Made by a program: the position numbers and the translations under genes. The notes beneath the pieces were generated by a model. That model did not search any database. It saw only the letters and a program-made list of their open reading frames with translations, and was not told the DNA's origin. Positions 1 through 64,000 of a DNA stretch of 64,000 nucleotides are shown piece by piece. Positions within the stretch are counted from its first letter, which is position 1; every line of letters begins with the position of its first letter. Source of the DNA: Roseivirga sp. E12 (GTDB taxonomy: Bacteria; Bacteroidota; Bacteroidia; Cytophagales; Cyclobacteriaceae). Location: positions 62,001 to 126,000 of the forward strand of contig NZ_JAGFMD010000010.1 in NCBI RefSeq assembly GCF_017592825.1, read 5' to 3'.

Positions 1-555
1 GGCATCCGCACGCTTAGCTCCAATTCGTGGTTCTCTGAGGTTTCCTGCTGGTAATACAAAATCTTGGTAAAAAGGATGCTGGTAGTCGGACAACAAGATA
101 TTGTGGTCTCTCGCTACTTTTCTATGCTGGTAGGCATCGTCTAAAAGAAAAACCTCCACATCATCTTTTTCCATCAGAACAGACGGAACGGCCAAAATTC
201 GCTCTTCGCAAACCGAAACGGTGATATCTTGACCAAATTTGTGATAAAATTGTAAGGGTTCATCTCCAATACTCTTCGCATCATCAGCATCAGAAGCCAT
301 TATAAACCCCTTGGTTCGTCTACCATAACCACGACTGATGGTTGCTAACCTGTACTCGTCTTTGAGGCTCTTGATCAGGAATTCAATCATTGGAGTCTTA
401 CCAGTTCCTCCGGTTGACAAGTTTCCTACCGAAATGATTGTACGATCGAACGCTGTTTGGCTACGTTGACCATTGTCAAACTGGCGATTTCTGGCTTGCA
501 TTAGCCAGCCATAGAGTACTGAAAAAGGAAAGAATAATGCTCTGATGAATTTCAT
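1..555 (-). CDS. lpxK: Tetraacyldisaccharide 4'-kinase LpxK, 3' part outside window
   Basis: Translating the minus strand from the ATG at 555 gives 185 residues open to the window edge; the family is usually about 330-350 residues, so the C-terminal half lies outside. LpxK phosphorylates the 4' position of the lipid A disaccharide at the inner face of the inner membrane. Visible are an N-terminal membrane-associating helix (about residues 4-20), a P-loop in GNLSTGGTGKTP (44-55), GDEP (97-100) and DDAYQHR (139-145), matching the family's DDGFQHR motif. It is divergent from the NIF3 gene at 608, with a 52-base gap. The motifs make the assignment firm. Confidence 0.93.
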   Translation of the reverse strand, partial: MKFIRALFFPFSVLYGWLMQARNRQFDNGQRSQTAFDRTIISVGNLSTGGTGKTPMIEFLIKSLKDEYRLATISRGYGRRTKGFIMASDADDAKSIGDEPLQFYHKFGQDITVSVCEERILAVPSVLMEKDDVEVFLLDDAYQHRKVARDHNILLSDYQHPFYQDFVLPAGNLREPRIGAKRADA

Positions 556-607
556 TCAATTCAGCTGATTATCTTTAGAGATTTAAAGGCTGCAAATAAA
601 GTCAAAT

Positions 608-1705
608 ATGACAAAAATAAAGGATATCATCTCTGTACTAGAAAATATAGCCCCTCGAGGATATCAGGAAAACTATGATAACTCAGGGCTTATAACGGGT
701 ACATTCGATAGTGACATCAGTGGAGTTCTCATTACACTTGATTGTATTGAATCCGTTGTGGATGAGGCAATTCGCAAGAAATGTAATCTGATCATAGCGC
801 ATCACCCGATTGTGTTCAAAGGGTTAAAGCAGCTCAATGGCAAAAACTATGTTGAAAGAACCATTATAAAGGCAATAAAGAATGACATAGCGATCTATGC
901 CATCCACACTAATCTTGACAATGTGCATAATGGCGTTAATGCCAAAATAGCCGAGAAATTGGAGCTTGAAAACGTGCAAATTCTAGCTCCTAAAGCAGAT
1001 ACACTTCTAAAACTCGAAGTCTTTGTACCCATAGATTCTACAGCAAAACTTTTGGACGCCATTCATGAGGCTGGTGCTGGCAATGTTGGTAACTACAGCC
1101 ATTGTAGTTTTAAGGTAACAGGTACTGGTTCTTTTAGACCCAATGAAAACGCTCAGCCTAGTATTGGTCAGCCAGGACAACAAGAGTCTGCCCAAGAAGA
1201 CAAGGTGGAACTCATCTTCCCTGCTGTACTTAGGCACAAAGTCATATCTGCCATGAACAGGGCTCACCCTTATGAAGAAGTTGCTCATTTTATCCAATCC
1301 GTTGAGAATACAAACCAGCAGGTTGGTGCCGGAATGATTGGTGAACTGCCCAGCTCGAAGACACCTGAAGATTTCCTTGCTTATTTGAAGGAAAAAATGT
1401 CTTTGAAGGTGATCAGATATACTCCTTTTGACGGCAGTGAGATTAAAAAAGTAGCACTATGTGGTGGTGCCGGAAGTTTCTTATTAGGCCATGCAAAGGC
1501 ACAATCAGCTGATGCTTTTGTAACCGGAGATTTTAAGTATCACGAGTTCTTTGATGGAGAAGGTAAAACCATGATAGCGGACATTGGACACTATGAAAGT
1601 GAAGTCTTTACAAAAGAGTTGATTGATGGGTTTATCAGAGAAAATTTTGCTAATATTGCAACCTATTTATCAGAGGTGGATACGAATCCCGTAAAGTACT
1701 TCTAA
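608..1705 (+). CDS. NIF3-like dinuclear metal protein (YqfO type)
   Basis: 365 residues, the long form of the NIF3/YbgI family with a PII/CutA-like domain inserted at about residues 130-240. Metal ligands are recognisable: IIAHHPIVFKG with H65/H66, H100 and D104 in IHTNLDN, and H328 with E330 in IGHYESE near the C terminus. Family members form toroidal hexamers carrying two metal ions; the cellular role is unsettled, although it is often annotated as GTP cyclohydrolase I type 2. The next gene, for the zinc-ribbon protein, starts 11 bases downstream, a pairing that is common in Bacteroidota and suggests co-transcription. Confidence 0.9.
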   Translation: MTKIKDIISVLENIAPRGYQENYDNSGLITGTFDSDISGVLITLDCIESVVDEAIRKKCNLIIAHHPIVFKGLKQLNGKNYVERTIIKAIKNDIAIYAIHTNLDNVHNGVNAKIAEKLELENVQILAPKADTLLKLEVFVPIDSTAKLLDAIHEAGAGNVGNYSHCSFKVTGTGSFRPNENAQPSIGQPGQQESAQEDKVELIFPAVLRHKVISAMNRAHPYEEVAHFIQSVENTNQQVGAGMIGELPSSKTPEDFLAYLKEKMSLKVIRYTPFDGSEIKKVALCGGAGSFLLGHAKAQSADAFVTGDFKYHEFFDGEGKTMIADIGHYESEVFTKELIDGFIRENFANIATYLSEVDTNPVKYF

Positions 1706-1716
1706 AAAAATCGTCA

Positions 1717-2490
1717 ATGGAAAAAACAGTTTCACAGAAATTAGAGGCGTTAAAGAACCTACAATCAATTGACTCTCAATTAGATGAGATCAAAAAAGTA
1801 AGAGGCGCATTACCAGAAGAGGTAGCAGATCTTGAAGATGAGATTGCAGGATATGAAACACGCGTTGAAAAGTTCAATACTGAACTTGCAGAGCTAGAGG
1901 GCAATATTTCTGATCACAAGACTCAAATAAAAAATTCCGAGGGGCTCATCAAAAAATATGAAGAGCAGCAAATGAATGTTCGTAACAATCGTGAATACGA
2001 TGCCATTACGAAAGAAATGGAGTTGCAAAACCTTGAAATTCAAATCTCTGAGAAAAGAATCAAAGAGGCATTCGTTAAAATCGAACTCAAGAAAGAGGAG
2101 ATTGAAAAGACACAGGGTGAGTTGGGTGAAAGACAAAAAGATCTTGAAACTAAAAAGTCTGAACTTGAGGTTTTGACAAAAGAAAGCGAAGCGGATGAAA
2201 AGAAGCTTTTGGGAGATAGAGAAAAAGCCTCGAAGAATATCGAAGAAAGATTATTGATCTCTTACAATAAGCTACGTACGAATGCAAGAAATGGCCTAGC
2301 AGTAGTACCTGTAAGTAGAGGTGCATGTGGTGGATGTTTCAACGTTGTTCCTCCACAAAGACAGGCTGACATTAGAGACAGTAAAAAAATAACTGTTTGT
2401 GAGCACTGTGGAAGAATTTTAGCGGAAGTTACAGATGAGATTGTAGCGGAAGAAAAACCAAAAAGAAGCAGAAGAAAGAAGGAAGCTTAA
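1717..2490 (+). CDS. Coiled-coil protein with C-terminal C4 zinc ribbon
   Basis: 257 residues. Residues 1-185 are almost continuous charged heptad-like coiled coil. A C4 zinc ribbon follows, with C204, C207, C228 and C231 (CGGC...CEHC), and then a basic tail (KPKRSRRKKEA). This matches the zf-RING_7/CT398-like family, sometimes described as nucleic-acid-binding or, by analogy with DksA, as acting on RNA polymerase; function is inferred only. It lies 11 bases after the NIF3 gene and 3 bases before the TPR gene, so the three probably form one operon. Confidence 0.85.
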   Translation: MEKTVSQKLEALKNLQSIDSQLDEIKKVRGALPEEVADLEDEIAGYETRVEKFNTELAELEGNISDHKTQIKNSEGLIKKYEEQQMNVRNNREYDAITKEMELQNLEIQISEKRIKEAFVKIELKKEEIEKTQGELGERQKDLETKKSELEVLTKESEADEKKLLGDREKASKNIEERLLISYNKLRTNARNGLAVVPVSRGACGGCFNVVPPQRQADIRDSKKITVCEHCGRILAEVTDEIVAEEKPKRSRRKKEA

Positions 2491-2493
2491 TCG

Positions 2494-3945
2494 TTGACTC
2501 TTTTATCAAAATACAGAAGATGGATAGGCTTGTTAGTCTATCCATTTTTTATGCTCTTTACTTTTTTGACGGCCAGCGGACAACATTCCGGTCGCAATCC
2601 CCTTCTTAACTTGGAGTTTGAAAAAACTCGAACGGCTACTGCCAATTCGGACCTACCGATGGATTTGTATTATGCAAATCTCGCAGACATATTGGAGCTC
2701 ATTCTTGAGGAAAGTGAATCTCGGTTTAAGGAGCTTAAGTCAAATGAAAGTATCAGGCTCAAGGCGCTTGACCGGCTCGAAAACTCCTCTCCCTGGGTGC
2801 CATTTGTTCAAGCCGAAATAAAACTACAATGGGCATTTGTAAACTTCAAATATGGTAATGAATGGGATGCCTTTTGGGGACTTAGAAGTGCCTACCGAAG
2901 TGCAAAGAAAAATAATACTAAGTACCCGAACTTTGAACCGAACAAAAGAACACTAGGACTCTTAAATATCATTTTCGGAAATGTACCCAGTAAAAACCAA
3001 TGGCTCATGAACCTGTTTGGCTTGAGAGGAGATGTGTTAACCGGACTGACTCAATTGGCGTCTATTGGCGATCAGTATCCCGAATTAGTAACCGAATCCA
3101 AGCTTATTTTGGGAATGACAAATGCCTATTTACTGGAGGACTTTGGCAAAGCTGTAGCGTTCATTTCCGATGATATACCTGATAATCTTCCTTTATTCCA
3201 GTATGTGAAATCTCTGGTCTATTCAAAGGCCCATAAATCAATCTTTGCACGTGATCTTCTTTTGAAGAGTGTAAAACGGTTCCCAATCCATAATTACCTA
3301 ATTGCAGAGACCTATTTTCAAGCAGGCGAATATCAAATTGCAATTGATCACTATCAGAAATTCCTTGGCTCATTCAATGGCAAATCTTATATAAAAGACA
3401 CCTATCTTAAACTCAGTATATCGTATGGCCTAACAGGAGAATTGGAGGCCTATAAGGAGTGTCTTAATAAAAGTAGAACAGAAGGCGATAACTATTCAGA
3501 AGTTGATAAGAATGCGGCTAAAATAGCCAAAACACTGGATTCGCAGAACCCCACATCATTAAGGATACGCTTTGCAATAGATGGAGGCTACTATCAAGAA
3601 GCGGATAGTCTGATTACTATTCTTGATAAAAAGAAAGATCTTTCAGAATACGAAAAGCTAGAACTAACCTATCGTAAAGCACGGTTAAACCATCTACAGT
3701 CGAAGTCTCAAGATGCCCAAAAATACTATAGGGAAGTCATTGACAATGCTGAACTGATTGAAGAGACCTATTATGGTCCAAATTCATTTCTGCAGCTAGG
3801 CTACATAATGAGAGATGAAGGTGATATTGATAGTGCCAAAATGTATTTCAACGAAGTGCTATCATTTAGAAAACATCCTTATAAGAGTAGCCTTGATAGC
3901 AAGGCCAAAATTGCCCTTAAACGTCTAGACCAACAAGATGACTAG
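2494..3945 (+). CDS. Exported TPR-rich protein of unknown function
   Basis: 483 residues from a TTG start at 2494, three bases after the previous stop. TTG is chosen because it gives a complete signal peptide (basic SKYRR, hydrophobic core, cleavage after TASGQ); the first in-frame ATG (2551) would remove the n-region. The remainder is helical with tetratricopeptide-like repeats, clearest toward the C terminus (for example PNSFLQLGYIMRDEGDIDSAK). No catalytic motif is seen. Its 3' end overlaps the convergent phosphatase gene by 29 bases. Probably a periplasmic scaffold, but no partner can be named. Confidence 0.8.
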   Translation: MTLLSKYRRWIGLLVYPFFMLFTFLTASGQHSGRNPLLNLEFEKTRTATANSDLPMDLYYANLADILELILEESESRFKELKSNESIRLKALDRLENSSPWVPFVQAEIKLQWAFVNFKYGNEWDAFWGLRSAYRSAKKNNTKYPNFEPNKRTLGLLNIIFGNVPSKNQWLMNLFGLRGDVLTGLTQLASIGDQYPELVTESKLILGMTNAYLLEDFGKAVAFISDDIPDNLPLFQYVKSLVYSKAHKSIFARDLLLKSVKRFPIHNYLIAETYFQAGEYQIAIDHYQKFLGSFNGKSYIKDTYLKLSISYGLTGELEAYKECLNKSRTEGDNYSEVDKNAAKIAKTLDSQNPTSLRIRFAIDGGYYQEADSLITILDKKKDLSEYEKLELTYRKARLNHLQSKSQDAQKYYREVIDNAELIEETYYGPNSFLQLGYIMRDEGDIDSAKMYFNEVLSFRKHPYKSSLDSKAKIALKRLDQQDD

Positions 3946-4540
3946 TGTCGTTATATCGATCTATAATAAACATTGACCCTGTATAAGTCAGTTCATACAG
4001 GCAAAGGTTTGAGTGCTCGAATAAGTCCATACACTTTAATGGGTAATTCAGCATTACGGCCAGCATTACACGCATTGCTCTTCCATGCATGCAAATAAGG
4101 ATTGTATCTTCATCTGACTGACTGAGAATATACTCAAGAGCATTGTGCATTCTTACGGCAACCTGCTCAGGATTCTCCCCTCCATCAATGGCTACATCAG
4201 TACGGCCTTCTTGCCAGGACTTAATCATGTTCAGGTAATAAGCATCCCCCTCCTCATCAACGGGGATTCCCTCTCGCTCGCCCCAGCTAATTTCATTTAG
4301 GTCTGCCAGCTTTTCATAAGCTAAAGGCTTTTCTATGAAGTTCACTACAGATTGATAGGTACGTTTAAGCGCAGAGATGTATACCTTCTTAAATGGTATA
4401 TGCTTGTAGGTACTAAAAAAAGCTTCTCCTTGTGCTTGTCCGAGTGCATTTAAATCAGAGTCTATACCACTTCCTTGAACCACTCCAATTTTGTTGTAAT
4501 CTGTTTGTCCATGTCGCGTGAGGTATATTTTTTTGGTCAT
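3917..4540 (-). CDS. Histidine phosphatase family protein
   Basis: 207 residues of the phosphoglycerate-mutase-like fold. The catalytic RHGQT motif holds H10 as phospho-acceptor; R60 in LKRTYQS, E83 and H152 in CMHGRAM complete the active site. The family includes phosphatases of sugar phosphates, cobalamin intermediates and others; the substrate cannot be told. The start is placed at the ATG at 4540 rather than the TTG one codon upstream because AGGAG lies six bases before this ATG. The gene is convergent with the TPR gene and overlaps its last 29 bases. It is divergent from the menaquinone genes. Confidence 0.88.
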   Translation of the reverse strand: MTKKIYLTRHGQTDYNKIGVVQGSGIDSDLNALGQAQGEAFFSTYKHIPFKKVYISALKRTYQSVVNFIEKPLAYEKLADLNEISWGEREGIPVDEEGDAYYLNMIKSWQEGRTDVAIDGGENPEQVAVRMHNALEYILSQSDEDTILICMHGRAMRVMLAVMLNYPLKCMDLFEHSNLCLYELTYTGSMFIIDRYNDTSHLVGLDV

Positions 4541-4598
4541 CAATTTCTCCTATTTTTGCTTCGGCCAGCCGCAAAACTAAAAATTAATCTGAACCTAC

Positions 4599-5021
4599 AT
4601 GTTCCAAGAAGGCGTAACTATTGATGCTATTAACAAGATGTGCCAAAACACCTTGGTTGAACATCTAGGAATAGAGGTGACAGAGCTTGGTAAAGATTAT
4701 ATTATTGCAAGAATGCCAGTCGATCATCGCACACATCAGCCAATGGGATTACTCCATGGAGGTGCCTCAGTGGTTTTAGCAGAAACTCTTGGTAGTATTG
4801 CCGCATCACTTACCTTAAACCAAAAGCTACAACACTGTGTTGGCCTAGAAGTAAATGCCAATCATGTTAAAAGTGTCAAATCGGGAAATGTTTTTGGTAA
4901 AACCAGACCTATTCATTTGGGAAAACGTACTCAGATTTGGGAGATTACTATCACAAATGATCAAGACGAATTGGTCTGTATAAGTAGACTTACAATGGCC
5001 GTAATTGATAAAAAGAATTAA
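4599..5021 (+). CDS. Hotdog-fold thioesterase, likely DHNA-CoA thioesterase (MenI-like)
   Basis: 140 residues of the PaaI/YdiI hotdog family. The motif GLLHGGASVVLAET carries HGG (53-55) and E62, the likely catalytic carboxylate. Family members hydrolyse acyl-CoA thioesters, and YdiI-type enzymes release 1,4-dihydroxy-2-naphthoate in menaquinone synthesis. Context supports that job: the stop codon overlaps the menF start (TAATG at 5019-5023), and menD follows, so the three are translationally coupled. Substrate assignment is inferred from context and family. TATTTTTG at 4551-4558 resembles the Bacteroidetes -7 element. Confidence 0.85.
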   Translation: MFQEGVTIDAINKMCQNTLVEHLGIEVTELGKDYIIARMPVDHRTHQPMGLLHGGASVVLAETLGSIAASLTLNQKLQHCVGLEVNANHVKSVKSGNVFGKTRPIHLGKRTQIWEITITNDQDELVCISRLTMAVIDKKN

Positions 5022-6253
5022 TGTCCTCCACGCAAAAGGATAATACAATAGCACTTGACCTTGCTTCCTTTACCAAGGAAGAGATCATCTCAGCTTCTAT
5101 AAGTACGGCTGTCAGCATGGAGCTTCCTATTGCCATCTGGAGAATGCCTCATCAATCAGAAATCCATTTAACCATTAGTCTTGGGAATGCCAGAAAACTT
5201 GAGAAAATCGATATTGATGACCTAGGAACCGGCTTTTTATTCGCTCCATTTCATTTCGGTAATCTTCCTGCCCTTTTTATCGATGCAGACTTCTCTTTGT
5301 CTTTCGATTTCGAGGAAGTGATTCAGGAACATAAGACTGGAAAAGATGAGAGCAATGATGAGCTAGGTGTACTTAAGGCCAAATTCGAAGGATTTCTCAG
5401 TCAAAAATCAAAAGTTCATTCATACCATATCAATCCAGAAAAGGGACTTCTTTCAGATACTGACTATCATAAACTCATCGAAAAATCAGTTTTAGCAATT
5501 AATGAGAATCATTTTGATAAAGTAGTCCCTGCTAGAACTAAAGAGATCTCTTTGGCTGAAGGCTTCAATCCAGTAGAACTGCTGCTCAATCTTTGCGATA
5601 GCTATGCGAATGCTTTTGTTTCCTTCGTCTCAATTCCAGAAAAAGGAACTTGGATCGGGGCCACACCTGAAGTACTCATAGAAAAAAGACAAGATTCTTT
5701 TAAAACCATCGCCCTAGCGGGAACTCAAAGGATTGATCCACTGAAATCTATAAGCGATACAAGCTGGACTCAAAAAGAAATTGAGGAACAAGCAATGGTA
5801 AGTAGGTATATCATTAACTGTTTCAAAAAAATTAGACTAAGAGAGTTCGAAGAAGTTGGTCCAAAGACAGTGAAAGCCGGTAACCTCTTACATCTCAAAA
5901 CTTCTTACGCTGTCAATACAGCAGATACCAATTTCCCAGAACTGGCAACCGTAATGCTTGAACTATTGCACCCGACTTCTGCAGTAGCAGGAATGCCGAA
6001 AGAAGAAGCCTTGAGCTTTTTAGATATACATGAAGGGATTGACAGAGAGTTTTTTAGCGGATTTCTCGGACCAGTAAATGTTGAAAATAGTACTGACCTC
6101 TTCGTCAACTTGCGTTGTATGCAGTTGCTCGAAAACAAAGCCATACTATATGCGGGAGCAGGAGTCACTTTAGACTCTCAACCTGAAAAAGAATATCAAG
6201 AGACCGAATTGAAGTTTAATACCCTCCTCAATATTCTGAACAAATCGCTTTGA
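5021..6253 (+). CDS. menF: Isochorismate synthase MenF
   Basis: 410 residues of the chorismate-binding (MenF/EntC/TrpE) family; converts chorismate to isochorismate, the committed step of menaquinone synthesis. Visible signatures are KVVPAR (167-172, containing the lysine that activates water), GATPEVLI (213-220), AGTQ (233-236) and HLKTSYAV. The N-terminal third is divergent, as is usual for MenF. The start overlaps the thioesterase stop by one base, and the stop TGA overlaps the TTG start of menD by three bases. The position directly before menD favours MenF over EntC or PabB. Confidence 0.92.
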   Translation: MSSTQKDNTIALDLASFTKEEIISASISTAVSMELPIAIWRMPHQSEIHLTISLGNARKLEKIDIDDLGTGFLFAPFHFGNLPALFIDADFSLSFDFEEVIQEHKTGKDESNDELGVLKAKFEGFLSQKSKVHSYHINPEKGLLSDTDYHKLIEKSVLAINENHFDKVVPARTKEISLAEGFNPVELLLNLCDSYANAFVSFVSIPEKGTWIGATPEVLIEKRQDSFKTIALAGTQRIDPLKSISDTSWTQKEIEEQAMVSRYIINCFKKIRLREFEEVGPKTVKAGNLLHLKTSYAVNTADTNFPELATVMLELLHPTSAVAGMPKEEALSFLDIHEGIDREFFSGFLGPVNVENSTDLFVNLRCMQLLENKAILYAGAGVTLDSQPEKEYQETELKFNTLLNILNKSL

Positions 6254-7929
6254 CTCTAAAGCATATAAACGATATCGTTTCAGTTTGTGCCGGTCATGGC
6301 GTAGAAACTGCCATTATCTCTCCCGGATCAAGGTCCGCTCCTATTACTCTTGCATTCAATGCCCACACGTCCATTGACGTTAAAGTAATAGCAGACGAAA
6401 GATCAGCAGCCTTTATTGCTACTGGAATAGCACAACAACAGAAGAAACCAGTAGTCTTAGTCTGCACTTCAGGCTCTGCAGTTCTAAACTATGTCCCTGC
6501 AATTGCAGAGGCGTATTACCAAGAAATTCCGGTCATAGTGATTTCTGCAGATCGTCCTCCTGAATGGGTCAATCAATACGATGGCCAAACGATCCAGCAG
6601 TCAGGGATACTAGGTAAACATATATTGGCCAGTTATGACTACCCGATTGATGATGGTCACGCTGATACTCACTGGCATGGCAATAGAATTGTCAATGAGG
6701 CCCTGATCAAAGCAATGTCTTTTCCGCAAGGACCTGTGCATATAAATGTGCCTTTGCGCGAGCCGTTTTACCCTTCTGAGGCTAAGCAAATTAAGTTCGA
6801 CAAAGCACGCATTATCAAATACACAGCTCCTGATACAAGGCTGATCCCAAGCTTAATTAATGAACTAGAGTCTGAGTGGAGCCAATACGAAAGCATGGCA
6901 ATTGTTATTGGTCAACACGATCAGGATGACGAGCTGTCATCAGCAATTGAGGAGTTTTGCAAGCGAACTGGCACTGTTGTAATCAATGATGTAATCGGCA
7001 ATCAACATTTGATACCAAATGCCATACAGCATCATGATGCTTTTCTTCAACCGAAAATTCAAAATACTCTACTGGAATTAAAGCCAGACCTAGTCATTAG
7101 CATTGGCAAGTCATTAATTTCTAAAAATCTTAAAGTATTCTTTAGAGAGAATCCACCAAAGGCACATTGGCATATCAGTCAATCCGATAGAATCAATGAT
7201 ATATTCAAGCAATTAACTAGGTCGATTTATCTAGAGCCAAAGCATTTCTTCAATAGCTTTAAGCCAGCTTCAGGCGATGCATCGTTTGGAAAAAAATGGA
7301 CTGAGATAGAAGCTAAAGCAAAAAGTGTCACTTCAGAATACCTGATGAAGTGTCCGTTTGGCGAGTTCAAAGCAATTACCAATTGTATTGAGGCATTGCC
7401 AGAAAATAGTCAGTTGCATCTGGCGAATAGCATGGCCGTTCGTTACGCCAACTTCATTGGCCTGAACAAGAAATTAGAGGTATTCTCAAACAGGGGCACT
7501 AGTGGTATTGATGGCAGCAATGGCACAGCTGTAGGTGCTGCCCTTAGTCAAAACAAGATGGTGACGCTAATCACCGGTGATATGGCCTTCTTCTATGATC
7601 GGAATGCTTTTTGGCATCCGTATGAGCCCTCGAAACTTCGAGTAGTAATACTCAACAACCATGGTGGTGGAATTTTCAGGATGATCAAAGGCCCGCAAGA
7701 TCAACCGGATTACGACAAACTCTTTGAGACAGATCAGCCCTTAACCGCTGAGAATACCGCCAGGGATTATAATTTTGAATATCTTTCCTGTACCGATTTA
7801 GGTGGTTTAACAAACGCCCTTAAAGGATTTTACCAGCCAAGCGAGGGACCAAAAGTCATCGAGGTATTTTCGGACAGCAAACAGAACACCGAAATATTCG
7901 AAGCTTTTAAGAAAGCCATTATCGCCTAG
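6250..7929 (+). CDS. menD: 2-succinyl-5-enolpyruvyl-6-hydroxy-3-cyclohexene-1-carboxylate synthase MenD
   Basis: 559 residues of the thiamine-diphosphate enzyme that joins isochorismate and 2-oxoglutarate. The N-terminal Pyr domain has ISPGSRSAPIT (23-33) and catalytic E50; the C-terminal PP domain has the ThDP motif starting TGDMAFFYD and ending NNHGGGIF. The start is a TTG at 6250 overlapping the menF TGA; it leaves the usual short segment before the SPGSRSAP motif, so no upstream start is needed. The 3' end overlaps the convergent gene at 7926 by four bases. Confidence 0.95.
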   Translation: MTLKHINDIVSVCAGHGVETAIISPGSRSAPITLAFNAHTSIDVKVIADERSAAFIATGIAQQQKKPVVLVCTSGSAVLNYVPAIAEAYYQEIPVIVISADRPPEWVNQYDGQTIQQSGILGKHILASYDYPIDDGHADTHWHGNRIVNEALIKAMSFPQGPVHINVPLREPFYPSEAKQIKFDKARIIKYTAPDTRLIPSLINELESEWSQYESMAIVIGQHDQDDELSSAIEEFCKRTGTVVINDVIGNQHLIPNAIQHHDAFLQPKIQNTLLELKPDLVISIGKSLISKNLKVFFRENPPKAHWHISQSDRINDIFKQLTRSIYLEPKHFFNSFKPASGDASFGKKWTEIEAKAKSVTSEYLMKCPFGEFKAITNCIEALPENSQLHLANSMAVRYANFIGLNKKLEVFSNRGTSGIDGSNGTAVGAALSQNKMVTLITGDMAFFYDRNAFWHPYEPSKLRVVILNNHGGGIFRMIKGPQDQPDYDKLFETDQPLTAENTARDYNFEYLSCTDLGGLTNALKGFYQPSEGPKVIEVFSDSKQNTEIFEAFKKAIIA

Positions 7930-9059
7930 TTGTCAGACTTAGGCCGATAATCCAACGGTATCATTTCGGCAATTTTTTCAAATCCCCAATAACCTGCAGA
8001 ATAGAAAGCCACCGGATTATAGACATAGCCATTGGGTTCAAATTCAATTGCCTCAAATCCATCCATAAGAGATATCCAAGACTGCTGAGGCTGTTTAACC
8101 AATTTACTTGCAGACGCATGCCCAATTCTTCTTCTATTCTGAACTTCCTGATATTCTATGGATTCAATCTCCTTCTCGAAGGTGACATACAGAAAGTTTT
8201 CGAATGGCAGTGTTTTAGATATATCTGTCGAACCCTGCTTCAAGTATTGAAAGACATTAGCATTTCTTGCATCAAGAACCCTCCCAAAGCCATTAACGTC
8301 TTTAGCGACCTGAACTAAGAAGCCTTCTTCGTCCAACCTATTCTGATATAGAGAAGTGAAAAAGTGAACTGCCGAACCTTCATATGCTTTTTTACGGTTG
8401 GCTTCCCATCTAGACATTTTTCTTTTGCTTTTTGACTTCATTTCCTCAAACACTGTATAGCCGTAATAACTACTCATACTTCCGATATAGTCCACTTGAA
8501 AATGCTCTAGATAATACTGAATTTTGTAACCTAGGGCCTTATTTTCAATAATGATAGGCTCAGACGAAAATGCCTCTAGAACCACTTTATTCTCATCATA
8601 AATAAAATCAATCACCTCCTCGTTTAATATTTTACATTGACGAGCATTGGCCGATTCGCCTAAGAAAATGAGTCTGAACTCACGCATGTGCTCCTGCCAG
8701 CGTGCATCCTTTTTTGCAGTAACTACTACACTTCCTAAACTCTTTGCATCTGCTTCTATCACAATATCGAGTGTTGTTACAGGCTGAGCACCGAGTTTCA
8801 CCTGAGCAGCATAAGTTTTATATCCCACGAATTTCACAATCAAGTCATAGGTACCTGGGTTAGAAACGGTCAAACTATACTCTCCTTTGTCGTCAGTGGC
8901 GGTACCAAAAGTTGTCTCTGCGAAAAATACAGTGGCAAAAGGCATCACCTCCCCTGACTGAGCATCTTTAACAGTTCCTTTAACAGTATACCTATCCTGC
9001 GCTAATCCTTCAAAACCAATCAATAAGACAGTTAGTAGTATGTATAGTTTTAATCTCAT
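7926..9059 (-). CDS. Exported CarboxypepD_reg-like domain protein
   Basis: 377 residues. A signal peptide (1-20, ending FEGLAQ) is followed by a carboxypeptidase regulatory-like beta-sandwich at about 22-110 (YTVKGTVKDAQSGEVMPFATV, then LDIVIEADAKSLGSVVVTAKK), the form common at the N terminus of Bacteroidota outer-membrane proteins. The remaining 260 residues match no family I recognise and contain no obvious catalytic motif. It sits on the opposite strand between menD and menE, overlapping menD by four bases, and so interrupts an otherwise plus-strand menaquinone cluster. Probably outer-membrane or periplasmic. Confidence 0.8.
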   Translation of the reverse strand: MRLKLYILLTVLLIGFEGLAQDRYTVKGTVKDAQSGEVMPFATVFFAETTFGTATDDKGEYSLTVSNPGTYDLIVKFVGYKTYAAQVKLGAQPVTTLDIVIEADAKSLGSVVVTAKKDARWQEHMREFRLIFLGESANARQCKILNEEVIDFIYDENKVVLEAFSSEPIIIENKALGYKIQYYLEHFQVDYIGSMSSYYGYTVFEEMKSKSKRKMSRWEANRKKAYEGSAVHFFTSLYQNRLDEEGFLVQVAKDVNGFGRVLDARNANVFQYLKQGSTDISKTLPFENFLYVTFEKEIESIEYQEVQNRRRIGHASASKLVKQPQQSWISLMDGFEAIEFEPNGYVYNPVAFYSAGYWGFEKIAEMIPLDYRPKSDN

Positions 9060-9081
9060 TTCAATTCATTAAACTTGGGCC

Positions 9082-10158
9082 GTGGAATGTACCATTTCAA
9101 TAGATAACCACTCATATTCTTTAACTCAATTTTCGCAATTGGGTTTAGGAAAAAAGGCTCATTGGGCCCTTTCTGCCCAAAAATTTATCAAACAATGGCT
9201 GAGCAATCAACCGTCATTTTCAATTTCCACCTCAGGCTCCACTGGGCAACCAAAAACGATTGAGATCACTAGAGAGCAGATGATCTCCAGTGCCTTGGCG
9301 ACCATTAAAACGCTCGAACTCTCTGAAGGAACAAAAGCACTAGTTTGTATCAATACAGATTTCATTGGCGGGCAGATGATGTTGGTCCGAGGAATGGTAG
9401 GTAACTGGCATCTTAGCTTAGTTGAACCGTCCATGGATGTCTCTTTATTTCCCCTTAATCAGACATATGACTTTACCGCATTGGTACCCCTACAAATCAA
9501 TTCATTACTCAAGTCTGATCAAGGGACTGCATTTCTAAATGGTATTCAAAAAATCATTATCGGTGGGGCAGCAATCTCGGGCAGTTTAGTTGAAAAAATT
9601 CAAACCTTAAACAGTCAATGCTATCATACATATGGTATGACTGAAACTGTTTCTCATATTGGCCTAAAGCCCTTAAATGGTCCGAGTAAGTCAGACTGGT
9701 TTGATTTGGTAGGAGATTCTATCATTAAGAAGAATGCAACAGGCTGTCTTGAAGTGTTCGGGACTGTGACCAATAATCAGTGGGTAAGCACAAATGATCT
9801 CGTAGAGATTCAGGGGAAGAAGTTTAGATGGCTGGGGCGTGCAGACTTAGTTGTTAATAGCGGTGGTATAAAGATTCTAGTTGAAAGTGCCGAGGAGATG
9901 ATTAATCAACGCTTACCCGAAGCACTAAAAGGTACAATAGCACTTTGGAAACAGGTAAATGGTGAGCTCGGAGAAGAGCTCATTGGCATGAGCACAAGCC
10001 AATCTACAATAGCACATATTCAAGCTCATCGGGAAGACATATCAAAAGATCTGCCTAAATATCACTTACCCAAAACCTGGATCTCAATACCAGCATTTCA
10101 GTTCACACAGACCGGCAAAATCGATAGGGCTAAAACCTTATCCCGTTCAATTACCTAA
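9082..10158 (+). CDS. menE: Acyl-CoA synthetase, likely o-succinylbenzoate-CoA ligase MenE
   Basis: 358 residues of the AMP-binding ANL family, short as is typical for Bacteroidota MenE. Visible: phosphate loop TSGSTGQPK (50-58), YGMTETVSHIG (184-194), D239 in TNDLV, R253 in LGRADLV, and the C-terminal catalytic lysine K346 in TGKIDRAK. MenE activates o-succinylbenzoate with CoA. The start is GTG at 9082; no better ATG precedes it. No menC gene, its usual neighbour, is in the window. The menaquinone context gives the assignment; by sequence alone a different carboxylate substrate is possible. Confidence 0.85.
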   Translation: MECTISIDNHSYSLTQFSQLGLGKKAHWALSAQKFIKQWLSNQPSFSISTSGSTGQPKTIEITREQMISSALATIKTLELSEGTKALVCINTDFIGGQMMLVRGMVGNWHLSLVEPSMDVSLFPLNQTYDFTALVPLQINSLLKSDQGTAFLNGIQKIIIGGAAISGSLVEKIQTLNSQCYHTYGMTETVSHIGLKPLNGPSKSDWFDLVGDSIIKKNATGCLEVFGTVTNNQWVSTNDLVEIQGKKFRWLGRADLVVNSGGIKILVESAEEMINQRLPEALKGTIALWKQVNGELGEELIGMSTSQSTIAHIQAHREDISKDLPKYHLPKTWISIPAFQFTQTGKIDRAKTLSRSIT

Positions 10159-10245
10159 AAACCAGTCTACTAGAAGACATTCTCGTAATAGTCCTTTATT
10201 GTTTCTCTACTGGAATTATTAAATTAATAAGGCAATCAACCTCTT

Positions 10246-11496
10246 ATGAGAAAGCTGGCCTTACTCTGCATATCGTTTTTATTCCTTTCGCAAATGGGGA
10301 AAGGGCAAGAATTATATCGAGAAGGTTTTATTCTGACCAGCCCATTTGACACCGTTCGAGGTCAAGTCAAGTATTATAGTTACAACAAGGCTGCAACACA
10401 ATGTGTATTTCGAATTGAGGACACAGGGGAAGAGAAAGTCTATCAACCTGGTGAAATCTATGGGTACGGTATAGAAAATAGATTGCTGTTTAATTCAAAG
10501 AAGGTCTCTCCTTCCAAAATCGTTTTTCTCGAAGTTATTTATGAGGGAACAATGCGACTTTATGGTTATCGAGATCAATTTAGACGCAACTACTTTTACC
10601 TAGAAAACACTTCTTCTGGTGACTTTGAGGCTCTGACGGAAAAGCTTGTAGGCAACAAGCTTCGCCAACGAGTATTTAAACCATACATCGATGTACTGAA
10701 ATTGATGCTTGACAAAAGTGAGCTCATCTTAGACAAAATAGAAAGCACTGCCTTAACCCATAAATCGCTCACAAATCTCTTGGTGGAGTATGACGAGCGC
10801 TATGCCAATTTTAAGGGAAGAGTACTCCATGGCTCTAAGGAGCAATGGCCTCCTACTACAGGCTTTTATTTAATTCAAGGCATGGCTCAACAAAAACTAG
10901 GAGATTATGCAGGCACAGGGAACGCCTACCTTGCCGGATTGGGAGTCAAATTCCAAAAAGAAATCTCAAGAGGAACAAAGAGGCTCTACCTAGATCTTGA
11001 CCTTAATCTATCCTACGAGTCATTCCAACAGACATACACTAAAACAGAAGAAGTTACCGACCAATCCATCGTTACCAATGGACTGAACTTTGCTTTTATT
11101 TCTACCAACACGACAATCCGTGGAAACGTGGATCACTCAACCACAATTAACTTGAGACGCCTAAACCTTGGCATGCCATTGAACATTAAATATGTTTTCC
11201 CTGGCAAGAAATGGTTATTCACAATGAACAGTGGCATTAACCCACAACACGCATTAACAAAAAGTGGCCAAATTAATGGCGTGTTGACTCAAGACGAAAA
11301 TGTACTGATAGATATCACCAGCAAAGAAGAAACAGAAAGGTTCAGAATGGCCATCAATATTGGATTTGGAATTCAGCTAAGCGCCAAGAAAACCTATTTT
11401 CTTGACTTCCAACATTCCCCATCTTGGTTCAATCAAGGCATCTTGAAGTATAAATATAGCTTCATAAGGCTCGGACTTCTTCTTGACAAGAATTAG
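10246..11496 (+). CDS. Exported protein of unknown function, probable outer-membrane barrel
   Basis: 416 residues with a signal peptide (1-20, ending MGKGQ). The N-terminal half contains a compact beta-rich segment (about 20-130). The C-terminal half has alternating hydrophobic strands with charged turns and ends in YKYSFIRLGLLLDKN, a pattern consistent with an outer-membrane beta-barrel. I recognise no named family. It stands alone between menE and the convergent XRE/S24 gene, whose end is four bases away. Function unknown. Confidence 0.7.
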   Translation: MRKLALLCISFLFLSQMGKGQELYREGFILTSPFDTVRGQVKYYSYNKAATQCVFRIEDTGEEKVYQPGEIYGYGIENRLLFNSKKVSPSKIVFLEVIYEGTMRLYGYRDQFRRNYFYLENTSSGDFEALTEKLVGNKLRQRVFKPYIDVLKLMLDKSELILDKIESTALTHKSLTNLLVEYDERYANFKGRVLHGSKEQWPPTTGFYLIQGMAQQKLGDYAGTGNAYLAGLGVKFQKEISRGTKRLYLDLDLNLSYESFQQTYTKTEEVTDQSIVTNGLNFAFISTNTTIRGNVDHSTTINLRRLNLGMPLNIKYVFPGKKWLFTMNSGINPQHALTKSGQINGVLTQDENVLIDITSKEETERFRMAINIGFGIQLSAKKTYFLDFQHSPSWFNQGILKYKYSFIRLGLLLDKN

Positions 11497-11500
11497 TCAA

Positions 11501-12283
11501 TCAGTTTTTGAGTTTGATGATTTCCTTTTGAAGCTCGAGCACAATATTCTTCAGATCATCAAAATTCAAATCATCTTCTGATGATTCCGGAATATCCATA
11601 CTGATAAAAGCCTTTGCTTCCCAAACCTCAATCACATCGGATGCATCAATCCGATAAGGAGAATAGGCCTTGTTATCAGAAACTAGAAAGAGTTGTCCAT
11701 GTTCTTGAGTGTAGTCAAAGACCCGCTTATAAACTACCCCCTCTTCTTTAGAGAGTACTATGTAACACTTTCCGCTTCTAATATTTGTCAAACCCTCCAT
11801 ATACTCACCAATCACCACTGTACCCGGTTTAATTGGAAGCATGGAATCACCCGTAATCTCAAAAGCTCTATATGTCGCATTCCTTGGTAAGTTTGGCAAT
11901 TGAAACTTTGGCATCTCCTCTAGGTAGTGAGGGTCGGCATAGCCATTGAGGTATCCAGCCGAAGCCTTCTGTGGAATTAGGTCTATGTATTCATTATCAT
12001 CCTGATCTACGGTTATGGACAACACCTTCATATTTCCATCCGCCTCGTTTAATGCTTCGATCGCTTTTAAATCCATTCGCGTCAAGTCCTTGGTCAACAG
12101 GTTGTCAACGGAAACACGGAACACCTTGGACATATTCAGAAGGTTATTGAGCCTTGGATCAGCTCTGCCCTCTTCGTAGGCTCCGACTAGCGATCGTTTA
12201 ATTCCAATGCGATCAGCAAAGTCTCCTTGAGTCCATTGGTGCTGCTTTCTTAAATGCTTAATATTACCTGAAATAGTGCTCAT
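11501..12283 (-). CDS. XRE-family transcriptional regulator with S24 (LexA-like) peptidase domain
   Basis: 260 residues. An HTH_3 domain occupies about 6-60 (IKHLRKQHQWTQGDFADRIG, then a recognition helix near SLVGAYEEG). A C-terminal LexA/CI-like domain has catalytic S147 (GDSMLP) and K186 (VVYKRVF) and a possible self-cleavage site A109-G110 (KASAGYLNG). A short coiled coil ends the protein. Such proteins repress promoters until activated RecA or another signal triggers autoproteolysis; whether this one senses DNA damage is not shown. Two tandem 13-bp sites in the gap to the divergent gene (12318-12350) are candidate operators. Confidence 0.88.
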   Translation of the reverse strand: MSTISGNIKHLRKQHQWTQGDFADRIGIKRSLVGAYEEGRADPRLNNLLNMSKVFRVSVDNLLTKDLTRMDLKAIEALNEADGNMKVLSITVDQDDNEYIDLIPQKASAGYLNGYADPHYLEEMPKFQLPNLPRNATYRAFEITGDSMLPIKPGTVVIGEYMEGLTNIRSGKCYIVLSKEEGVVYKRVFDYTQEHGQLFLVSDNKAYSPYRIDASDVIEVWEAKAFISMDIPESSEDDLNFDDLKNIVLELQKEIIKLKN

Positions 12284-12317
12284 AGCTCATCAGTTTGCCT
12301 AAAGATAGAAATTATCA

Positions 12318-12350
12318 CTAATATTTTTAGTTTTATGTTAATATTTTTAG
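12318..12350. promoter_or_regulatory. Tandem imperfect-palindrome sites, candidate XRE/S24 operator
   Basis: CTAATATTTTTAG (12318-12330) and TTAATATTTTTAG (12338-12350) differ at one base and start 20 bp apart, about two helical turns. The first has CTAA-N5-TTAG symmetry. They lie in the 117-bp divergent gap, 35 bp upstream of the XRE/S24 ATG (12283). The spacing on one face of the helix suits cooperative binding by a CI-like dimer. Operator function is inferred. Confidence 0.5.
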
Positions 12351-12400
12351 CGAAACTTTGGCATGTAATTGGCTAGAAAAGAGATGTCAAAACTTCAATC

Positions 12401-13078
12401 ATGAGAACAACATTTTTAATAATCGGTCTATTAATTACTTCTCTCCTTTCTGCTCAAAACAATTCCACAATTGGATTCTCCCTACATGGCTTTTTGCCGA
12501 CTGGTGAACTAAAACGTGAAGCATCCGAAATTTGGGGTGGTGGCTTTGGAATGGAAGCTGCTTTTCAGATCAATGAGTCTCCTATTTACCTAGGTGGAAC
12601 GCTCGATTTTACCCGTTATGGCTCAAAGGTCAGAAAAGGATTTCATAATGAAGATCTGCCTGACGTGCGCTACAGGCATCATAATGAGATGTTACGTTTA
12701 CTATCAGTAGTTCGAATTAAGCCAGAAACTAAAACCCGTTTTTTACCTTATGCAGACTTCAATTTTGGCTATAGCTATGTATATACCAGGGCTAGGGTTT
12801 TCGATCGTGAATTTGACGAAGTGGTAGATGAGTTCTTTGAGTTAGACGATTTCGTCTTCACCTATGGATTTGGTGGCGGGATAGAGTATATCATTGACGA
12901 ATCCATTAGCCTTGACTTCCATTTTAGAAGCACCTATAGCACTCGAGGTGACTACTTAACTCCAAATACAATTCAATACGATCCGGATATCGAGAACTAC
13001 AATCTAGACATTCAGCATTCGCGATTTAACTCCATAACCTTTGGTTTTGGTGTGAAATTGCTTCTACGAGAAATGTAG
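12401..13078 (+). CDS. Outer-membrane beta-barrel protein (OmpA/OmpW-like fold)
   Basis: 225 residues: signal peptide 1-18 (ending LLSAQ), then amphipathic strands typical of an 8-stranded barrel (IGFSLHGFLPTG, GGGFGMEAAFQI, PYADFNFGYSYVY, VFTYGFGGGIEYII) and a terminal strand ending FGFGVKLLLREM. It belongs to the generic 'porin family/outer membrane protein beta-barrel' group; no transport role can be assigned. It is divergent from the XRE/S24 regulator and shares the intergenic region holding the candidate operator, so it may be under that regulator's control. Confidence 0.8.
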   Translation: MRTTFLIIGLLITSLLSAQNNSTIGFSLHGFLPTGELKREASEIWGGGFGMEAAFQINESPIYLGGTLDFTRYGSKVRKGFHNEDLPDVRYRHHNEMLRLLSVVRIKPETKTRFLPYADFNFGYSYVYTRARVFDREFDEVVDEFFELDDFVFTYGFGGGIEYIIDESISLDFHFRSTYSTRGDYLTPNTIQYDPDIENYNLDIQHSRFNSITFGFGVKLLLREM

Positions 13079-13189
13079 ATCCGTTTTGTAGCCATTCATA
13101 ACAACATACTCGCGCTCTTAGAATTTGGATTTCTGCATTGACATTCTTGGTATACTTTGAAGGTTATATCAATCAAAACCAAGAATCTA

Positions 13190-16100
13190 ATGACAACCGT
13201 AAAACTTCAAGATTCCTTCTTTAGAAGAATCTCACTGATTTGCTTGTCGATTCTGCTTAGCGCCCCTCTGATGTTCGGGCAAAAAGTGGACATGGACATG
13301 TTTAAAAATATGAAAGCACGAAGTATTGGTCCGGCCGCCATGAGTGGACGTATCACTGCTATCGATGTTGTTGAAAGCAATCCGGATATTATACTTGCTG
13401 GTGCTGCTTCAGGGGGCCTATGGCGCTCTACTGGTGGTGGGCTGGACTGGGAACCACTTTTTGATAAAGAAGCTGTTCTCGGTATCGGTGCTATCGACAT
13501 CCACCAACCAAACCCAGACATCATTTGGGTAGGTACTGGTGAAGGAAACCCTAGAAACTCTGTTAGCAGTGGCTATGGAGTCTATAAATCAATTGACGGT
13601 GGTGACACTTGGGAATTGATGGGTCTTGAAAAGACACGTAATATCCATAGGATTATGATTCACCCTAATGATCCTAACACGGTTTATGTAGGAGCAATCG
13701 GTTCTCCTTGGGGTGAGCACGAAGAAAGAGGTGTTTTTAGAACTAAAGATGGTGGAAAGACTTGGGAAAAGATTCTTTACACTAACAACTTGACTGGTGT
13801 TGCTGATATGGTAGCAGACCCGTCAAATCCTGATAAGATTTTTGTAGCCATGTGGGAGCACAAACGTTGGCCTTGGACATTCAAGTCTGGTGGCGAAGGT
13901 TCCGGACTTTATGTAACAATGGATGGTGGAGATACTTGGAAAAACCTTCAGGGAGAAGGTGGACTTCCAAAAGGAGATTATGGTAGAATCGGTTTGGCGA
14001 TCTCTCAAAGCCGACCTGACTATGTCTATGCCATGATTGAAAACAAGGCTAATGGTCTTTACAGATCTACCGATGGTGGTAAAACTTGGGAACTAAGAGC
14101 AGCTGCTTCTAAGCAACCTAATATGGGCAACAGGCCTTTCTACTACTCTTCTATTTATGTGGATACTAAGAACGAAAACAGGCTATATAGCTTGTATTCA
14201 ATGGTATCTCGCTCTGAAGATGGTGGTAAGTCTTGGGAAGTAATCATCCCTTACTCTGGTGTTCACCCAGATCACCATGCATGGTGGATTCACCCGGAAG
14301 ACCCAACTTTTATGGTTGATGGTAACGATGGTGGATTGAATATTACAAGAGATATGGGTAAGACTTGGAGGTTCACTGAGAAGCTTCCGGTTGGCCAGTT
14401 CTACCACATCAATGTAGATGACGATATGCCTTATAACGTTTACGGTGGTATGCAAGACAATGGTTCTTGGGTAGGTCCTGCTTATGTTTTCAATTTTGCG
14501 GGTATCAGAAACCACGATTGGCAAGAGCTAAGCTTCGGTGATGGTTTCGATGTAGCGCCAATCCCAGGTGACTCTCGCTATGGATATACCATGTCTCAAC
14601 AAGGTAATGTACAGCGATATGACCGTGTATCTGGATATGGTAAAACGGTTAAGCCTACATCTCCTGATACATCTATCACGCTTAGATTTAACTGGAATGC
14701 TCCAGTAGCAATCGATCCACATAACCCTAATGGTGTTTATTATGGATCTCAGCATTTGCATTACAGTTCTAACAGAGGTGACGACTGGGAAGTACTTTCT
14801 CCAGACTTGTCAACCAACGACCCTGAAAAGCAAAAGCAGAATGCTAGTGGTGGTTTGACCATCGATGCAACTGGTGCTGAAAACCATACCACTACCCTAG
14901 CAATCGCGCCTAGCCCAGTCGACAGAAATGTGATTTGGGTAGGTACTGATGACGGTAACGTTCAAGTGACGCAAGACAGAGGTGGTAGCTGGACAAACAC
15001 TGCTGCTAACCTTACTGGTCTGCCTGCAGGTAGCTGGATCCCTCAAATTGTAGCATCGAAGTACAATGCTGGAGAAGCATTCGTGATTGCGAACGATTAC
15101 AGAAGAAACAACTGGTCTGCTTATGCATATCACACAACTGATTTCGGTCAGACTTGGACTAGAATTGTTGATGATAGTGATGTATTCGGTTACACATTAT
15201 CCATTCTTCAAGATCCAATCGAGCCAAACCTTATCTTCTTAGGAACTGAGAATGGTCTTTATGTAAGTTTTGACAAAGCTCAAAACTGGAACAAGTGGAA
15301 CCATGGCTACCCATCGGCATCTACTATGGACCTTGCACTTCAAGAAAGAGAGCATGACTTGGCCATCGGTACTTTCGGTAGAGCATTCTACATTCTAGAT
15401 GACATCCGTCCTTTGAGGGAGTTTGCATCTAAAGGTATTGCTAATGCAATGAATGAAGACATCGTTGTATTTGATGTTGCTGATGCTTACCAAATGACTT
15501 ACAGACAGCCTGCAGGTATGAGATTCCCAGCAAGCGGTGGTCCTTTCGAGGGTCAGAACAAGTACCTGAGTTCGGCAAGTGTTAAGTATTTCGTAAGAGA
15601 TGACAAGGCTAAGGAAGCTCCGAAAGAAGAAGCTAAGAGCAAACGCAGAAGAGGTAAGAAAGAAGAAGTAAAAGAAGAAGCTGCTCCTAAAAAGCTACCT
15701 ACTAAGATCAAGATGACTGTTTTGAGCATGTCTGGAGACACTATCAGAACAGCCTCTGGTAATGTTAAGAAGGGACAGATCAACACTTTGACTTGGGATC
15801 TAAGAAGGAGAAATCCATATCCAATTTCTAGAACTGCTGGTGGAAACCAATTCGGTGGAAGATTTGGTGGCGGAATAAGCGCAGGTGGAAGAAACCGTGA
15901 ACAGGCTGCTGGCTCAGCAATGCCAGGTGATTACAAAATTCACATTCACTATAACGACCAGAGTATAGAGAAAACGGTGAAAGTTCACTATGACCCGCGT
16001 ATTCAAGTGAACACTTCTGATTTGAGAGCTAAGCAGCAGTTCGAAGACGAAGTTTTAGAAATGAATCAGAAATGGGCAGCTGTAACAAGAAGAGTGAGAG

Positions 16101-16501
16101 ATGCACAAAGTGTTGTCACTAAAGTGGAAGCTCAAATGAAAAACGCTGACAAGGATAAGGTGAAAGACTTGAAAAAAGCCATCAAAGAAATGAACAAGCA
16201 TTTCGATGAAGCCAAGAAAGTCACTATCGGCCTTCCGAGAGATAGAGCACAAAATGCTCCGCGGGTTAATTATCCAAATGCTGGTCAATGGATTGGCCAA
16301 GCAAGAAGATATGCAAGTTCTCGCTTAACAGCACCGGGTACTAATGAGAGAAGTCTACTCGAGAATGCTGAGAAGGTGATGAACGAGGCAATGGATATTG
16401 TCAACAACTTCTTCGAAAACGAGTGGCCTAAGTTCAAGGCAGAGTATGAGAAAACAGACATGGGATTCTTCAAGGATTTTGATGATCCGATTAAAAAGTA
16501 A
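13190..16501 (+). CDS. Giant exported BNR/Asp-box (sortilin/VPS10-like) repeat protein
   Basis: 1,103 residues from the ATG at 13190; an upstream TTG (13157) is rejected because the ATG gives a clean signal peptide ending APLMFGQ. Many Asp-box motifs of the form S/TxDGGxTW (SIDGGDTWE, TKDGGKTWE, TMDGGDTWK, STDGGKTWE, SEDGGKSWE) indicate one or two beta-propellers of the sortilin/glycosyl-hydrolase-like type. A Lys/Glu-rich linker and a helical C-terminal region follow. Related proteins are exported in Bacteroidota; no catalytic residue is evident, so a binding or scaffolding role is likely. A paralogue lies at 41095. A strong terminator follows at 16521. Confidence 0.88.
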   Translation: MTTVKLQDSFFRRISLICLSILLSAPLMFGQKVDMDMFKNMKARSIGPAAMSGRITAIDVVESNPDIILAGAASGGLWRSTGGGLDWEPLFDKEAVLGIGAIDIHQPNPDIIWVGTGEGNPRNSVSSGYGVYKSIDGGDTWELMGLEKTRNIHRIMIHPNDPNTVYVGAIGSPWGEHEERGVFRTKDGGKTWEKILYTNNLTGVADMVADPSNPDKIFVAMWEHKRWPWTFKSGGEGSGLYVTMDGGDTWKNLQGEGGLPKGDYGRIGLAISQSRPDYVYAMIENKANGLYRSTDGGKTWELRAAASKQPNMGNRPFYYSSIYVDTKNENRLYSLYSMVSRSEDGGKSWEVIIPYSGVHPDHHAWWIHPEDPTFMVDGNDGGLNITRDMGKTWRFTEKLPVGQFYHINVDDDMPYNVYGGMQDNGSWVGPAYVFNFAGIRNHDWQELSFGDGFDVAPIPGDSRYGYTMSQQGNVQRYDRVSGYGKTVKPTSPDTSITLRFNWNAPVAIDPHNPNGVYYGSQHLHYSSNRGDDWEVLSPDLSTNDPEKQKQNASGGLTIDATGAENHTTTLAIAPSPVDRNVIWVGTDDGNVQVTQDRGGSWTNTAANLTGLPAGSWIPQIVASKYNAGEAFVIANDYRRNNWSAYAYHTTDFGQTWTRIVDDSDVFGYTLSILQDPIEPNLIFLGTENGLYVSFDKAQNWNKWNHGYPSASTMDLALQEREHDLAIGTFGRAFYILDDIRPLREFASKGIANAMNEDIVVFDVADAYQMTYRQPAGMRFPASGGPFEGQNKYLSSASVKYFVRDDKAKEAPKEEAKSKRRRGKKEEVKEEAAPKKLPTKIKMTVLSMSGDTIRTASGNVKKGQINTLTWDLRRRNPYPISRTAGGNQFGGRFGGGISAGGRNREQAAGSAMPGDYKIHIHYNDQSIEKTVKVHYDPRIQVNTSDLRAKQQFEDEVLEMNQKWAAVTRRVRDAQSVVTKVEAQMKNADKDKVKDLKKAIKEMNKHFDEAKKVTIGLPRDRAQNAPRVNYPNAGQWIGQARRYASSRLTAPGTNERSLLENAEKVMNEAMDIVNNFFENEWPKFKAEYEKTDMGFFKDFDDPIKK

Positions 16502-16520
16502 TAAGAGATTACTTAGATGA

Positions 16521-16548
16521 AAAGGACGCCAATTGGCGTCCTTTTTTT
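16521..16548 (+). terminator. Rho-independent terminator after the BNR protein
   Basis: AAAGGACGCC, loop AATT, GGCGTCCTTT and a run of seven T. The 10-bp stem lies 20 bases after the stop codon at 16501. Confidence 0.92.
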
Positions 16549-16614
16549 ATGTCAACCAACAAGATCTTTTGCTCCTTCTACCTTTAACTGTATTTTCGCA
16601 GTAAACCGAATGGC

Positions 16615-17460
16615 ATGAGTAAAGTAGCTTGGAAAACCGTAAAAGAGTACGAAGACATTACCTACAAGAAGTCCGGTGATGGTGTAGCAAGAATCGCATT
16701 TAACAGACCAGAAGTCAGAAATGCATTTAGACCTAAAACTGTTGGAGAATTGTTCGAAGCGCTGCTTGATGCTCGTGAGGATACGTCCATCGGTGTAGTA
16801 CTGCTATCAGGAGAAGGGCCCTCTAAAAAAGACGGTGGTTGGGCGTTTTGTTCCGGTGGTGATCAGAATGCTCGAGGCCATCAGGGCTACGTTGATGATG
16901 ATGGAATGCCAAGACTCAACATACTTGAAGTACAGCGTTTGATCAGGTTTATGCCGAAAGTGGTGATCTGCGTTTGCCCAGGTTGGGCAGTTGGTGGTGG
17001 ACACAGTCTGCATACCGTTTGTGATCTTACACTTGCCAGTAAAGAACATGCCATATTCAAACAGACGGATGCTGATGTAACCAGCTTCGATGGTGGTTAT
17101 GGATCCGCCTATCTTGCAAAAATGGTAGGACAAAAACGTGCTCGAGAAATCTTCTTTTTAGGAAGAAACTATTCCGCACAGGAAGCTTTTGAAATGGGCA
17201 TGGTCAATGCAGTAATACCACACGATGAATTAGAGGACACAGCCTATGATTGGGCTCAAGAAATCTTAGAGAAGTCTCCAACGTCTATTAAGATGCTCAA
17301 GTTCGCTTTCAACCTAACAGATGATGGCATGGTTGGACAGCAGGTATTTGCTGGAGAAGCTACGCGACTGGCTTATATGACAGAAGAAGCAAAGGAAGGG
17401 AGAAATGCCTTCCTGGAGAAGAGAAAGCCCAATTTCAAAGACATTAAGTGGATACCGTAA
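16615..17460 (+). CDS. menB: 1,4-dihydroxy-2-naphthoyl-CoA synthase MenB
   Basis: 281 residues of the crotonase superfamily; cyclises o-succinylbenzoyl-CoA. Oxyanion-hole and substrate motifs are CSGGDQ (79-84), PGWAVGGGHSLH (122-133) and SFDGGYGSAYLA (157-168). The segment KQTDADVTSFDGG has Asp (D152) where bicarbonate-dependent type I enzymes have Gly, so by family knowledge this is a type II MenB that supplies its own carboxylate. It stands alone 6.5 kb from menE, with its own upstream region after a terminator. Confidence 0.95.
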   Translation: MSKVAWKTVKEYEDITYKKSGDGVARIAFNRPEVRNAFRPKTVGELFEALLDAREDTSIGVVLLSGEGPSKKDGGWAFCSGGDQNARGHQGYVDDDGMPRLNILEVQRLIRFMPKVVICVCPGWAVGGGHSLHTVCDLTLASKEHAIFKQTDADVTSFDGGYGSAYLAKMVGQKRAREIFFLGRNYSAQEAFEMGMVNAVIPHDELEDTAYDWAQEILEKSPTSIKMLKFAFNLTDDGMVGQQVFAGEATRLAYMTEEAKEGRNAFLEKRKPNFKDIKWIP

Positions 17461-17561
17461 GCGCTACGCTTAGTTATCAGTTCCTAGTTATTAGTAAATC
17501 AGGTAAAAGGTATTTTCAATTACTTGATATACTAAGCCGATAAAACAACCGATTTCTATCT

Positions 17562-17996
17562 ATGATTAATATTACTCAAGCCACTCTCTCAGACTATGCC
17601 GACATCCATCAGATGATTATGGATTTCGCCACTTTTCAGAAAACGCCTGAAAAAGTTTCCATCACTTTGGATCAGATGAAGGAAAATGGTGATGAATTCA
17701 AGGCATTAATTGCCCGAGATGGAGACAAGGCCATTGGCTTTGCTACTTACTATTTTGGGTTTAGTTCATGGTCAGGAAAACACCTTTTTCTTGACGATTT
17801 ATACCTCGAGACCGACTATCGAAGTCAAGGGTTAGGCCATCAGTTTATGGACCAATTAGAATCTATTGCTAAAGACAAGGGATGCCAGTCTATGCGATGG
17901 CTAGTTTCAAGATGGAACGAGCCTGCAATTGCCTTCTATAACAAACGTGGTGCAATCATTGAAGATACCGAAATGACTTGTCAGTTTAAGCTCTGA
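17562..17996 (+). CDS. GNAT N-acetyltransferase (diamine acetyltransferase-like)
   Basis: 144 residues spanning a complete GNAT fold. The acetyl-CoA pyrophosphate loop is in DLYLETDYRSQGLGHQFM (R/QxxGxG form QGLGHQ), and the C-terminal ARWNEPAIAFYNKRGA-like segment (SRWNEPAIAFYNKRGA) is shared with SSAT-like polyamine/thialysine acetyltransferases. The acceptor is not certain. It is nine bases from the convergent DinB-like gene. No operon partner. Confidence 0.85.
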   Translation: MINITQATLSDYADIHQMIMDFATFQKTPEKVSITLDQMKENGDEFKALIARDGDKAIGFATYYFGFSSWSGKHLFLDDLYLETDYRSQGLGHQFMDQLESIAKDKGCQSMRWLVSRWNEPAIAFYNKRGAIIEDTEMTCQFKL

Positions 17997-18004
17997 AAGT
18001 AGCT

Positions 18005-18580
18005 CTAGTTGCCTCTTAAGCTTCCACTAAGCACACTGATATTCGGGTTAATAGGATTCCCAGACATTCTACGCATCATAACAACCTGACCGGTGTGGTA
18101 AATAGCATCAGCTATGGGGCCATTGATGGCATTCCAGAATGGCATTTGTCTACCATCGGCAAACTTGATGTTATAATCATCAAAATCTGAGCTTTTACTA
18201 CCCTTTAGAATACTCACAGTCTTCTCAAGGTTACTTAGTGTTTCATTTCTCACCTTCTCAAAAGTCATTTCCCTAGCATTCCCTGCATCAAACACTTCTT
18301 TTTCGAGCGCGCTCAATAAGAACCTCGAAAGGGTATAAATGTGATCGATAGTTGCCCTAGAGTTCCTACCTTCTTCGACAGGGCCGAATTTCAAATCTTC
18401 TGCCCTCAAACCTTCTGAAGCCCAATAGTATCTAAACCCTAAACCTTCTACCATTCTGGCAGCAATGTTTCCAGAATTGAAGGTACTCTCTGTCTCGGCA
18501 ATAGACTTAAATGTCGACTCTTGAGACTGACCGAAGTTGAAAAGCGCGGCTAAGCAAATAACAGTTAGAAAATATCTCAT
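18005..18580 (-). CDS. Exported DinB-like four-helix protein
   Basis: 191 residues. A signal peptide (about 1-19, ending NFGQSQ) precedes a four-helix region resembling DinB/YfiT hydrolase-like proteins: RATIDHIYTLSRFLLSA and the C-terminal NGPIADAIYHTGQVVMMRRM, both placing histidines where DinB proteins bind metal. Most DinB proteins are cytoplasmic thiol or damage-related enzymes, so the secretion signal is the odd feature. No partner gene is evident; function unknown. Confidence 0.7.
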   Translation of the reverse strand: MRYFLTVICLAALFNFGQSQESTFKSIAETESTFNSGNIAARMVEGLGFRYYWASEGLRAEDLKFGPVEEGRNSRATIDHIYTLSRFLLSALEKEVFDAGNAREMTFEKVRNETLSNLEKTVSILKGSKSSDFDDYNIKFADGRQMPFWNAINGPIADAIYHTGQVVMMRRMSGNPINPNISVLSGSLRGN

Positions 18581-18753
18581 CCTTAAAAGATTAATGGTTT
18601 TTAAATACAGTTCGCAATGATCTAAATATTATTGTTCAATTCCCAACCGCCTAACAATCATCTGTTCAAAAAATAACAAAACTGTTCAACGATGAGAATA
18701 ATGATTTTACCTTTCAGTCAAAGAAAGAAATATCCAAAACCAAAAGAACAGAC

Positions 18754-19188
18754 ATGATCAAACTATTCTTAAGAGCCGCCATCGGAACAAGTTTTTTATC
18801 TGCCGTTGCAGACCGTTTTGGTCTTTGGCCCAAAGAAGTTTCAGCTTGGGGCAATTGGGAAAGTTTCATAGCCTACACCCAACAACTCAACCCTATAGTT
18901 CCTGAAAGTCTCATACCCGCTTTAGGTGGTTTTGTTACTGCTGCTGAAATCATTTTCGCCCTATGCCTAATCATAGGGTTTAAGACAGAATACATTGCGC
19001 GGTTAAGTGGCATTCTCCTTTTGCTTTTTGCTGGCGCAATGATCCTTTCATCTGGCATAAAAGGTGTTTTTGATTATTCGGTATTGGCGGCATCGGCAGC
19101 TGCATTTGCCTTAAGTACTATGAAAGAAAAGTATTTAGAGTTAGACCTGGCCTTAGCCAAGAGAGAAAAAGGCACAAACTTAAGCTAA
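18754..19188 (+). CDS. DoxX-family membrane protein
   Basis: 144 residues with four hydrophobic helices (about 4-20, 52-75, 80-100 and 105-122) in the arrangement of DoxX/DoxD-like proteins: FLRAAIGTSFLSAVADRFG at the N terminus and GGFVTAAEIIFALCLIIGF in the middle. The family is found with thiosulfate:quinone oxidoreductases and in many uncharacterised membrane roles. The gene stands alone, 74 bases before an exported epimerase-like gene. Function cannot be narrowed. Confidence 0.75.
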   Translation: MIKLFLRAAIGTSFLSAVADRFGLWPKEVSAWGNWESFIAYTQQLNPIVPESLIPALGGFVTAAEIIFALCLIIGFKTEYIARLSGILLLLFAGAMILSSGIKGVFDYSVLAASAAAFALSTMKEKYLELDLALAKREKGTNLS

Positions 19189-19262
19189 AACCGCTTGATA
19201 GATATAGGTTTCCTTTGCAATAAAGTCTCATTATCTTCTTGTCACAATTAGACTAAGAAGTC

Positions 19263-20429
19263 ATGAAGCATCACAAGAGTAAAAGATCCTTCCTTAAAAG
19301 AAGTTTAGCAGTTGGGGTTGGGCTACCTCTAATAGGGAGTGGTATTACTTCCTGTATTGCTAGTAGCAAAGAAGAAAACGAGTCAGTAGAAAAACTCAGG
19401 ATATTAATTCTGGGTGGCACCAGTTTTCTAGGACCACACCAGGTGGCATATGCTATTTCAAGAGGGCATTCTGTTTCTACATTTACCAGAGGAAAAACAA
19501 AACCTACAATCCACCAAGATGTATTTGATCAAGTGGAAATGCTTATTGGCGACAGAGAGGATAATCTGACTGCCTTAGAAAATCGTGAATGGGACATAGT
19601 CATAGACAACTCTGGTCGTAAAACCGAATGGACCAAGAAGACTGCCGAGTTACTTAAAGAAAAGGCGGGAATCTATATCTACATCTCATCGACTGGCGTC
19701 TATTACCCTTATTTAAAAGCTGGAATAGATGAAAGTACCGATATGCTCATGGAGGACCCTGTTAATCCTGATCGTCCCGATATTCAGCGTGAAGACTCTT
19801 ATGGTGTAATGAAGGCCAAGTCAGAAATGGAAACCATTCGTTCCTTCGGTAAGGATCGTTCCATAATTATTCGTCCGACTTATATGGTTGGGCCAGGCGA
19901 CAGAACTGACAGGTTCATACACTGGCCGATTAGACTGGCCAAAGGAGGTGAAGTCTTGGTTCCTGGCAAACCAGAAGACCCTGTTCAGTATGTGGATGTT
20001 AGGGATGTTGCTGAATGGATAATCCGATTGGCTGAACAGGAAAAGACTGGATCATACAATGCAGTAGGCCCAGAAAATGCAGAAACATTGGCTGAGTTTA
20101 TCAATAGAGCCAAGGAGGCCTTTAATGTTGAATCAACTCTTGTGAGTATCCCAGACTATGACTTTCTAAGAAAGAACCGTGTTTCATTTATCATTCCATG
20201 GATAATGCCAACAGATGAGTATTATGGATCAGCACTTATAAAAAATGAGAGGGGAAAAGCCGCAGGACTGACTTTCAGGACATTAAGAGACACGGTAAAA
20301 GAAACCCATGACTGGTGGACATCAGATGCCCTTCCAGCCGAACATCGCGAAAAATATGAGTCGAACCCTCGCAGTGTAATGTCAAGAGAGGCTGAGGTCA
20401 TTGACAACTGGAAGAAGTTAAAAGGTTAA
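19263..20429 (+). CDS. NAD-dependent epimerase/dehydratase-like lipoprotein (CSP41-type)
   Basis: 388 residues. The N terminus KRSFLKRSLAVGVGLPLIGS, followed by GITSC, looks like a Tat-type signal (KR variant of the twin arginine) with a lipobox cysteine at about residue 31. The Rossmann motif LILGGTSFLGPH follows, then YISSTGVYYP (atypical SDR Tyr) and RPTYMVGPGDRTDRF. This places it with the extended atypical SDRs related to isoflavone reductase and CSP41. Export of a nucleotide-binding SDR by Tat after folding is plausible. Substrate unknown. A bidirectional terminator follows immediately. Confidence 0.82.
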   Translation: MKHHKSKRSFLKRSLAVGVGLPLIGSGITSCIASSKEENESVEKLRILILGGTSFLGPHQVAYAISRGHSVSTFTRGKTKPTIHQDVFDQVEMLIGDREDNLTALENREWDIVIDNSGRKTEWTKKTAELLKEKAGIYIYISSTGVYYPYLKAGIDESTDMLMEDPVNPDRPDIQREDSYGVMKAKSEMETIRSFGKDRSIIIRPTYMVGPGDRTDRFIHWPIRLAKGGEVLVPGKPEDPVQYVDVRDVAEWIIRLAEQEKTGSYNAVGPENAETLAEFINRAKEAFNVESTLVSIPDYDFLRKNRVSFIIPWIMPTDEYYGSALIKNERGKAAGLTFRTLRDTVKETHDWWTSDALPAEHREKYESNPRSVMSREAEVIDNWKKLKG

Positions 20430-20463
20430 AAAAAGCCACTCTGACATATCGGAGTGGCTTTTT
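20430..20463. terminator. Bidirectional terminator between convergent genes
   Basis: AGCCACTC (20434-20441) pairs with GAGTGGCT (20452-20459); the stem is flanked by A-tract and T-tract. It serves the epimerase gene on plus and the ABC-2 permease gene on minus. Confidence 0.9.
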
Positions 20464-20482
20464 AGGTTTAGAAGTTAATGTT

Positions 20483-21295
20483 TTATAAATCTCTTCTGCT
20501 AATAAGACGTGTTGTCGCCCAATAGAACAATCCCAAATAAAACAATACAGCTGCTAATTCTGGTATAGTTATAAAGTCTTGAACCTCTTGGAGTGCATAC
20601 TTCGGAAATGGAATATGTACCAATTGATTGATTGCCTTTACCGGCAGAACATACTCAATCCAGTCTTGGCCTAAGTATCTCATCCTTCCCCAAATAACAT
20701 TCTCTACCACTAGCGTCCAGAAAATCAAGATACCCATTGAAATAATAGACTTCTTGATCAAAGACCCCACAAAGAGTGTAAAAACCAAGAAAGTAAACAG
20801 TTGCAAAGCAAAAGCCGGTATGAAGTATATATCCTCCAGAATTAGACCGAGACTTACTTCAGTAGAGTAGATTAAACCTGTTATCAAACCTAATACTAAA
20901 AGGAAGGCGGCAGATGCTACACTCAAGAAACCGGCCATAATAATCTTACTCATGATGAATTCCTTCTTACTTAGACCATCAATCACATTCTGACGAATCG
21001 TACGATACGAAAATTCATTGGTGATGGAGTAAATCAGACTAAAACCCAAGAGTAGTTTAAACCAAATGGCTACACTCGTAATATTCTGCCAGATATCCGG
21101 AAACTCATAGAAAGGTATGATCGTGGGATCAATACCATCAACGTCAAAATCAGTTAGTCGACTCTTGAGGTATTGGAAGAAAGGCATCACTCCTACGCAA
21201 ATCAATGTTAGGGCAATAAAGTACATACTTGCTAGTACTTTGAAAGACCTACTTGGTCTTACTTTCTGCAGTTCGATTTTTAATAACCTAATCAT
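20483..21295 (-). CDS. ABC-2 type transporter permease
   Basis: 270 residues with about six transmembrane helices (residues 20-40, 65-85, 105-130, 140-165, 172-195, 240-262). The cytoplasmic coupling segment SYRTIRQNVIDGLSKKEF is typical of ABC-2 permeases. It pairs with the ATPase at 21292, whose stop codon overlaps this start by four bases. Substrate unknown; the same operon direction continues from two DUF4252 genes and an ECF sigma operon upstream. Confidence 0.88.
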   Translation of the reverse strand: MIRLLKIELQKVRPSRSFKVLASMYFIALTLICVGVMPFFQYLKSRLTDFDVDGIDPTIIPFYEFPDIWQNITSVAIWFKLLLGFSLIYSITNEFSYRTIRQNVIDGLSKKEFIMSKIIMAGFLSVASAAFLLVLGLITGLIYSTEVSLGLILEDIYFIPAFALQLFTFLVFTLFVGSLIKKSIISMGILIFWTLVVENVIWGRMRYLGQDWIEYVLPVKAINQLVHIPFPKYALQEVQDFITIPELAAVLFYLGLFYWATTRLISRRDL

Positions 21296-22197
21296 TTTCC
21301 ACCTCCTTTTTGCTCTGCTAAAATTTCTAAAAACTGCTTTTCAAGCGTTTTGACCTTTACAATCAAATGCTTGGCTACGATTCCTTGTTTAAAGAGGTAC
21401 TCGTTTATTTCTTTAGATGCGAAACCACTTTTCATTGTCAAAGTGTATTTATCAAGCTCGCGCTTGACATGGCTCGCCATCTCAGACTGTTCTAAAATCT
21501 CTAGCAAATTGTCAGCATCAGCCCGAACCTCTACGATCACATCGCCTTTGCCAACATCTTCCACCAAACCATCATGAATCAAAACACCGCGTTGTAAAAC
21601 ACAGAAATGAGTACAAACTTTCTGAACTTCATCGAGTAGGTGACTTGCAATGATGATGGTTTTACCGCTGTTTGCAATATCCATAATCAAGTCACGAATT
21701 TCAGCAATACCCTGGGGGTCTAATCCGTTTGTAGGTTCGTCAAGAATTAAAACCTCAGGATCGCAAAGCATTGCGGAAGCAATGGACAAGCGCTGCTTCA
21801 TTCCTAGCGAATATGTTTTAAACTTTGACTCTTTTCGCTCATCTAGATCGACAAGCTTGAGAACCTCCTCAACTCTGTCGTAAGAAACCTCCTTTATATC
21901 GCAAACGATTTTGAGGTTTTGAACTCCCGTCAAGTATGGGTAAAAAATGGGGTGCTCCAAAATAGCACCTATTCGTTTTCGAGTATTTTGAGTTGCCGGC
22001 TTTCCGAACCATTCAAAATCTCCACTGGTTTGATTGATCACACTCAGAATCGTTCCAAGTGTTGTCGTCTTTCCACTACCATTGGGGCCAAGAATACCAT
22101 AGACATTTCCCTTTTTTACTTCTAAAGAAAGGTTGTCTATAGCCTTGATCCTTCCATAGTGTTTGGAAAGATTTTTAATTGATAATACAGTATCCAA
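21292..22197 (-). CDS. ABC transporter ATP-binding protein
   Basis: 301 residues of the ABC-2/CcmA-like class. Walker A GPNGSGKT (37-44), signature SLGMKQR (130-136) and Walker B VLILDEP (149-155) are intact, with the D-loop GLDPQG after it and the switch histidine in IIIASHLLDE. A C-terminal extension (about 215-301) is typical of two-component ABC-2 exporters. It is translationally coupled to the permease at 20483. Cargo cannot be inferred from sequence. Confidence 0.93.
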   Translation of the reverse strand: MDTVLSIKNLSKHYGRIKAIDNLSLEVKKGNVYGILGPNGSGKTTTLGTILSVINQTSGDFEWFGKPATQNTRKRIGAILEHPIFYPYLTGVQNLKIVCDIKEVSYDRVEEVLKLVDLDERKESKFKTYSLGMKQRLSIASAMLCDPEVLILDEPTNGLDPQGIAEIRDLIMDIANSGKTIIIASHLLDEVQKVCTHFCVLQRGVLIHDGLVEDVGKGDVIVEVRADADNLLEILEQSEMASHVKRELDKYTLTMKSGFASKEINEYLFKQGIVAKHLIVKVKTLEKQFLEILAEQKGGGK

Positions 22198-22241
22198 ATC
22201 GTGTTGTTTTTGAGTAAAAATGAGCCGCAGCTCAGTATTAT

Positions 22242-22790
22242 TTATCTAAAGGCCTCTTGAAGCCCCATATTAGATCCATTGCTATTCATAAATTGAGAGA
22301 ACTTCACAATATTATTCACATCAGGATAGCCTTCGATATCTATAATGCTGTAGCCTTCGTCCATAGTGATAAGGACCACAAAACCCTGGGGTTTACCGCG
22401 TCTTTCCTTCATCATAATGTTCATGTTATTCCCTTCTATTCGAGCAGACATCATTGATTCGTAGCCCTCTCCTTCTATGTTGGCCCGTAAGGCATCAAAG
22501 TCAGATTTACCAGCACGGTGTCTGTCGTCATTATCTTCATAAAGGAAGAACTTAACCTTTTCAATTCCTTTGATCATATCACCAATTGGTGGCATGTCTT
22601 GGAATTCGCTGACATCGGCACCACCAAGGGCTCCTAAGTCAATCCTAGAAATCATTTTGAGGGTACTCTTATAAAAGAAGAGTGTTGTCGAAGGACGATT
22701 GTCCTGACGAAATCTTTCGACACTTCGGCTTTGAGCAAAACCGCTGAGTGTCATACTTAAAAGTAGACTGAGTATTAAAAGCTTCTTCAT
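22242..22790 (-). CDS. DUF4252 protein (second of two)
   Basis: 182 residues with a signal peptide (1-19, ending LSGFAQ). The body has the DUF4252 pattern seen in Bacteroidota: a first part ending in IEKVKFFLYED, then a region with EGYESMMSARIEGNNMNIMMKE and GFVVLITMDEGYSIIDIEG. It is paralogous to the protein at 22867 (similar IK/EKVK, 'MMKE/MIKE' and 'VVLI/MVMGG' blocks), suggesting tandem duplication. DUF4252 proteins commonly follow ECF sigma factors; their role is unknown. The ABC-2 exporter genes lie 44 bases downstream. Confidence 0.82.
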   Translation of the reverse strand: MKKLLILSLLLSMTLSGFAQSRSVERFRQDNRPSTTLFFYKSTLKMISRIDLGALGGADVSEFQDMPPIGDMIKGIEKVKFFLYEDNDDRHRAGKSDFDALRANIEGEGYESMMSARIEGNNMNIMMKERRGKPQGFVVLITMDEGYSIIDIEGYPDVNNIVKFSQFMNSNGSNMGLQEAFR

Positions 22791-22823
22791 ACATCCAATT
22801 ATTTTGAGCTTTGACCAATAAAG

Positions 22824-22847
22824 CAGAGGGTACCGAGGTACCCTCTG
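22824..22847 (-). terminator. Perfect hairpin between the two DUF4252 genes
   Basis: CAGAGGGTACC, GA, GGTACCCTCTG: an 11-bp perfect stem with a two-base loop (about four in RNA), 20 bases after the upstream stop codon. The following T run is poor (CTTTATT on the minus strand), so it may be a leaky terminator or an mRNA-stabilising hairpin that sets the ratio of the two paralogues. Confidence 0.6.
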
Positions 22848-22866
22848 TAATCATAATAGCAATATT

Positions 22867-23397
22867 CTAGTTGCCACCTCTCTTATCGAGGAACTCTAGT
22901 TCCTCAAAACCTTCCATACCGATAGATTTGGATAGTTTGTAGATGGCGTTCAAGTCGATACCATCTCCTACGATACTTAAAAGGCCGAATTCATTGTCGC
23001 CTCCCATTACCATAAAGAGCTCATCAATCTTGTTATTCTTCTCTTTGATCATGAATCTAATGTCTTTGTCATCTTCTCTTAGAGACATCAACTCTTCAAA
23101 GTCCTTACCAATCAACCCTAGGGCTTCTTTGTACATCTTACGGCCATCAACGTCTTTGTCTTTGCCTAAAACTTGAACTCTTTTTATTTTACCCAAAGAC
23201 TCTTCAACCATTTTCTGCTCATCAGGATCCTCAAATTCAATTTGAGCTATCATTTGGAACATTTTGCCACTGAAGTTCAGGTGCATAAAAGACTGATCAT
23301 CTACATACTTTTCGAAGTACTTTGAGATTGCATCACTTTGAGCATTTGCAGACATCGCAAACAAGCCCAATACCATTGTTAATACTAACTTTTTCAT
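22867..23397 (-). CDS. DUF4252 protein (first of two)
   Basis: 176 residues with a signal peptide (1-19, ending MSANAQ). The conserved pattern includes GKIKRVQVLGKD, a middle DFEELMSLREDDKDIRFMIKEK and LFMVMGGDNEFGLLSIVGDGID, as in other DUF4252 proteins. It lies 13 bases after the anti-sigma-like gene, so it is probably transcribed with the sigma factor. A strong hairpin separates it from its paralogue. Periplasmic or outer-membrane location is inferred from the signal peptide. Confidence 0.82.
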   Translation of the reverse strand: MKKLVLTMVLGLFAMSANAQSDAISKYFEKYVDDQSFMHLNFSGKMFQMIAQIEFEDPDEQKMVEESLGKIKRVQVLGKDKDVDGRKMYKEALGLIGKDFEELMSLREDDKDIRFMIKEKNNKIDELFMVMGGDNEFGLLSIVGDGIDLNAIYKLSKSIGMEGFEELEFLDKRGGN

Positions 23398-23410
23398 TAT
23401 CTATTTTCCT

Positions 23411-23956
23411 CTAATTGTTTTTTACATTCATTTCACTCAGTAGTTCCAGTCCTTCAGACGCTTGACTAATTCTAGTCAGGTCCTGAATTTCTGCGCCAGC
23501 TTTACCAAGACTAGCTAATTCATTCATTGTATTATTTCCTTTATTCATGTAGTTAGACACCACAAGTAATTGTCTTTTTAATTCAGCATAGGCCTCTTCA
23601 GGTGTCTCGAAAGTATCTTCCGAGGTATATTGATTCTGGTTTTGCACGAACATATATCCGCTTACTGCCATTACAATTACTGCTGCTGCTATGCTGGCAT
23701 ATTGTTTAAAGTAACCTGATATGCTGATCACCTTAGTTTCTTCCTCTTCTGAGATTAGCTCAAGAATGGCATCGTCAAAAGACTCATCTAATTCTATCTT
23801 GGCTTCCGATTCGAAGTGATCGAACAGTGCCTTCACCTCTTCGGTCTCATCTGTTTCCTGAGCTTCTTTGATCAAGCTTCGAAGTTCTCTTTCATCTTCT
23901 TGGCTGGTCTCGGCTTCCCAGTACTTTTCTAATAATTCTGCTCTTCTAGAGTCCAT
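23411..23956 (-). CDS. Putative single-pass anti-sigma factor
   Basis: 181 residues from the ATG at 23956; a TTG three codons upstream is possible. An acidic cytoplasmic region (about 1-80) with DSRRAELLEKYWEAET resembles the N-terminal segments of Bacteroidota anti-sigma proteins. One transmembrane helix follows (about 86-104, SIAAAVIVMAVSGYMFV) and a short periplasmic tail. The start overlaps the sigma-factor stop by 11 bases, the usual sigma/anti-sigma coupling. No ZAS zinc motif is seen, so the anti-sigma role rests on context and topology. Confidence 0.72.
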   Translation of the reverse strand: MDSRRAELLEKYWEAETSQEDERELRSLIKEAQETDETEEVKALFDHFESEAKIELDESFDDAILELISEEEETKVISISGYFKQYASIAAAVIVMAVSGYMFVQNQNQYTSEDTFETPEEAYAELKRQLLVVSNYMNKGNNTMNELASLGKAGAEIQDLTRISQASEGLELLSEMNVKNN

Positions 23957-24458
23957 AAGCGTCAACTTTCATTAAGCTTTCTTTCAATTTTCTTCTGGCT
24001 CGAAACAAATTTGTTTTTACCAGATTGATGTCGATATCAAGATTTTCGGCTATCTCTTTATAGCTAAAGCCTTCAATATCTCTGAGTTGCATTACTTCAC
24101 GTTGTCTGTTTGGTAGTGCTTCGATCAACCCTTTGATTCTACCCATTAGATCTTCTCGCTCAGTTACAACAAATGGCGTATCACGTTCTTTTCTTGTATC
24201 GAATTCAACTTCAAATAAGTCGGTCTTCTTTACATGCTTCGATCTCAGTTTATCCAGCGCCTTGTTACGGGTAATCTGCATACACCAAGCTTCCAGATTT
24301 TGGATCAGATCGACATCCGATCTTTTCTCCCACACCTTGATCAAACACTCCTGCACAACATCCTTTGCCAACTCCTCATCTCTTACAATGTTGAGTGCAA
24401 AGCGGTACAGTTTATTCTTCAAGGGTAAAACCTCTGCTTTGAAGCGTGATACATCCAT
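23946..24458 (-). CDS. ECF RNA polymerase sigma factor
   Basis: 170 residues from the ATG at 24458; a TTG two codons upstream is less likely. Region 2 (FALNIVRDEELAKDVVQECLIKVWEKR) and region 4 (ALPNRQREVMQLRDIEGFSYKEIAENL, with the helix-turn-helix near DIDINLVKTNLFRARRKL) are complete. The downstream genes for a membrane anti-sigma-like protein and two DUF4252 proteins probably form its operon and may be its regulon. The signal it responds to cannot be inferred. Confidence 0.92.
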   Translation of the reverse strand: MDVSRFKAEVLPLKNKLYRFALNIVRDEELAKDVVQECLIKVWEKRSDVDLIQNLEAWCMQITRNKALDKLRSKHVKKTDLFEVEFDTRKERDTPFVVTEREDLMGRIKGLIEALPNRQREVMQLRDIEGFSYKEIAENLDIDINLVKTNLFRARRKLKESLMKVDAYGL

Positions 24459-24618
24459 AATCAAAAAATAGACGAGCCTATGTTGACCCTTGTTAACACA
24501 ATTTGAATACTTTTTTTAACTCCCTAAAAAAAGCACTGTTTAACGCAGAATTTGGACGTTTTTGTAAGAAAGGATTTTCAGTGGAATGGATGGTCGAAAT
24601 GCCACATGCCTTTTATGA

Positions 24619-25635
24619 CTAACCGCAGGATAGCCCGGCCTTGGTCTTAGGCTTTATTTCATCGGGAGAACCCTGGACTTTTTCACAGGCTTCTTCCGTA
24701 CGTCCCAGCGCTTTTAAAGAAGCCACCCAATAGTCAAGCATTAGAGGGATTTTACCTTCCAGTTTTTCTGCCCGTTCGAAATTTCGAATGGCTCCCTCGT
24801 GATTTTCTTGCATGTATAGAAGTATCCCTCTGTTGCGATAACCCCATCCATTATCGGAAGCCCCTATTATCGCTCTTCGGATATCAGGCCCTGCCTTAAC
24901 AATATCTCCTTGCATTAAATAGATAAACCCGCGGTTATTAAGGAAGTACGGATTGGTAGCATCTAGCTTCAGGGCTTCCTCCACCAAGTCAAGGGCTACA
25001 TCATAGTTTTCTTTACTTGTTTCTATAAGTGCTTGAGTATTATAAATGTTAGGCTCAGAAGCATCAATCATTTCGGCCTGGTTCAATAAACCTTCAGCCT
25101 TATCAAAGTCTTTAAGCATAAAATAGCCATTAGCAGCGTTGATCAATATTTCTGGATTGCCCTCATCTTTAATCAAAGCAGCATTGAAAGCTTCAATGGA
25201 CCTTATAAAGTCTTTCATTTCGTGATAGACCAAACCACGATTAAAGTCTACATAAGCAGAATCAGGAAATAGTCCCTCTAGATCATCAAGGTCCTCCAGT
25301 GCCTTTTCGTATCGCTTAGCGTCCAAGTAGGCATTGACCCTATTTCTTTTGGCATCGCTGAATTCTGGATCGACCTGAAGTAAAATAGTCGTGTAATCGT
25401 TTATAGCCTCGATATATTTTCTATCTCTATAATATGCTACTCCCCTGTTATTATAGGCCTCAACATATTTATCGTTGATTGCAATTGCCTCAGAGTATAG
25501 CCTTACAGCCTCGTTATACTCACCCTTGTTGAGCGCTTCATTACCTTTGATAAAGAATCTACCCGATTTGTTTTCATCACTATCACATGCGAACGTGGCA
25601 CACAAAACAAGCAGCACAAATACTTTCTTCATCAT
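24619..25635 (-). CDS. TPR-repeat lipoprotein
   Basis: 338 residues from the ATG at 25635, chosen over the ATG at 25683 because it gives a standard lipoprotein signal (MMKKVFVLLVLCATFAC) with Cys17 as the lipidated residue. The mature protein is almost entirely tetratricopeptide repeats: GNEALNKGEYNEAVRLYSEA, AYNNRGVAYYRDRKYIEAI and LNNRGFIYLMQGDIVKAG are clear examples, about eight in all. It probably acts as a protein-interaction scaffold at a membrane surface. Divergent from dgkA. Confidence 0.88.
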   Translation of the reverse strand: MMKKVFVLLVLCATFACDSDENKSGRFFIKGNEALNKGEYNEAVRLYSEAIAINDKYVEAYNNRGVAYYRDRKYIEAINDYTTILLQVDPEFSDAKRNRVNAYLDAKRYEKALEDLDDLEGLFPDSAYVDFNRGLVYHEMKDFIRSIEAFNAALIKDEGNPEILINAANGYFMLKDFDKAEGLLNQAEMIDASEPNIYNTQALIETSKENYDVALDLVEEALKLDATNPYFLNNRGFIYLMQGDIVKAGPDIRRAIIGASDNGWGYRNRGILLYMQENHEGAIRNFERAEKLEGKIPLMLDYWVASLKALGRTEEACEKVQGSPDEIKPKTKAGLSCG

Positions 25636-25719
25636 CGAAATTTTGGTCAAAATAAGGGGTGAAAAGAGTAGAAACCAAGACAAGTCTTTGTTTAGATCAA
25701 TTCACTACTTTTATAGGAT

Positions 25720-26085
25720 ATGAAGCCCTTTAGCCTAAAGGAAAGACTCTTAAGTTTTAAGTATGCTCTTCGGGGTATACGATCTACATTATGGACTGAG
25801 CATAACTTTAGGATTCATCTATTTGCTGCACTTACAGCGCTTGCCTTAGGCTTTTACTTTGAGGTTTCGTCAAACGACTGGCTATGGATAGTCATAGCAA
25901 TAGCTCTAGTATTTGTCACGGAAATGATCAATACGGCTATTGAACGTTTAGTTGACCTGATTGAACCCAATCAAAACCCTTTGGCAGGAAAAATAAAAGA
26001 CATCGCAGCCGGGGCCGTATTGATTGCAGCTATCGCGTCAGCAACCATTGGATTGATAGTTTTCTGGCCACATTTTTGCTTATAA
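25720..26085 (+). CDS. Diacylglycerol kinase / undecaprenol kinase family protein
   Basis: 121 residues with three transmembrane helices (about 33-48, 53-70, 95-117) and the signature EMINTAIERLVDL (68-80), in which E68, N71 and E75 correspond to metal and catalytic residues of the DgkA family. In Gram-positives the family phosphorylates undecaprenol; in E. coli diacylglycerol. Which lipid is used here is not determined. It is followed after 19 bases by an exported protein of unknown function. Confidence 0.9.
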   Translation: MKPFSLKERLLSFKYALRGIRSTLWTEHNFRIHLFAALTALALGFYFEVSSNDWLWIVIAIALVFVTEMINTAIERLVDLIEPNQNPLAGKIKDIAAGAVLIAAIASATIGLIVFWPHFCL

Positions 26086-26104
26086 AACACTCAGAACTAC
26101 AACT

Positions 26105-26821
26105 ATGGGAAAGCTAACCTTCGCACTCTTCTTTACCTTCATGGGCTTGTCTCTGACGGCACAAAACACCCAAAAAGCAATTAATCAGAAACCTGGTGTT
26201 CTCGTTAACTCAAGAGATTCATCGGACATAAAACCTCTGATAATTCTAAAAGTTGACAGTGACGAATTAGATCTAGGATTTGAGAACGGGGAAGAGATTC
26301 TTTCAGGGATTTCTACAGAGGCAGTTCGGTCGGTTGATGTACTCAAGGCAGGGTCCGATACTGGAAAATATCGTGAACGAGGTAAAAATGGAGTTGTCAT
26401 AGTTACACTCAAAAGTAACGAGGATAATAAGACTCTTTTCAAAAAGGTCAAATCGGGTAAATCACTGCCTACCCTTGTCAAAACAGATGTGAAAGTGGAG
26501 ATTGACAATAAGACATCCTTCTCTCTACATCCATCAGTGGAGGTTATAGATGGTGTTATTAAATTTAAAGGGAATACAACCAAAAGATGGTTCGCTACCG
26601 AGAATACCCCCCCAATTGCTTTATCATTCAAAGGGAACAGAATAATTGCAGGGCAGCCTTTTGCCTTAGATATGGTTGATATGCAATTAATCGAATCAAT
26701 AGAGTTCATACAGTCCACCGATGGTAATCCAAAAGCCGGTTATGCCTTAGTGCTGTTAGAACTAAAAGAAAGTGCAAGGGCCAAAAGATTCTTCAGAAAA
26801 CTGAAGCGCGCCCAAAAGTAA
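26105..26821 (+). CDS. Exported protein with two plug-like modules
   Basis: 238 residues with a signal peptide (1-19, ending SLTAQ). Two segments look like copies of one module resembling part of a TonB-receptor plug: the first ends AVRSVDVLKAGSDTGKY, then RGKNGVVIVTLK; the second ends LIESIEFIQSTDGNPKAG and YALVLLELK. In Bacteroidota such modules occur beside or within BlaR1/TonB-type proteins and do not by themselves form a channel. No barrel is present. Function unknown. A terminator (26849-26884) follows. Confidence 0.7.
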   Translation: MGKLTFALFFTFMGLSLTAQNTQKAINQKPGVLVNSRDSSDIKPLIILKVDSDELDLGFENGEEILSGISTEAVRSVDVLKAGSDTGKYRERGKNGVVIVTLKSNEDNKTLFKKVKSGKSLPTLVKTDVKVEIDNKTSFSLHPSVEVIDGVIKFKGNTTKRWFATENTPPIALSFKGNRIIAGQPFALDMVDMQLIESIEFIQSTDGNPKAGYALVLLELKESARAKRFFRKLKRAQK

Positions 26822-26825
26822 TAGA

Positions 26826-26845
26826 GATTCTAAAGGAGTAGAATC
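26826..26845 (+). other. Hairpin presenting AAGGAG in its loop
   Basis: GATTCTA (26826-26832), loop AAGGAG (26833-26838), TAGAATC (26839-26845): a perfect 7-bp stem with a Shine-Dalgarno-like hexamer as the loop. It comes just after the 26105 gene and 4 bases before a terminator hairpin. It could be chance; see findings. Confidence 0.5.
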
Positions 26846-26848
26846 ACT

Positions 26849-26884
26849 AAATCGTTTTTCCTAAATTGGAGAAACGATTTTTTT
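26849..26884 (+). terminator. Terminator abutting the DUF1801 start codon
   Basis: AAATCGTTT (26849-26857) pairs with AAACGATTT (26872-26880) across a 14-base loop and runs into TTTT; the next base is the A of the DUF1801 ATG at 26885. It ends transcription of the 26105 gene, or gates read-through into the DUF1801 gene. Confidence 0.75.
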
Positions 26885-27307
26885 ATGGGAAAAGCACAAA
26901 ACAAGACCACAGAGAATGATGCCAGCGTAGAAGAGTTCTTAGCGGGTGTCAAGGATGAGCAGAAAAAAGCAGACTGCTTAGAACTAAAAGCTATGATGGA
27001 AAAGGTGACAAATACTCCCGCAAAAATGTGGGGCACCTCTATTGTAGGTTTTGACCAGTATCACTATAAATATGATAGTGGACGTGAAGGTGACTTCATG
27101 AAAGTAGGCTTCTCTCCTCGTGCGCAAAACGTGACAGTCTACATTATGCCAGGCTTTGAAAGATATCCTGAGTTGATGGGAAACTTAGGTAAGCACAAAA
27201 CAGGAAAGTCTTGTTTGTACATTAAAAAACTTGATGATGTGGATCGTGAAGTACTTGAAGAACTAGTTCAGGGTTCGTACGATTACATGACTAAAAAATA
27301 TGGCTAA
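26885..27307 (+). CDS. DUF1801 (YdhG-like) protein
   Basis: 140 residues. The core matches DUF1801: SVEEFLAGVKDEQKKADCLELKAMM at the start, KMWGTSIVGFDQYHYKY in the middle and VTVYIMPGFERYPELMGNLGKHKTGKSCLYI near the end. Structures of the family show a compact alpha/beta fold; no enzymatic role is agreed. The start codon directly follows a terminator T-tract and has no ribosome-binding site. Its 3' end overlaps the next gene by eight bases. Confidence 0.85.
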   Translation: MGKAQNKTTENDASVEEFLAGVKDEQKKADCLELKAMMEKVTNTPAKMWGTSIVGFDQYHYKYDSGREGDFMKVGFSPRAQNVTVYIMPGFERYPELMGNLGKHKTGKSCLYIKKLDDVDREVLEELVQGSYDYMTKKYG

Positions 27308-27539
27308 GCGAAAGATCAAGCCCAATTGGATGATCATACTTATGTTCATCGGAGGACTTTTCTATCTCATAAACTTCGTAGACTCTCTTTTCCGGTCAAA
27401 GGAAAGTGAATTCGAGTTTTTGAGCTTTGATATGGGTAAATGGCCTTATGCAATTTTCTGCTTGGTTTGTGGCTATGCATTAATGAACTTGGCTATGAAA
27501 TGGTATAAAGAAAAGCGCAATGCAAAGAGTAATTCTTAG
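27300..27539 (+). CDS. Small membrane protein with two transmembrane helices
   Basis: 79 residues. A basic N terminus (MAKRKIKPNW) precedes helix 1 (about 11-28, MIILMFIGGLFYLINFV) and helix 2 (about 47-66, WPYAIFCLVCGYALMNLAM), then a basic tail; both termini should be cytoplasmic. It overlaps the DUF1801 gene by eight bases and the VOC gene by twenty, so the three are probably co-translated. I recognise no family. Confidence 0.65.
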   Translation: MAKRKIKPNWMIILMFIGGLFYLINFVDSLFRSKESEFEFLSFDMGKWPYAIFCLVCGYALMNLAMKWYKEKRNAKSNS

Positions 27540-27957
27540 TTTATTCATGCTTCTGGTATCAAACCTAGTTTGGGGCCAAACAAGCTTTGACCACATGGCC
27601 ATCGTGGTTAACGACCTGGAGGAGAGCAAAAAGTTCTATACCGAGGTGCTCGGCTTCAAGAACATTGAAGACCCTACAGGTAATCCATTAATCGATTGGG
27701 TTGAAAATGAAAATGGTCAGCAGATTCATATGATTGAGGGTGACATTTCGGGGGTTAAGCTGACCAAGTCTGTGCATTATAGTTTCTCAGTAGAGGCCTT
27801 AAGGCCATTTATAGCTAATCTTGAGAATAGAAAAGTCGACTTTGAAAGTTGGGAAGGCGAAAAAAGCGGCATCACCATTCGGCCAGATGGCATTAGGCAA
27901 ATCTATCTTCAAGATCCGAATGGCTACTGGATAGAGATAAATGATCAGCAGCCTTAA
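27520..27957 (+). CDS. Exported VOC-family (glyoxalase-like) protein
   Basis: 145 residues: a signal peptide (1-19, ending NLVWGQ) followed by one vicinal-oxygen-chelate domain. Typical elements are FDHMAIVVNDLEESKKFYTEVLGF with the metal-ligand His of DHMAI, HYSFSVEAL, and IYLQDPNGYWIEIND with the terminal Glu. Metal-dependent VOC enzymes include glyoxalase I and dioxygenases; the substrate is unknown. Export is unusual for this family. The gene starts inside the preceding small membrane-protein gene. Confidence 0.82.
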   Translation: MQRVILSLFMLLVSNLVWGQTSFDHMAIVVNDLEESKKFYTEVLGFKNIEDPTGNPLIDWVENENGQQIHMIEGDISGVKLTKSVHYSFSVEALRPFIANLENRKVDFESWEGEKSGITIRPDGIRQIYLQDPNGYWIEINDQQP

Positions 27958-27959
27958 AC

Positions 27960-28556
27960 TCAAAAATCATTATCAAAATCTTCTCCAGTGTCAAGCTGGT
28001 CTCGGGTAATTGTCCTCACTTCTATTTCAGGACAAAACTGTCTTGCTATTTTGGTTAGTATTTCCTTCTTATTACTATCAGTCTTGAGACCAAATATTAA
28101 CTCTTTGACTTCGACTTTAACGAAATTTTCGTTTTGCTTGAATACTCGATATTCCTGTTCATGGTCCCAAAGCCTGAGTTTTCTGCTTAAAATATGTTTG
28201 GGCACGTTGTCCTGAACTCCTTCAAGCCTCAGCTCTTCAACGTATTGCACAGGCTCTACTTCCGTATTGTCATCAGTTATCTCTACACCAACCACAAAAC
28301 CAGCATGTCCTCCAGAATAATAAGACCACATCAACATATTATTTGGAGCTTGCCCCAAAGAAAGAATGTTATAGCGAGCCTTAGAACCTCTAATTTCCAT
28401 CAATTCCCCCGGCCGTAACAGGCCTTTTGTATAGACAAATCGACCCTCCATTGGGTCATTTAGGGTCTTAAAGTTTGCGGCAAAGAGTCTTTGATTAACG
28501 AAGATATCAAGGGCAAACTCCAGATTATTGAAGTCGCGATATTTATAGAGTACCAT
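27960..28556 (-). CDS. DUF2971 family protein
   Basis: 198 residues from the ATG at 28556 (MVLYKYRDFNN); an in-frame start at 28679 would overlap the divergent acetyltransferase gene and adds sequence without family resemblance. DUF2971 hallmarks are LYKYRDFNNLEFALDI, ANFKTLNDPMEGRF, LSLGQAPNNMLMWSYYSGGHAGFVVGVEI and LRLWDHEQEYRVF. The family is widespread and sometimes lies near defence or mobile genes; its biochemical role is unknown. The 3' end is two bases from the VOC stop codon. Confidence 0.78.
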   Translation of the reverse strand: MVLYKYRDFNNLEFALDIFVNQRLFAANFKTLNDPMEGRFVYTKGLLRPGELMEIRGSKARYNILSLGQAPNNMLMWSYYSGGHAGFVVGVEITDDNTEVEPVQYVEELRLEGVQDNVPKHILSRKLRLWDHEQEYRVFKQNENFVKVEVKELIFGLKTDSNKKEILTKIARQFCPEIEVRTITRDQLDTGEDFDNDF

Positions 28557-28633
28557 GTCTGAGTTATTGTCTTGTAATATCTCAAGATATGATTTAAGCC
28601 AGACATTCGTAAAATTGCAGAGTGAAAACTCTA

Positions 28634-29092
28634 ATGGTTTCAACTTTATCTGCAGCACAAAAAACTTCCGTAATCGCATTATGGAATAAAGAATACCCCA
28701 TTCAATTGCATTATCAGACAGAAGAAGAGTTTGACAAGTATTTAGATCAACTCACAGATATAAGCCATTATCTAATTTCTACAGACCAGGGTGAAATCAA
28801 AGGTTGGGCAAATACATTTAATAGAGATAATGAGAAATGGTTTGCTATTATAATCGGTTCTAGTTTACAAGGAAAAGGGTATGGACATAAACTCCTTTCT
28901 GAAATAAAGAAAATGAACAGGGAATTGAATGGTTGGGTCGTTGATCACAATGACTACCAGAAACTTGATGGTAGTCCTTATCAGTCTCCTCTACTCTTCT
29001 ACACAAAAAATGATTTCAAAGTGCTGCCTTCCAAAAGAATTGAAAGTACTGTTTCCGCTGTAAAAATACACTGGACCAAAGATCAAGCCTAG
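28634..29092 (+). CDS. GNAT-like acetyltransferase
   Basis: 152 residues from the ATG at 28634; a GTG at 28622 would add four residues. The segment WFAIIIGSSLQGKGYGHKLLSEIK is the acetyl-CoA-binding motif A of GNAT enzymes (Q/RxxGxG as QGKGYG). The early LWNKEYPIQLHYQTEEEFDKYL block is shared with a group of uncharacterised Bacteroidota GNATs. Substrate unknown. Divergent from the DUF2971 gene with a 77-base gap. Confidence 0.78.
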   Translation: MVSTLSAAQKTSVIALWNKEYPIQLHYQTEEEFDKYLDQLTDISHYLISTDQGEIKGWANTFNRDNEKWFAIIIGSSLQGKGYGHKLLSEIKKMNRELNGWVVDHNDYQKLDGSPYQSPLLFYTKNDFKVLPSKRIESTVSAVKIHWTKDQA

Positions 29093-29197
29093 TCTGAATC
29101 GTGAGCTCCGAACATCTTCTTTTGATAAATTGAGTTGTTCTAGAAGATCATTTTTGTCATATCGTTTTCCGATAATCATTAACTATCAAATTCATTC

Positions 29198-29719
29198 CTA
29201 GTCGTAAAGTGGTTTTGCCCCATTTTCAATAACCTTCTTTTTGTAAACAAACCAGCTGGTGCCTCTTTTGGAGTCTGCGGGTGTACCCGCCAGCGTGTCC
29301 GCCAGATAGTCAACCATTAAACCAGTAGCATATCCATTCGTACCTCTAATGGAAGTCCACTTATTATTTGTGCGAAACCGGATTTTTGTTCCATCCCTTT
29401 CTCTTGCCGGAGCCTGTCCTATAATCTGAGTGATTTGTGCAAAGACCTCTTCTCCATCAATTATGCTTAGAAATTGGGCATCAGCCGTGTGCTCTACCGA
29501 ACGTGTGGTGTCAACCTGACTTCTTCCCCCAAAGCCTATCCTGATAGGTAAACCATTTCTTACCGCATCAATCAATTCAGCCTTATTACCAGACAGCGCT
29601 TCACCATTAGAATCATTGCGATAGACCAACTGCCAGGTTTCAACCTCACTAGTTGGAGCGCTACAACTCAGTGTTATCAGTACTACTAATACTATTGAAA
29701 TGATATAGCTTTTTTTCAT
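29198..29719 (-). CDS. Lipoprotein of unknown function
   Basis: 173 residues with a lipoprotein signal (MKKSYIISIVLVVLITLSC; lipidated Cys19). The mature part starts with ETWQLVYRNDSNGEALSGNK, then ELIDAVRNGLPIRIGFGGR, and has a conserved-looking SVEHTADAQFLSI and a C-terminal GTNGYATGLMVDY. These blocks recall a widespread family of small secreted proteins without assigned function. It has its own flanking gaps, so it is probably monocistronic. Confidence 0.72.
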   Translation of the reverse strand: MKKSYIISIVLVVLITLSCSAPTSEVETWQLVYRNDSNGEALSGNKAELIDAVRNGLPIRIGFGGRSQVDTTRSVEHTADAQFLSIIDGEEVFAQITQIIGQAPARERDGTKIRFRTNNKWTSIRGTNGYATGLMVDYLADTLAGTPADSKRGTSWFVYKKKVIENGAKPLYD

Positions 29720-29872
29720 CTTACTTGTTTAAACCAACCGAAAATACACTCTTTGGACAACTCCCTACTGCCCTTTCGACTAACAACCGAATTATTCAAA
29801 CGAACAGCATATCAAAAGCATTAGGGTGATAGAATATTTGCTTCTGTTCTCAAAATAATCTTTATTGATTTC

Positions 29873-30331
29873 ATGCAGTTATCCTTTCGAAAAGCCAATA
29901 ACGAAGATGTTAAACACATTGTGGAAATGCTCGCTGATGACGAGCTTGGTCGGCAGCGCGAAAACTTTCAACTGCCGATCCATTCAAGCTATAAAGATGC
30001 CTTCAAAGCCATTGATAATGATCAGAACCAAGAATTGATTGTAGTGGAAGTGGATAAAGAAATCATTGGCACTTTACAATTGAGTTTTATCCAGTATTTA
30101 ACTTATCAAGGTGGCGTCAGAGCTCAAATAGAGGCAGTAAGAATTCGAAAGGATTATCGAGGAAAGGGACTTGGAAAAGAGTTCTTTGAATGGGCCATTC
30201 TACGGGCAAAACAGAGAGGCGCTCATGTACTTCAACTGACTACAGACAAGCAAAGGCCAGATGCAATCAGGTTTTATGAAAAACTTGGTTTTAAAGCCTC
30301 CCATGAAGGCATGAAATTCCATTTCAAATAA
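29873..30331 (+). CDS. GNAT N-acetyltransferase
   Basis: 152 residues. Motif A reads AVRIRKDYRGKGLGKEFF (RGKGLG pyrophosphate loop) and motif B reads LTTDKQRPDAIRFYEKLGFKASHEGMKF, both canonical. The N-terminal SFRKANNEDVKHIVEMLADD is typical of GCN5-related enzymes acting on small molecules or antibiotics; no acceptor can be assigned. Monocistronic, with a small lipoprotein gene 52 bases downstream. Confidence 0.87.
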   Translation: MQLSFRKANNEDVKHIVEMLADDELGRQRENFQLPIHSSYKDAFKAIDNDQNQELIVVEVDKEIIGTLQLSFIQYLTYQGGVRAQIEAVRIRKDYRGKGLGKEFFEWAILRAKQRGAHVLQLTTDKQRPDAIRFYEKLGFKASHEGMKFHFK

Positions 30332-30383
30332 TTACCTATCTTGTGGTAGGGTATTCGTTGTTAGACGCGTACCTATTTTGACA

Positions 30384-30728
30384 ATGAGAAAAGTATTCAC
30401 CTATCTTTTCGCCCTCGTACTCTTCATAGCATGCGCTATGAATGATAGAATTGCCCCCCGCAATATCTCAGAATCTGTATTCGGTTTTGTAAAAAGAAAT
30501 ATCCAAAAGGATCGCAACGTACTTTTTGAGGATATGAAGAAAATCATCCAAGAAGGCTTGATTCACTTTGAAGTATATGACGAGGCTGGTAGATTAATTG
30601 CCACACTTCGCAAACCTTCGGATTTCAATGAGGATTTCGAAAGGAACTTCCATGTTTCTAAAATGTCAATTAAGTCAATAAGCACTGCACAACTGACGCT
30701 ACCCACTGGCCTAACATTTCAGGATTAA
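30384..30728 (+). CDS. Small lipoprotein of unknown function
   Basis: 114 residues from the ATG at 30384; a TTG two codons earlier is less likely. The N terminus MRKVFTYLFALVLFIAC has a lipobox with Cys17. The rest is short and mixed alpha/beta (FVKRNIQKDRNVLFEDMKKI, then FEVYDEAGRLIATLRKP). No family recognised. The last four bases overlap the convergent AarF gene. Confidence 0.65.
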   Translation: MRKVFTYLFALVLFIACAMNDRIAPRNISESVFGFVKRNIQKDRNVLFEDMKKIIQEGLIHFEVYDEAGRLIATLRKPSDFNEDFERNFHVSKMSIKSISTAQLTLPTGLTFQD

Positions 30729-32044
30729 ACGGCTACTCTAGCCGCCCATTCTGGCTTGGTAGTTCTGACTCTGGCCTTCAATTCGTTAAGAATATTGTAA
30801 AGACCAAAATAGGTTCTATTGATATAGAGTCCATCTCTAGCTCCTCTTGCCTTCTCTGATTCACGGAATTTTTTAGACTCAGAAATCACTTCTCCCATTT
30901 CGAAGATTTTTTGAAAGTATGAATCATCTCCGAAATCAAATTCATTTTGGTGAAACGGTTGTCCCAATAACCCCATCATATCTTTGATTACCTCCGAGAA
31001 ATAAGCTTTGTCCTCTACAGAATCTGAATCATAGATAAACTGAAGTTGCTTAAATGTATTATCTAATTCTGGACCTGCAGTTAGCATATCCTTCCTGATT
31101 AGACTGAAGTATGGGTCATAAAATTCGTCTGGAATGACTTTTACACAACCAAAATCGATTACACCAAGCACACCATCGTCACTAATGATAAAATTCCCCG
31201 GATGAGGATCGGCATGTACTTGTCTGAGAGAATGAATTTGATAATCGTAGAAATCCCACATGGCCTGCCCCACTTTATCACGTGTTTCTTGATCAGGATT
31301 CGTTTGTATAAACTCTTTCAATACTTTCCCATCTAACCAGTCCATGGTTATCACTCTACCTGCTGAAAATTGAGGGTAATATTTCGGAAACCTAAGATTT
31401 TCAATATGACTACAAGCTTCTGATATTTCTATCGAGCGCTCCACCTCCAACAGGTAGTCAGTTTCTTCCAAGAGTTTTGTTTCGACCTCTTCCATATAGT
31501 GGTCTAGGTCTTTCTCATTCAAATTCATTAAACGGACAGCAAATGGGCGCACCAATTTGAGGTCTGACTTCACGCTATCTGCAACACCCGGATACTGTAT
31601 TTTTACCGCTAATTTCTTATCACCTTGTGTTGCTTCGTGGACTTGACCGATAGAAGCTGCATTTTTTGCATTCTTCGAAAAAGTATCAAAAATGGCAGAC
31701 GGAGATTCCTTAAAGTATTGCTGGAAGGTCTTCACAACCAAAGGATATGAAAGTGGTGGAGCACTATACTGAGCCATTGAGAACTTATCCTGATAGGCAG
31801 TTGGCAGCATATTCTTGTCCATACTCATCATCTGTGCAACCTTCAGAGCACTCCCTTTCAGTTCACTCAGTGAATTATAGATATCACGAGCATTATCCTC
31901 GTGCAAGCCCTCTTTAGTCAATGAGGGGTTTACTACCTTTTTAGCATAATGCTTCACATAGTTCCCTCCTACTTTTGCACCTGTCTTTACAAACTTGGCT
32001 GCGCGTTGGACTTTTGATGTTGGTATTTTCGACTGCTCCTTCAT
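30725..32044 (-). CDS. ABC1/AarF (UbiB) family atypical kinase
   Basis: 439 residues of the ABC1 kinase family. The Gly/Ala-rich loop is in NAASIGQVHEA and the KxGQ-like segment in LKGSALKVAQMMS; catalytic-loop HADPHPGNFI and metal-binding VIDFGCVKVI are intact. Family members (UbiB, ADCK/COQ8) are ATPases that support quinone synthesis; in a menaquinone user a link to quinone handling is plausible but unproven. The TetR-like gene 20 bases upstream is a conserved partner in Bacteroidota and probably its regulator. Confidence 0.9.
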   Translation of the reverse strand: MKEQSKIPTSKVQRAAKFVKTGAKVGGNYVKHYAKKVVNPSLTKEGLHEDNARDIYNSLSELKGSALKVAQMMSMDKNMLPTAYQDKFSMAQYSAPPLSYPLVVKTFQQYFKESPSAIFDTFSKNAKNAASIGQVHEATQGDKKLAVKIQYPGVADSVKSDLKLVRPFAVRLMNLNEKDLDHYMEEVETKLLEETDYLLEVERSIEISEACSHIENLRFPKYYPQFSAGRVITMDWLDGKVLKEFIQTNPDQETRDKVGQAMWDFYDYQIHSLRQVHADPHPGNFIISDDGVLGVIDFGCVKVIPDEFYDPYFSLIRKDMLTAGPELDNTFKQLQFIYDSDSVEDKAYFSEVIKDMMGLLGQPFHQNEFDFGDDSYFQKIFEMGEVISESKKFRESEKARGARDGLYINRTYFGLYNILNELKARVRTTKPEWAARVAV

Positions 32045-32064
32045 TCCCTTCTATCTGTTAGTTT

Positions 32065-32733
32065 TTACCTATTCTGAAACAGGAACTTTCCAAAATCAAC
32101 CATGGCGTCTAATGGCCCTCGGCCCATTAAATCAAACGCCAGGTTTACTGATTTTTCAATAGCTGCATCAGTCTTTTCAAATGACTTGCTGTCATCTTTT
32201 ACCCAAAACCCTAGTATGAAAAGGAATTGTAGCCAAATAGCATCATCATACCTATCACTGATAATAGGTCGGGTTGTTACTTCCTCTGTCTCTTTCGCCT
32301 CAAGGAGCAGATCAGCCACCCACTCTTTGAATCCATTTCGTACATGTTCCAAATAATAAGGTGTAATCTCTGGTTTCATTCTCTTAGGAATCGACTGTAA
32401 AATGAAGCTCCTATTAGATTTAAGGCTTTCAATCCATGTATAGAAGAAGGCCAGAAGCTTTTCGCGAGCAGAATATTCATTGTATACCTCTTCAGCGCTA
32501 ATTGCCTTGATGGTACTTTCGAACATATCAGACCAAATCTCCTTTTCGACATTGTCGAAAGAGTTGAAATGGTCATAAAACAATTCTTCCTTGACTTTGA
32601 GCTCTTTTACAAACTTGAAGATAGAGACTGGTTTAGACCCATTCTCAAGAACAAAATCAATATATGCCTCCTTGATTTTTTGAGCTGGATTCGCCTTGGT
32701 TCTCGGCTTTTTCTTAACTGCTGTTCCTTCCAT
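32065..32733 (-). CDS. TetR-family transcriptional regulator
   Basis: 222 residues. An N-terminal TetR-type helix-turn-helix is visible at about 17-62 (KIKEAYIDFVLENGSKPVSI, then FVKELKVKEELFYDHFNSFD). The C-terminal helical ligand domain is divergent. It lies 20 bases upstream of the AarF gene in the same direction, so it likely controls that operon. The effector is unknown. Confidence 0.85.
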   Translation of the reverse strand: MEGTAVKKKPRTKANPAQKIKEAYIDFVLENGSKPVSIFKFVKELKVKEELFYDHFNSFDNVEKEIWSDMFESTIKAISAEEVYNEYSAREKLLAFFYTWIESLKSNRSFILQSIPKRMKPEITPYYLEHVRNGFKEWVADLLLEAKETEEVTTRPIISDRYDDAIWLQFLFILGFWVKDDSKSFEKTDAAIEKSVNLAFDLMGRGPLDAMVDFGKFLFQNR

Positions 32734-32812
32734 GACCCGATAACATTTGATTAAGTGAAAAGGTTAGACTTATCACCTTATATTTTCGAAAATGGAGAAT
32801 AAAAGTTGGTGC

Positions 32813-33508
32813 TTAGACCGCTTTTCTTTGGATTATCTCAAAAAAAGTTTCTCTATAAGATTCGCTTATCGGAATCAGTTGATCAGCTACTTTAATTTTG
32901 CTCTTCTCAACGCTATCAATGGCATCCAAAGCGATAACAAAAGACTTGTGAACTCGAACGAATTTGGAAGGAGGTAACACCGGTACTAGTTTGGAGAAAC
33001 TTTGAAGCGTCATGACTTTCTCCTGCTTGGTGACTATTCTCAAGTAGTCTTTCATACCCTCGATATATAGGATATCAGCAAGCTCAATTTTCTTGATTTT
33101 ATATTCACTTTTTACAAAAATGTAGTCAGTCGCTTCCAATGTGGGTTTCTCATTTTGCCTCTGTGCCCTTTGTGCTGATCGTAAAAAACGATCGAAGGAA
33201 ATAGGTTTCAACAGATAGTCCATGGCTTCAAGCTCAAAGCCTTCAATAGCATATTCGTGATAGGCAGTCGTGAAGACAATATCGCATTTTCCCTTAATAT
33301 GTTCGGCCAGCTGAATTCCGGTCAAATCGGGCATTTGAATATCCAAAAACAACAGATCCACGGGATTGTTATTCAAAAAAGTAATTGCATCAATTCCCGA
33401 GTCGAATGTAGCAATGCAGTCTAGCCAAGGGGCTTTTTCTACATAGGCCTGAAGTATCTCAATGGCTAACGGTTCATCATCGACAATCACACATTTAATA
33501 TTCTCCAT
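32813..33508 (-). CDS. LytTR-family response regulator
   Basis: 231 residues. The receiver domain (1-115) has the acidic pocket D10/D11, phospho-acceptor D56 (LLFLDIQMPD) and K101 (LLKPIS). The LytTR DNA-binding domain follows (about 130-231; YIFVKSEYKIKKIELADILYIEG, then FVRVHKSFVIALDAI). It begins directly after its kinase gene's stop (33509), forming a standard LytS/LytTR pair. Targets are unknown; the divergent ABC-2 exporter at 34753 is a candidate by position. Confidence 0.93.
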   Translation of the reverse strand: MENIKCVIVDDEPLAIEILQAYVEKAPWLDCIATFDSGIDAITFLNNNPVDLLFLDIQMPDLTGIQLAEHIKGKCDIVFTTAYHEYAIEGFELEAMDYLLKPISFDRFLRSAQRAQRQNEKPTLEATDYIFVKSEYKIKKIELADILYIEGMKDYLRIVTKQEKVMTLQSFSKLVPVLPPSKFVRVHKSFVIALDAIDSVEKSKIKVADQLIPISESYRETFFEIIQRKAV

Positions 33509-34570
33509 TTATTCGATCGTTAACTTTATCCTAAAACTATTAGACGATTCATCCACCGACAATGTGTGCTTGTCCTTATAAATGATATCCAATCTTCGCC
33601 TGATATTTTCAAGCCCAATACCTCCTACTTGATCCTTATGTACTGCCATACCAGAAGGAGTCAATGGGTTCTCAACTTCATAAACCAATTGATCACCAGA
33701 CTTCAGACTGACTTTAATCGCTGCATCCTTATTCAAATCAAAGCCATGTTTGAATGCGTTTTCTATGAAGGGTAACAAAACCAAAGGTGCGATCTTCTTT
33801 TGGCTCATATCTCCTTCAAACTCAAAAGTCACAATCCCTTTCGTCTTGAATCGTAATTCCTGAAGCGTTACAAAACTTTTTAAGTGTTGAATTTCTCTTT
33901 CTAGAGGAACAAACTCTACATCCGACTCATAGATCATATAGCGCATTAGGTCTGAAAGCTTCATGATTGCCTCAGGTGCATCATCAGACTTCTTGTAAGC
34001 CAGTGTATGAATATTGTTCAATGTATTGAAAAGGAAATGTGGGTTGATTTGTGATTTTAAAAATGCCAGTTCACTTGAAAGGTTCTGGTTTTCCAACTCT
34101 CTGCGGATCCTCTGATTTTCAAACCAATCAAATGTGAATTTACCAATACCCGCCATGGCAACCACAAAGAGCGCTGCGAGGAGCCTAATACCAAAGACCA
34201 CATTAAAATCACCAACAGCGATATTAGTTAGCGGTGTTACTCCATCATCGAAGTAATTGACAAAAAGAATGTCCAAGCCATAGCGTGCCAGTGGATAAGC
34301 AAGGGAAACAAAGACAGTGACAAGAATAAACCTCCAGACTTTTTTGCGTACCAATAGTCTCGGAATAGCACTTAAGTAGTAGTAGTAAAATAGCGGCAGA
34401 TCTGTCAAAAGAATAGACAGCATAAATAAAGCACGATAGTTTTGATTGCCGCTTTGCTGAACATATGCCAAACTATAAAAGGCAACATAAAGCACCCAAG
34501 CCAATACATGCAAGGTCACTACTGTTACTTGCCTATAGTGCAATTTCAACCATCTAAATAAGGACGACAT
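33509..34570 (-). CDS. LytS-like membrane histidine kinase
   Basis: 353 residues with four transmembrane helices (about 17-36, 48-68, 80-100, 125-145) and no large extracytoplasmic sensor. The His_kinase box LAFLKSQINPHFLFNTLNNI puts the phospho-histidine at H178. A HATPase domain follows (LVLLPFIENAFKHGF, then GGIGLENIRRRL). Coupled without a gap to the LytTR regulator. The stimulus is probably membrane-related, given the short loops. Confidence 0.92.
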   Translation of the reverse strand: MSSLFRWLKLHYRQVTVVTLHVLAWVLYVAFYSLAYVQQSGNQNYRALFMLSILLTDLPLFYYYYLSAIPRLLVRKKVWRFILVTVFVSLAYPLARYGLDILFVNYFDDGVTPLTNIAVGDFNVVFGIRLLAALFVVAMAGIGKFTFDWFENQRIRRELENQNLSSELAFLKSQINPHFLFNTLNNIHTLAYKKSDDAPEAIMKLSDLMRYMIYESDVEFVPLEREIQHLKSFVTLQELRFKTKGIVTFEFEGDMSQKKIAPLVLLPFIENAFKHGFDLNKDAAIKVSLKSGDQLVYEVENPLTPSGMAVHKDQVGGIGLENIRRRLDIIYKDKHTLSVDESSNSFRIKLTIE

Positions 34571-34752
34571 AGCCTAAAAGTAATGCATTCTTTATACATC
34601 TATCACACTCCAATTCAAGGCTTTTGCTGCTCTCACAATTTGGTAGATTCAGAAAGTAATTTCGTATAGAGAATGTCTGAAGTGGTCGAGTAAAAAAAAT
34701 TCAGGTTATCAAAGCCAGTATTTTACGCGTCATCCCACTAAATATCAAAACT

Positions 34753-35670
34753 ATGTCAGAACCAATCATTCAGACCCATGGCCTAGATTTCTACTTCAAA
34801 GATTTCAAGGCCCTGGATCAAATCAACCTTGAGGTTCCAAAAGGAAGTATTTACGGATTTCTAGGGCCAAACGGAGCAGGTAAAACCACGACCATCAGAG
34901 TTTTACTAGACCTCTTCCATCCTAAAGACGGTCAAGTACAAATTTTTGGAAAAGAGCTTAGGGCTAACAAAGTCGAAATCTTAGGTAGAGTCGGAGCGCT
35001 AATTGAAAACCCTTCCATTTATAAGCACCTCAGTGGTAGGCAAAACCTAGAGGTAATTCGAAAGATGGTGGATGTGCCTAAAGAACGAATCGATGAGGTG
35101 TTGAAAATTGTTCGCTTAGTAGACAACGCTGACAAGAAAGCCAAAAACTATTCTCTAGGGATGTGCCAACGGCTTGGCCTTGCAGGAGCATTGTTAACTG
35201 ACCCTGACTTATTGATTCTTGACGAACCCACAAACGGATTAGATCCTAGTGGAATCATTGAGATGCGCGAATTGATCATAGAGCTCAACAAAGAACACGG
35301 AAAGACAATCTTCCTTTCAAGCCATATTCTATCGGAAATTGAGAAGCTAGCTACTGATGTCGCGATCATTGACCAAGGAAAAATCTTGTATCAAGGAAAG
35401 CTAGAAGGTCTCCAGCAAGATAATAGCGGACTAGAGCTGATCATTGAGACCAACGAAGTCTCACAAGCTGCTGAGCTATTGAAATCGATGAACTATACTG
35501 TTTCAGAGCAAAATGGTCGCTCAATCCATGTACCCATTGTGGAGAAGTTAGAAGTTGCCCAAATCAACAAGGCGCTGGTAGACAAGAACCTAGAGGTTTA
35601 TCAATTGAAGACTTCCGAACAAAACCTAGAATCAATCTTTTTGAACATCACTAAAAAATTAGACCAATGA
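34753..35670 (+). CDS. ABC transporter ATP-binding protein
   Basis: 305 residues. Walker A GPNGAGKT (38-45), signature SLGMCQR (134-140), Walker B LLILDEP (153-159), then GLDPSG and the switch histidine in IFLSSHILSE. The C-terminal tail (about 215-305) is typical of CcmA/NatA-type ATPases. The stop overlaps the permease start by four bases. It is paralogous to, but not the same system as, the exporter at 20483-22197. Close to, and divergent from, the LytS/LytTR genes. Confidence 0.93.
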   Translation: MSEPIIQTHGLDFYFKDFKALDQINLEVPKGSIYGFLGPNGAGKTTTIRVLLDLFHPKDGQVQIFGKELRANKVEILGRVGALIENPSIYKHLSGRQNLEVIRKMVDVPKERIDEVLKIVRLVDNADKKAKNYSLGMCQRLGLAGALLTDPDLLILDEPTNGLDPSGIIEMRELIIELNKEHGKTIFLSSHILSEIEKLATDVAIIDQGKILYQGKLEGLQQDNSGLELIIETNEVSQAAELLKSMNYTVSEQNGRSIHVPIVEKLEVAQINKALVDKNLEVYQLKTSEQNLESIFLNITKKLDQ

Positions 35671-36446
35671 ATGCTGCAATCGCTTTAAAAAGAGGAATAT
35701 CAGCTGAACTATATAAGTTCAGAAGAACATTCATATTATGGTTTCTCATATTAGGACCAGCATTTATACCCATCATTAACCTGATTATATTCCTAACACG
35801 TGGTGAACAGGTAATGGCTAACGGTGGAAATCCTTGGCAAATGCTACTCCAGTTTAGCATAGACCCCGGAAATTTCTTGTTTCCATTCTTTGTGATGATA
35901 GTCGCACTGTTTGTGAATAGCATTGAACACAATTCTAACACTTGGAAGCTGATCTATACACAACCACTATCAAGAGGTGTAGTGTACTTTTCAAAAGTAA
36001 AAGTCTTCACTTTTATGATCTTCATGAGCCTTATGCTGTTCGGCATATTCTCTGTACTTGCGGGACAGGTTGTTGGATTACTTAAACCCGACTTGGGCTT
36101 TGACCAAACATTTGATAAGAGTCTATTCTTTGCATTGCCCTTCAAGGTATTTTTGATGACCATGGGTTACGCTTCTCTTCAATTCTGGATGAGTCAGCGA
36201 TGGAAGAACCTTATATTACCTCTAGGTATAGGTATTGGTGGTTTTATTTCATTTATGATCCTCTCTCAAGGATGGAAATACGCTCCTTATCACCCTTACG
36301 GCTATCAAATATTAGGTTTGGGCAATTTGAGAGACCCTGAGTTTCAGGTCTGGGGAAATTTAGAATTCGTCTACAGAAGCCTAGGCCTAGCAGTAGTCGT
36401 CTTTGTTCTTGGCGGAGTAGAGAAGCTTAGAAAGCGAATCATATGA
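35667..36446 (+). CDS. ABC-2 type transporter permease
   Basis: 259 residues with six predicted helices (about 20-45, 65-85, 108-135, 152-172, 182-202, 232-250) and the coupling segment NTWKLIYTQPLSRGVVYFSK typical of the ABC-2 fold. It overlaps the ATPase stop by four bases and the DoxX-like gene start by four bases, so three genes form one tightly coupled unit. Substrate unknown. Confidence 0.88.
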   Translation: MNAAIALKRGISAELYKFRRTFILWFLILGPAFIPIINLIIFLTRGEQVMANGGNPWQMLLQFSIDPGNFLFPFFVMIVALFVNSIEHNSNTWKLIYTQPLSRGVVYFSKVKVFTFMIFMSLMLFGIFSVLAGQVVGLLKPDLGFDQTFDKSLFFALPFKVFLMTMGYASLQFWMSQRWKNLILPLGIGIGGFISFMILSQGWKYAPYHPYGYQILGLGNLRDPEFQVWGNLEFVYRSLGLAVVVFVLGGVEKLRKRII

Positions 36447-37081
36447 TCTCGACTTTCCGAAAATATCACCCAAGTATCATAGTACTCATTAGACTATTCC
36501 TTGGGTTGATATTTTTCACGGCAGGTATGTCTAAACTGTACTTCGAGCATCAGTTCCCAGGAATTATTGGTCCTGTATGGCTTGAGGAAAGACTGGCTGA
36601 GCATGATTTGGGTATGTATGCAAGATTTATTGCAGGCAGTCAAATTATTGCCGGACTTCTACTATTTACGCAACGCTTTGCCACACTTGGGGCAATTTTA
36701 TGCTTCCCTATCATTTTGAACATACTGATGGTAACGGTAAGCATGAAATGGTCAGGAACTCCTTATGTCAATGCATTCTTACTCTTATTAAATGCATGGC
36801 TATTAGCTTTTGACTATCACAAGCTCAAGTTCATTCTCACAGACAGTTTTTCGGAGGTGAGGAAGGCACCCATAGTGAGGAAAAGCCTCAAGGCAGACCG
36901 CTATTGGACCCTTGCTGTACTTGTTATCATTTGTTCGGTTCCTGTCTCATACGTAAACCTTCAATTGGCTTGGGCACTTAGTATAACCGGTGTAATTGGT
37001 GTTGTGGTAAACCAATTAATCTCAAAAAGAATAAAAAATGATGATATACAGGAAACATACACTAATCCTGATCGTCTTTAA
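36443..37081 (+). CDS. DoxX-like membrane protein
   Basis: 212 residues. The first 135 residues form a four-helix DoxX-like unit (VLIRLFLGLIFFTAGMSKLY, then AGSQIIAGLLLF and ATLGAILCFPIILNI), followed by two more helices in the C-terminal part (about 153-190). It starts within the stop codon region of the ABC-2 permease gene, so it is probably made together with the exporter. Role unknown. Confidence 0.75.
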   Translation: MISTFRKYHPSIIVLIRLFLGLIFFTAGMSKLYFEHQFPGIIGPVWLEERLAEHDLGMYARFIAGSQIIAGLLLFTQRFATLGAILCFPIILNILMVTVSMKWSGTPYVNAFLLLLNAWLLAFDYHKLKFILTDSFSEVRKAPIVRKSLKADRYWTLAVLVIICSVPVSYVNLQLAWALSITGVIGVVVNQLISKRIKNDDIQETYTNPDRL

Positions 37082-37084
37082 GGT

Positions 37085-37104
37085 ATCCCACTCGTGGGAT
37101 TTTA
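37085..37104 (+). terminator. Short terminator-like hairpin after the ABC-2/DoxX operon
   Basis: ATCCCA, CTCG loop, TGGGAT followed by TTTA, starting three bases after the stop codon. The T-tract is short, so termination may be partial. Confidence 0.55.
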
Positions 37105-37160
37105 TACATCCAAATCGTGCCCTGGCTGTTACGCGGCTGGGGTTCTTTTTTTTATTGGGT

Positions 37161-37200
37161 GATTAGGTGATTAGGTGATTAGGTGATTAGGTGATTAGGT
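37161..37200. repeat. Octanucleotide tandem array, GATTAGGT x5
   Basis: Five perfect head-to-tail copies of GATTAGGT, with a partial sixth at the left edge. It lies in the 285-base gap between the DoxX-like and nitroreductase genes; the rest of the gap holds the hairpin at 37085 and the 15-mer ATTCTTAATTCTTAA at 37284-37298. The unit length is not a multiple of three and no ORF runs through it. Confidence 0.95.
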
Positions 37201-37366
37201 GAAGATCTAGACTTCATGACTCCTCACAACTATTAATTATTCATTAAACATTCCGAAGAGCTTCTAGCTTCTAGAAAGAAACAATTCTTAATTCTTAACG
37301 GCTAATGTCCCATGTCTTCGGTACTTCTTAATTAGAGTTTCTAAATTCGTATAACAAGAAGTGACT

Positions 37367-38062
37367 ATGGAAGAGAATCAGGATATAAAAATCATCAAGG
37401 GCTTTGAGCATGTAAAGTACAGCCATGTTCAATACAGCCAAAAGGAGATGATTGAACGAAGTAAGAAATTCTATGATTGGATGGAAACTAGACGTTCAGT
37501 ACGTGAGTTTTCTGATAAACCAGTGCCGAAAGAAGTAATCGATAACATACTCCTTTCGGCATCGACTGCTCCTTCTGGTGCACATAAACAGCCATGGACG
37601 TTTTGTGTGGTGAGTAATCCAGAAATAAAAACCAAGATTCGAGAGGCAGCCGAAAAAGAAGAGTATGAAAGCTATACTAATCGAATGAGTGATGAATGGT
37701 TGGATGACCTTAAGCCTATGGCTACAGATTGGAAAAAGCCTTTTTTAGAAATAGCACCTTACCTGATCATTGTCTTCAAAAAGCCATTTGAATACGATTC
37801 TGAAGGTAAAAAGCGCCAAAATTATTACGTTAGTGAATCTGTCGGCCTGGCAGCTGGCATTCTAATTACAGCCATTCACGATGCAGGTTTGGTCACCCTC
37901 ACCCACACCCCTAGTCCAATGAATTTTCTACAGAAGATTCTAGAGCGTCCAGATAATGAAAGAGCATTTTTACTCTTACCTGTGGGCTATGAAGCAGAAG
38001 ATGTTTTTGTGCCTAATAATAGGAGAAAAGGGCTTGAAGAAATGGCTTTTTATTACGACTAA
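37367..38062 (+). CDS. Nitroreductase-fold flavoprotein, iodotyrosine-deiodinase-like
   Basis: 231 residues from the ATG at 37367 (a GTG two codons earlier is possible). FMN contacts RRSVR (42-46), TAPSGAHKQPWTF (67-79) and T181 in THTPSP match the IYD subgroup of nitroreductases. The IYD active-site lid, E-x3-Y and a later K, is present as E99, Y103 and K124 (EYESYTNRM ... DWKK), aligning with human E157, Y161 and K182 that clamp the amino-acid zwitterion. IYD reductively removes halogen from halotyrosines. No signal or membrane segment. A terminator follows. Confidence 0.82.
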   Translation: MEENQDIKIIKGFEHVKYSHVQYSQKEMIERSKKFYDWMETRRSVREFSDKPVPKEVIDNILLSASTAPSGAHKQPWTFCVVSNPEIKTKIREAAEKEEYESYTNRMSDEWLDDLKPMATDWKKPFLEIAPYLIIVFKKPFEYDSEGKKRQNYYVSESVGLAAGILITAIHDAGLVTLTHTPSPMNFLQKILERPDNERAFLLLPVGYEAEDVFVPNNRRKGLEEMAFYYD

Positions 38063-38093
38063 GAAGTGAAAGAACTTTTACAAAAGACACACT

Positions 38094-38122
38094 AGTCTGA
38101 AGGAACTCTTCAGGCTTTTTTT
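38094..38122 (+). terminator. Rho-independent terminator after the nitroreductase
   Basis: AGTCTGAAG (38094-38102), loop GAACT, CTTCAGGCT (38108-38116) with one G-T pair, then a run of T. Confidence 0.88.
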
Positions 38123-38150
38123 ATTCAAAAAATTACTACATTCATCAATG

Positions 38151-38178
38151 ATATGAGGCAAAATCTATGCCCTCATAT
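38151..38178 (+). promoter_or_regulatory. Hairpin or operator just upstream of gdhA
   Basis: ATATGAGGCA (38151-38160) pairs with TGCCCTCATAT (38168-38178) with one bulged C and a seven-base loop. It ends 20 bases before the gdhA ATG. It may be an inverted-repeat operator or a 5'-leader hairpin; no factor can be named. Confidence 0.45.
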
Positions 38179-38192
38179 GCTCACAATAATAA

Positions 38193-39594
<1,402 letters not shown>

Positions 39595-39617
39595 ATTAAC
39601 CTTTAAAGGCATTTTTA

Positions 39618-40928
39618 ATGAACCGAGGTTTAGTTACTGGTATTATTCTCTTTTGTTTGATAGCACATTCGGGCCTTGCTCAGCGCTATCCTAAGAAGAA
39701 GATACTAAGAGACATAAAAGAACTCCCTGGTTTTGAGAATGCCTTTATTGGCTTTACGCTGTATGACCCCATCAAAGACAAGGTCATTGCTGAGCAATAT
39801 GCCGATCAATACATGACACCGGCATCGGTAACAAAACTTTTCACATTCAATATTGCCAGTAAGACGCTTCCCGAGACGCTTGTGGCCCTAGAGTATGTTG
39901 TGAAAGGTGACTCTTTGATTTTCTGGAGTAATGGTTACCCACTAACACTGCACCCGGATCAGCCAGACTCAACAGTCATAGAATTCTTGGCTGAGAGCAA
40001 CAAAAAACTGTTTTATTGGTCACGTCCAATGGAAGATGAACGATTTGGACCTGGCTGGGGATGGGATGATTACCTTGGCTACTATGGTGCAGAAAAGTCC
40101 CTGTTTCCGATCTATGGCAATAGCGTTCGAGTAATTATAGACAGTAAAAACAGGACCTTCTCAACAACACCAGCTCACTCAGGACTGCGCTTTACCGAAA
40201 GTGACTCACTAGGTACGAGAGCAAGGGTATTGCGGGATGAATTCTGGAACGAGTTCGAAATTCAGTATAAAGAACTGGAGGAATCAGATACCATTACAAT
40301 TGATACGCTAGTACGTCCATTTAGGTATTCCAATGCTCTGTTCCTTGATTTACTAGGTGAAGCCTCAGGCAAGAAAATCAGTCAGATCGACACTTTTGAA
40401 CGACCTGATGAGTTTCAGGTTTTGAATGGCGTTCAGTCAGATAGTCTTTCTAAATGGATGCTTCAGCCTAGTGACAATCTCTTTGCAGAACAGATGCTGC
40501 TAATGTCGAGCGGAGTTTTCAACGATACGCTCAGCACAAAATTTGCGATTGAATTATCACATGTATCCGTCAAAAGTGAAGCGGATGAAGGCGATAAATT
40601 TATTTGGCGCGATGGTTCGGGACTCTCACGCTATAATATGTTTAAGCCCAACGAAATTAGGGACTTACTCAAACTCTTCAATTCGGATAAAATGACCGAA
40701 TTACTTCCTCAAGGTCAAACATCTGGCACTTTGGAGGACTGGTACTCCCCTGGTGTTTATGCCAAGACAGGTACACTTAGCAACCACCACAGTCTTGCAG
40801 GCTATATAAGAACAGACAAGGGAAAGACATTGATTTTTGTGATCATGGCCAATCACTATACTGCTTCTACTAGCACCATCCGCGAAAGTTTCGGGATTAT
40901 TCTCGAAAAGATTATAAAAGGGTATTAA
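39618..40928 (+). CDS. D-alanyl-D-alanine carboxypeptidase/endopeptidase (PBP4, S13)
   Basis: 436 residues with a signal peptide (1-22, ending GLAQ). The three penicillin-binding motifs are SVTK (70-73, nucleophile S70), SDN (285-287) and KTG (383-385), plus DGSGLSRYN (332-340), a hallmark of PBP4/DacB. The family trims or cleaves D-Ala cross-links in periplasmic peptidoglycan. Shorter than E. coli DacB, which suits Bacteroidota homologues lacking part of the inserted domain. Monocistronic. Confidence 0.92.
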   Translation: MNRGLVTGIILFCLIAHSGLAQRYPKKKILRDIKELPGFENAFIGFTLYDPIKDKVIAEQYADQYMTPASVTKLFTFNIASKTLPETLVALEYVVKGDSLIFWSNGYPLTLHPDQPDSTVIEFLAESNKKLFYWSRPMEDERFGPGWGWDDYLGYYGAEKSLFPIYGNSVRVIIDSKNRTFSTTPAHSGLRFTESDSLGTRARVLRDEFWNEFEIQYKELEESDTITIDTLVRPFRYSNALFLDLLGEASGKKISQIDTFERPDEFQVLNGVQSDSLSKWMLQPSDNLFAEQMLLMSSGVFNDTLSTKFAIELSHVSVKSEADEGDKFIWRDGSGLSRYNMFKPNEIRDLLKLFNSDKMTELLPQGQTSGTLEDWYSPGVYAKTGTLSNHHSLAGYIRTDKGKTLIFVIMANHYTASTSTIRESFGIILEKIIKGY

Positions 40929-40935
40929 CTGGAAT

Positions 40936-40970
40936 GGGTAATTGGGTAATTGGGTAATTGGGTAATTGGG
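40936..40970. repeat. Octanucleotide tandem array, GGGTAATT x4
   Basis: Four perfect copies of GGGTAATT and a partial fifth, starting seven bases after the PBP4 stop codon. The 166-base gap to the next gene also contains ATTCTTAATTCTTAA (41001-41015), identical to a 15-mer near the other octamer array. Confidence 0.95.
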
Positions 40971-41094
40971 AAAAAACTTGATCCCATCTAGAGAAGATAC
41001 ATTCTTAATTCTTAATCCCATACCACTCTTAAAAAAGTTGGTATCCCCTTCGAGTCTGATCATTAAATTGAAGACTTAATTCAACCGAATCAAA

Positions 41095-44000
41095 ATGCTT
41101 AGGAAATCAATTTCATTTCTATGCGCGATGGTTTTATGCGCTCCGCTAGCCCTCGCTCAAAATATAACTTCTGAAACTTTCAATGGCCTAAGGCTCAGAA
41201 ACATTGGCCCTGCTACCATGAGTGGTCGTGTAGTAGACTTGGCAGTTGTTGAAAGTGACCCTTATACTTTCTATGTAGCCACTGCGACAGGTGGTATATG
41301 GAAAACAACCAATAATGGAGTCAACTTCAAACCTGTATTTGAAAAGGAAGCTACCCACTCAATCGGGGCAATCGCAGTACATCAAAAGAATCCCAATCAC
41401 GTTTGGGTAGGAACTGGTGAACGTGCCAATCGCCAAAGCTCGGGATGGGGGGATGGTGTATATAAGTCCTCTGACGGAGGTGAATCATGGAGCAATGTAG
41501 GTCTCAAAGATTCACACCACGTGGGTAGGATTGCGCTTCATCCAACAGACACGAATACGGTGTACGTTGCCGCTATGGGACACCTTTGGGGTGCTAATAA
41601 CGAACGTGGACTCTACAAAACTACCGATGGTGGCAAAACCTGGGATAGAATTATCTATGTAGATGATGACACCGGAGTTGTAGACGTTGCACTCGACCCA
41701 GAGAACCCTCAAATCGTGTATGCCGCAACTTATCAGCGCAGAAGAAAACCATTTGGCTTCCATGGTGGTGGACCTGGCAGTGGACTACATAAGTCTTCAG
41801 ATGGTGGTAAAACTTGGAAAGAATTAAGAGTTGGCTTACCTGAGGGCGATTTTGGTCGTATTGGTATCTCGATTTATAGAAAAGACCCTAACCTAATCTA
41901 CGCATCAGTAGAACAGGGCTTTCAATACAACGCTTCGACAGCATATAATGAAAGAAGGGCGGGATTCTATCGCTCACTTGATAAAGGTGAGACTTGGGAA
42001 TTCATGAGCAATTGGAATCCTCGGCCAATGTACGCAAGCCAGCCTTTGGTAGACCCTAGCGATGCCTCACGCATCTACATGATGAACCAGTATAGTTACT
42101 CCAGCGATAGCGGTAGAACTTTTAGACCGGCAAGACAATCGCTGCATGGCGATGATAGAATCTTCTGGGTAAACCCGAAGGATTCTCGCCATGTTATGAA
42201 AGGTGATGACGGTGGAATTGGAATCTCTTATGATAGAGGTCAAAACTGGCTATTAGTAAGCAACTTACCCGTAAGTCAGTATTACAGAGTCGCTGTTGAT
42301 ATGGCTGAACCATACAATGTTTATGGTGGCCTTCAAGACAATGGCAGTTGGGTTGGCCCAAGCCAAACATACCGTAGTGCAGGTATTCTTAATGAAGACT
42401 GGAAAAAACTCGGTGGTGGTGACGGCTTCTTAAATCTTCCACACCACACGGACCCAGATATCGTATATACTGAGTCTCAATATTTGGGCTTATCAAGGCT
42501 CAATATGACAAACGGACAGCGCCAGTCCATTAGACCTGGCGATCCCCAAGGGAGAATAGGAGCACGTAGAAATTGGACATCATGGGGGCCTGGCACGGCC
42601 GAACCCGAACTAGGAAATGCCATGGAACCAGCCAACTGGGATGGACCGTTCTTCCTCTCCTACCACGATCCAAACACAATTTATTCAGGCACAGAGCAAC
42701 TTTGGAAAAGTACCGATGGTGGAGCTTCATGGAAGTCCCTCGGCAACCTGACAACAAGAGTTAATCGAAGAGACTTGACCATAATGGGTCAAAGAGCAGA
42801 TACGAGTACTCACTCCCTAGATGATGGAATTCCCTACTATCCGACACTAACCGCAGTTGCTGAGTCAAAGCAAAAGCAAGGAATGTTGTACGTTGGTACG
42901 GATGACGGTTTAGTACAAATATCGTCTGATGATGGGAAAACGTGGACAGACGTCACTTCTAGGCTACAGGGTTTACCGAAAGAAACTTGGGTAAATACCA
43001 TTGAAACTTCTTGGTATGATGCAGGTACAGCCTATGTTGCTATCAACAATTATCGCAATGATGACTTTACCAACTATGTCTACAAAACTTCAGATTTCGG
43101 TCAGACCTGGACTTCTGTAGCCGGTGACTTACCGAAAGATCGTGTAGCTAGAACGTTACGAGAAGACCCTAAAAATCCAAACGTCCTCTACCTAGGAACG
43201 GAACTCGGACTCTTTGTTTCGATCAATGGAGGCCGCAACTGGGTAGAATTAAAGAACAATATGCCTACCCTGCCTTTCAATGATTTGGTGGTCCATCCTC
43301 GTGATAATGACCTTGTTTTGGCAACTCATGGTCGTGGTGTTTGGATTCTTGATAATCTTAATGCCATTCAGGAACTAGCCAACGTGATCAACCAGGAAGC
43401 CGCTCTGTTCAGCATACCGGAGGCAGAAATGATCAGCTATAATATTGGTGGGGCTCATACAGGCGACATGTATTATCGAGGAGAAAATCCTCGCTATGGA
43501 GCCTCAATGGATATTTACTTAAAAGACACTGTATCCAGAAAAGACATCAGCTTAACGATTCATGATTTAGATGGAAACCTTATTCAAGAATTGCGCCCTT
43601 CGGGTAAAAAGGGAATTCAACGTGTCTATTGGAACTTCCAACACAAAAGTTTCAAGGCAGGGAATAGCGATCCGTCAAACCGAAGAGGAAGAAGAAGTTT
43701 TGGATTGAATGGGCCAAGAGTAGTTCCTGGCCTCTACACTGCAAATCTGACCGTCAATGGCCAAAGCTATACGCAAAAGTTTAGTGTAAAAGATGACACC
43801 AGACTAGAAGTCGATTTTAATGTAAGAAAGTCATGGACAGCCTCACTCTTTAAAATCGGGGGACTTTATGAGCAAATAGTTGATGAAATGCATGGTGCTC
43901 AAAAAATGCAATGGCACTTAAATAAGCTTGAAAGAGACAAGGTTTCTTACAATGAGCAAGCTGCGGCACCAATAAAAGAAATCAACAGAAAATATAACGA

Positions 44001-44202
44001 GCTCCTTAGTAGAACACGTTCATTGTACTTTGGTGTAAGCAGTTGGATTGGCCCTTGGAGTGGCGATCAGCAAGCACAATATGAGTACTATAACACAATG
44101 ATCTCAAAGCTTGCAGCTGAGAGAGACAATGTGATAAAAACCGCCATCCCGAGGGTAAACCGAGGCTTAAAAAAGGCTAACCGCTACACTGTACAAGATT
44201 AA
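41095..44202 (+). CDS. Giant exported BNR/Asp-box repeat protein, paralogue
   Basis: 1,035 residues; signal peptide 1-22 (ending APLALAQ). Asp-box repeats include SSDGGESWS, TTDGGKTWD, SSDGGKTWK, SLDKGETWE, STDGGASWK and SSDDGKTWT, indicating sortilin-like beta-propellers. It shares long blocks with the 13190 protein (RNIGPATMSGRV versus RSIGPAAMSGRI; YNVYGGLQDNGSWVGP versus YNVYGGMQDNGSWVGP) but lacks its Lys/Glu-rich linker. The S10 carboxypeptidase gene starts 11 bases after its stop, so the two are probably co-expressed exported proteins. Confidence 0.9.
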   Translation: MLRKSISFLCAMVLCAPLALAQNITSETFNGLRLRNIGPATMSGRVVDLAVVESDPYTFYVATATGGIWKTTNNGVNFKPVFEKEATHSIGAIAVHQKNPNHVWVGTGERANRQSSGWGDGVYKSSDGGESWSNVGLKDSHHVGRIALHPTDTNTVYVAAMGHLWGANNERGLYKTTDGGKTWDRIIYVDDDTGVVDVALDPENPQIVYAATYQRRRKPFGFHGGGPGSGLHKSSDGGKTWKELRVGLPEGDFGRIGISIYRKDPNLIYASVEQGFQYNASTAYNERRAGFYRSLDKGETWEFMSNWNPRPMYASQPLVDPSDASRIYMMNQYSYSSDSGRTFRPARQSLHGDDRIFWVNPKDSRHVMKGDDGGIGISYDRGQNWLLVSNLPVSQYYRVAVDMAEPYNVYGGLQDNGSWVGPSQTYRSAGILNEDWKKLGGGDGFLNLPHHTDPDIVYTESQYLGLSRLNMTNGQRQSIRPGDPQGRIGARRNWTSWGPGTAEPELGNAMEPANWDGPFFLSYHDPNTIYSGTEQLWKSTDGGASWKSLGNLTTRVNRRDLTIMGQRADTSTHSLDDGIPYYPTLTAVAESKQKQGMLYVGTDDGLVQISSDDGKTWTDVTSRLQGLPKETWVNTIETSWYDAGTAYVAINNYRNDDFTNYVYKTSDFGQTWTSVAGDLPKDRVARTLREDPKNPNVLYLGTELGLFVSINGGRNWVELKNNMPTLPFNDLVVHPRDNDLVLATHGRGVWILDNLNAIQELANVINQEAALFSIPEAEMISYNIGGAHTGDMYYRGENPRYGASMDIYLKDTVSRKDISLTIHDLDGNLIQELRPSGKKGIQRVYWNFQHKSFKAGNSDPSNRRGRRSFGLNGPRVVPGLYTANLTVNGQSYTQKFSVKDDTRLEVDFNVRKSWTASLFKIGGLYEQIVDEMHGAQKMQWHLNKLERDKVSYNEQAAAPIKEINRKYNELLSRTRSLYFGVSSWIGPWSGDQQAQYEYYNTMISKLAAERDNVIKTAIPRVNRGLKKANRYTVQD

Positions 44203-44213
44203 TAATTGACCTG

Positions 44214-45710
44214 ATGAACATTAAGATCATGAAAATGAGAACCCAATTTTTTACATTATTACTTTGCCTATGCGCGTTAACCGCCCTAGGTCAGAGCAGA
44301 AAAATCGATGTGGAATCTACGGTTGTAACCAACCATGAAGTATCCATCAAAGGCAAGAAGGTACCTTACTCCGCCACAGTAGGCACTCAACCCGTGTGGA
44401 ACAATGATGGCGACCCTGTTGCTACACTTTTCTTCACTTTTTATCAAAGAACCGATGTAAAGGATAAGGACACACGCCCATTGGTTATCTCTTTCAATGG
44501 TGGACCTGGTTCAGCTTCTGTCTGGATGCATTTGGCGTATACAGGTCCAAAAATTCTTAGAATTGATGATGAAGGTTATCCTATTCAGCCCTATGGTGTA
44601 AAGGACAATCCACACTCTATTTTGGATGTCGCTGATATCGTATTTGTAAACCCGGTGAACACTGGTTACTCGAGAATTGTAGATCCAGAAGCTGATAGAA
44701 CTCAATTCTTCGGGGTAAATCAAGACATCAACTACTTGGCTGAATGGATCAACACCTTTGTAACTCGAACAAATCGTTGGAACTCTCCGAAGTTTTTGAT
44801 TGGCGAAAGTTATGGTACAACTAGGGTTTCTGGTTTGTCCCACAGACTTCAAAACAGTCACTGGATGTACTTAAACGGTGTCATTCTCGTATCACCAACT
44901 GGCTTAGGTATTGATAGAGATGGCCCAGTTAATCAGGCCAATAGACTTCCGTACTATGCCGCTGCAGCTTGGTATCATAAACAATTGCCTGGCGACCTTC
45001 AAAGTAAGGACTTACTCGATGTACTTGAGGAAGCCGAGACTTATACTATGAATGAGCTACTTCCAACGCTTGCTAAAGGGGCCTGGGCTACTGATGCCGA
45101 AAAACAAGAGGCAGTGAAGATGTTCTCTCGTTATTCAGGACTAAATGAAGAAGTAATCCGTCAGCATAACCTTGATGTTCCCACTGGATTCTTCTGGAAA
45201 GAACTCCTTAGGGATGAAGGACATACAGTAGGAAGACTGGACTCTAGGTACAAGGGGCTCGATCGTATGGATGCAGGTATGAGCCCAGACTTCAACTCGG
45301 AATTAACTTCTTGGTTACACTCTTTCACGCCTGCGATCAACGGCTATTTCCAAAATTTCTTGAACTACAAGACCGACATCAAATACAACATGTTTGGCCC
45401 TGTTGGTCCATGGGACAGAAGCGGAGACAACACTGGAGAAAACCTACGTCAGGCAATGGCCATGAACCCTTACCTGCACGTAATGACACAGAGTGGATAC
45501 TATGATGGCGCAACCACATATTTCAATGCCAAATACAACATGTGGCACATGGACCCAAGCGGTAAACTAAAAGACAGGATGAGCTTTAAAGGATACAGAA
45601 GTGGTCATATGATGTACCTACGTGCTGAAGACCTCAAGAATGCCAATGAAGACATTCGTGTCTTTATCAAAAACTCTATTCCTCCGGCCGGGACACCAGC
45701 GAAGTATTAA
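44214..45710 (+). CDS. S10 family serine carboxypeptidase-like protein
   Basis: 498 residues with an exported N terminus (signal ends ALGQ at 27; starts at 44214, 44229 or 44235 all keep it). SFNGGPGSASVW (93-104) is the oxyanion-hole motif of S10 peptidases, the nucleophile is S199 in GESYGTTR, and the acid and base are likely D431 (SGYYDGATTY) and H465 (RSGHMM). S10 enzymes remove C-terminal residues; bacterial members are usually periplasmic or secreted. Likely works on exported peptides together with the preceding BNR protein, by context. Confidence 0.9.
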   Translation: MNIKIMKMRTQFFTLLLCLCALTALGQSRKIDVESTVVTNHEVSIKGKKVPYSATVGTQPVWNNDGDPVATLFFTFYQRTDVKDKDTRPLVISFNGGPGSASVWMHLAYTGPKILRIDDEGYPIQPYGVKDNPHSILDVADIVFVNPVNTGYSRIVDPEADRTQFFGVNQDINYLAEWINTFVTRTNRWNSPKFLIGESYGTTRVSGLSHRLQNSHWMYLNGVILVSPTGLGIDRDGPVNQANRLPYYAAAAWYHKQLPGDLQSKDLLDVLEEAETYTMNELLPTLAKGAWATDAEKQEAVKMFSRYSGLNEEVIRQHNLDVPTGFFWKELLRDEGHTVGRLDSRYKGLDRMDAGMSPDFNSELTSWLHSFTPAINGYFQNFLNYKTDIKYNMFGPVGPWDRSGDNTGENLRQAMAMNPYLHVMTQSGYYDGATTYFNAKYNMWHMDPSGKLKDRMSFKGYRSGHMMYLRAEDLKNANEDIRVFIKNSIPPAGTPAKY

Positions 45711-45730
45711 AACACCGAACGCAAAGAGAT

Positions 45731-45786
45731 AAGAAGCAATCTCTCAAAATCGACAGTACTTCAGTTGATTTAGGAGATTGCTTCTT
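45731..45786. repeat. Degenerate copy of the palindromic repeat core
   Basis: AAGAAGCAATCTC (45731-45743) and GAGATTGCTTCTT (45774-45786) form a 13-bp inverted repeat around a 30-base spacer. GAAGCAATC/GATTGCTTC is the inner stem of the palindromic family at 57809, 59871, 61795 and 63078, here without the outer GTCATTGCGA ends. As RNA it could also terminate the S10 gene (CTTCTTTGTTT follows). Confidence 0.6.
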
Positions 45787-45828
45787 TGTTTAATAGACCT
45801 ATCTTCAGCCTAACCGAGAACAGTAAAA

Positions 45829-46395
45829 ATGAAAAAAACAGTAATCTTCTTTGCCTTAATACTTATATCAGGGCTTAGCCTTCAGGCACAAACCCCTGCC
45901 GAACAATTTTGGAACAACTTGCAAAAACATTGCGGAAAGGCTTATGAAGGTACTTTGGCCTTACCAAAAGACGACCCTGCCTTTGGTGGTAAGCGACTCA
46001 CCATGCATGTACGCTCTTGTTCAGCAACTGAAATTAAGGTTCCATTCTTTGTTGGTGAAGATAAGTCCCGCACCTGGGTATTCACGCTAAAAGACGGAGT
46101 GGTCACCCTAAAGCATGACCATCGCCATGAAGATGGCTCCGAAGATGAGGTGACGCAATATGGTGGTACTGCTTCTAACACAGGGTCTGCTACTCTACAA
46201 GTGTTTCCTGCTGACCAGTATACGGCCACCCTATTGCCAAGAGCTGCCACTAATGTTTGGTCGGTTGGCCTAGACGAAACTACTTTCTCTTACAACCTTA
46301 CTCGTGTTAATAACAACTCGGTTTTTAAAGTGATCATGGATCTTACAAAACCTATTGAGACACCAGATGCGCCATGGGGCTGGAAAGGAAAATGA
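45829..46395 (+). CDS. Exported protein of unknown function
   Basis: 188 residues with a signal peptide (1-20, ending SLQAQ). The mature protein has two Cys (35, 64) that could pair, and blocks HCGKAYEGTL, RTWVFTLKDGVVTLKHDHRHEDGSEDE and VWSVGLDETTFSYNLTRV, which recall a conserved uncharacterised secreted family in Bacteroidota. The HDHRHEDG stretch might bind metal; this is a guess. Monocistronic, convergent with the CtlX gene. Confidence 0.75.
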   Translation: MKKTVIFFALILISGLSLQAQTPAEQFWNNLQKHCGKAYEGTLALPKDDPAFGGKRLTMHVRSCSATEIKVPFFVGEDKSRTWVFTLKDGVVTLKHDHRHEDGSEDEVTQYGGTASNTGSATLQVFPADQYTATLLPRAATNVWSVGLDETTFSYNLTRVNNNSVFKVIMDLTKPIETPDAPWGWKGK

Positions 46396-46433
46396 TAAGT
46401 TTTTAATATTATTTCTTAGCCGATTAGTGTAGA

Positions 46434-47345
46434 TCAAACAACTCTACACATCATACAACGAACGCTGCCCCCTCCATACTTCTCGATGGTTGGAATCTCA
46501 ACAGAGAAGATGTTCGAGTACTTCTCGATCTGCACTATTTGATCTTTTGTTAAACAGTCAAAGGCAGATTGTGACATTACAAGTGTAGATTCGCCCTTGT
46601 CATTTAAAACTTCAAGCATATTTCCAGCAAAGGAGTACATCTGATCCATTGTCAAAGGAATAATTTCGTGACCTGTCTTCTCTAAGGCTTCTATGACAGT
46701 ACTATGCTGCTCATCGGGAATTGACTCAAGACAAATCACTGCATACTTGGCTGCCACACACATAATCACATTTGTATGATAGACTTCTAACCCTTCCTTA
46801 TCAAAGGAATCAAAGGTAAATGCATCAAAGCCAGTCTTATTACAAAACTCCTCCACTACCTCAATATTAGTTCTGGACGAAATACATGCGTAAGCCAGTT
46901 CATTTTCATAATCCAGCACCATACTTCCTGTACTTTCCAAAAACTTCCCCTCCTCTTCAAAGGCCGTTAAGTCCACTATGTTACCCACAGAAACACCTGC
47001 TGAGGCTAATTCATCAAGAATTTCGGTTCTACGCTCCCACCTTCTGTTTTCAGCCAGCATAGGATACAGCAAAGTTTGCTCTCCGTGGAATGATACCCAG
47101 TTGTTTGGAAACACTGCATTGGGCTTAACAGGACTATCTGTATCTTCAATTACATGCACCTTAACACCATTTGCTCTCAGCTTAAATACGGCTGCGTCAA
47201 ATTCACTTAAAGCTTCCTTGCTTATACTTTCAATCTGCTCTGCGCCCTCTCTATTCTGAAAGGAATTGGATTCAGCAGTTGTTTCATCAAAACCGAAGTG
47301 TTTCGGTCTTACCATCATTATTTCTCTTGATGCTTGCCTTGTCAT
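46434..47345 (-). CDS. CtlX-type arginine-deiminase-fold hydrolase
   Basis: 303 residues of the amidinotransferase/dimethylargininase superfamily. The start IMMVRPKHFGFDETTAESNSFQN and the C-terminal GGGSVRCMMC, with likely nucleophile C297, are typical of the CtlX/citrulline-hydrolase-like branch; the catalytic His is in EVYHTNVIMCV. By family knowledge such enzymes act on citrulline or related guanidino/ureido compounds; the exact substrate is not shown. The stop of the outer-membrane gene upstream lies eight bases away, so both may be co-transcribed. Confidence 0.85.
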   Translation of the reverse strand: MTRQASREIMMVRPKHFGFDETTAESNSFQNREGAEQIESISKEALSEFDAAVFKLRANGVKVHVIEDTDSPVKPNAVFPNNWVSFHGEQTLLYPMLAENRRWERRTEILDELASAGVSVGNIVDLTAFEEEGKFLESTGSMVLDYENELAYACISSRTNIEVVEEFCNKTGFDAFTFDSFDKEGLEVYHTNVIMCVAAKYAVICLESIPDEQHSTVIEALEKTGHEIIPLTMDQMYSFAGNMLEVLNDKGESTLVMSQSAFDCLTKDQIVQIEKYSNIFSVEIPTIEKYGGGSVRCMMCRVV

Positions 47346-47353
47346 TGGTTCAA

Positions 47354-48157
47354 TTATTTGCGCTTCGCAATATTCGTACTAATACCAAATCCAAACAAGG
47401 AGTCTGGTGCAAGTTCTGACATCGCAAAGCCTCCGAAAAAGTCAATCTGAAGATTAGGACTAAGTAAATACAGTAAGCCAAAATCGATACTTTGTTGAGA
47501 GCTAACATTATCCTTGAAGCCATAGCCCTCAAGAAATACAGTCAACTTTGGAGACACAGTAAAGCCCAAGTTCAATGTCCACAACCCTACATTCCTCGAG
47601 TTTTCGATGAGTATAATTCCAACGTTATAACTGATGTTAAATTTGTCTGAAATGTTGTTCTGAAAATTGACTCTTAGATCACCAGTTATTCCCCCTCCAC
47701 TAGACAAAAACTGGCCGCCCACGTGCCCATTCAAAGCCACGGCCGGACGCCATCCTTCCTCCTCTACAAATTGGTATTTTACACCAATAGTTGTTGGTCC
47801 AAAAGAGGCATCAGATTGTTCAGTAATTACGTCATCAATGAGCTCTCGTGTACGTCCAAATTCTTGGTTCAATCGAAGCTCTAATTTGTCGGAAATTCCG
47901 TACCTGAGCAGTAGACTATTGTAAACTATATTCTGAAATTTAAAGTCAACCCCATTCGGAAAATTCACACCCAGCTGATTTGTCTGCTGCTGATAAAATC
48001 CCGTTTCAATCTGAAATAATCTAGGTGCGATAACGTAAGGAGAAGTAGTTTGTGTAGGCCGATCAGTTGCTATGGATGAAGCAGAATTATCATCTTCCTG
48101 AGCAAAGACCGACACAGACAAGAGACAAAAAAAGAAAACTAGAACTGATGTTCTCAT
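47354..48157 (-). CDS. Putative outer-membrane barrel, MetA/phenol-pathway-like transporter
   Basis: 267 residues from the ATG at 48157, chosen because it yields a clean signal peptide (ending SVFAQ); an earlier in-frame ATG adds 15 non-signal residues. The text DRPTQTTSPYVIAPRLFQIETGFYQ followed by about twelve amphipathic strands is characteristic of the 'transporter/outer membrane MetA-pathway of phenol degradation' group. Cargo unknown. It precedes the CtlX gene by eight bases. Confidence 0.8.
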   Translation of the reverse strand: MRTSVLVFFFCLLSVSVFAQEDDNSASSIATDRPTQTTSPYVIAPRLFQIETGFYQQQTNQLGVNFPNGVDFKFQNIVYNSLLLRYGISDKLELRLNQEFGRTRELIDDVITEQSDASFGPTTIGVKYQFVEEEGWRPAVALNGHVGGQFLSSGGGITGDLRVNFQNNISDKFNISYNVGIILIENSRNVGLWTLNLGFTVSPKLTVFLEGYGFKDNVSSQQSIDFGLLYLLSPNLQIDFFGGFAMSELAPDSLFGFGISTNIAKRK

Positions 48158-48238
48158 AACCAATACTTGAGATTTTTCAACAAGTAAGTCAAAAGCGCTC
48201 AAAAGACTTCATTTGCCTCTTTAAAAGTGAAAAATCAA

Positions 48239-48258
48239 TTTTTAGACAAGTCTAAAAA
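48239..48258. other. Perfect AT-rich inverted repeat
   Basis: TTTTTAGAC, AA, GTCTAAAAA. It lies between the end of hisIE (48299) and the start of the 48157 gene, 82 bases upstream of the latter. It may be an operator or a weak hisIE terminator; there is no good T-tract on the minus strand. Confidence 0.4.
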
Positions 48259-48298
48259 TATATCTTATATGATTATCAATGAGATATTTAAAACACTT

Positions 48299-48913
48299 TT
48301 ACTTATGTCTTTCTTTAAGTATTTCTATAACGTCATCCAAAGTGAAGTTTTTCGCCTCGAGAAGCATGAGCAAGTGAAAAATCAGGTCGGCAGCCTCGTT
48401 TTTAAACAGCTCTGGATTGTCGTCTTTTGCTTCTATTACTAACTCCACAGCTTCCTCACCTACCTTCTGAGCCAGCTTGTTAATTCCTTTTTCAAACATG
48501 CTTGCCGTATAGGATTCTTCAGGTGACTGCGTCTTTCGTTCTCTAATCACCTCGCTTAAATAATCTAGAAATGAAGCACCAGTTTTGTTCCCCTCACTCC
48601 AGCATGTAGCATCACCAGTATGGCAAGTTGGCCCTTCAGGATTCACTTTTACAAGCAAAGCATCTTGGTCACAATCAATGGAAATACTGACTAGATTTAG
48701 ATAGTTATTTGAGGACTCTCCCTTAGTCCACAACCGCTGTTTTGAGCGGCTAAAAAAAGTCACTTTTTCGGTGCTTAAAGTTTGCTCAATTGAAGCCTCA
48801 TTCATGTAGCCTAACATGAGTACTTTATTGGTTTGGGCATCCTGAATTATTGCCGGTACAAGCCCAGTATTTTGATCGAATACTACTTGCTCTAATGATT
48901 CAAATTTTCTCAT
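48299..48913 (-). CDS. hisI: Bifunctional PRA-CH cyclohydrolase / PRA-PH pyrophosphatase HisIE
   Basis: 204 residues. The N-terminal cyclohydrolase domain has metal ligands D80, D82, D84 ([10 protein letters not shown]) and zinc cysteines C81, C97 and C104 ([12 protein letters not shown]). The C-terminal pyrophosphohydrolase domain (116-204) has the acidic helix [14 protein letters not shown] and [11 protein letters not shown]. It performs steps 2 and 3 of histidine synthesis. It overlaps hisF by four bases and is last in the phhA-hisHAF-IE operon. Confidence 0.95.
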
Positions 48914-49671
48914 TGTGTTAGTCTTACAGGGATGTCCTTTTTGGATAAAAATTCTTTTAATTCTGGTACCGATATTTCCTTAAAATGGAAGATGCTAGCG
49001 GCTAGTGCTGCATCGGCTTTTCCTTTTGTAAATGAGTCCACAAAATGTTCCATATTTCCCGCTCCACCTGATGCTATTATAGGTATAGGTAACATTTGTG
49101 AGATCTCCGAAGTAAGCTCATCTGCAAAGCCTGCTTTTGTACCATCGTGGTCCATGGAGGTTAATAAGATCTCTCCGGCTCCTCTTTCTGTTACTTCCTT
49201 TGCCCATTCAAGAGTTCTTAACTCCGTGGCAGTCCTACCTCCTCTTACATGTACTATATGCTCTCCATCTACAAACCTTGTATCAATGGCAACTACCACA
49301 CACTGGCTTCCAAATTCCATTGCCAACTCATTAATCAACCCTGGACGCTTTACTGCCGAGGAATTGATGGAGATCTTGTCAGCGCCAGCATTTAGCAGTG
49401 CAGAAACATCTTCAATTGAGCTAATACCTCCACCTACGGTGAAAGGGATGTTAATTTGAGCAGCTACGCGCCTTACTAACTCAACAAGGGTCTTTCGCTT
49501 CTCAACAGTAGCTGTGATATCGAGAAAAACCAACTCATCGGCACCTTCCTCGGCATAACGGGCTGCTAGCTCAACTGGGTCTCCAGCATCTCGCAGGCCT
49601 ACAAAGTTGACTCCCTTGACAGTCCGGCCGTCTTTAATATCTAAACAGGGTATGATTCTCTTCGTTAACAT
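48910..49671 (-). CDS. hisF: Imidazole glycerol phosphate synthase cyclase subunit HisF
   Basis: 253 residues of the (beta/alpha)8 barrel. Catalytic aspartates are D11 (PCLDIKDG) and D130 (VAIDTRF); phosphate-binding loops are TVGGGISS and IASGGAGN. With HisH it converts PRFAR to imidazole glycerol phosphate and AICAR. It starts two bases after hisA and overlaps hisIE by four. Confidence 0.97.
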
Positions 49672-49673
49672 GT

Positions 49674-50390
49674 CTATTTAAATGAAGCTAGTTCTTCAAG
49701 ACTGATTCTTCCTTCATAATAGGCCTTACCTACTATTGTTCCATAAATATCCATTTGCTCTAATCGACTCAGGTCTTCCATGGAAGAAACACCACCACTC
49801 GCAATAAGTTTTAAGCTTGGGAAGACTTTCATTATCTTCTCATAAAGATCAAATGATGGTCCTTGCAGCAATCCATCTTTACTGACGTCAGTACAAATAC
49901 AATAGCTAATACCCAACTCAGCATACTCACTTAAAAACTCAAAAAGGTCTATTCCCGAGTCCTCTTGCCAGCCGTTAATTGCGATTTTCTCATCCTGTAC
50001 ATCAGCACCCAGGATGATAGTCTCAGGACCATATTGGTCAATCCACTCCTTCACAAGACTCTTGTCTTTAACCGCTATACTTCCAGCAGTTACTTGGTGC
50101 GCACCTGCTTCTAAAACTTCTTGGATTGATGCATTGGACTTAACCCCTCCACCAAAGTCAATTTTCAACTCCGTACCCTTACTAATAGACTCTAGGATAC
50201 CCAAATTGATAGGTTTACTGGCTTTAGCTCCCTCTAGATCAACCACATGAAGTCGGTCTATTCCGACAGATTCAAAAGCCTGAGCGACTGCTAATGGGTC
50301 ATCATTATACTCCGTCTTTTGATTATAATCACCTTGAGTAAGCCGAACTGCCTTACCTCCTATTATGTCTATTGCTGGTATTATTTTCAC
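49674..50390 (-). CDS. hisA: ProFAR isomerase HisA
   Basis: 238 residues, half-barrel-duplicated fold homologous to HisF. Catalytic D8 (PAIDIIGG) and D130 (LGADVQDE), with phosphate loops DFGGGVKS and IASGGVSS. Isomerises ProFAR to PRFAR, step 4 of histidine synthesis. It begins 32 bases after hisH and is tightly linked to hisF. Confidence 0.97.
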
Positions 50391-50422
50391 TCCTTGTAAT
50401 TACTGATTGATGGACTTTGATT

Positions 50423-51004
50423 TCACAGTTCTAGAAAGTTAGAGAGTATTTTTTCACCAACCTTTCCACTCTTTTCAGGGTGTGCCTGTAGGGCATAGAA
50501 ATTATCCTTGTGCAAGGCTGCTGAAAAAGGGTTAATGTAATCGGTCACGGCTATGGTTTCATCGCTCACTTCGGCATAATAGCTATGTACAAAATACACG
50601 TATGGATCGCTTGGAAGGTCATTAAAGAGCCGTGAATCCATTTGAGTCAACGTATTCCAACCCATTTGAGGGACCTTCAACCTTGGCTCAAATTTCTTCA
50701 CCTTGATATCAAAGATTCCTAGGCACTCAGTATCGTTCTCTTCGGTATGAGAACAAAGCAATTGCAAACCGAGACACACCCCAAAAACGGGCTGATTCAA
50801 ATCCTTAATTACTATATCTAACTGCTTGTCTTTTAGGAATCGCATGGCGGTACTTGCCTCACCTACTCCAGGGAAGATTACTTTATCGGCAGCCTGAATG
50901 ACCTCCTTATCCGCAGAAAGCACAGGCTCCACTCCTAACCTATTTAAGGCATGGATGACAGACTGCACGTTACCTGCGTTGTAGTTAACAATGACTACGC
51001 TCAT
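50423..51004 (-). CDS. hisH: Imidazole glycerol phosphate synthase glutaminase subunit HisH
   Basis: 193 residues of the class I glutamine amidotransferase fold. The triad is C77 (GVCLGLQLL), H175 and E177 (LQAHPEKSG). It supplies ammonia to HisF. The gene lies 32 bases after phhA with no terminator between, which places the histidine genes downstream of the phhA leader. hisG, hisD, hisC and hisB are not in the window. Confidence 0.96.
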   Translation of the reverse strand: MSVVIVNYNAGNVQSVIHALNRLGVEPVLSADKEVIQAADKVIFPGVGEASTAMRFLKDKQLDIVIKDLNQPVFGVCLGLQLLCSHTEENDTECLGIFDIKVKKFEPRLKVPQMGWNTLTQMDSRLFNDLPSDPYVYFVHSYYAEVSDETIAVTDYINPFSAALHKDNFYALQAHPEKSGKVGEKILSNFLEL

Positions 51005-51036
51005 AGCTTTAAAAAACTCTCCGTTTCACAAAGTGT

Positions 51037-51771
51037 TTAAACAGTTGCTTCTTTTGCCTTTAAGCGCTCCTCTATCTTAGATTTGATCTCCGGTAGTGAT
51101 TCGTATAATTGCTCATATGAGTCGATAATGAAGTAGTTTTCTTGCATGTTATCCTTTCTGTAAGGAGTATCAAGAATAGTGTCGACATCGTATTCGAAGT
51201 GGTTTGGCTCGTCAGAAAGCGAGTATTTAGTCTCTCCTGATGAGGACAGAATTCCTGCACCATAGATCTTCAGTTCTCCTTCTTCGCGGATCAGGCCAAA
51301 CTCAATTGTGAACCAGTAAATTCTGGACAAAAGGTGAATTGCCCATTCATCTTCGATCCATTCCTGACCGAACTTACTGATGGCTTGTAGGAAGTCTACG
51401 AAAGACTGATTTGCCAAAAGCGGAATATGAGCAAATACATCATGAAACATATCTGGCTCCTCTAGGTAATCCAACTCACTCATCTTTCTCACCCAAGTGG
51501 TTGCAGGAAATTTCTTATTGGCCATAAGGTCAAAGAAAAGTCCATCCTCAACTATCCCTGGCACTGCATAAATCTCCCATCCAGTAAGTGCGCGTAACAA
51601 TTTGTTAGTCTCTTCAAAGTTAGGGATCCCCTCTCCATTAAAGTTTACCTTATCCAGACCTACTAAGAACTCTTTTGTAGCGGCTGTCGGCAATGCTGGA
51701 AACTGACGATCGAAAAGTATATTCCACACTTTCTGATCTTCTGCTGTGTAATTGTCGTAATTCTGTTTCAT
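51037..51771 (-). CDS. phhA: Phenylalanine 4-monooxygenase
   Basis: 244 residues, the compact bacterial form of aromatic amino acid hydroxylases without a regulatory domain. Iron ligands are H110 and H115 (PDMFHDVFAHIP) and E157 (WFTIEFGL). It hydroxylates phenylalanine to tyrosine with tetrahydropterin and O2. It is the first structural gene after a leader peptide ORF, attenuator-like terminator and promoter (51829-51997), and is followed 32 bases later by hisH. The assignment to phenylalanine rather than tyrosine or tryptophan hydroxylase follows from bacterial family membership. Confidence 0.94.
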   Translation of the reverse strand: MKQNYDNYTAEDQKVWNILFDRQFPALPTAATKEFLVGLDKVNFNGEGIPNFEETNKLLRALTGWEIYAVPGIVEDGLFFDLMANKKFPATTWVRKMSELDYLEEPDMFHDVFAHIPLLANQSFVDFLQAISKFGQEWIEDEWAIHLLSRIYWFTIEFGLIREEGELKIYGAGILSSSGETKYSLSDEPNHFEYDVDTILDTPYRKDNMQENYFIIDSYEQLYESLPEIKSKIEERLKAKEATV

Positions 51772-51784
51772 TTCTACGGGTTGT

Positions 51785-51812
51785 AATGCTTTGTTTTTTG
51801 AATTGGTTCAAA
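51785..51812. repeat. Copy A of a duplicated leader/promoter segment
   Basis: AATGCTTTGTTTTTTGAATT and the following GGTTCAAA are similar (about 23 of 29 aligned positions) to 51942-51970, which spans the leader ORF start and the end of the promoter. Copy A lies in the phhA 5' region after the terminator, about 14-41 bases before the phhA ATG. Confidence 0.65.
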
Positions 51813-51828
51813 TCAAAAGCCCGGTCAT

Positions 51829-51860
51829 AAAAAAACCCGGCTCTTTCGGAACCGGGTCTT
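51829..51860 (-). terminator. Intrinsic terminator (attenuator) upstream of phhA
   Basis: On the minus strand AAGACCCGG (51860-51852), an 11-base loop, CCGGGTTTT (51840-51832) and a T-tract to 51829; nine base pairs with one G-T. It lies 29 bases after the leader stop and 57 bases before phhA. A third block ACCGGG (51825-51820) can pair with the same 5' arm. It could end transcripts from the upstream permease gene, but its place after the leader ORF fits an attenuator. Confidence 0.9.
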
Positions 51861-51889
51861 ATATTTTCAGTTAATTTTTTCTTTTCTGA

Positions 51890-51961
51890 TTACATATACC
51901 TACCGATCCGCAACGTTTTGTTGTGATAATAGTGGTAGTGATATGCTTTGTTTTTCAACAT
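51890..51961 (-). CDS. Tyr/His-rich leader peptide of the phhA-his operon
   Basis: 23 codons plus TAA, read ATG at 51961 to stop at 51890. Codons 7-13 (51943-51923) are TAT CAC TAC CAC TAT TAT CAC, giving YHYHYYH, with a further Tyr at codon 22. Ribosome stalling here when charged tRNA-Tyr or tRNA-His is scarce would control the terminator at 51829-51860. Codons 18-20 (CGG ATC GGT) can pair with the terminator's 5' arm. The predicted transcription start is at or within a few bases of the ATG, so it may be read from a leaderless mRNA. Function is inferred from architecture; too short for standard gene callers. Confidence 0.82.
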   Translation of the reverse strand: MLKNKAYHYHYYHNKTLRIGRYM

Positions 51962-51970
51962 TGATTCAAA
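51942..51970. repeat. Copy B of a duplicated leader/promoter segment
   Basis: Contains the first seven codons of the leader ORF and part of the -7 element (minus-strand TTTGAATCAATGTTG, then AAAAACAAAGCAT). Resembles copy A at 51785-51812. Confidence 0.65.
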
Positions 51971-51997
51971 GGTAATACCCATTTCAGATTATCCAAA
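51967..51997 (-). promoter_or_regulatory. Bacteroidetes-type promoter of the leader/phhA-his operon
   Basis: On the minus strand TTTG (51997-51994), 19 bases, TACCTTTG (51974-51967). This fits the known Bacteroidetes -33 TTTG / -7 TAnnTTTG consensus perfectly. The start of transcription should lie at about 51963-51960, at the leader ATG. Confidence 0.82.
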
Positions 51998-52039
51998 TGA
52001 CTTAAGGGGATTTTTAAACCAACGGTCATTCAACCGATA

Positions 52040-54646
52040 TTATTCACTCCTCAATACTTTGGACGGATTTACCATGGCTGTTCTCACAGCTTGATAAGCA
52101 ATTGTCAACATAGTTATCAAAAGAGCGAAGACTATGGCCACTATGGCTACATCAGCACCCATATTAATTCGATAAACATAATCGCTTAACCAATCTCCCA
52201 TAAAGAAATACGCCACTGGCAAACCTACCATTAAAGCTATGGCTATCAGTTTAAGAAAATCTGCGGATAGCAAAATCAAAATTGACTTAAATGAAGCCCC
52301 TAAGACTTTGCGAATCCCCATTTCTTTCGCTCTATGCAGTGCTATGAATGAAATCAGGCCAAACATTCCTAGGCAAGCAATGAATACAGCAATGCTAGCA
52401 AAAGTAAGAAATACATTACCCAAGCGGGATTCAAACCTGTACATACGATTGTAATAGTCGTCCATGAATTCATAGTCAAATGGTAGGCCTGGTGCCGCCT
52501 CTAACAAATTGGATTCTATAAACTGCAATGTTTCAGACAAGTCATTGGTTTCCAACTTTACATAGCCCGTATAAGACTGATTAGGGTTGTATAAGATCAC
52601 AAAAGGCTCAATACGTTGCTGCATGGATTTGAAATGAAAGTCTTTCACCACCCCTTGAACAGGCCCTTCGTAACCTCCAATGACTACATTCTGCCCTACA
52701 GCCTCTTCGGCCGACCAGTTGAAGAGTTTAGCGGCAGTTTCGTTGATAATATAGGTTGGATTCAACCCTGCCGTGTCAAGCTCATTGAAAGGCACCGCAC
52801 GTTCCATAAGGCTAAGTCCGCTTAACAACTCCATTCCCATGAGATCCATAAATTCCTTATCAGCACTTAAAAAGTATATAAGTTCATAGTCATCATCGGT
52901 GGGGCCAGTTTGGATACCGTGTGCTGAACCAACACTTATTGGCACATTGGAGGCCATACTAACCGATTTAATGTTGGGGTTAGTCATGAGTGTATTTTTG
53001 AAAGACTCGTAGTTCTTCTTCAAATCTCCATCTGACGTAAAGAAGATCACTTGTTCTTTATCCAATCCAATATTCTTGTCCTGGATGAAGTTTAGCTGCT
53101 TTTTCACCACAAGAGTAGCCACCACTAAGAAAGCCGAAATGGCAAATTGTACAATCACCAAAAACTTTCGTAGTCGATTTCCAGACCCAGAGTGAGTGAA
53201 TTTACCTTTTAACACAGTTACTGGCTTAAACATTGAAAGCACCAAGGCTGGATAAATACCTGCCAGAAATGTAATTATCAGTCCAAGCCCGCATAAAAAC
53301 AGAAGGAACTCTGATTTAAACAGGTATACAGTATTCAGTCTTTCTCCTGCCAGATCATTAAAATAAGGTAGCAGCCAATAGCTAAAAGCGATAGAAATTG
53401 CGAGCGATAGAAATACGAACAAGAATGACTCTCCTAAAAACTGACCAATAAGTTGCCTTCTGTGCGCGCCAACTACTTTACGGATTCCTACTTCTTTGGC
53501 TCTTTCTAAAGACCTTGAGGTTGCCAGGTTCACATAGTTAATGCAGGCTATCAATAAGATGAGGAAAGCCACGACAGAAAAGATGTAGACATATTGGATA
53601 TCACCTACTCTCCCTAGCTCATAATTGAGTTTAAATCTTTTCTGAAGATAGATATCATTCAAAGACTGCAGGTATGTACCACTATCTTCACTTTCTGTGG
53701 GCATATCCAGCTCAACATTTACTTTCTCCCCTACCTTTTGCTCAAAGACAATGGGATCAACATTATCTTCTAATCTTAGAAAGGTTTGAAAGCTCCAATT
53801 AGACCAGGTTTCTCTTTGTGCCCACCTTATTTCTTTAAAGGGGATTAAGAAATCAAACTGCATCATTGAATTTGCCGGTGGGTCAAGAACAACTCCGGCA
53901 ATAGCATACTGCTCTCCCTCCCTTATCATTGTTTTTCCAACAACATCCTGAGTGCCATAGTATTTCATGGCAGCTTTTTGCGTGATAACAAGCGTCTTCG
54001 GCTTGGAAAGAATCCCCTCTTCATTTCCTTGTAACAAGGGAAAAGTAAAGACATCGAAGAAAGCAGTATCAGCGAAATAGACATTCGTTGTAAATGACTG
54101 GTTGTCAATTTTCATGATTTGACCACCTAGTTCAATCACTCTAACACTGTGCCTAACCTCCTCTTCAAAGTTTCGCTTGAGGAAGGGGCCCACAATATTT
54201 GGGGTGATGGCGTCCTCACCATTAGTTACCCTGAAAATTTTGTCCTTTTGTTCGTGAAATTGATCGAAGCTCAACTGATGTTGTACGTAGAGTACTATCA
54301 GAATGAAACTAGTGAGACCAACCGCAAGTCCTGATAGATTAATGATAGAATAGGCTTTGTGCTTTTTGGCGCTTCTAAAAGCGACCTTGAAATTGTTTTT
54401 GACCATAACTAAATTGTTTTGAGTATATCTTTTTGAGTTTCTTCGTTTGAGGGTATGCCAACGCATGAACTTGAATACATTAAGCCAGTACTTCTTCCTA
54501 GCCTTAGCAGGTCCATACTTATCATAATGATCCAAATAGCGTTCTTCTAGATCTCCAGCTATCTCCTCTTGGAGTGGATCGTCACAATACCAATGAAAGA
54601 TTCTTTCGGCCAACCTAGGCGGCTTTCGAATTTGGAATGAATTCAT
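52040..54646 (-). CDS. MacB/FtsX-type ABC transporter permease with N-terminal prefix domain
   Basis: 868 residues. The N-terminal prefix (1-75; LAERIFHWYCDDPLQEEIAG, then DLEERY) marks the 'permease prefix domain 2' group of Bacteroidota. Two FtsX units follow, each with MacB_PCD-like extracellular domains and transmembrane helices; sequences EVGIRKVVGAHRRQLIGQFLGE and EMGIRKVLGASFKSILILL repeat the FtsX signature. No ATPase is encoded here, so it must use one in trans. Its start overlaps the PadR regulator by four bases, a conserved pairing. Confidence 0.9.
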   Translation of the reverse strand: MNSFQIRKPPRLAERIFHWYCDDPLQEEIAGDLEERYLDHYDKYGPAKARKKYWLNVFKFMRWHTLKRRNSKRYTQNNLVMVKNNFKVAFRSAKKHKAYSIINLSGLAVGLTSFILIVLYVQHQLSFDQFHEQKDKIFRVTNGEDAITPNIVGPFLKRNFEEEVRHSVRVIELGGQIMKIDNQSFTTNVYFADTAFFDVFTFPLLQGNEEGILSKPKTLVITQKAAMKYYGTQDVVGKTMIREGEQYAIAGVVLDPPANSMMQFDFLIPFKEIRWAQRETWSNWSFQTFLRLEDNVDPIVFEQKVGEKVNVELDMPTESEDSGTYLQSLNDIYLQKRFKLNYELGRVGDIQYVYIFSVVAFLILLIACINYVNLATSRSLERAKEVGIRKVVGAHRRQLIGQFLGESFLFVFLSLAISIAFSYWLLPYFNDLAGERLNTVYLFKSEFLLFLCGLGLIITFLAGIYPALVLSMFKPVTVLKGKFTHSGSGNRLRKFLVIVQFAISAFLVVATLVVKKQLNFIQDKNIGLDKEQVIFFTSDGDLKKNYESFKNTLMTNPNIKSVSMASNVPISVGSAHGIQTGPTDDDYELIYFLSADKEFMDLMGMELLSGLSLMERAVPFNELDTAGLNPTYIINETAAKLFNWSAEEAVGQNVVIGGYEGPVQGVVKDFHFKSMQQRIEPFVILYNPNQSYTGYVKLETNDLSETLQFIESNLLEAAPGLPFDYEFMDDYYNRMYRFESRLGNVFLTFASIAVFIACLGMFGLISFIALHRAKEMGIRKVLGASFKSILILLSADFLKLIAIALMVGLPVAYFFMGDWLSDYVYRINMGADVAIVAIVFALLITMLTIAYQAVRTAMVNPSKVLRSE

Positions 54647-54984
54647 GATTCGCTCCCTCCAAATACATAACCTGGAATTTTCGACCAGAGGTACTGCCGA
54701 TGTTCTTTTGCTTCAAGCAATGCCGACTTGCCGGCTGAAGTAACTTCAAAGATTCGTTTGCGTCTTCCTCCTCTTTTTTCAGAGGCACCACCTAAGTCAG
54801 ACTTTACATAGCCTTTCTCCTCTAGGCGATAAAGTGCAGTATGTACCGAACTCATATTTACCGATCTACCCAACTCCTCCTCTATCACATTGGTAATTGA
54901 TAGGCCATAGGCCTGCCCCTGTTGCGTAGCCACTACAAGCAGTACTGTTTCTTCAAACTCTCCTAAAAAGTGTCTTCTTTCCAT
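54643..54984 (-). CDS. PadR-family transcriptional regulator
   Basis: 113 residues. The winged-helix PadR domain spans about 8-85: LGEFEETVLLVVATQQGQAY at the start and VHTALYRLEEKGYVKSDLGG in the recognition region, with a wing KRGGRRKRIFEVT. It is translationally coupled to the FtsX permease and probably represses that operon. A perfect inverted repeat ATTAGTAAAACTAAT lies 19 bases upstream. Confidence 0.92.
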   Translation of the reverse strand: MERRHFLGEFEETVLLVVATQQGQAYGLSITNVIEEELGRSVNMSSVHTALYRLEEKGYVKSDLGGASEKRGGRRKRIFEVTSAGKSALLEAKEHRQYLWSKIPGYVFGGSES

Positions 54985-55002
54985 TGGTTTAATATCTTAC
55001 CC

Positions 55003-55017
55003 ATTAGTAAAACTAAT
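55003..55017. promoter_or_regulatory. Inverted repeat, candidate PadR operator
   Basis: ATTAGT, AAA, ACTAAT: a perfect 15-bp palindrome 19-33 bases upstream of the PadR ATG (54984), in the position expected of an autoregulatory operator. Binding is inferred. Confidence 0.5.
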
Positions 55018-55197
55018 AAAAATAAATATCTATTTATACAGTGATGCACCCAATCAGTAATTCGTTGCACTGAACCGGATATTATCACAGACGAAGTGTC
55101 GATCGATTCATTACGTCTACACATTGTCTAGCTGCTCCTCGAGCATATTTAATCCATAAATTCTTACATTTGAGGTGACACTATCTTTAGACTGAAT

Positions 55198-55782
55198 ATG
55201 ATAAAAGCAGCTAAACTCTCTCTTTGTGCACTGGTTTTAACACTTTGTGCTTGTAGTAATTCGATTGATGTGGATCCGGATACTGGGTTTGAGATTTTTA
55301 CAATTCCTGCTGGGGGACACAATTCCATCATTAGGAATGAGGCTTTCACAGGCTCAGGGGTTAATATTAAAGCAATCTTTGATAATAGTGCTCAATACAC
55401 CTTGGAGGTAGCATCAGATCAAGCTGACATTAACAAACTCATTGGTTTTTCTGATTGTACACAACACCATCAAAGTGAAAGTGGTCGCATTGGCTGGAGA
55501 TGGTTTAATGACGAATTGCAGATTCTCGCCTACACCTATTTAGAAGGCAACCTATCCTTTGAACTTATGGGGGCTATCCCTCTCAACACGGAAGTAGATT
55601 TATCTGTCAGAATTGTCGGAGACACTTACCAATACTCGGGCACAGGACTGCAATCTGTGACTATGCAAAGAAGTAGCAATTGTGAGACAGGAGAGAACTA
55701 TTGGTTATGGCCTTATTTCGGTGGAGACCAACCAGCCCCTCATGAAGTAAAAATTCAACTAAAAAGAACGGTTATTGACTAG
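55198..55782 (+). CDS. Lipoprotein of unknown function
   Basis: 194 residues. The N terminus MIKAAKLSLCALVLTLCAC has a lipobox with lipidated Cys19. The mature part is beta-rich with a pair of Cys (about 85 and 161) and a possible carbohydrate-binding-like aromatic segment GRIGWRWFNDELQILAYTY. No family recognised. Terminated by a strong bidirectional hairpin shared with the VWA gene. Confidence 0.75.
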   Translation: MIKAAKLSLCALVLTLCACSNSIDVDPDTGFEIFTIPAGGHNSIIRNEAFTGSGVNIKAIFDNSAQYTLEVASDQADINKLIGFSDCTQHHQSESGRIGWRWFNDELQILAYTYLEGNLSFELMGAIPLNTEVDLSVRIVGDTYQYSGTGLQSVTMQRSSNCETGENYWLWPYFGGDQPAPHEVKIQLKRTVID

Positions 55783-55801
55783 AACTAGTCTGATAAAATT
55801 C

Positions 55802-55834
55802 AAAAGCCCCTCCTTAATAAGGAGGGGCTTTTTT
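55802..55834. terminator. Strong bidirectional terminator
   Basis: AAAAGCCCCTCCTT (55802-55815), three-base loop, AAGGAGGGGCTTTT (55819-55832): a 14-bp perfect stem with A/T tracts on both sides, between convergent genes ending at 55782 and 55836. Confidence 0.95.
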
Positions 55835-55835
55835 G

Positions 55836-57725
55836 TCACTCACCCTCACCAAGTAACTCGGCCATCTCAACTAGCTTGATCAATTCAGCTCTGTAGCCTT
55901 CTTCATCTTCGCCTTTTGCAGCCTTTGCCAAACGGATTACCGCGTCAAACTTAAGACCATTCGAATAATCAGAATCTCTGAGTAACATTCCAAAACCTGC
56001 AACTGCTGCTGACCATCTAAAGTTGTTGGAAGTCTTTCCGATCTTCATGACATCATTTTTGACCACTGTATCCAAATAGATCGACTTATCTTCATCTGGC
56101 TTCTTATATCGTAGTTTTACTGTCATCAAGTCAGATTCATTTCCACTCAGCTCGATCTTCTTTTTCTGACGATACTTCAGGTCATCCAGAGGTTTAAAGT
56201 TACTTTCAACTCCCACCGGGATCACCTCATAAAGAGCCGCCACACTGTGTCCTGACCCCAGTTCGCCAGCATCCTTCTTATCGTTATTGAAGTCTTCGTC
56301 ATTTAATCTTCTATTCTCATAACCGATAAGTCGATAGGCCTGAACAGTAGCTGGGTTAAACTCTACTTGAATTTTAACATCCTTAGCGATAGTAAAAAGC
56401 GTACCTCCAAACTCTTTTACAAGCACCTTTTTCGCCTCAAGGATATTATCGATATAAGCATGGTTACCATTACCCTTATCGGCTAGTACTTCCATTTTAG
56501 AGTCTTTGTAGTTACCCATCCCATATCCAAGTACTGTCAAGAACACCCCACTCTTTCTCTGATTTTCGATAAGGCTCTCCATGTCATCATCGCTAGAGGC
56601 ACCTACATTAAAATCTCCATCGGTAGCCAAGATTACACGGTTGTTACCTCCTTCTATGAAGTTCTCTTTTGCAATCTTATAGGCAAGCTGTATTCCTGCT
56701 CCTCCGGCTGTGGAACCACCAGCATTAAGCTTATCCAACGCCTTAAGGATTTTCTTCTTCTCGTTACCTGGAGTAGACTCCAGTACTTCTCCAGCTGCCC
56801 CGGCATACACCACCATTGCTACACGGTCTTTTCGTCTAAGCTCATTAATCAACAGCTTGAATGATTTCTTCAAAAGAGGCAACTTGTTGTGATTACCCAT
56901 TGACCCTGATACATCTATCAAGAAGACAATATTAGAGGCAGGAAGATTATCCATTTCTATTTTCTCTCCTTGAATACCTACATGAACTAGCTTATGGTCC
57001 TCATTCCATGGTGCTAAAGACACTTCATGTTCTACACCAAATGGATGTTTCCCTTTTGGTGATTCGTAGTCATAATTGAAATAATTGATCATTTCTTCAA
57101 TCTTAACAGCATCTTTTGGAGGCAATTGTCCGGCATTAATAAACCTTCTCACATTACTGTATGAGGCAGCATCTACATCAATTGAAAGTGTGCTATAAGG
57201 ATTCTTCCAAGGGGATTTGAAACCGTTTTCATCGATCTTTTTGTATGACTCATTGGATGGACGATAACTGTCGAAATACACCGATTTTTTATATGCCGGA
57301 GAAGGCATTGAGGCCATATCCACCTCATACTCTACATTAGCCTGCGCCAGGCTATTTGATCTTCTCCGACTTCTGCGAGAGTTGCTCTGCACTCCGGTGA
57401 CAACAACTTCTGCGAGAGAAACCGCATCTGGAGCCAACATTACATTCAAGGTGTTAGATTGCCCCACTTTTATTTCTTGTGTGATGTATCCGAGAAATCT
57501 GAAAACCAAAACACTCCCGGTATCAGGTACCCTTATACTGAACTTCCCATCTTTATTTGTAGTCGTCCCTAATGTTGTGCCCTTTAACAAAACCGTTACC
57601 TGTGGTAATGGCAAGCCATCATCAGCTCCTGTAATTTTACCTGTTATTACTCTTTGAAATTTTTCTTCCATTGGATTATGGAATCCGATGAAAAGTGTCA
57701 TCATTATGATTAATACCTGCTTCAT
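55836..57725 (-). CDS. VWA-domain protein with CarboxypepD_reg module (YfbK-like)
   Basis: 629 residues. A short hydrophobic N terminus is followed by a CarboxypepD_reg module (25-112; GKITGADDGLPLPQVTVLL to SLAEVVVTG), a YfbK-type N-terminal VWA-associated region (about 170-260), a von Willebrand A domain with MIDAS DVSGS (271-275), and a DUF3520-like C-terminal region (about 440-620). Probably an exported protein-binding factor. Its module is closely similar to that of the anti-sigma/TonB hybrid encoded divergently at 58475, suggesting recent sharing or gene conversion. Confidence 0.9.
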   Translation of the reverse strand: MKQVLIIMMTLFIGFHNPMEEKFQRVITGKITGADDGLPLPQVTVLLKGTTLGTTTNKDGKFSIRVPDTGSVLVFRFLGYITQEIKVGQSNTLNVMLAPDAVSLAEVVVTGVQSNSRRSRRRSNSLAQANVEYEVDMASMPSPAYKKSVYFDSYRPSNESYKKIDENGFKSPWKNPYSTLSIDVDAASYSNVRRFINAGQLPPKDAVKIEEMINYFNYDYESPKGKHPFGVEHEVSLAPWNEDHKLVHVGIQGEKIEMDNLPASNIVFLIDVSGSMGNHNKLPLLKKSFKLLINELRRKDRVAMVVYAGAAGEVLESTPGNEKKKILKALDKLNAGGSTAGGAGIQLAYKIAKENFIEGGNNRVILATDGDFNVGASSDDDMESLIENQRKSGVFLTVLGYGMGNYKDSKMEVLADKGNGNHAYIDNILEAKKVLVKEFGGTLFTIAKDVKIQVEFNPATVQAYRLIGYENRRLNDEDFNNDKKDAGELGSGHSVAALYEVIPVGVESNFKPLDDLKYRQKKKIELSGNESDLMTVKLRYKKPDEDKSIYLDTVVKNDVMKIGKTSNNFRWSAAVAGFGMLLRDSDYSNGLKFDAVIRLAKAAKGEDEEGYRAELIKLVEMAELLGEGE

Positions 57726-57808
57726 GATTATATGATTTAGATTTTCAATTCTTTACTCACATGATGCGGCATGGAAGTTGATTCCATAAATAGTTGAGAA
57801 AAAAATTA

Positions 57809-57899
57809 CGTCATTGCGATCCCGATTCATCGGGAGAAGTAATCTCCTAACCAAAAGGGGGATTGCTTCGCAAGTCGTACCTCCTTTCTCGCAATGACG
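57809..57899. repeat. Palindromic repeat, copy 1 (91 bp)
   Basis: Outer ends CGTCATTGCGA (57809-57819) and TCGCAATGACG (57889-57899) are perfect inverses. Inside are a side hairpin TCCCGATTCATCGGGA (57820-57835) and an inner stem AAGTAATCTCC ... GGGGGATTGCTTC. It fills half of the 181-base gap between the VWA and sigma-factor genes. Same family as copies at 59871, 61795 and 63078. Confidence 0.93.
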
Positions 57900-57906
57900 A
57901 AGGCTA

Positions 57907-58500
57907 TTGAAAAGAAGGACACTAAATATTGACCAAATCACTGACCTAGAGCTTATTTCGGCTTACAAGCGAAGTAAGGACAAGGAGTTAGTGGGTTTGC
58001 TATTCAAGCGCTATACGCCTTTGGTTTATGGTGTATGCCTGAAATATTTGAAAGAAAGAGAGTCCTCTAAGGATATGACCATGCAGGTATTCGAAAAGCT
58101 ATTGCTGCGCCTGGAAGACCAAGACATAGTCAATTTTAAAAGTTGGCTTCATGTGCTTACAAAAAATGAATGTCTAATGCTTCTCAGAAAACAATCCAGC
58201 CAAAGTGAGAGAGCTCAAATTGTTAATGGAACTGATTTTATGGAATTGTCCATTGCTGCGCATCATGAGGATGAGGGGCTTGAGGAAGACGTTGAAAAGC
58301 TAGGTACATGTATAGATGGATTAAATGAAGAGCAGCAGGAGTGCATTAAGCTGTTTTACCTCGACAAGAAATGTTATCAAGAGGTGTGTGACCTGACTGG
58401 TTACGAAATGAAGAAGGTGAAAAGCTATCTTCAGAATGGACGAAGGAATTTGAAATTATGTATTGAGAAACTCCGTGGACAAGAAGAACAAACATATTGA
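57907..58500 (+). CDS. ECF-type RNA polymerase sigma factor
   Basis: 197 residues from a TTG at 57907, seven bases after palindromic repeat copy 1. Region 2: LVYGVCLKYLKERESSKDMTMQVFEKLL; region 4: CIDGLNEEQQECIKLFYLDKKCYQEVCDLTGYEM, then VKSYLQNGRRNLKLCI. The divergent form is typical of Bacteroidota sigma factors paired with membrane-bound anti-sigma proteins. The downstream partner gene overlaps its last 26 bases. Start uncertain, since no ATG is near. Confidence 0.86.
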   Translation: MKRRTLNIDQITDLELISAYKRSKDKELVGLLFKRYTPLVYGVCLKYLKERESSKDMTMQVFEKLLLRLEDQDIVNFKSWLHVLTKNECLMLLRKQSSQSERAQIVNGTDFMELSIAAHHEDEGLEEDVEKLGTCIDGLNEEQQECIKLFYLDKKCYQEVCDLTGYEMKKVKSYLQNGRRNLKLCIEKLRGQEEQTY

Positions 58501-59869
58501 TCAGTTAACACCTGAGATCATAAAAGCTTACCGTTCTGGTGAGCTTACAGCTGAGCAAAAGCATCAGGTAGAAGTTTTGATGCTTGAAAATCCTTTGTAT
58601 GCCGAGGGCATGGAAGGGGTTGAATCGATTGGCTTGGCTGACCTTTCCACAGACCTTGATGAATTGACTGCAAGATTGGATCAAGCTACGGACTCAAAAG
58701 TTTCTCCGTTCTGGACGTTATACAGAAGGGTAGCTGCAATCGCACTCCTACTGATCACCTCTTTAGGTTTATTCTATTTGTTGAATGACCAGTCTCCTCT
58801 TCCAACACAAGAATTAAGTGATGCAAAGAAACCTACCACTGAAACACCCAAGGATAGTAGTGCTAATAACAAAATAGAGCCTTCCGTTGAAACCAAAAGC
58901 ACTCCAGAAGCGGAAATTGTGCAAGAAACGGAAATTGAATCGGTTAAAGACCAGATTCAAACTACTAAGCGGGTGACGAGGGATCCAATTGCAGAAAATG
59001 AGCCCGAAGGTCTTAAGCCCTTCTCTTCTGAAGCACCTAAGGAAGTCGAAATTCAAGCAGCCGCACCTCGGGAAATTACTTTACCAATGAGAACATTTGA
59101 CAAGTCACTGGATAGTGTCGTTGAGGTTAACTTGACATGGAAAGATCAGAGGAGTATTAAACAAGAAGTCTTGTCATTGAGTGAGAATGCCTCCAAGAGG
59201 AAACTTGATGATTCAGCTTTGAGAAATTCCTTTGCACCTCAAAACACTCCTGAAGCTCTTGAAAACCTAACGATAAGTGGTAAGGTTACAGGCTCAGACG
59301 ATGGACTCCCCTTACCTCAGGTTTCTGTTTTTGTTAAAGGCACGATATTACATGGAATTGGAACTACGCAAGAAGGAACATATGGCTTGGACAGCATTCG
59401 ACCTGGTTCGACAATTGTATTCAGATACCTAGGCTATATTACCCAAGAGGTGAAATTAGACACAAGTGCGGTGTTGAACATTCAATTAGTGCCCGATGCT
59501 ACTTCACTTGGAGAAGTTGTGGTTACTGGAATAGGTCTTAATGACGAAGAAGAGGAAGACGTAAGCACCTTTGCCATTGCTAAGCCAGAAGGTGGATATC
59601 CTAATTTTAACCGTTACCTCCGAAGAAACCTTAAATACCCTGAAACAGCCAAAGAACAGAAAGTACGGGGCAGAGTGACACTGGAATTTGACGTGAGTGC
59701 TACCGGTGATCTATCCAACTTTAAGATTATAAAGGGTCTAGGCTTTGGCTGCGATAAAGAAGCCATCCGCTTGGTGAAAGAGGGACCAAAGTGGAATCCA
59801 AGAACCGAAGGGGTCGACAAACGCCCCGTCAGTTCCACTGTTAAGATCAGAGTAAGGTTTAGGCCTTAG
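58475..59869 (+). CDS. Anti-sigma-like / CarboxypepD_reg / TonB C-terminal hybrid
   Basis: 464 residues from the GTG at 58475 (a TTG at 58463 is possible). Order: cytoplasmic segment (1-84; IIKAYRSGELTAEQKHQVEVLM, anti-sigma-like), one transmembrane helix (85-103), a long Glu/Lys/Thr-rich linker, a CarboxypepD_reg module (264-352), and a TonB C-terminal domain (372-464; LRRNLKYPETAKEQKVRGRV). It overlaps the sigma gene by 26 bases, so it is likely its membrane partner, with the TonB-like end in the periplasm reaching outer-membrane proteins. The combined role is inferred. Confidence 0.82.
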   Translation: MDKKNKHIDQLTPEIIKAYRSGELTAEQKHQVEVLMLENPLYAEGMEGVESIGLADLSTDLDELTARLDQATDSKVSPFWTLYRRVAAIALLLITSLGLFYLLNDQSPLPTQELSDAKKPTTETPKDSSANNKIEPSVETKSTPEAEIVQETEIESVKDQIQTTKRVTRDPIAENEPEGLKPFSSEAPKEVEIQAAAPREITLPMRTFDKSLDSVVEVNLTWKDQRSIKQEVLSLSENASKRKLDDSALRNSFAPQNTPEALENLTISGKVTGSDDGLPLPQVSVFVKGTILHGIGTTQEGTYGLDSIRPGSTIVFRYLGYITQEVKLDTSAVLNIQLVPDATSLGEVVVTGIGLNDEEEEDVSTFAIAKPEGGYPNFNRYLRRNLKYPETAKEQKVRGRVTLEFDVSATGDLSNFKIIKGLGFGCDKEAIRLVKEGPKWNPRTEGVDKRPVSSTVKIRVRFRP

Positions 59870-59870
59870 T

Positions 59871-59945
59871 GTCATTGCGAGTGCAGCGAAGCAATCTCCA
59901 TAGTAATTCAGGGGATTGCCACGGTCATTCCTCCCTCGCAATGAC
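59871..59945. repeat. Palindromic repeat, copy 2 (75 bp)
   Basis: GTCATTGCGA (59871-59880) and TCGCAATGAC (59936-59945) with inner GAAGCAATC and GGGGATTGCC arms. It occupies almost exactly the 81-base gap between the convergent TonB-hybrid and DAHP synthase genes. It lacks the side hairpin. Confidence 0.92.
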
Positions 59946-59950
59946 GAAGG

Positions 59951-60964
59951 CTAAAAGCTCTTTCTCAATTCGAAGGTCTTTCTCATGCGATCAATCAAAC
60001 GGTTTGACTCATTGTAGTTCAATGTCTGTTGCCCATCTGAATACGCTTCTTCAGGAATCTCGTGTGACTCAAAGATCACCCCATCAGCACCGGCCATAAT
60101 ACTTGCCAAAGCGATCGGTTCAACGTGCGCCCGAATGCCGATACCATGAGAAGGATCTGCAATCACTGGTAAGTGTGTTTTCTCTTTCAGCACCGCCACA
60201 GCATTTAAGTCCATGGTGTTTCTAGTGGCTTTCTCATAGGTTCTAATGCCTCTTTCGCAAAGCAAAAGTCTTTCATTGCCTCCACTAAAGACATATTCAG
60301 CTGATGAAAGTAGCTCGTCAATCGTTCCAGAAATACCACGCTTAATCATTACCGGCTTGTCGGTACCCTTCCCCAATTCGTCCAGCAGATTGAAATTCTG
60401 AGTATTTCTAGCGCCTACTTGATAGATATCTACATAAGGATCCATTTCCGCAATCTGAGAAACCTGCATTACCTCAGTAATGATTTTCATACCTGCCTCT
60501 TTGGCCAATTCGTACCACACTTTCAGTCCATCTATTCCCAAACCTCTAAAGGCATATGGAGAACTTCTTGGCTTGTACACTCCTCCCCGCATGATGGTGA
60601 TACCTTGAGACTTTAGATGTGCAATGGTCTTTCTGATTTGTTCCTCTCCTTCGATAGAACAAGGGCCTGCCATGATTTGGAAACCACCTTCTTCGATTAC
60701 AACGCCATCACCAAGATCTATTACCGTAGGATTCACTTTCCACTTACGCGAAACAAGTTTAAAACCATCCGATACAATATGGATGTCTTTAATACCATCC
60801 ATTGACCCGATAGACCTGATATCGAATTCCTTGCTTCCTGTACCCACCAAGTAATCTCCTTTTTGGGTCTTCACTTCAGTCGGCTTGTATTTGAGTCCTT
60901 TGACTCTATTGATGATTGCCTCTTTTTGGCCCTCTTCTATTTCTTGTTCGAATTGTATGATCAT
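59951..60964 (-). CDS. aroF: 3-deoxy-7-phosphoheptulonate (DAHP) synthase
   Basis: 337 residues of the type I-beta (AroAQ/KDOPS-like) class. A short N-terminal regulatory domain (1-70; IIQFEQEIEEGQKEAIINRV) precedes the barrel, which has GGFQIMAGPCSIEGEEQI, GVYKPRSSPYAFRGLG, MIKRGISGT and VIADPSHGIGIR. It condenses PEP and erythrose 4-phosphate, the first step of aromatic synthesis. It is the last gene of the trp operon in this window, 47 bases after trpA, so the supply of chorismate may be coordinated with tryptophan demand. Confidence 0.93.
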   Translation of the reverse strand: MIIQFEQEIEEGQKEAIINRVKGLKYKPTEVKTQKGDYLVGTGSKEFDIRSIGSMDGIKDIHIVSDGFKLVSRKWKVNPTVIDLGDGVVIEEGGFQIMAGPCSIEGEEQIRKTIAHLKSQGITIMRGGVYKPRSSPYAFRGLGIDGLKVWYELAKEAGMKIITEVMQVSQIAEMDPYVDIYQVGARNTQNFNLLDELGKGTDKPVMIKRGISGTIDELLSSAEYVFSGGNERLLLCERGIRTYEKATRNTMDLNAVAVLKEKTHLPVIADPSHGIGIRAHVEPIALASIMAGADGVIFESHEIPEEAYSDGQQTLNYNESNRLIDRMRKTFELRKSF

Positions 60965-61011
60965 TTTTTATAAGTTTCGAGCGATGAGCTAAAGCTTCAA
61001 GCTCAGTCTGT

Positions 61012-61785
61012 TCAACCCTTTATAGATTGAATAAATTCATTAATGTTATTCGCTATAACTCCTTCTTGGGAGATTGCTTTAATAAAGGCACTTCCAATGA
61101 TAGCGCCATTGGCATTTTCACAGGCTTTATCGAATGTTTCTTTATTGGATATTCCGAAACCGATCAGGGTTGGGTTCTTCAAGTTCATTTCCTTAATTCT
61201 GGAGAAATAGGCCTCCTGATCCTGGCTTATTCCTGTTTTGGCCCCAGTGGTACTTGCGGAAGAAACCATATAGATGAACCCATTTGAGTTCTGATCAATC
61301 TCTCTAATTCGAGATTCAGAGGTTTGTGGCGTAATTAGGAAGATATTCAAGAGGCCATGCTTCTCGAATAAAGGCTTGTAGACTTCAAGGTATTCGAACA
61401 TGGGTAGGTCTGGAAGAATCAATCCATCTACTCCAACCTCTTGGCACTTTTGGCAGAATGCCTCGATGCCATACTGAACTATTGGGTTGATATAGCCCAT
61501 AAGGATAATTGGAAGACCAAATTTGTGCCTAACCCCCTCCAACTGCTCTAAAAGAAGTTTCAGAGTCATGCCATTGTCAAGCGCAATACCGTTGCTTTCT
61601 TGGATGGTCGGACCATCAGCGATTGGGTCGGAAAACGGAATACCTATTTCGATCAAATCAGCACCCGTGGCTTCCAAGCTCTCCATTATACCGACCGTAT
61701 CGTTTAAGGTTGGGTAACCAGCCGTGAAGTACACATTGAGTACTCTTTGGGATTTTCTATTAAAAAGTTCTTCTATTCTGTTCAT
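61012..61785 (-). CDS. trpA: Tryptophan synthase alpha subunit
   Basis: 257 residues from the ATG at 61785 (MNRIEELFNR), which matches the usual family start. The reading frame extends to an ATG at 61800, but those five codons come from the end of palindromic repeat copy 3 and are rejected. Catalytic E46 (LIEIGIPFSDP) and D57 (PIADGP) are present, with phosphate loop FGISNKETF. Cleaves indole-3-glycerol phosphate to indole. Separated from trpB by the repeat. Confidence 0.95.
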   Translation of the reverse strand: MNRIEELFNRKSQRVLNVYFTAGYPTLNDTVGIMESLEATGADLIEIGIPFSDPIADGPTIQESNGIALDNGMTLKLLLEQLEGVRHKFGLPIILMGYINPIVQYGIEAFCQKCQEVGVDGLILPDLPMFEYLEVYKPLFEKHGLLNIFLITPQTSESRIREIDQNSNGFIYMVSSASTTGAKTGISQDQEAYFSRIKEMNLKNPTLIGFGISNKETFDKACENANGAIIGSAFIKAISQEGVIANNINEFIQSIKG

Positions 61786-61794
61786 ATCTCGTTT

Positions 61795-61873
61795 CGTCAT
61801 TGCGATCCTGATTTATCAGGAGAAGCAATCTCCCTATCGATTGGGAGACTGCTTCGCTTCTCTCGCAGTGACG
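61795..61873. repeat. Palindromic repeat, copy 3 (79 bp), between trpB and trpA
   Basis: CGTCATTGCGA (61795-61805) and TCGCAGTGACG (61863-61873) with a side hairpin TCCTGATTTATCAGGA (61806-61821) and an inner stem GAAGCAATCTCCC/GGGAGACTGCTTC. The side hairpin has the same shape as in copy 1 but with T-A replacing C-G at one pair. Confidence 0.93.
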
Positions 61874-61882
61874 CTTATAATT

Positions 61883-63064
61883 TTAATACTTCCCCCATTT
61901 GATGTAGGTCTCTAAATCTTTGTCTCCTCTGCCAGATAAATTCAGCACAACTACGTCTTCTGCTTTAAAAGTCATTTGATTTAATGCGGCTAAAGCATGA
62001 GCTGTTTCTATGGCTGGGATTATGCCTTCAAGTCTGCTTAACTCAATACCTGCTTGCATCGCTTCTTCATCGGTGGCGCTATAGAATTGCGCCCTACCTG
62101 TTTCAAACAGATGTGCATGCACTGGGCCAATACCCGGATAATCCAAGCCTGCTGAGATTGAGTAAGGCTCTACCACTTGCCCATCTGCGGTTTGCATAAG
62201 GAGTGTTTTACTTCCATGAAGCACACCTGGCTTACCCAATACAGTCGTTGCAGCAGATTCCCCAGAATCATTTCCTAGACCGGCAGCTTCAACGGCTACC
62301 AACTGCACGTCCTCATCGTCATAGTAATGATAAAAGGCACCAGCGGCATTACTACCGCCACCTACACAAGCCACTACATAATCAGGCTTTTCAGTGCCCT
62401 CATGTGAAAGCAATTGCTTTCTAATTTCTTCGCTGATTACCGATTGGAAGCGAGCCACCATTTCTGGATATGGGTGAGGTCCAACCACAGATCCAATGAT
62501 ATAGTGTGTATCTGTTGGATTGTTGATCCAGTGGCGCATGGCCTCGTTCGTAGCATCCTTGAGGGTCTTACTGCCACTCTCCGCTGCCCGAACTTCCGCA
62601 CCAAGGATACGCATGCGTTCGACATTTGGCTTTTGACGTTCCATGTCTACAGCTCCCATGTACACGATGCATTCTACACCCATCAGTGCACAAACGGTAG
62701 CGGTGGCTACTCCATGCTGACCTGCTCCAGTTTCTGCAATGATCTTCTTTTTACCCAAACGCTGAGCCATTAGAATCTGACCTATCGTATTGTTTACCTT
62801 ATGAGCTCCAGTATGGCAGAGATCTTCTCTTTTTAGGTACACTTTGGCACCATACTTTTGTGAGAGCCGCTTAGCGAAATACAATGGAGTGGGTCTTCCA
62901 ACAAAGTCTTTCAGCAATGACTGAAACTCCTCTTGAAAGTCTTCAGCCTGCATAATTCGCTCGTAGTTGTCTCTCAACTCTTCCACATTAGGATATAGCA
63001 TTTCAGGGATATAGGCTCCCCCAAAATTTCCGTAATACCCTCTCTCGTCAACTTTTACTTTCAT
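61883..63064 (-). CDS. trpB: Tryptophan synthase beta subunit
   Basis: 393 residues of the standard TrpB1 type. The PLP lysine is K89 in HTGAHKVNN; the phosphate-binding loop is GGGSNA; the COMM domain and [13 protein letters not shown] are in place. Converts indole and serine to tryptophan. Flanked on both sides by palindromic repeats (copies 3 and 4) in an otherwise standard trpF-trpB-trpA order. Confidence 0.97.
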
Positions 63065-63077
63065 CTTCCTTCATTTT

Positions 63078-63151
63078 CGTCATTGCGAAGAGCAAAGCGA
63101 TGAAGCAATCCCCTTATTAATTAGGAGACTGCTTCGTCCCTCGCAGTGACG
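63078..63151. repeat. Palindromic repeat, copy 4 (74 bp), overlapping the trpF end
   Basis: CGTCATTGCGA (63078-63088) and TCGCAGTGACG (63141-63151) with inner GAAGCAATCCCC/GGAGACTGCTTC. It extends 35 bases into the trpF reading frame and supplies its last residues and stop codon. Confidence 0.92.
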
Positions 63152-63758
63152 ATGTTAGTTGTTCTATTCTTTCTATGTCCTTTAGCCCTGGAGCTAACTC
63201 AAACTTAGAGTTTACATCTATGGCATGAATGTTCATTTTGCCAAGCTCTTCTAGGGCATCTACATTATCCAAATCAATACCCCCACTAAGGAAAAAGGGA
63301 ACTTTTTGGTTATAGCCCTTTAATATCTCCCAGTCAAAGGCTTCCCCATTACCTCCTCTGGCCTTTCCTTTCGTATCGAACAAAAAGAAATCGACAAAGG
63401 GATTATAAAGGTCTAAACCACTGAAGTCAAAGGCTTCACCAATTGAAAAGACTTTGATCACCTTTATTCCTACAGCAAAAAGCTCAGCAGTATATTCGAC
63501 AGGCTCATCGCCATGCAATTGAACATAATCCAAACCATAGGCCTGCACCTTGTTCTTTACTGCTTCCAGATCGGCATTCACGAATACTCCAATCTTTTCA
63601 GTTTCCTTAGGAAAGCTATTTAGCAACTCAGTATCCAGTAATTCTTGGGCATCGCGGGGTGATTTATCGTAGAAGATAAAACCTATATAGTCAGGCTTCA
63701 GCGCAAGTAAATGCGCTATATTCTCACTCTCTCGCATGCCACATACCTTTAACTTCAT
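63117..63758 (-). CDS. trpF: Phosphoribosylanthranilate isomerase
   Basis: 213 residues. Catalytic C6 (VCGMRE), the barrel strand PDYIGFIFYDKSPR, LHGDEP, and the C-terminal HAIDVNSKFE with its Asp are present. Isomerises PRA to CdRP. The last dozen residues (SSLRGTKQSPN) are encoded by palindromic repeat copy 4 and replace the native end; the core barrel looks complete. Start at the ATG at 63758 gives the usual MKLKVCGM. Confidence 0.93.
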   Translation of the reverse strand: MKLKVCGMRESENIAHLLALKPDYIGFIFYDKSPRDAQELLDTELLNSFPKETEKIGVFVNADLEAVKNKVQAYGLDYVQLHGDEPVEYTAELFAVGIKVIKVFSIGEAFDFSGLDLYNPFVDFFLFDTKGKARGGNGEAFDWEILKGYNQKVPFFLSGGIDLDNVDALEELGKMNIHAIDVNSKFELAPGLKDIERIEQLTSSLRGTKQSPN

Positions 63759-63815
63759 AGTAATCAGGGATTAGAAATCAGGAATCGATGGATTCTTTTT
63801 CCACTGTTTTCTGAT

Positions 63816-64000
63816 CTACCGATTTTCTCTTTTCAACTGTTTAATAAATTCCTTAGCTGTTTCCTCCGGCCTGGCAGTCTTCATAAAGGTCTCTCCTATA
63901 AGGAACCCTTTGTAGCCGTAACCTCTCAAGTCGGCTATAGACTCAGGGTCGCTGATTCCGCTCTCAGATATTTTAACAAAATCATCAGGGATTGCCGAAG
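63816..64000 (-). CDS. trpC: Indole-3-glycerol phosphate synthase TrpC, C-terminal part
   Basis: The last 61 codons are in the window; the rest is beyond the right edge. Reading backward from the edge gives VKISESGISDPESIADL and GYKGFLIGETFMKT, then the stop TAG at 63818-63816. SESGI and GFLIGETFM are the conserved phosphate-binding and C-terminal motifs of IGPS. It lies 57 bases upstream of trpF in the same direction. Confidence 0.92.
   Translation of the reverse strand, partial: SAIPDDFVKISESGISDPESIADLRGYGYKGFLIGETFMKTARPEETAKEFIKQLKRENR

Follow-up and report, generated by a model that had tools for sequence, protein, structure and literature searches.

A putative leader-peptide attenuator with tyrosine and histidine codons upstream of phhA-hisHAF-hisIE in Roseivirga

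What controls an operon in which a gene for phenylalanine hydroxylation stands in front of four histidine genes? The window, meaning the whole 64,000-nt stretch of DNA from the marine bacterium Roseivirga sp. E12 analysed here, carries on its minus strand phhA (51037-51771), encoding phenylalanine 4-monooxygenase (phenylalanine to tyrosine), followed by hisH (50423-51004), hisA (49674-50390), hisF (48910-49671) and hisIE (48299-48913). Intergenic gaps from phhA to hisIE are at most 32 nt or are replaced by overlap, so a single transcript for phhA-hisHAF-hisIE is likely. Judged by family assignment, the encoded enzymes would make tyrosine and histidine, the two amino acids that a short upstream leader would sense. 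The anatomy of this leader, its conservation, its alternative pairings and the correlation of its codons with operon content are the observations considered here. Control of phhA-hisHAF-hisIE most probably lies with a bivalent leader, carrying Tyr and His codons, that acts as a ribosome-mediated transcription attenuator.

On the minus strand, a -33 element TTTG (51997-51994; consensus as in the available text of PMC7366714) is followed after 19 nt by the -7 element TACCTTTG (TAnnTTTG, 51974-51967) and, five nt further on, by the ATG at 51961. The leader ORF MLKNKAYHYHYYHNKTLRIGRYM has 23 codons (51890-51961, stop included), and its regulatory codons 7-13 (51923-51943) read Tyr-His-Tyr-His-Tyr-Tyr-His. 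A terminator precedes phhA. All of these elements had been described in a sequence-only reading of the DNA, and each stands: the TTTG-N19-TACCTTTG promoter on direct reading of the minus strand, the 23-codon ORF on translation, the 9-bp terminator with its T-tract on sequence and folding, and phhA with four his genes on five NCBIfam matches above cut-off. The leader is the sole short ORF (8-45 codons, counted from the first Met) in the window with at least five Tyr/His per eight codons. First-order Markov shuffles (n = 40) yield 0.425 such ORFs per 64 kb at five or more, 0.025 at six or more and zero at seven or more. Given the single such ORF in the window and the empty class at seven or more, the run is not attributable to chance.

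Generic methods detect little of this arrangement. A scanner that seeks the sigma-70 consensus flagged neither the leader promoter nor the hairpin. A search with Rfam covariance models over 45000-56000, at E up to 1, gave no match at the leader, and a T-box or other known RNA family was set aside for that reason. Two minor features of the window share elements with the leader. The string AAAACAAAGCAT is present twice on the minus strand, within the leader ORF (51954-51943) and just before phhA (51797-51786), possibly by chance. At 27893, also on the minus strand, another short ORF (MPSGRMVMPLFSPSQLSK...) opens 4 nt after a TAnnTTTG box, and the scan found no terminator behind it.

The position of the promoter bears on how translation of the leader would begin. 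In Flavobacterium psychrophilum, the TAnnTTTG box is placed at -12 to -5 in the available text of PMC9723704. If the -7 box occupies the same position here, transcription is predicted to start at 51962 or close to it. Of 66 leaders collected before phhA in related genomes (described below), 40 have a box with at least 5/6 matches at 4 or 5 nt ahead of their ATG, and 27 of these boxes are perfect. The corresponding counts are 11/648 for other nearby ATGs (1 perfect), 2/57 for long ORFs of the window (none perfect) and 3% for shuffles. The original choice of start favoured an in-frame ATG with TTTG close upstream. When the ATG nearest the run is taken and the box disregarded, the count is 39/66 (24 perfect); the farthest in-frame ATG gives 32/66 and ORFs with a single ATG give 27/43. 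A box 4-5 nt before the ATG would place the leader AUG at +1 or +2, provided that the F. psychrophilum position holds here, and the leader ORF is probably leaderless. Leaderless or very short 5' ends are rare in the phylum, at 5.5% in the part of the F. psychrophilum study available (PMC9723704), and 5' ends under 10 nt amount to 3.7% in Bacteroides thetaiotaomicron according to the available text of PMC7366714.

The intrinsic terminator hairpin CCCGGTTCCGAAAGAGCCGGG occupies 51834-51858 and starts about 32 nt beyond the stop of the leader ORF. Its stem has 9 pairs including one G-U, counted from 51857, and its T-tract consists of seven T (51829-51835), the first of which is paired in the stem. 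Folding recovers this hairpin (z = -3.9 for the region). Region 3 (CCCGGTTCCG) comprises the terminator 5' arm and loop within 51834-51858. Folding and alignment place region 1 (GCATATCACTACC) at 51934-51946, where it pairs with region 2 (1:2 stem). Region 2 (CGGATCGGTAGGTATATGT, 51892-51910) contributes its 5' part as an antiterminator arm and its 3' part as the partner of region 1. The antiterminator and protector pairings are predicted to be mutually exclusive. Right after the T-tract (51828-51819, minus), ACCGGGC could pair with CCCGGT of the terminator 5' arm as a possible alternative hairpin; this partner is also found in L002 and L003, and not as such in L004.

The pairings were examined in an alignment of 17 sequences, consisting of 16 Roseivirga loci and L018; L013 was left out, its leader peptide being the same as that of L012. 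The terminator is paired in 98% of cells, with one G-C to A-U exchange in 5/17 sequences, and its covariation score exceeds 500/500 shuffles. Terminator pairs with two-sided change show no excess, with 207/500 shuffles reaching that number. The antiterminator (CGGAA.CGG / CCG.G.TTCCG) is paired in 94% of cells against at most 63% in slid controls, and the 1:2 stem in 92.5% against at most 47.6%. Within these 17 sequences, neither pairing shows two-sided changes and neither beats column shuffles. Support from a wider range comes from comparison of the antiterminator duplex with base-shuffled versions of region 2, in which p < 0.05 is reached in 46 of the 66 non-redundant leaders, from several families, with about 3 expected. 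The duplex of the window itself (p = 0.052) is among the weaker ones. Between lineages, the letters of the antiterminator differ on both sides, as in AGGAATAGGA/GCCTATTCC in L040 and TGAAACGGT/CCCGTTTC in L268.

A model of the translating ribosome was used to connect the codons with these pairings. Transcripts were folded up to the terminator 3' arm with the footprint blocked, the footprint being assumed to extend from -14 to +15 of the A-site. With the ribosome on the Tyr/His codons, the 5' arm of the terminator forms a mean of 10.2 pairs with upstream RNA across the 66 leaders. The mean is 3.6 on the next eight codons, 5.0 at the stop codon and 6.0 in the ribosome-free state. Pairing on the run exceeds pairing after the run in 66/66 leaders and the ribosome-free value in 51/66. 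In the window leader, antiterminator pairing extends from codon 2 through 14 and breaks down at codon 15, codon 13 being the final regulatory one; ribosomes positioned before the run likewise leave the antiterminator open in the folding. A clear switch is absent in 5/66 leaders. In 53 of the 61 leaders with a clear switch, the switch-off codon lies 0-3 codons past the last Tyr/His codon, compared with a mean of 38 and a maximum of 49 over 5000 permutations. The switch precedes the last Tyr in L011 and L012.

The off-state is less uniform in the model. At least 80% of the run-stalled antiterminator pairs remain in 25/66 leaders when ribosome-free and in 13/66 with the ribosome at the stop codon, and the window retains 61% and 43%, respectively. 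Half or fewer of these pairs remain in 31/66 ribosome-free and in 38/66 with the ribosome at the stop. In the folding, a stall on the run would free the antiterminator and passage beyond the run would mask it. The stalled state, with its boundary, is thus better supported by the folding than a uniform off-state is.

The proposed mechanism proceeds from these features. Transcription would begin 0-1 nt ahead of the leader AUG, and a ribosome would load at the very 5' end. When both charged tRNAs are plentiful, the ribosome would clear codons 7-13 and cover region 2, and the terminator would form. When Tyr-tRNA or His-tRNA is scarce, the ribosome would stall on the run and region 1 would be kept off region 2. 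The freed region 2 could then pair with the terminator 5' arm, and read-through would allow the operon to be transcribed. PhhA would convert phenylalanine to tyrosine, and HisHAF and HisIE would make histidine. The leader would behave as an OR gate in which either shortage alone is expected to raise expression.

Conservation within the genus provides a test that had been set beforehand. The gene phhA is found in 18 of 19 same-genus genomes, that of the window included. Seventeen loci (L001-L017) have a complete upstream region; L021, truncated at the 5' end, was excluded. Leader and terminator are present in 17/17 of the complete loci. On alignment, drift affects the flanks and spares both the Tyr/His run and the terminator, the pattern that the sequence-only reading had named as supportive. 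The case named there as contrary, a terminator kept with the Tyr/His codons lost, is absent among the 17 loci, in which the run always contains Tyr and at least one His. R. seohaensis (L207) and R. ehrenbergii (L208), with PhhA 85% identical, have the leader MLHSSAHHYYYYYPNDRNGSAM. The RNA is kept in L005, where a stop falls inside GGTAG, and in L007, where the frame shifts. These patterns suggest that the first half of the leader is kept as codons and the second half as RNA.

The codon content of the leader varies with the genes behind phhA. From 212 phhA loci, in which some genomes are represented twice and one locus is partial, 211 were scanned. The criteria for a leader pool Tyr with His and take no account of the gene that follows. 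A leader with a terminator is present in 74 loci, or 66 after removal of identical peptide-terminator pairs. A leader is termed his-linked when hisH lies within 400 nt and unlinked when there is no hisH in at least 1.4 kb seen downstream, which makes 64 of the 66 classifiable. Among 35 linked leaders, of which 29 are from Roseivirga (16) and Algoriphagus-type genomes (13), the eight-codon core holds at least one His in 34 and at least two in 32 (mean 2.54). In contrast, 8 of the 29 unlinked leaders have one His in the core and none has two or more (mean 0.28; Mann-Whitney 1.6e-11, uncorrected for kinship). Leaders without hisH include those of Fulvivirga (MNSKYYYYYYYRITP, L210), Marivirga (MNFTHNTYYYYYQAP, L209) and Hymenobacter (MSRFRQSFYYYYPT, L232). 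Leaders with hisH include AYHYHYYH in Roseivirga, FVHHSYYH in Algoriphagus (L224) and YHSYSHYH in Litoribacter (L217). Within one genus (g23), the core is YHYAYYH in G091, which has hisH, and YYYY in G040, which has no hisH there.

This correlation rests on few independent switches, and its phylogenetic independence is limited. An unrooted PhhA tree of 64 rows requires at least 6 changes in hisH linkage and at least 5 in the presence of two or more His. Well-supported branches carry only 2 independent pairs, of which on average 1.2 agree, 0.0 disagree and 0.8 show no difference, too few for significance. Exceptions occur in both directions. L141 and L292, of one genus, have a Tyr-only leader with hisH about 108 nt on; L181, outside the 66 leaders, has four Tyr and one His with hisH; and L131/L135 have YYHSNKYYHY with hisH absent within 3 kb. 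For L141 and L181, the idea that the gap between phhA and hisH holds a promoter or terminator of its own was considered and dropped, since L287 (= L117), with a mixed leader, has a similar promoter-like site. By the automatic criteria, no leader is found at 28 of 69 his-linked, 106 unlinked and 3 unclassified loci; at least 6 of those 28 (L037, L047, L049, L052, L108, L116) have an Algoriphagus-type ORF in a looser scan. Class-wide draws covering 396 genomes show phhA adjoining hisH, among the matches listed, only in G000, G014, G016, G071, G086, G126 and G139, all from the taxonomic order of the window. Family searches for this linkage yielded one additional locus, from G076, which repeats the L141 exception.

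The remaining histidine genes offer a further comparison. hisG is located elsewhere in the genome than the phhA operon. In 19/19 Roseivirga loci, the most His-rich short ORF upstream of hisG contains 3-5 His per seven codons and at most two Tyr, and in the window genome (L086, G000:C11:1530104-1533146) this ORF is MKSYIALRAAHAHRFHHLV. The ATG of the hisG leader falls 6-7 nt past the box in 17 of the 18 loci listed, where the choice of start favoured nearness to the box. The Tyr-dominated leaders without hisH and the His-rich ORFs before hisG support the earlier proposal that two amino acids are read before phhA. Where hisH stands elsewhere (21 places in 18 genomes, most with phhA alone), no short ORF with at least four Tyr/His per eight codons lies within 400 nt upstream. 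In at least five such places (L192, L195, L196, L198, L200), a frame ending PSTKG.. runs up to hisH; we take this to be the end of HisB, that is, the usual his operon before hisH. A likely history, drawn against an unrooted tree, is that the his genes split, hisHAF-IE arrived downstream of phhA and His codons were added to the Tyr leader. On balance, the evidence favours a leaderless Tyr-OR-His attenuator of this origin, in which a Tyr-only phhA leader would have gained His codons where his genes joined, in several Cytophagales lineages, and the codon content would be a record of the operon products.

Other explanations of the Tyr/His run have to be weighed against a bivalent attenuator. An attenuator that senses tyrosine only, with His codons as neutral stand-ins for Tyr, would draw on the closeness of the two codon pairs: CAY and UAY are one base apart and both can keep the RNA stem, and 112 of 128 core codons in 16 Roseivirga leaders are [TC]A[TC], so that a single transition interchanges Tyr and His. 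Tyr-only runs are also the common state before phhA without hisH. Neutral stand-ins, however, would be expected without his genes too, and the counts for two or more His are 0/29 there and 32/35 with hisH, uncorrected for kinship. Most Algoriphagus-type cores have more His than Tyr, and the core of Anditalea is mostly His. This explanation appears unlikely.

Codons 7-14 of the window leader are every one NAY, and queuosine is common to the tRNAs for Tyr, His, Asn and Asp, which raises the idea of a sensor of queuosine-modified tRNAs instead of amino acids. Asn and Asp are nevertheless seldom inside the runs of relatives, and the split between Tyr and His follows gene function, which makes such a sensor very improbable. 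It is similarly improbable that the small peptide has a function of its own, such as that of a metal-binding YHYHYYH serving the iron-dependent PhhA. Although a His/Tyr-rich peptide could bind metal, Tyr-only forms precede the same enzyme, the position of the run is tied to the antiterminator, and the end of the peptide is not conserved as protein in relatives. Finally, the hairpin would also stop transcription arriving from the ADOP-type permease gene upstream (52040-54646) and could be the ordinary terminator of that gene, accompanied by a chance short ORF. Within the flanks seen, however, L001-L004 are the only ones among the 17 Roseivirga loci with a permease homologue upstream, while leader and terminator persist, and the chance of such a Tyr/His run is low; this reading is hardly credible.

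The bivalent attenuator can be compared with well-studied systems. In his and trp attenuation of Enterobacteria (HisL/TrpL), leader codons for the regulated amino acid, 1:2, 2:3 and 3:4 pairings and a terminator before the first gene are present as they are here. Unlike HisL and TrpL, the leader described here has codons for two amino acids of separate pathways, no Rfam match, a probably leaderless ORF and a Bacteroidota promoter. thrL (Thr/Ile) and ilvL (Ile/Val/Leu) of E. coli are multivalent, with one leader for several amino acids. The amino acids of thrL and ilvL come from linked pathways, whereas Tyr and His are made separately and are joined here through the operon arrangement. Leaderless attenuator ORFs that open at the transcript 5' end are present in Actinobacteria (Corynebacterium, Mycobacterium), in another phylum and for other amino acids.

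In the same phylum, clues for leader-peptide attenuation are reported in the available text on F. psychrophilum, where attenuation is proposed upstream of amino-acid biosynthesis operons; the main text of that paper does not contain the words tyrosine or histidine (PMC9723704). According to the available text of a 2010 survey, its authors knew of demonstrated leader peptides from Proteobacteria and Actinobacteria only, until they added a case in Firmicutes (PMC2965389). In a paper on the his genes of Bacteroidota, attenuation is treated in a single passage, which concerns general regulation upstream of hisG, and the main text is without the words 'leader' and 'phenylalanine' (PMC8305728). Neither a mixed Tyr/His leader nor a phhA leader is described in the available text of the open-licence PMC literature searched. 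The mechanism of attenuation is already known. What looks new is the pairing of Tyr with His, the match between leader codons and operon content and, for Bacteroidota, a leaderless start. If correct, one RNA switch would integrate the scarcity of two amino acids whose pathways are unrelated, and it would show how an operon that takes in further genes can have its switch re-aimed through changed codons. Natural controls are provided by the Tyr-dominated leaders where phhA stands alone and by the His-rich leader ORFs before hisG. A phylum with few described attenuators would gain an example that is widespread, open to testing and probably leaderless at its start. Tyr-run leaders with terminators also stand before phhA outside Cytophagales, in L244 and L249 (Chitinophagales), in L256 and L268 (unclassified Bacteroidota) and in similar loci, which suggests that a tyrosine attenuator is widespread beyond Cytophagales.

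A switch responsive to tyrosine starvation raises the question of how tyrosine is made in these bacteria. In the window genome, PheA/PDT and 4-HPPD are present and TyrA is not found above cut-off. A hidden TyrA was rejected, the weak PF02153 match being a 288-aa 3-hydroxyisobutyrate-dehydrogenase-like protein. Since PheA is present without a TyrA above cut-off, PhhA is probably the route to tyrosine in this genome. A purely catabolic PhhA was set aside, as a Tyr-starvation switch would then make little sense; given 4-HPPD, tyrosine breakdown is possible in the window genome (G000). A tyrosine-making PhhA, beside a TyrA-type enzyme, has been proposed from fitness data in Echinicola vietnamensis, according to the available text of PMC7311316, and such a role in these bacteria would gain support from the attenuator. 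A clear TyrA (at least 98 bits) is present in 4/19 Roseivirga genomes, and tyrosine therefore need not depend on PhhA throughout the genus; one more genome (G008) has a match just above cut-off. In one congener, phhA is preceded at about 1.3 kb, on the same strand, by a TyrA-type gene (G003:C1:899207-899650, minus), and both routes to tyrosine adjoin.
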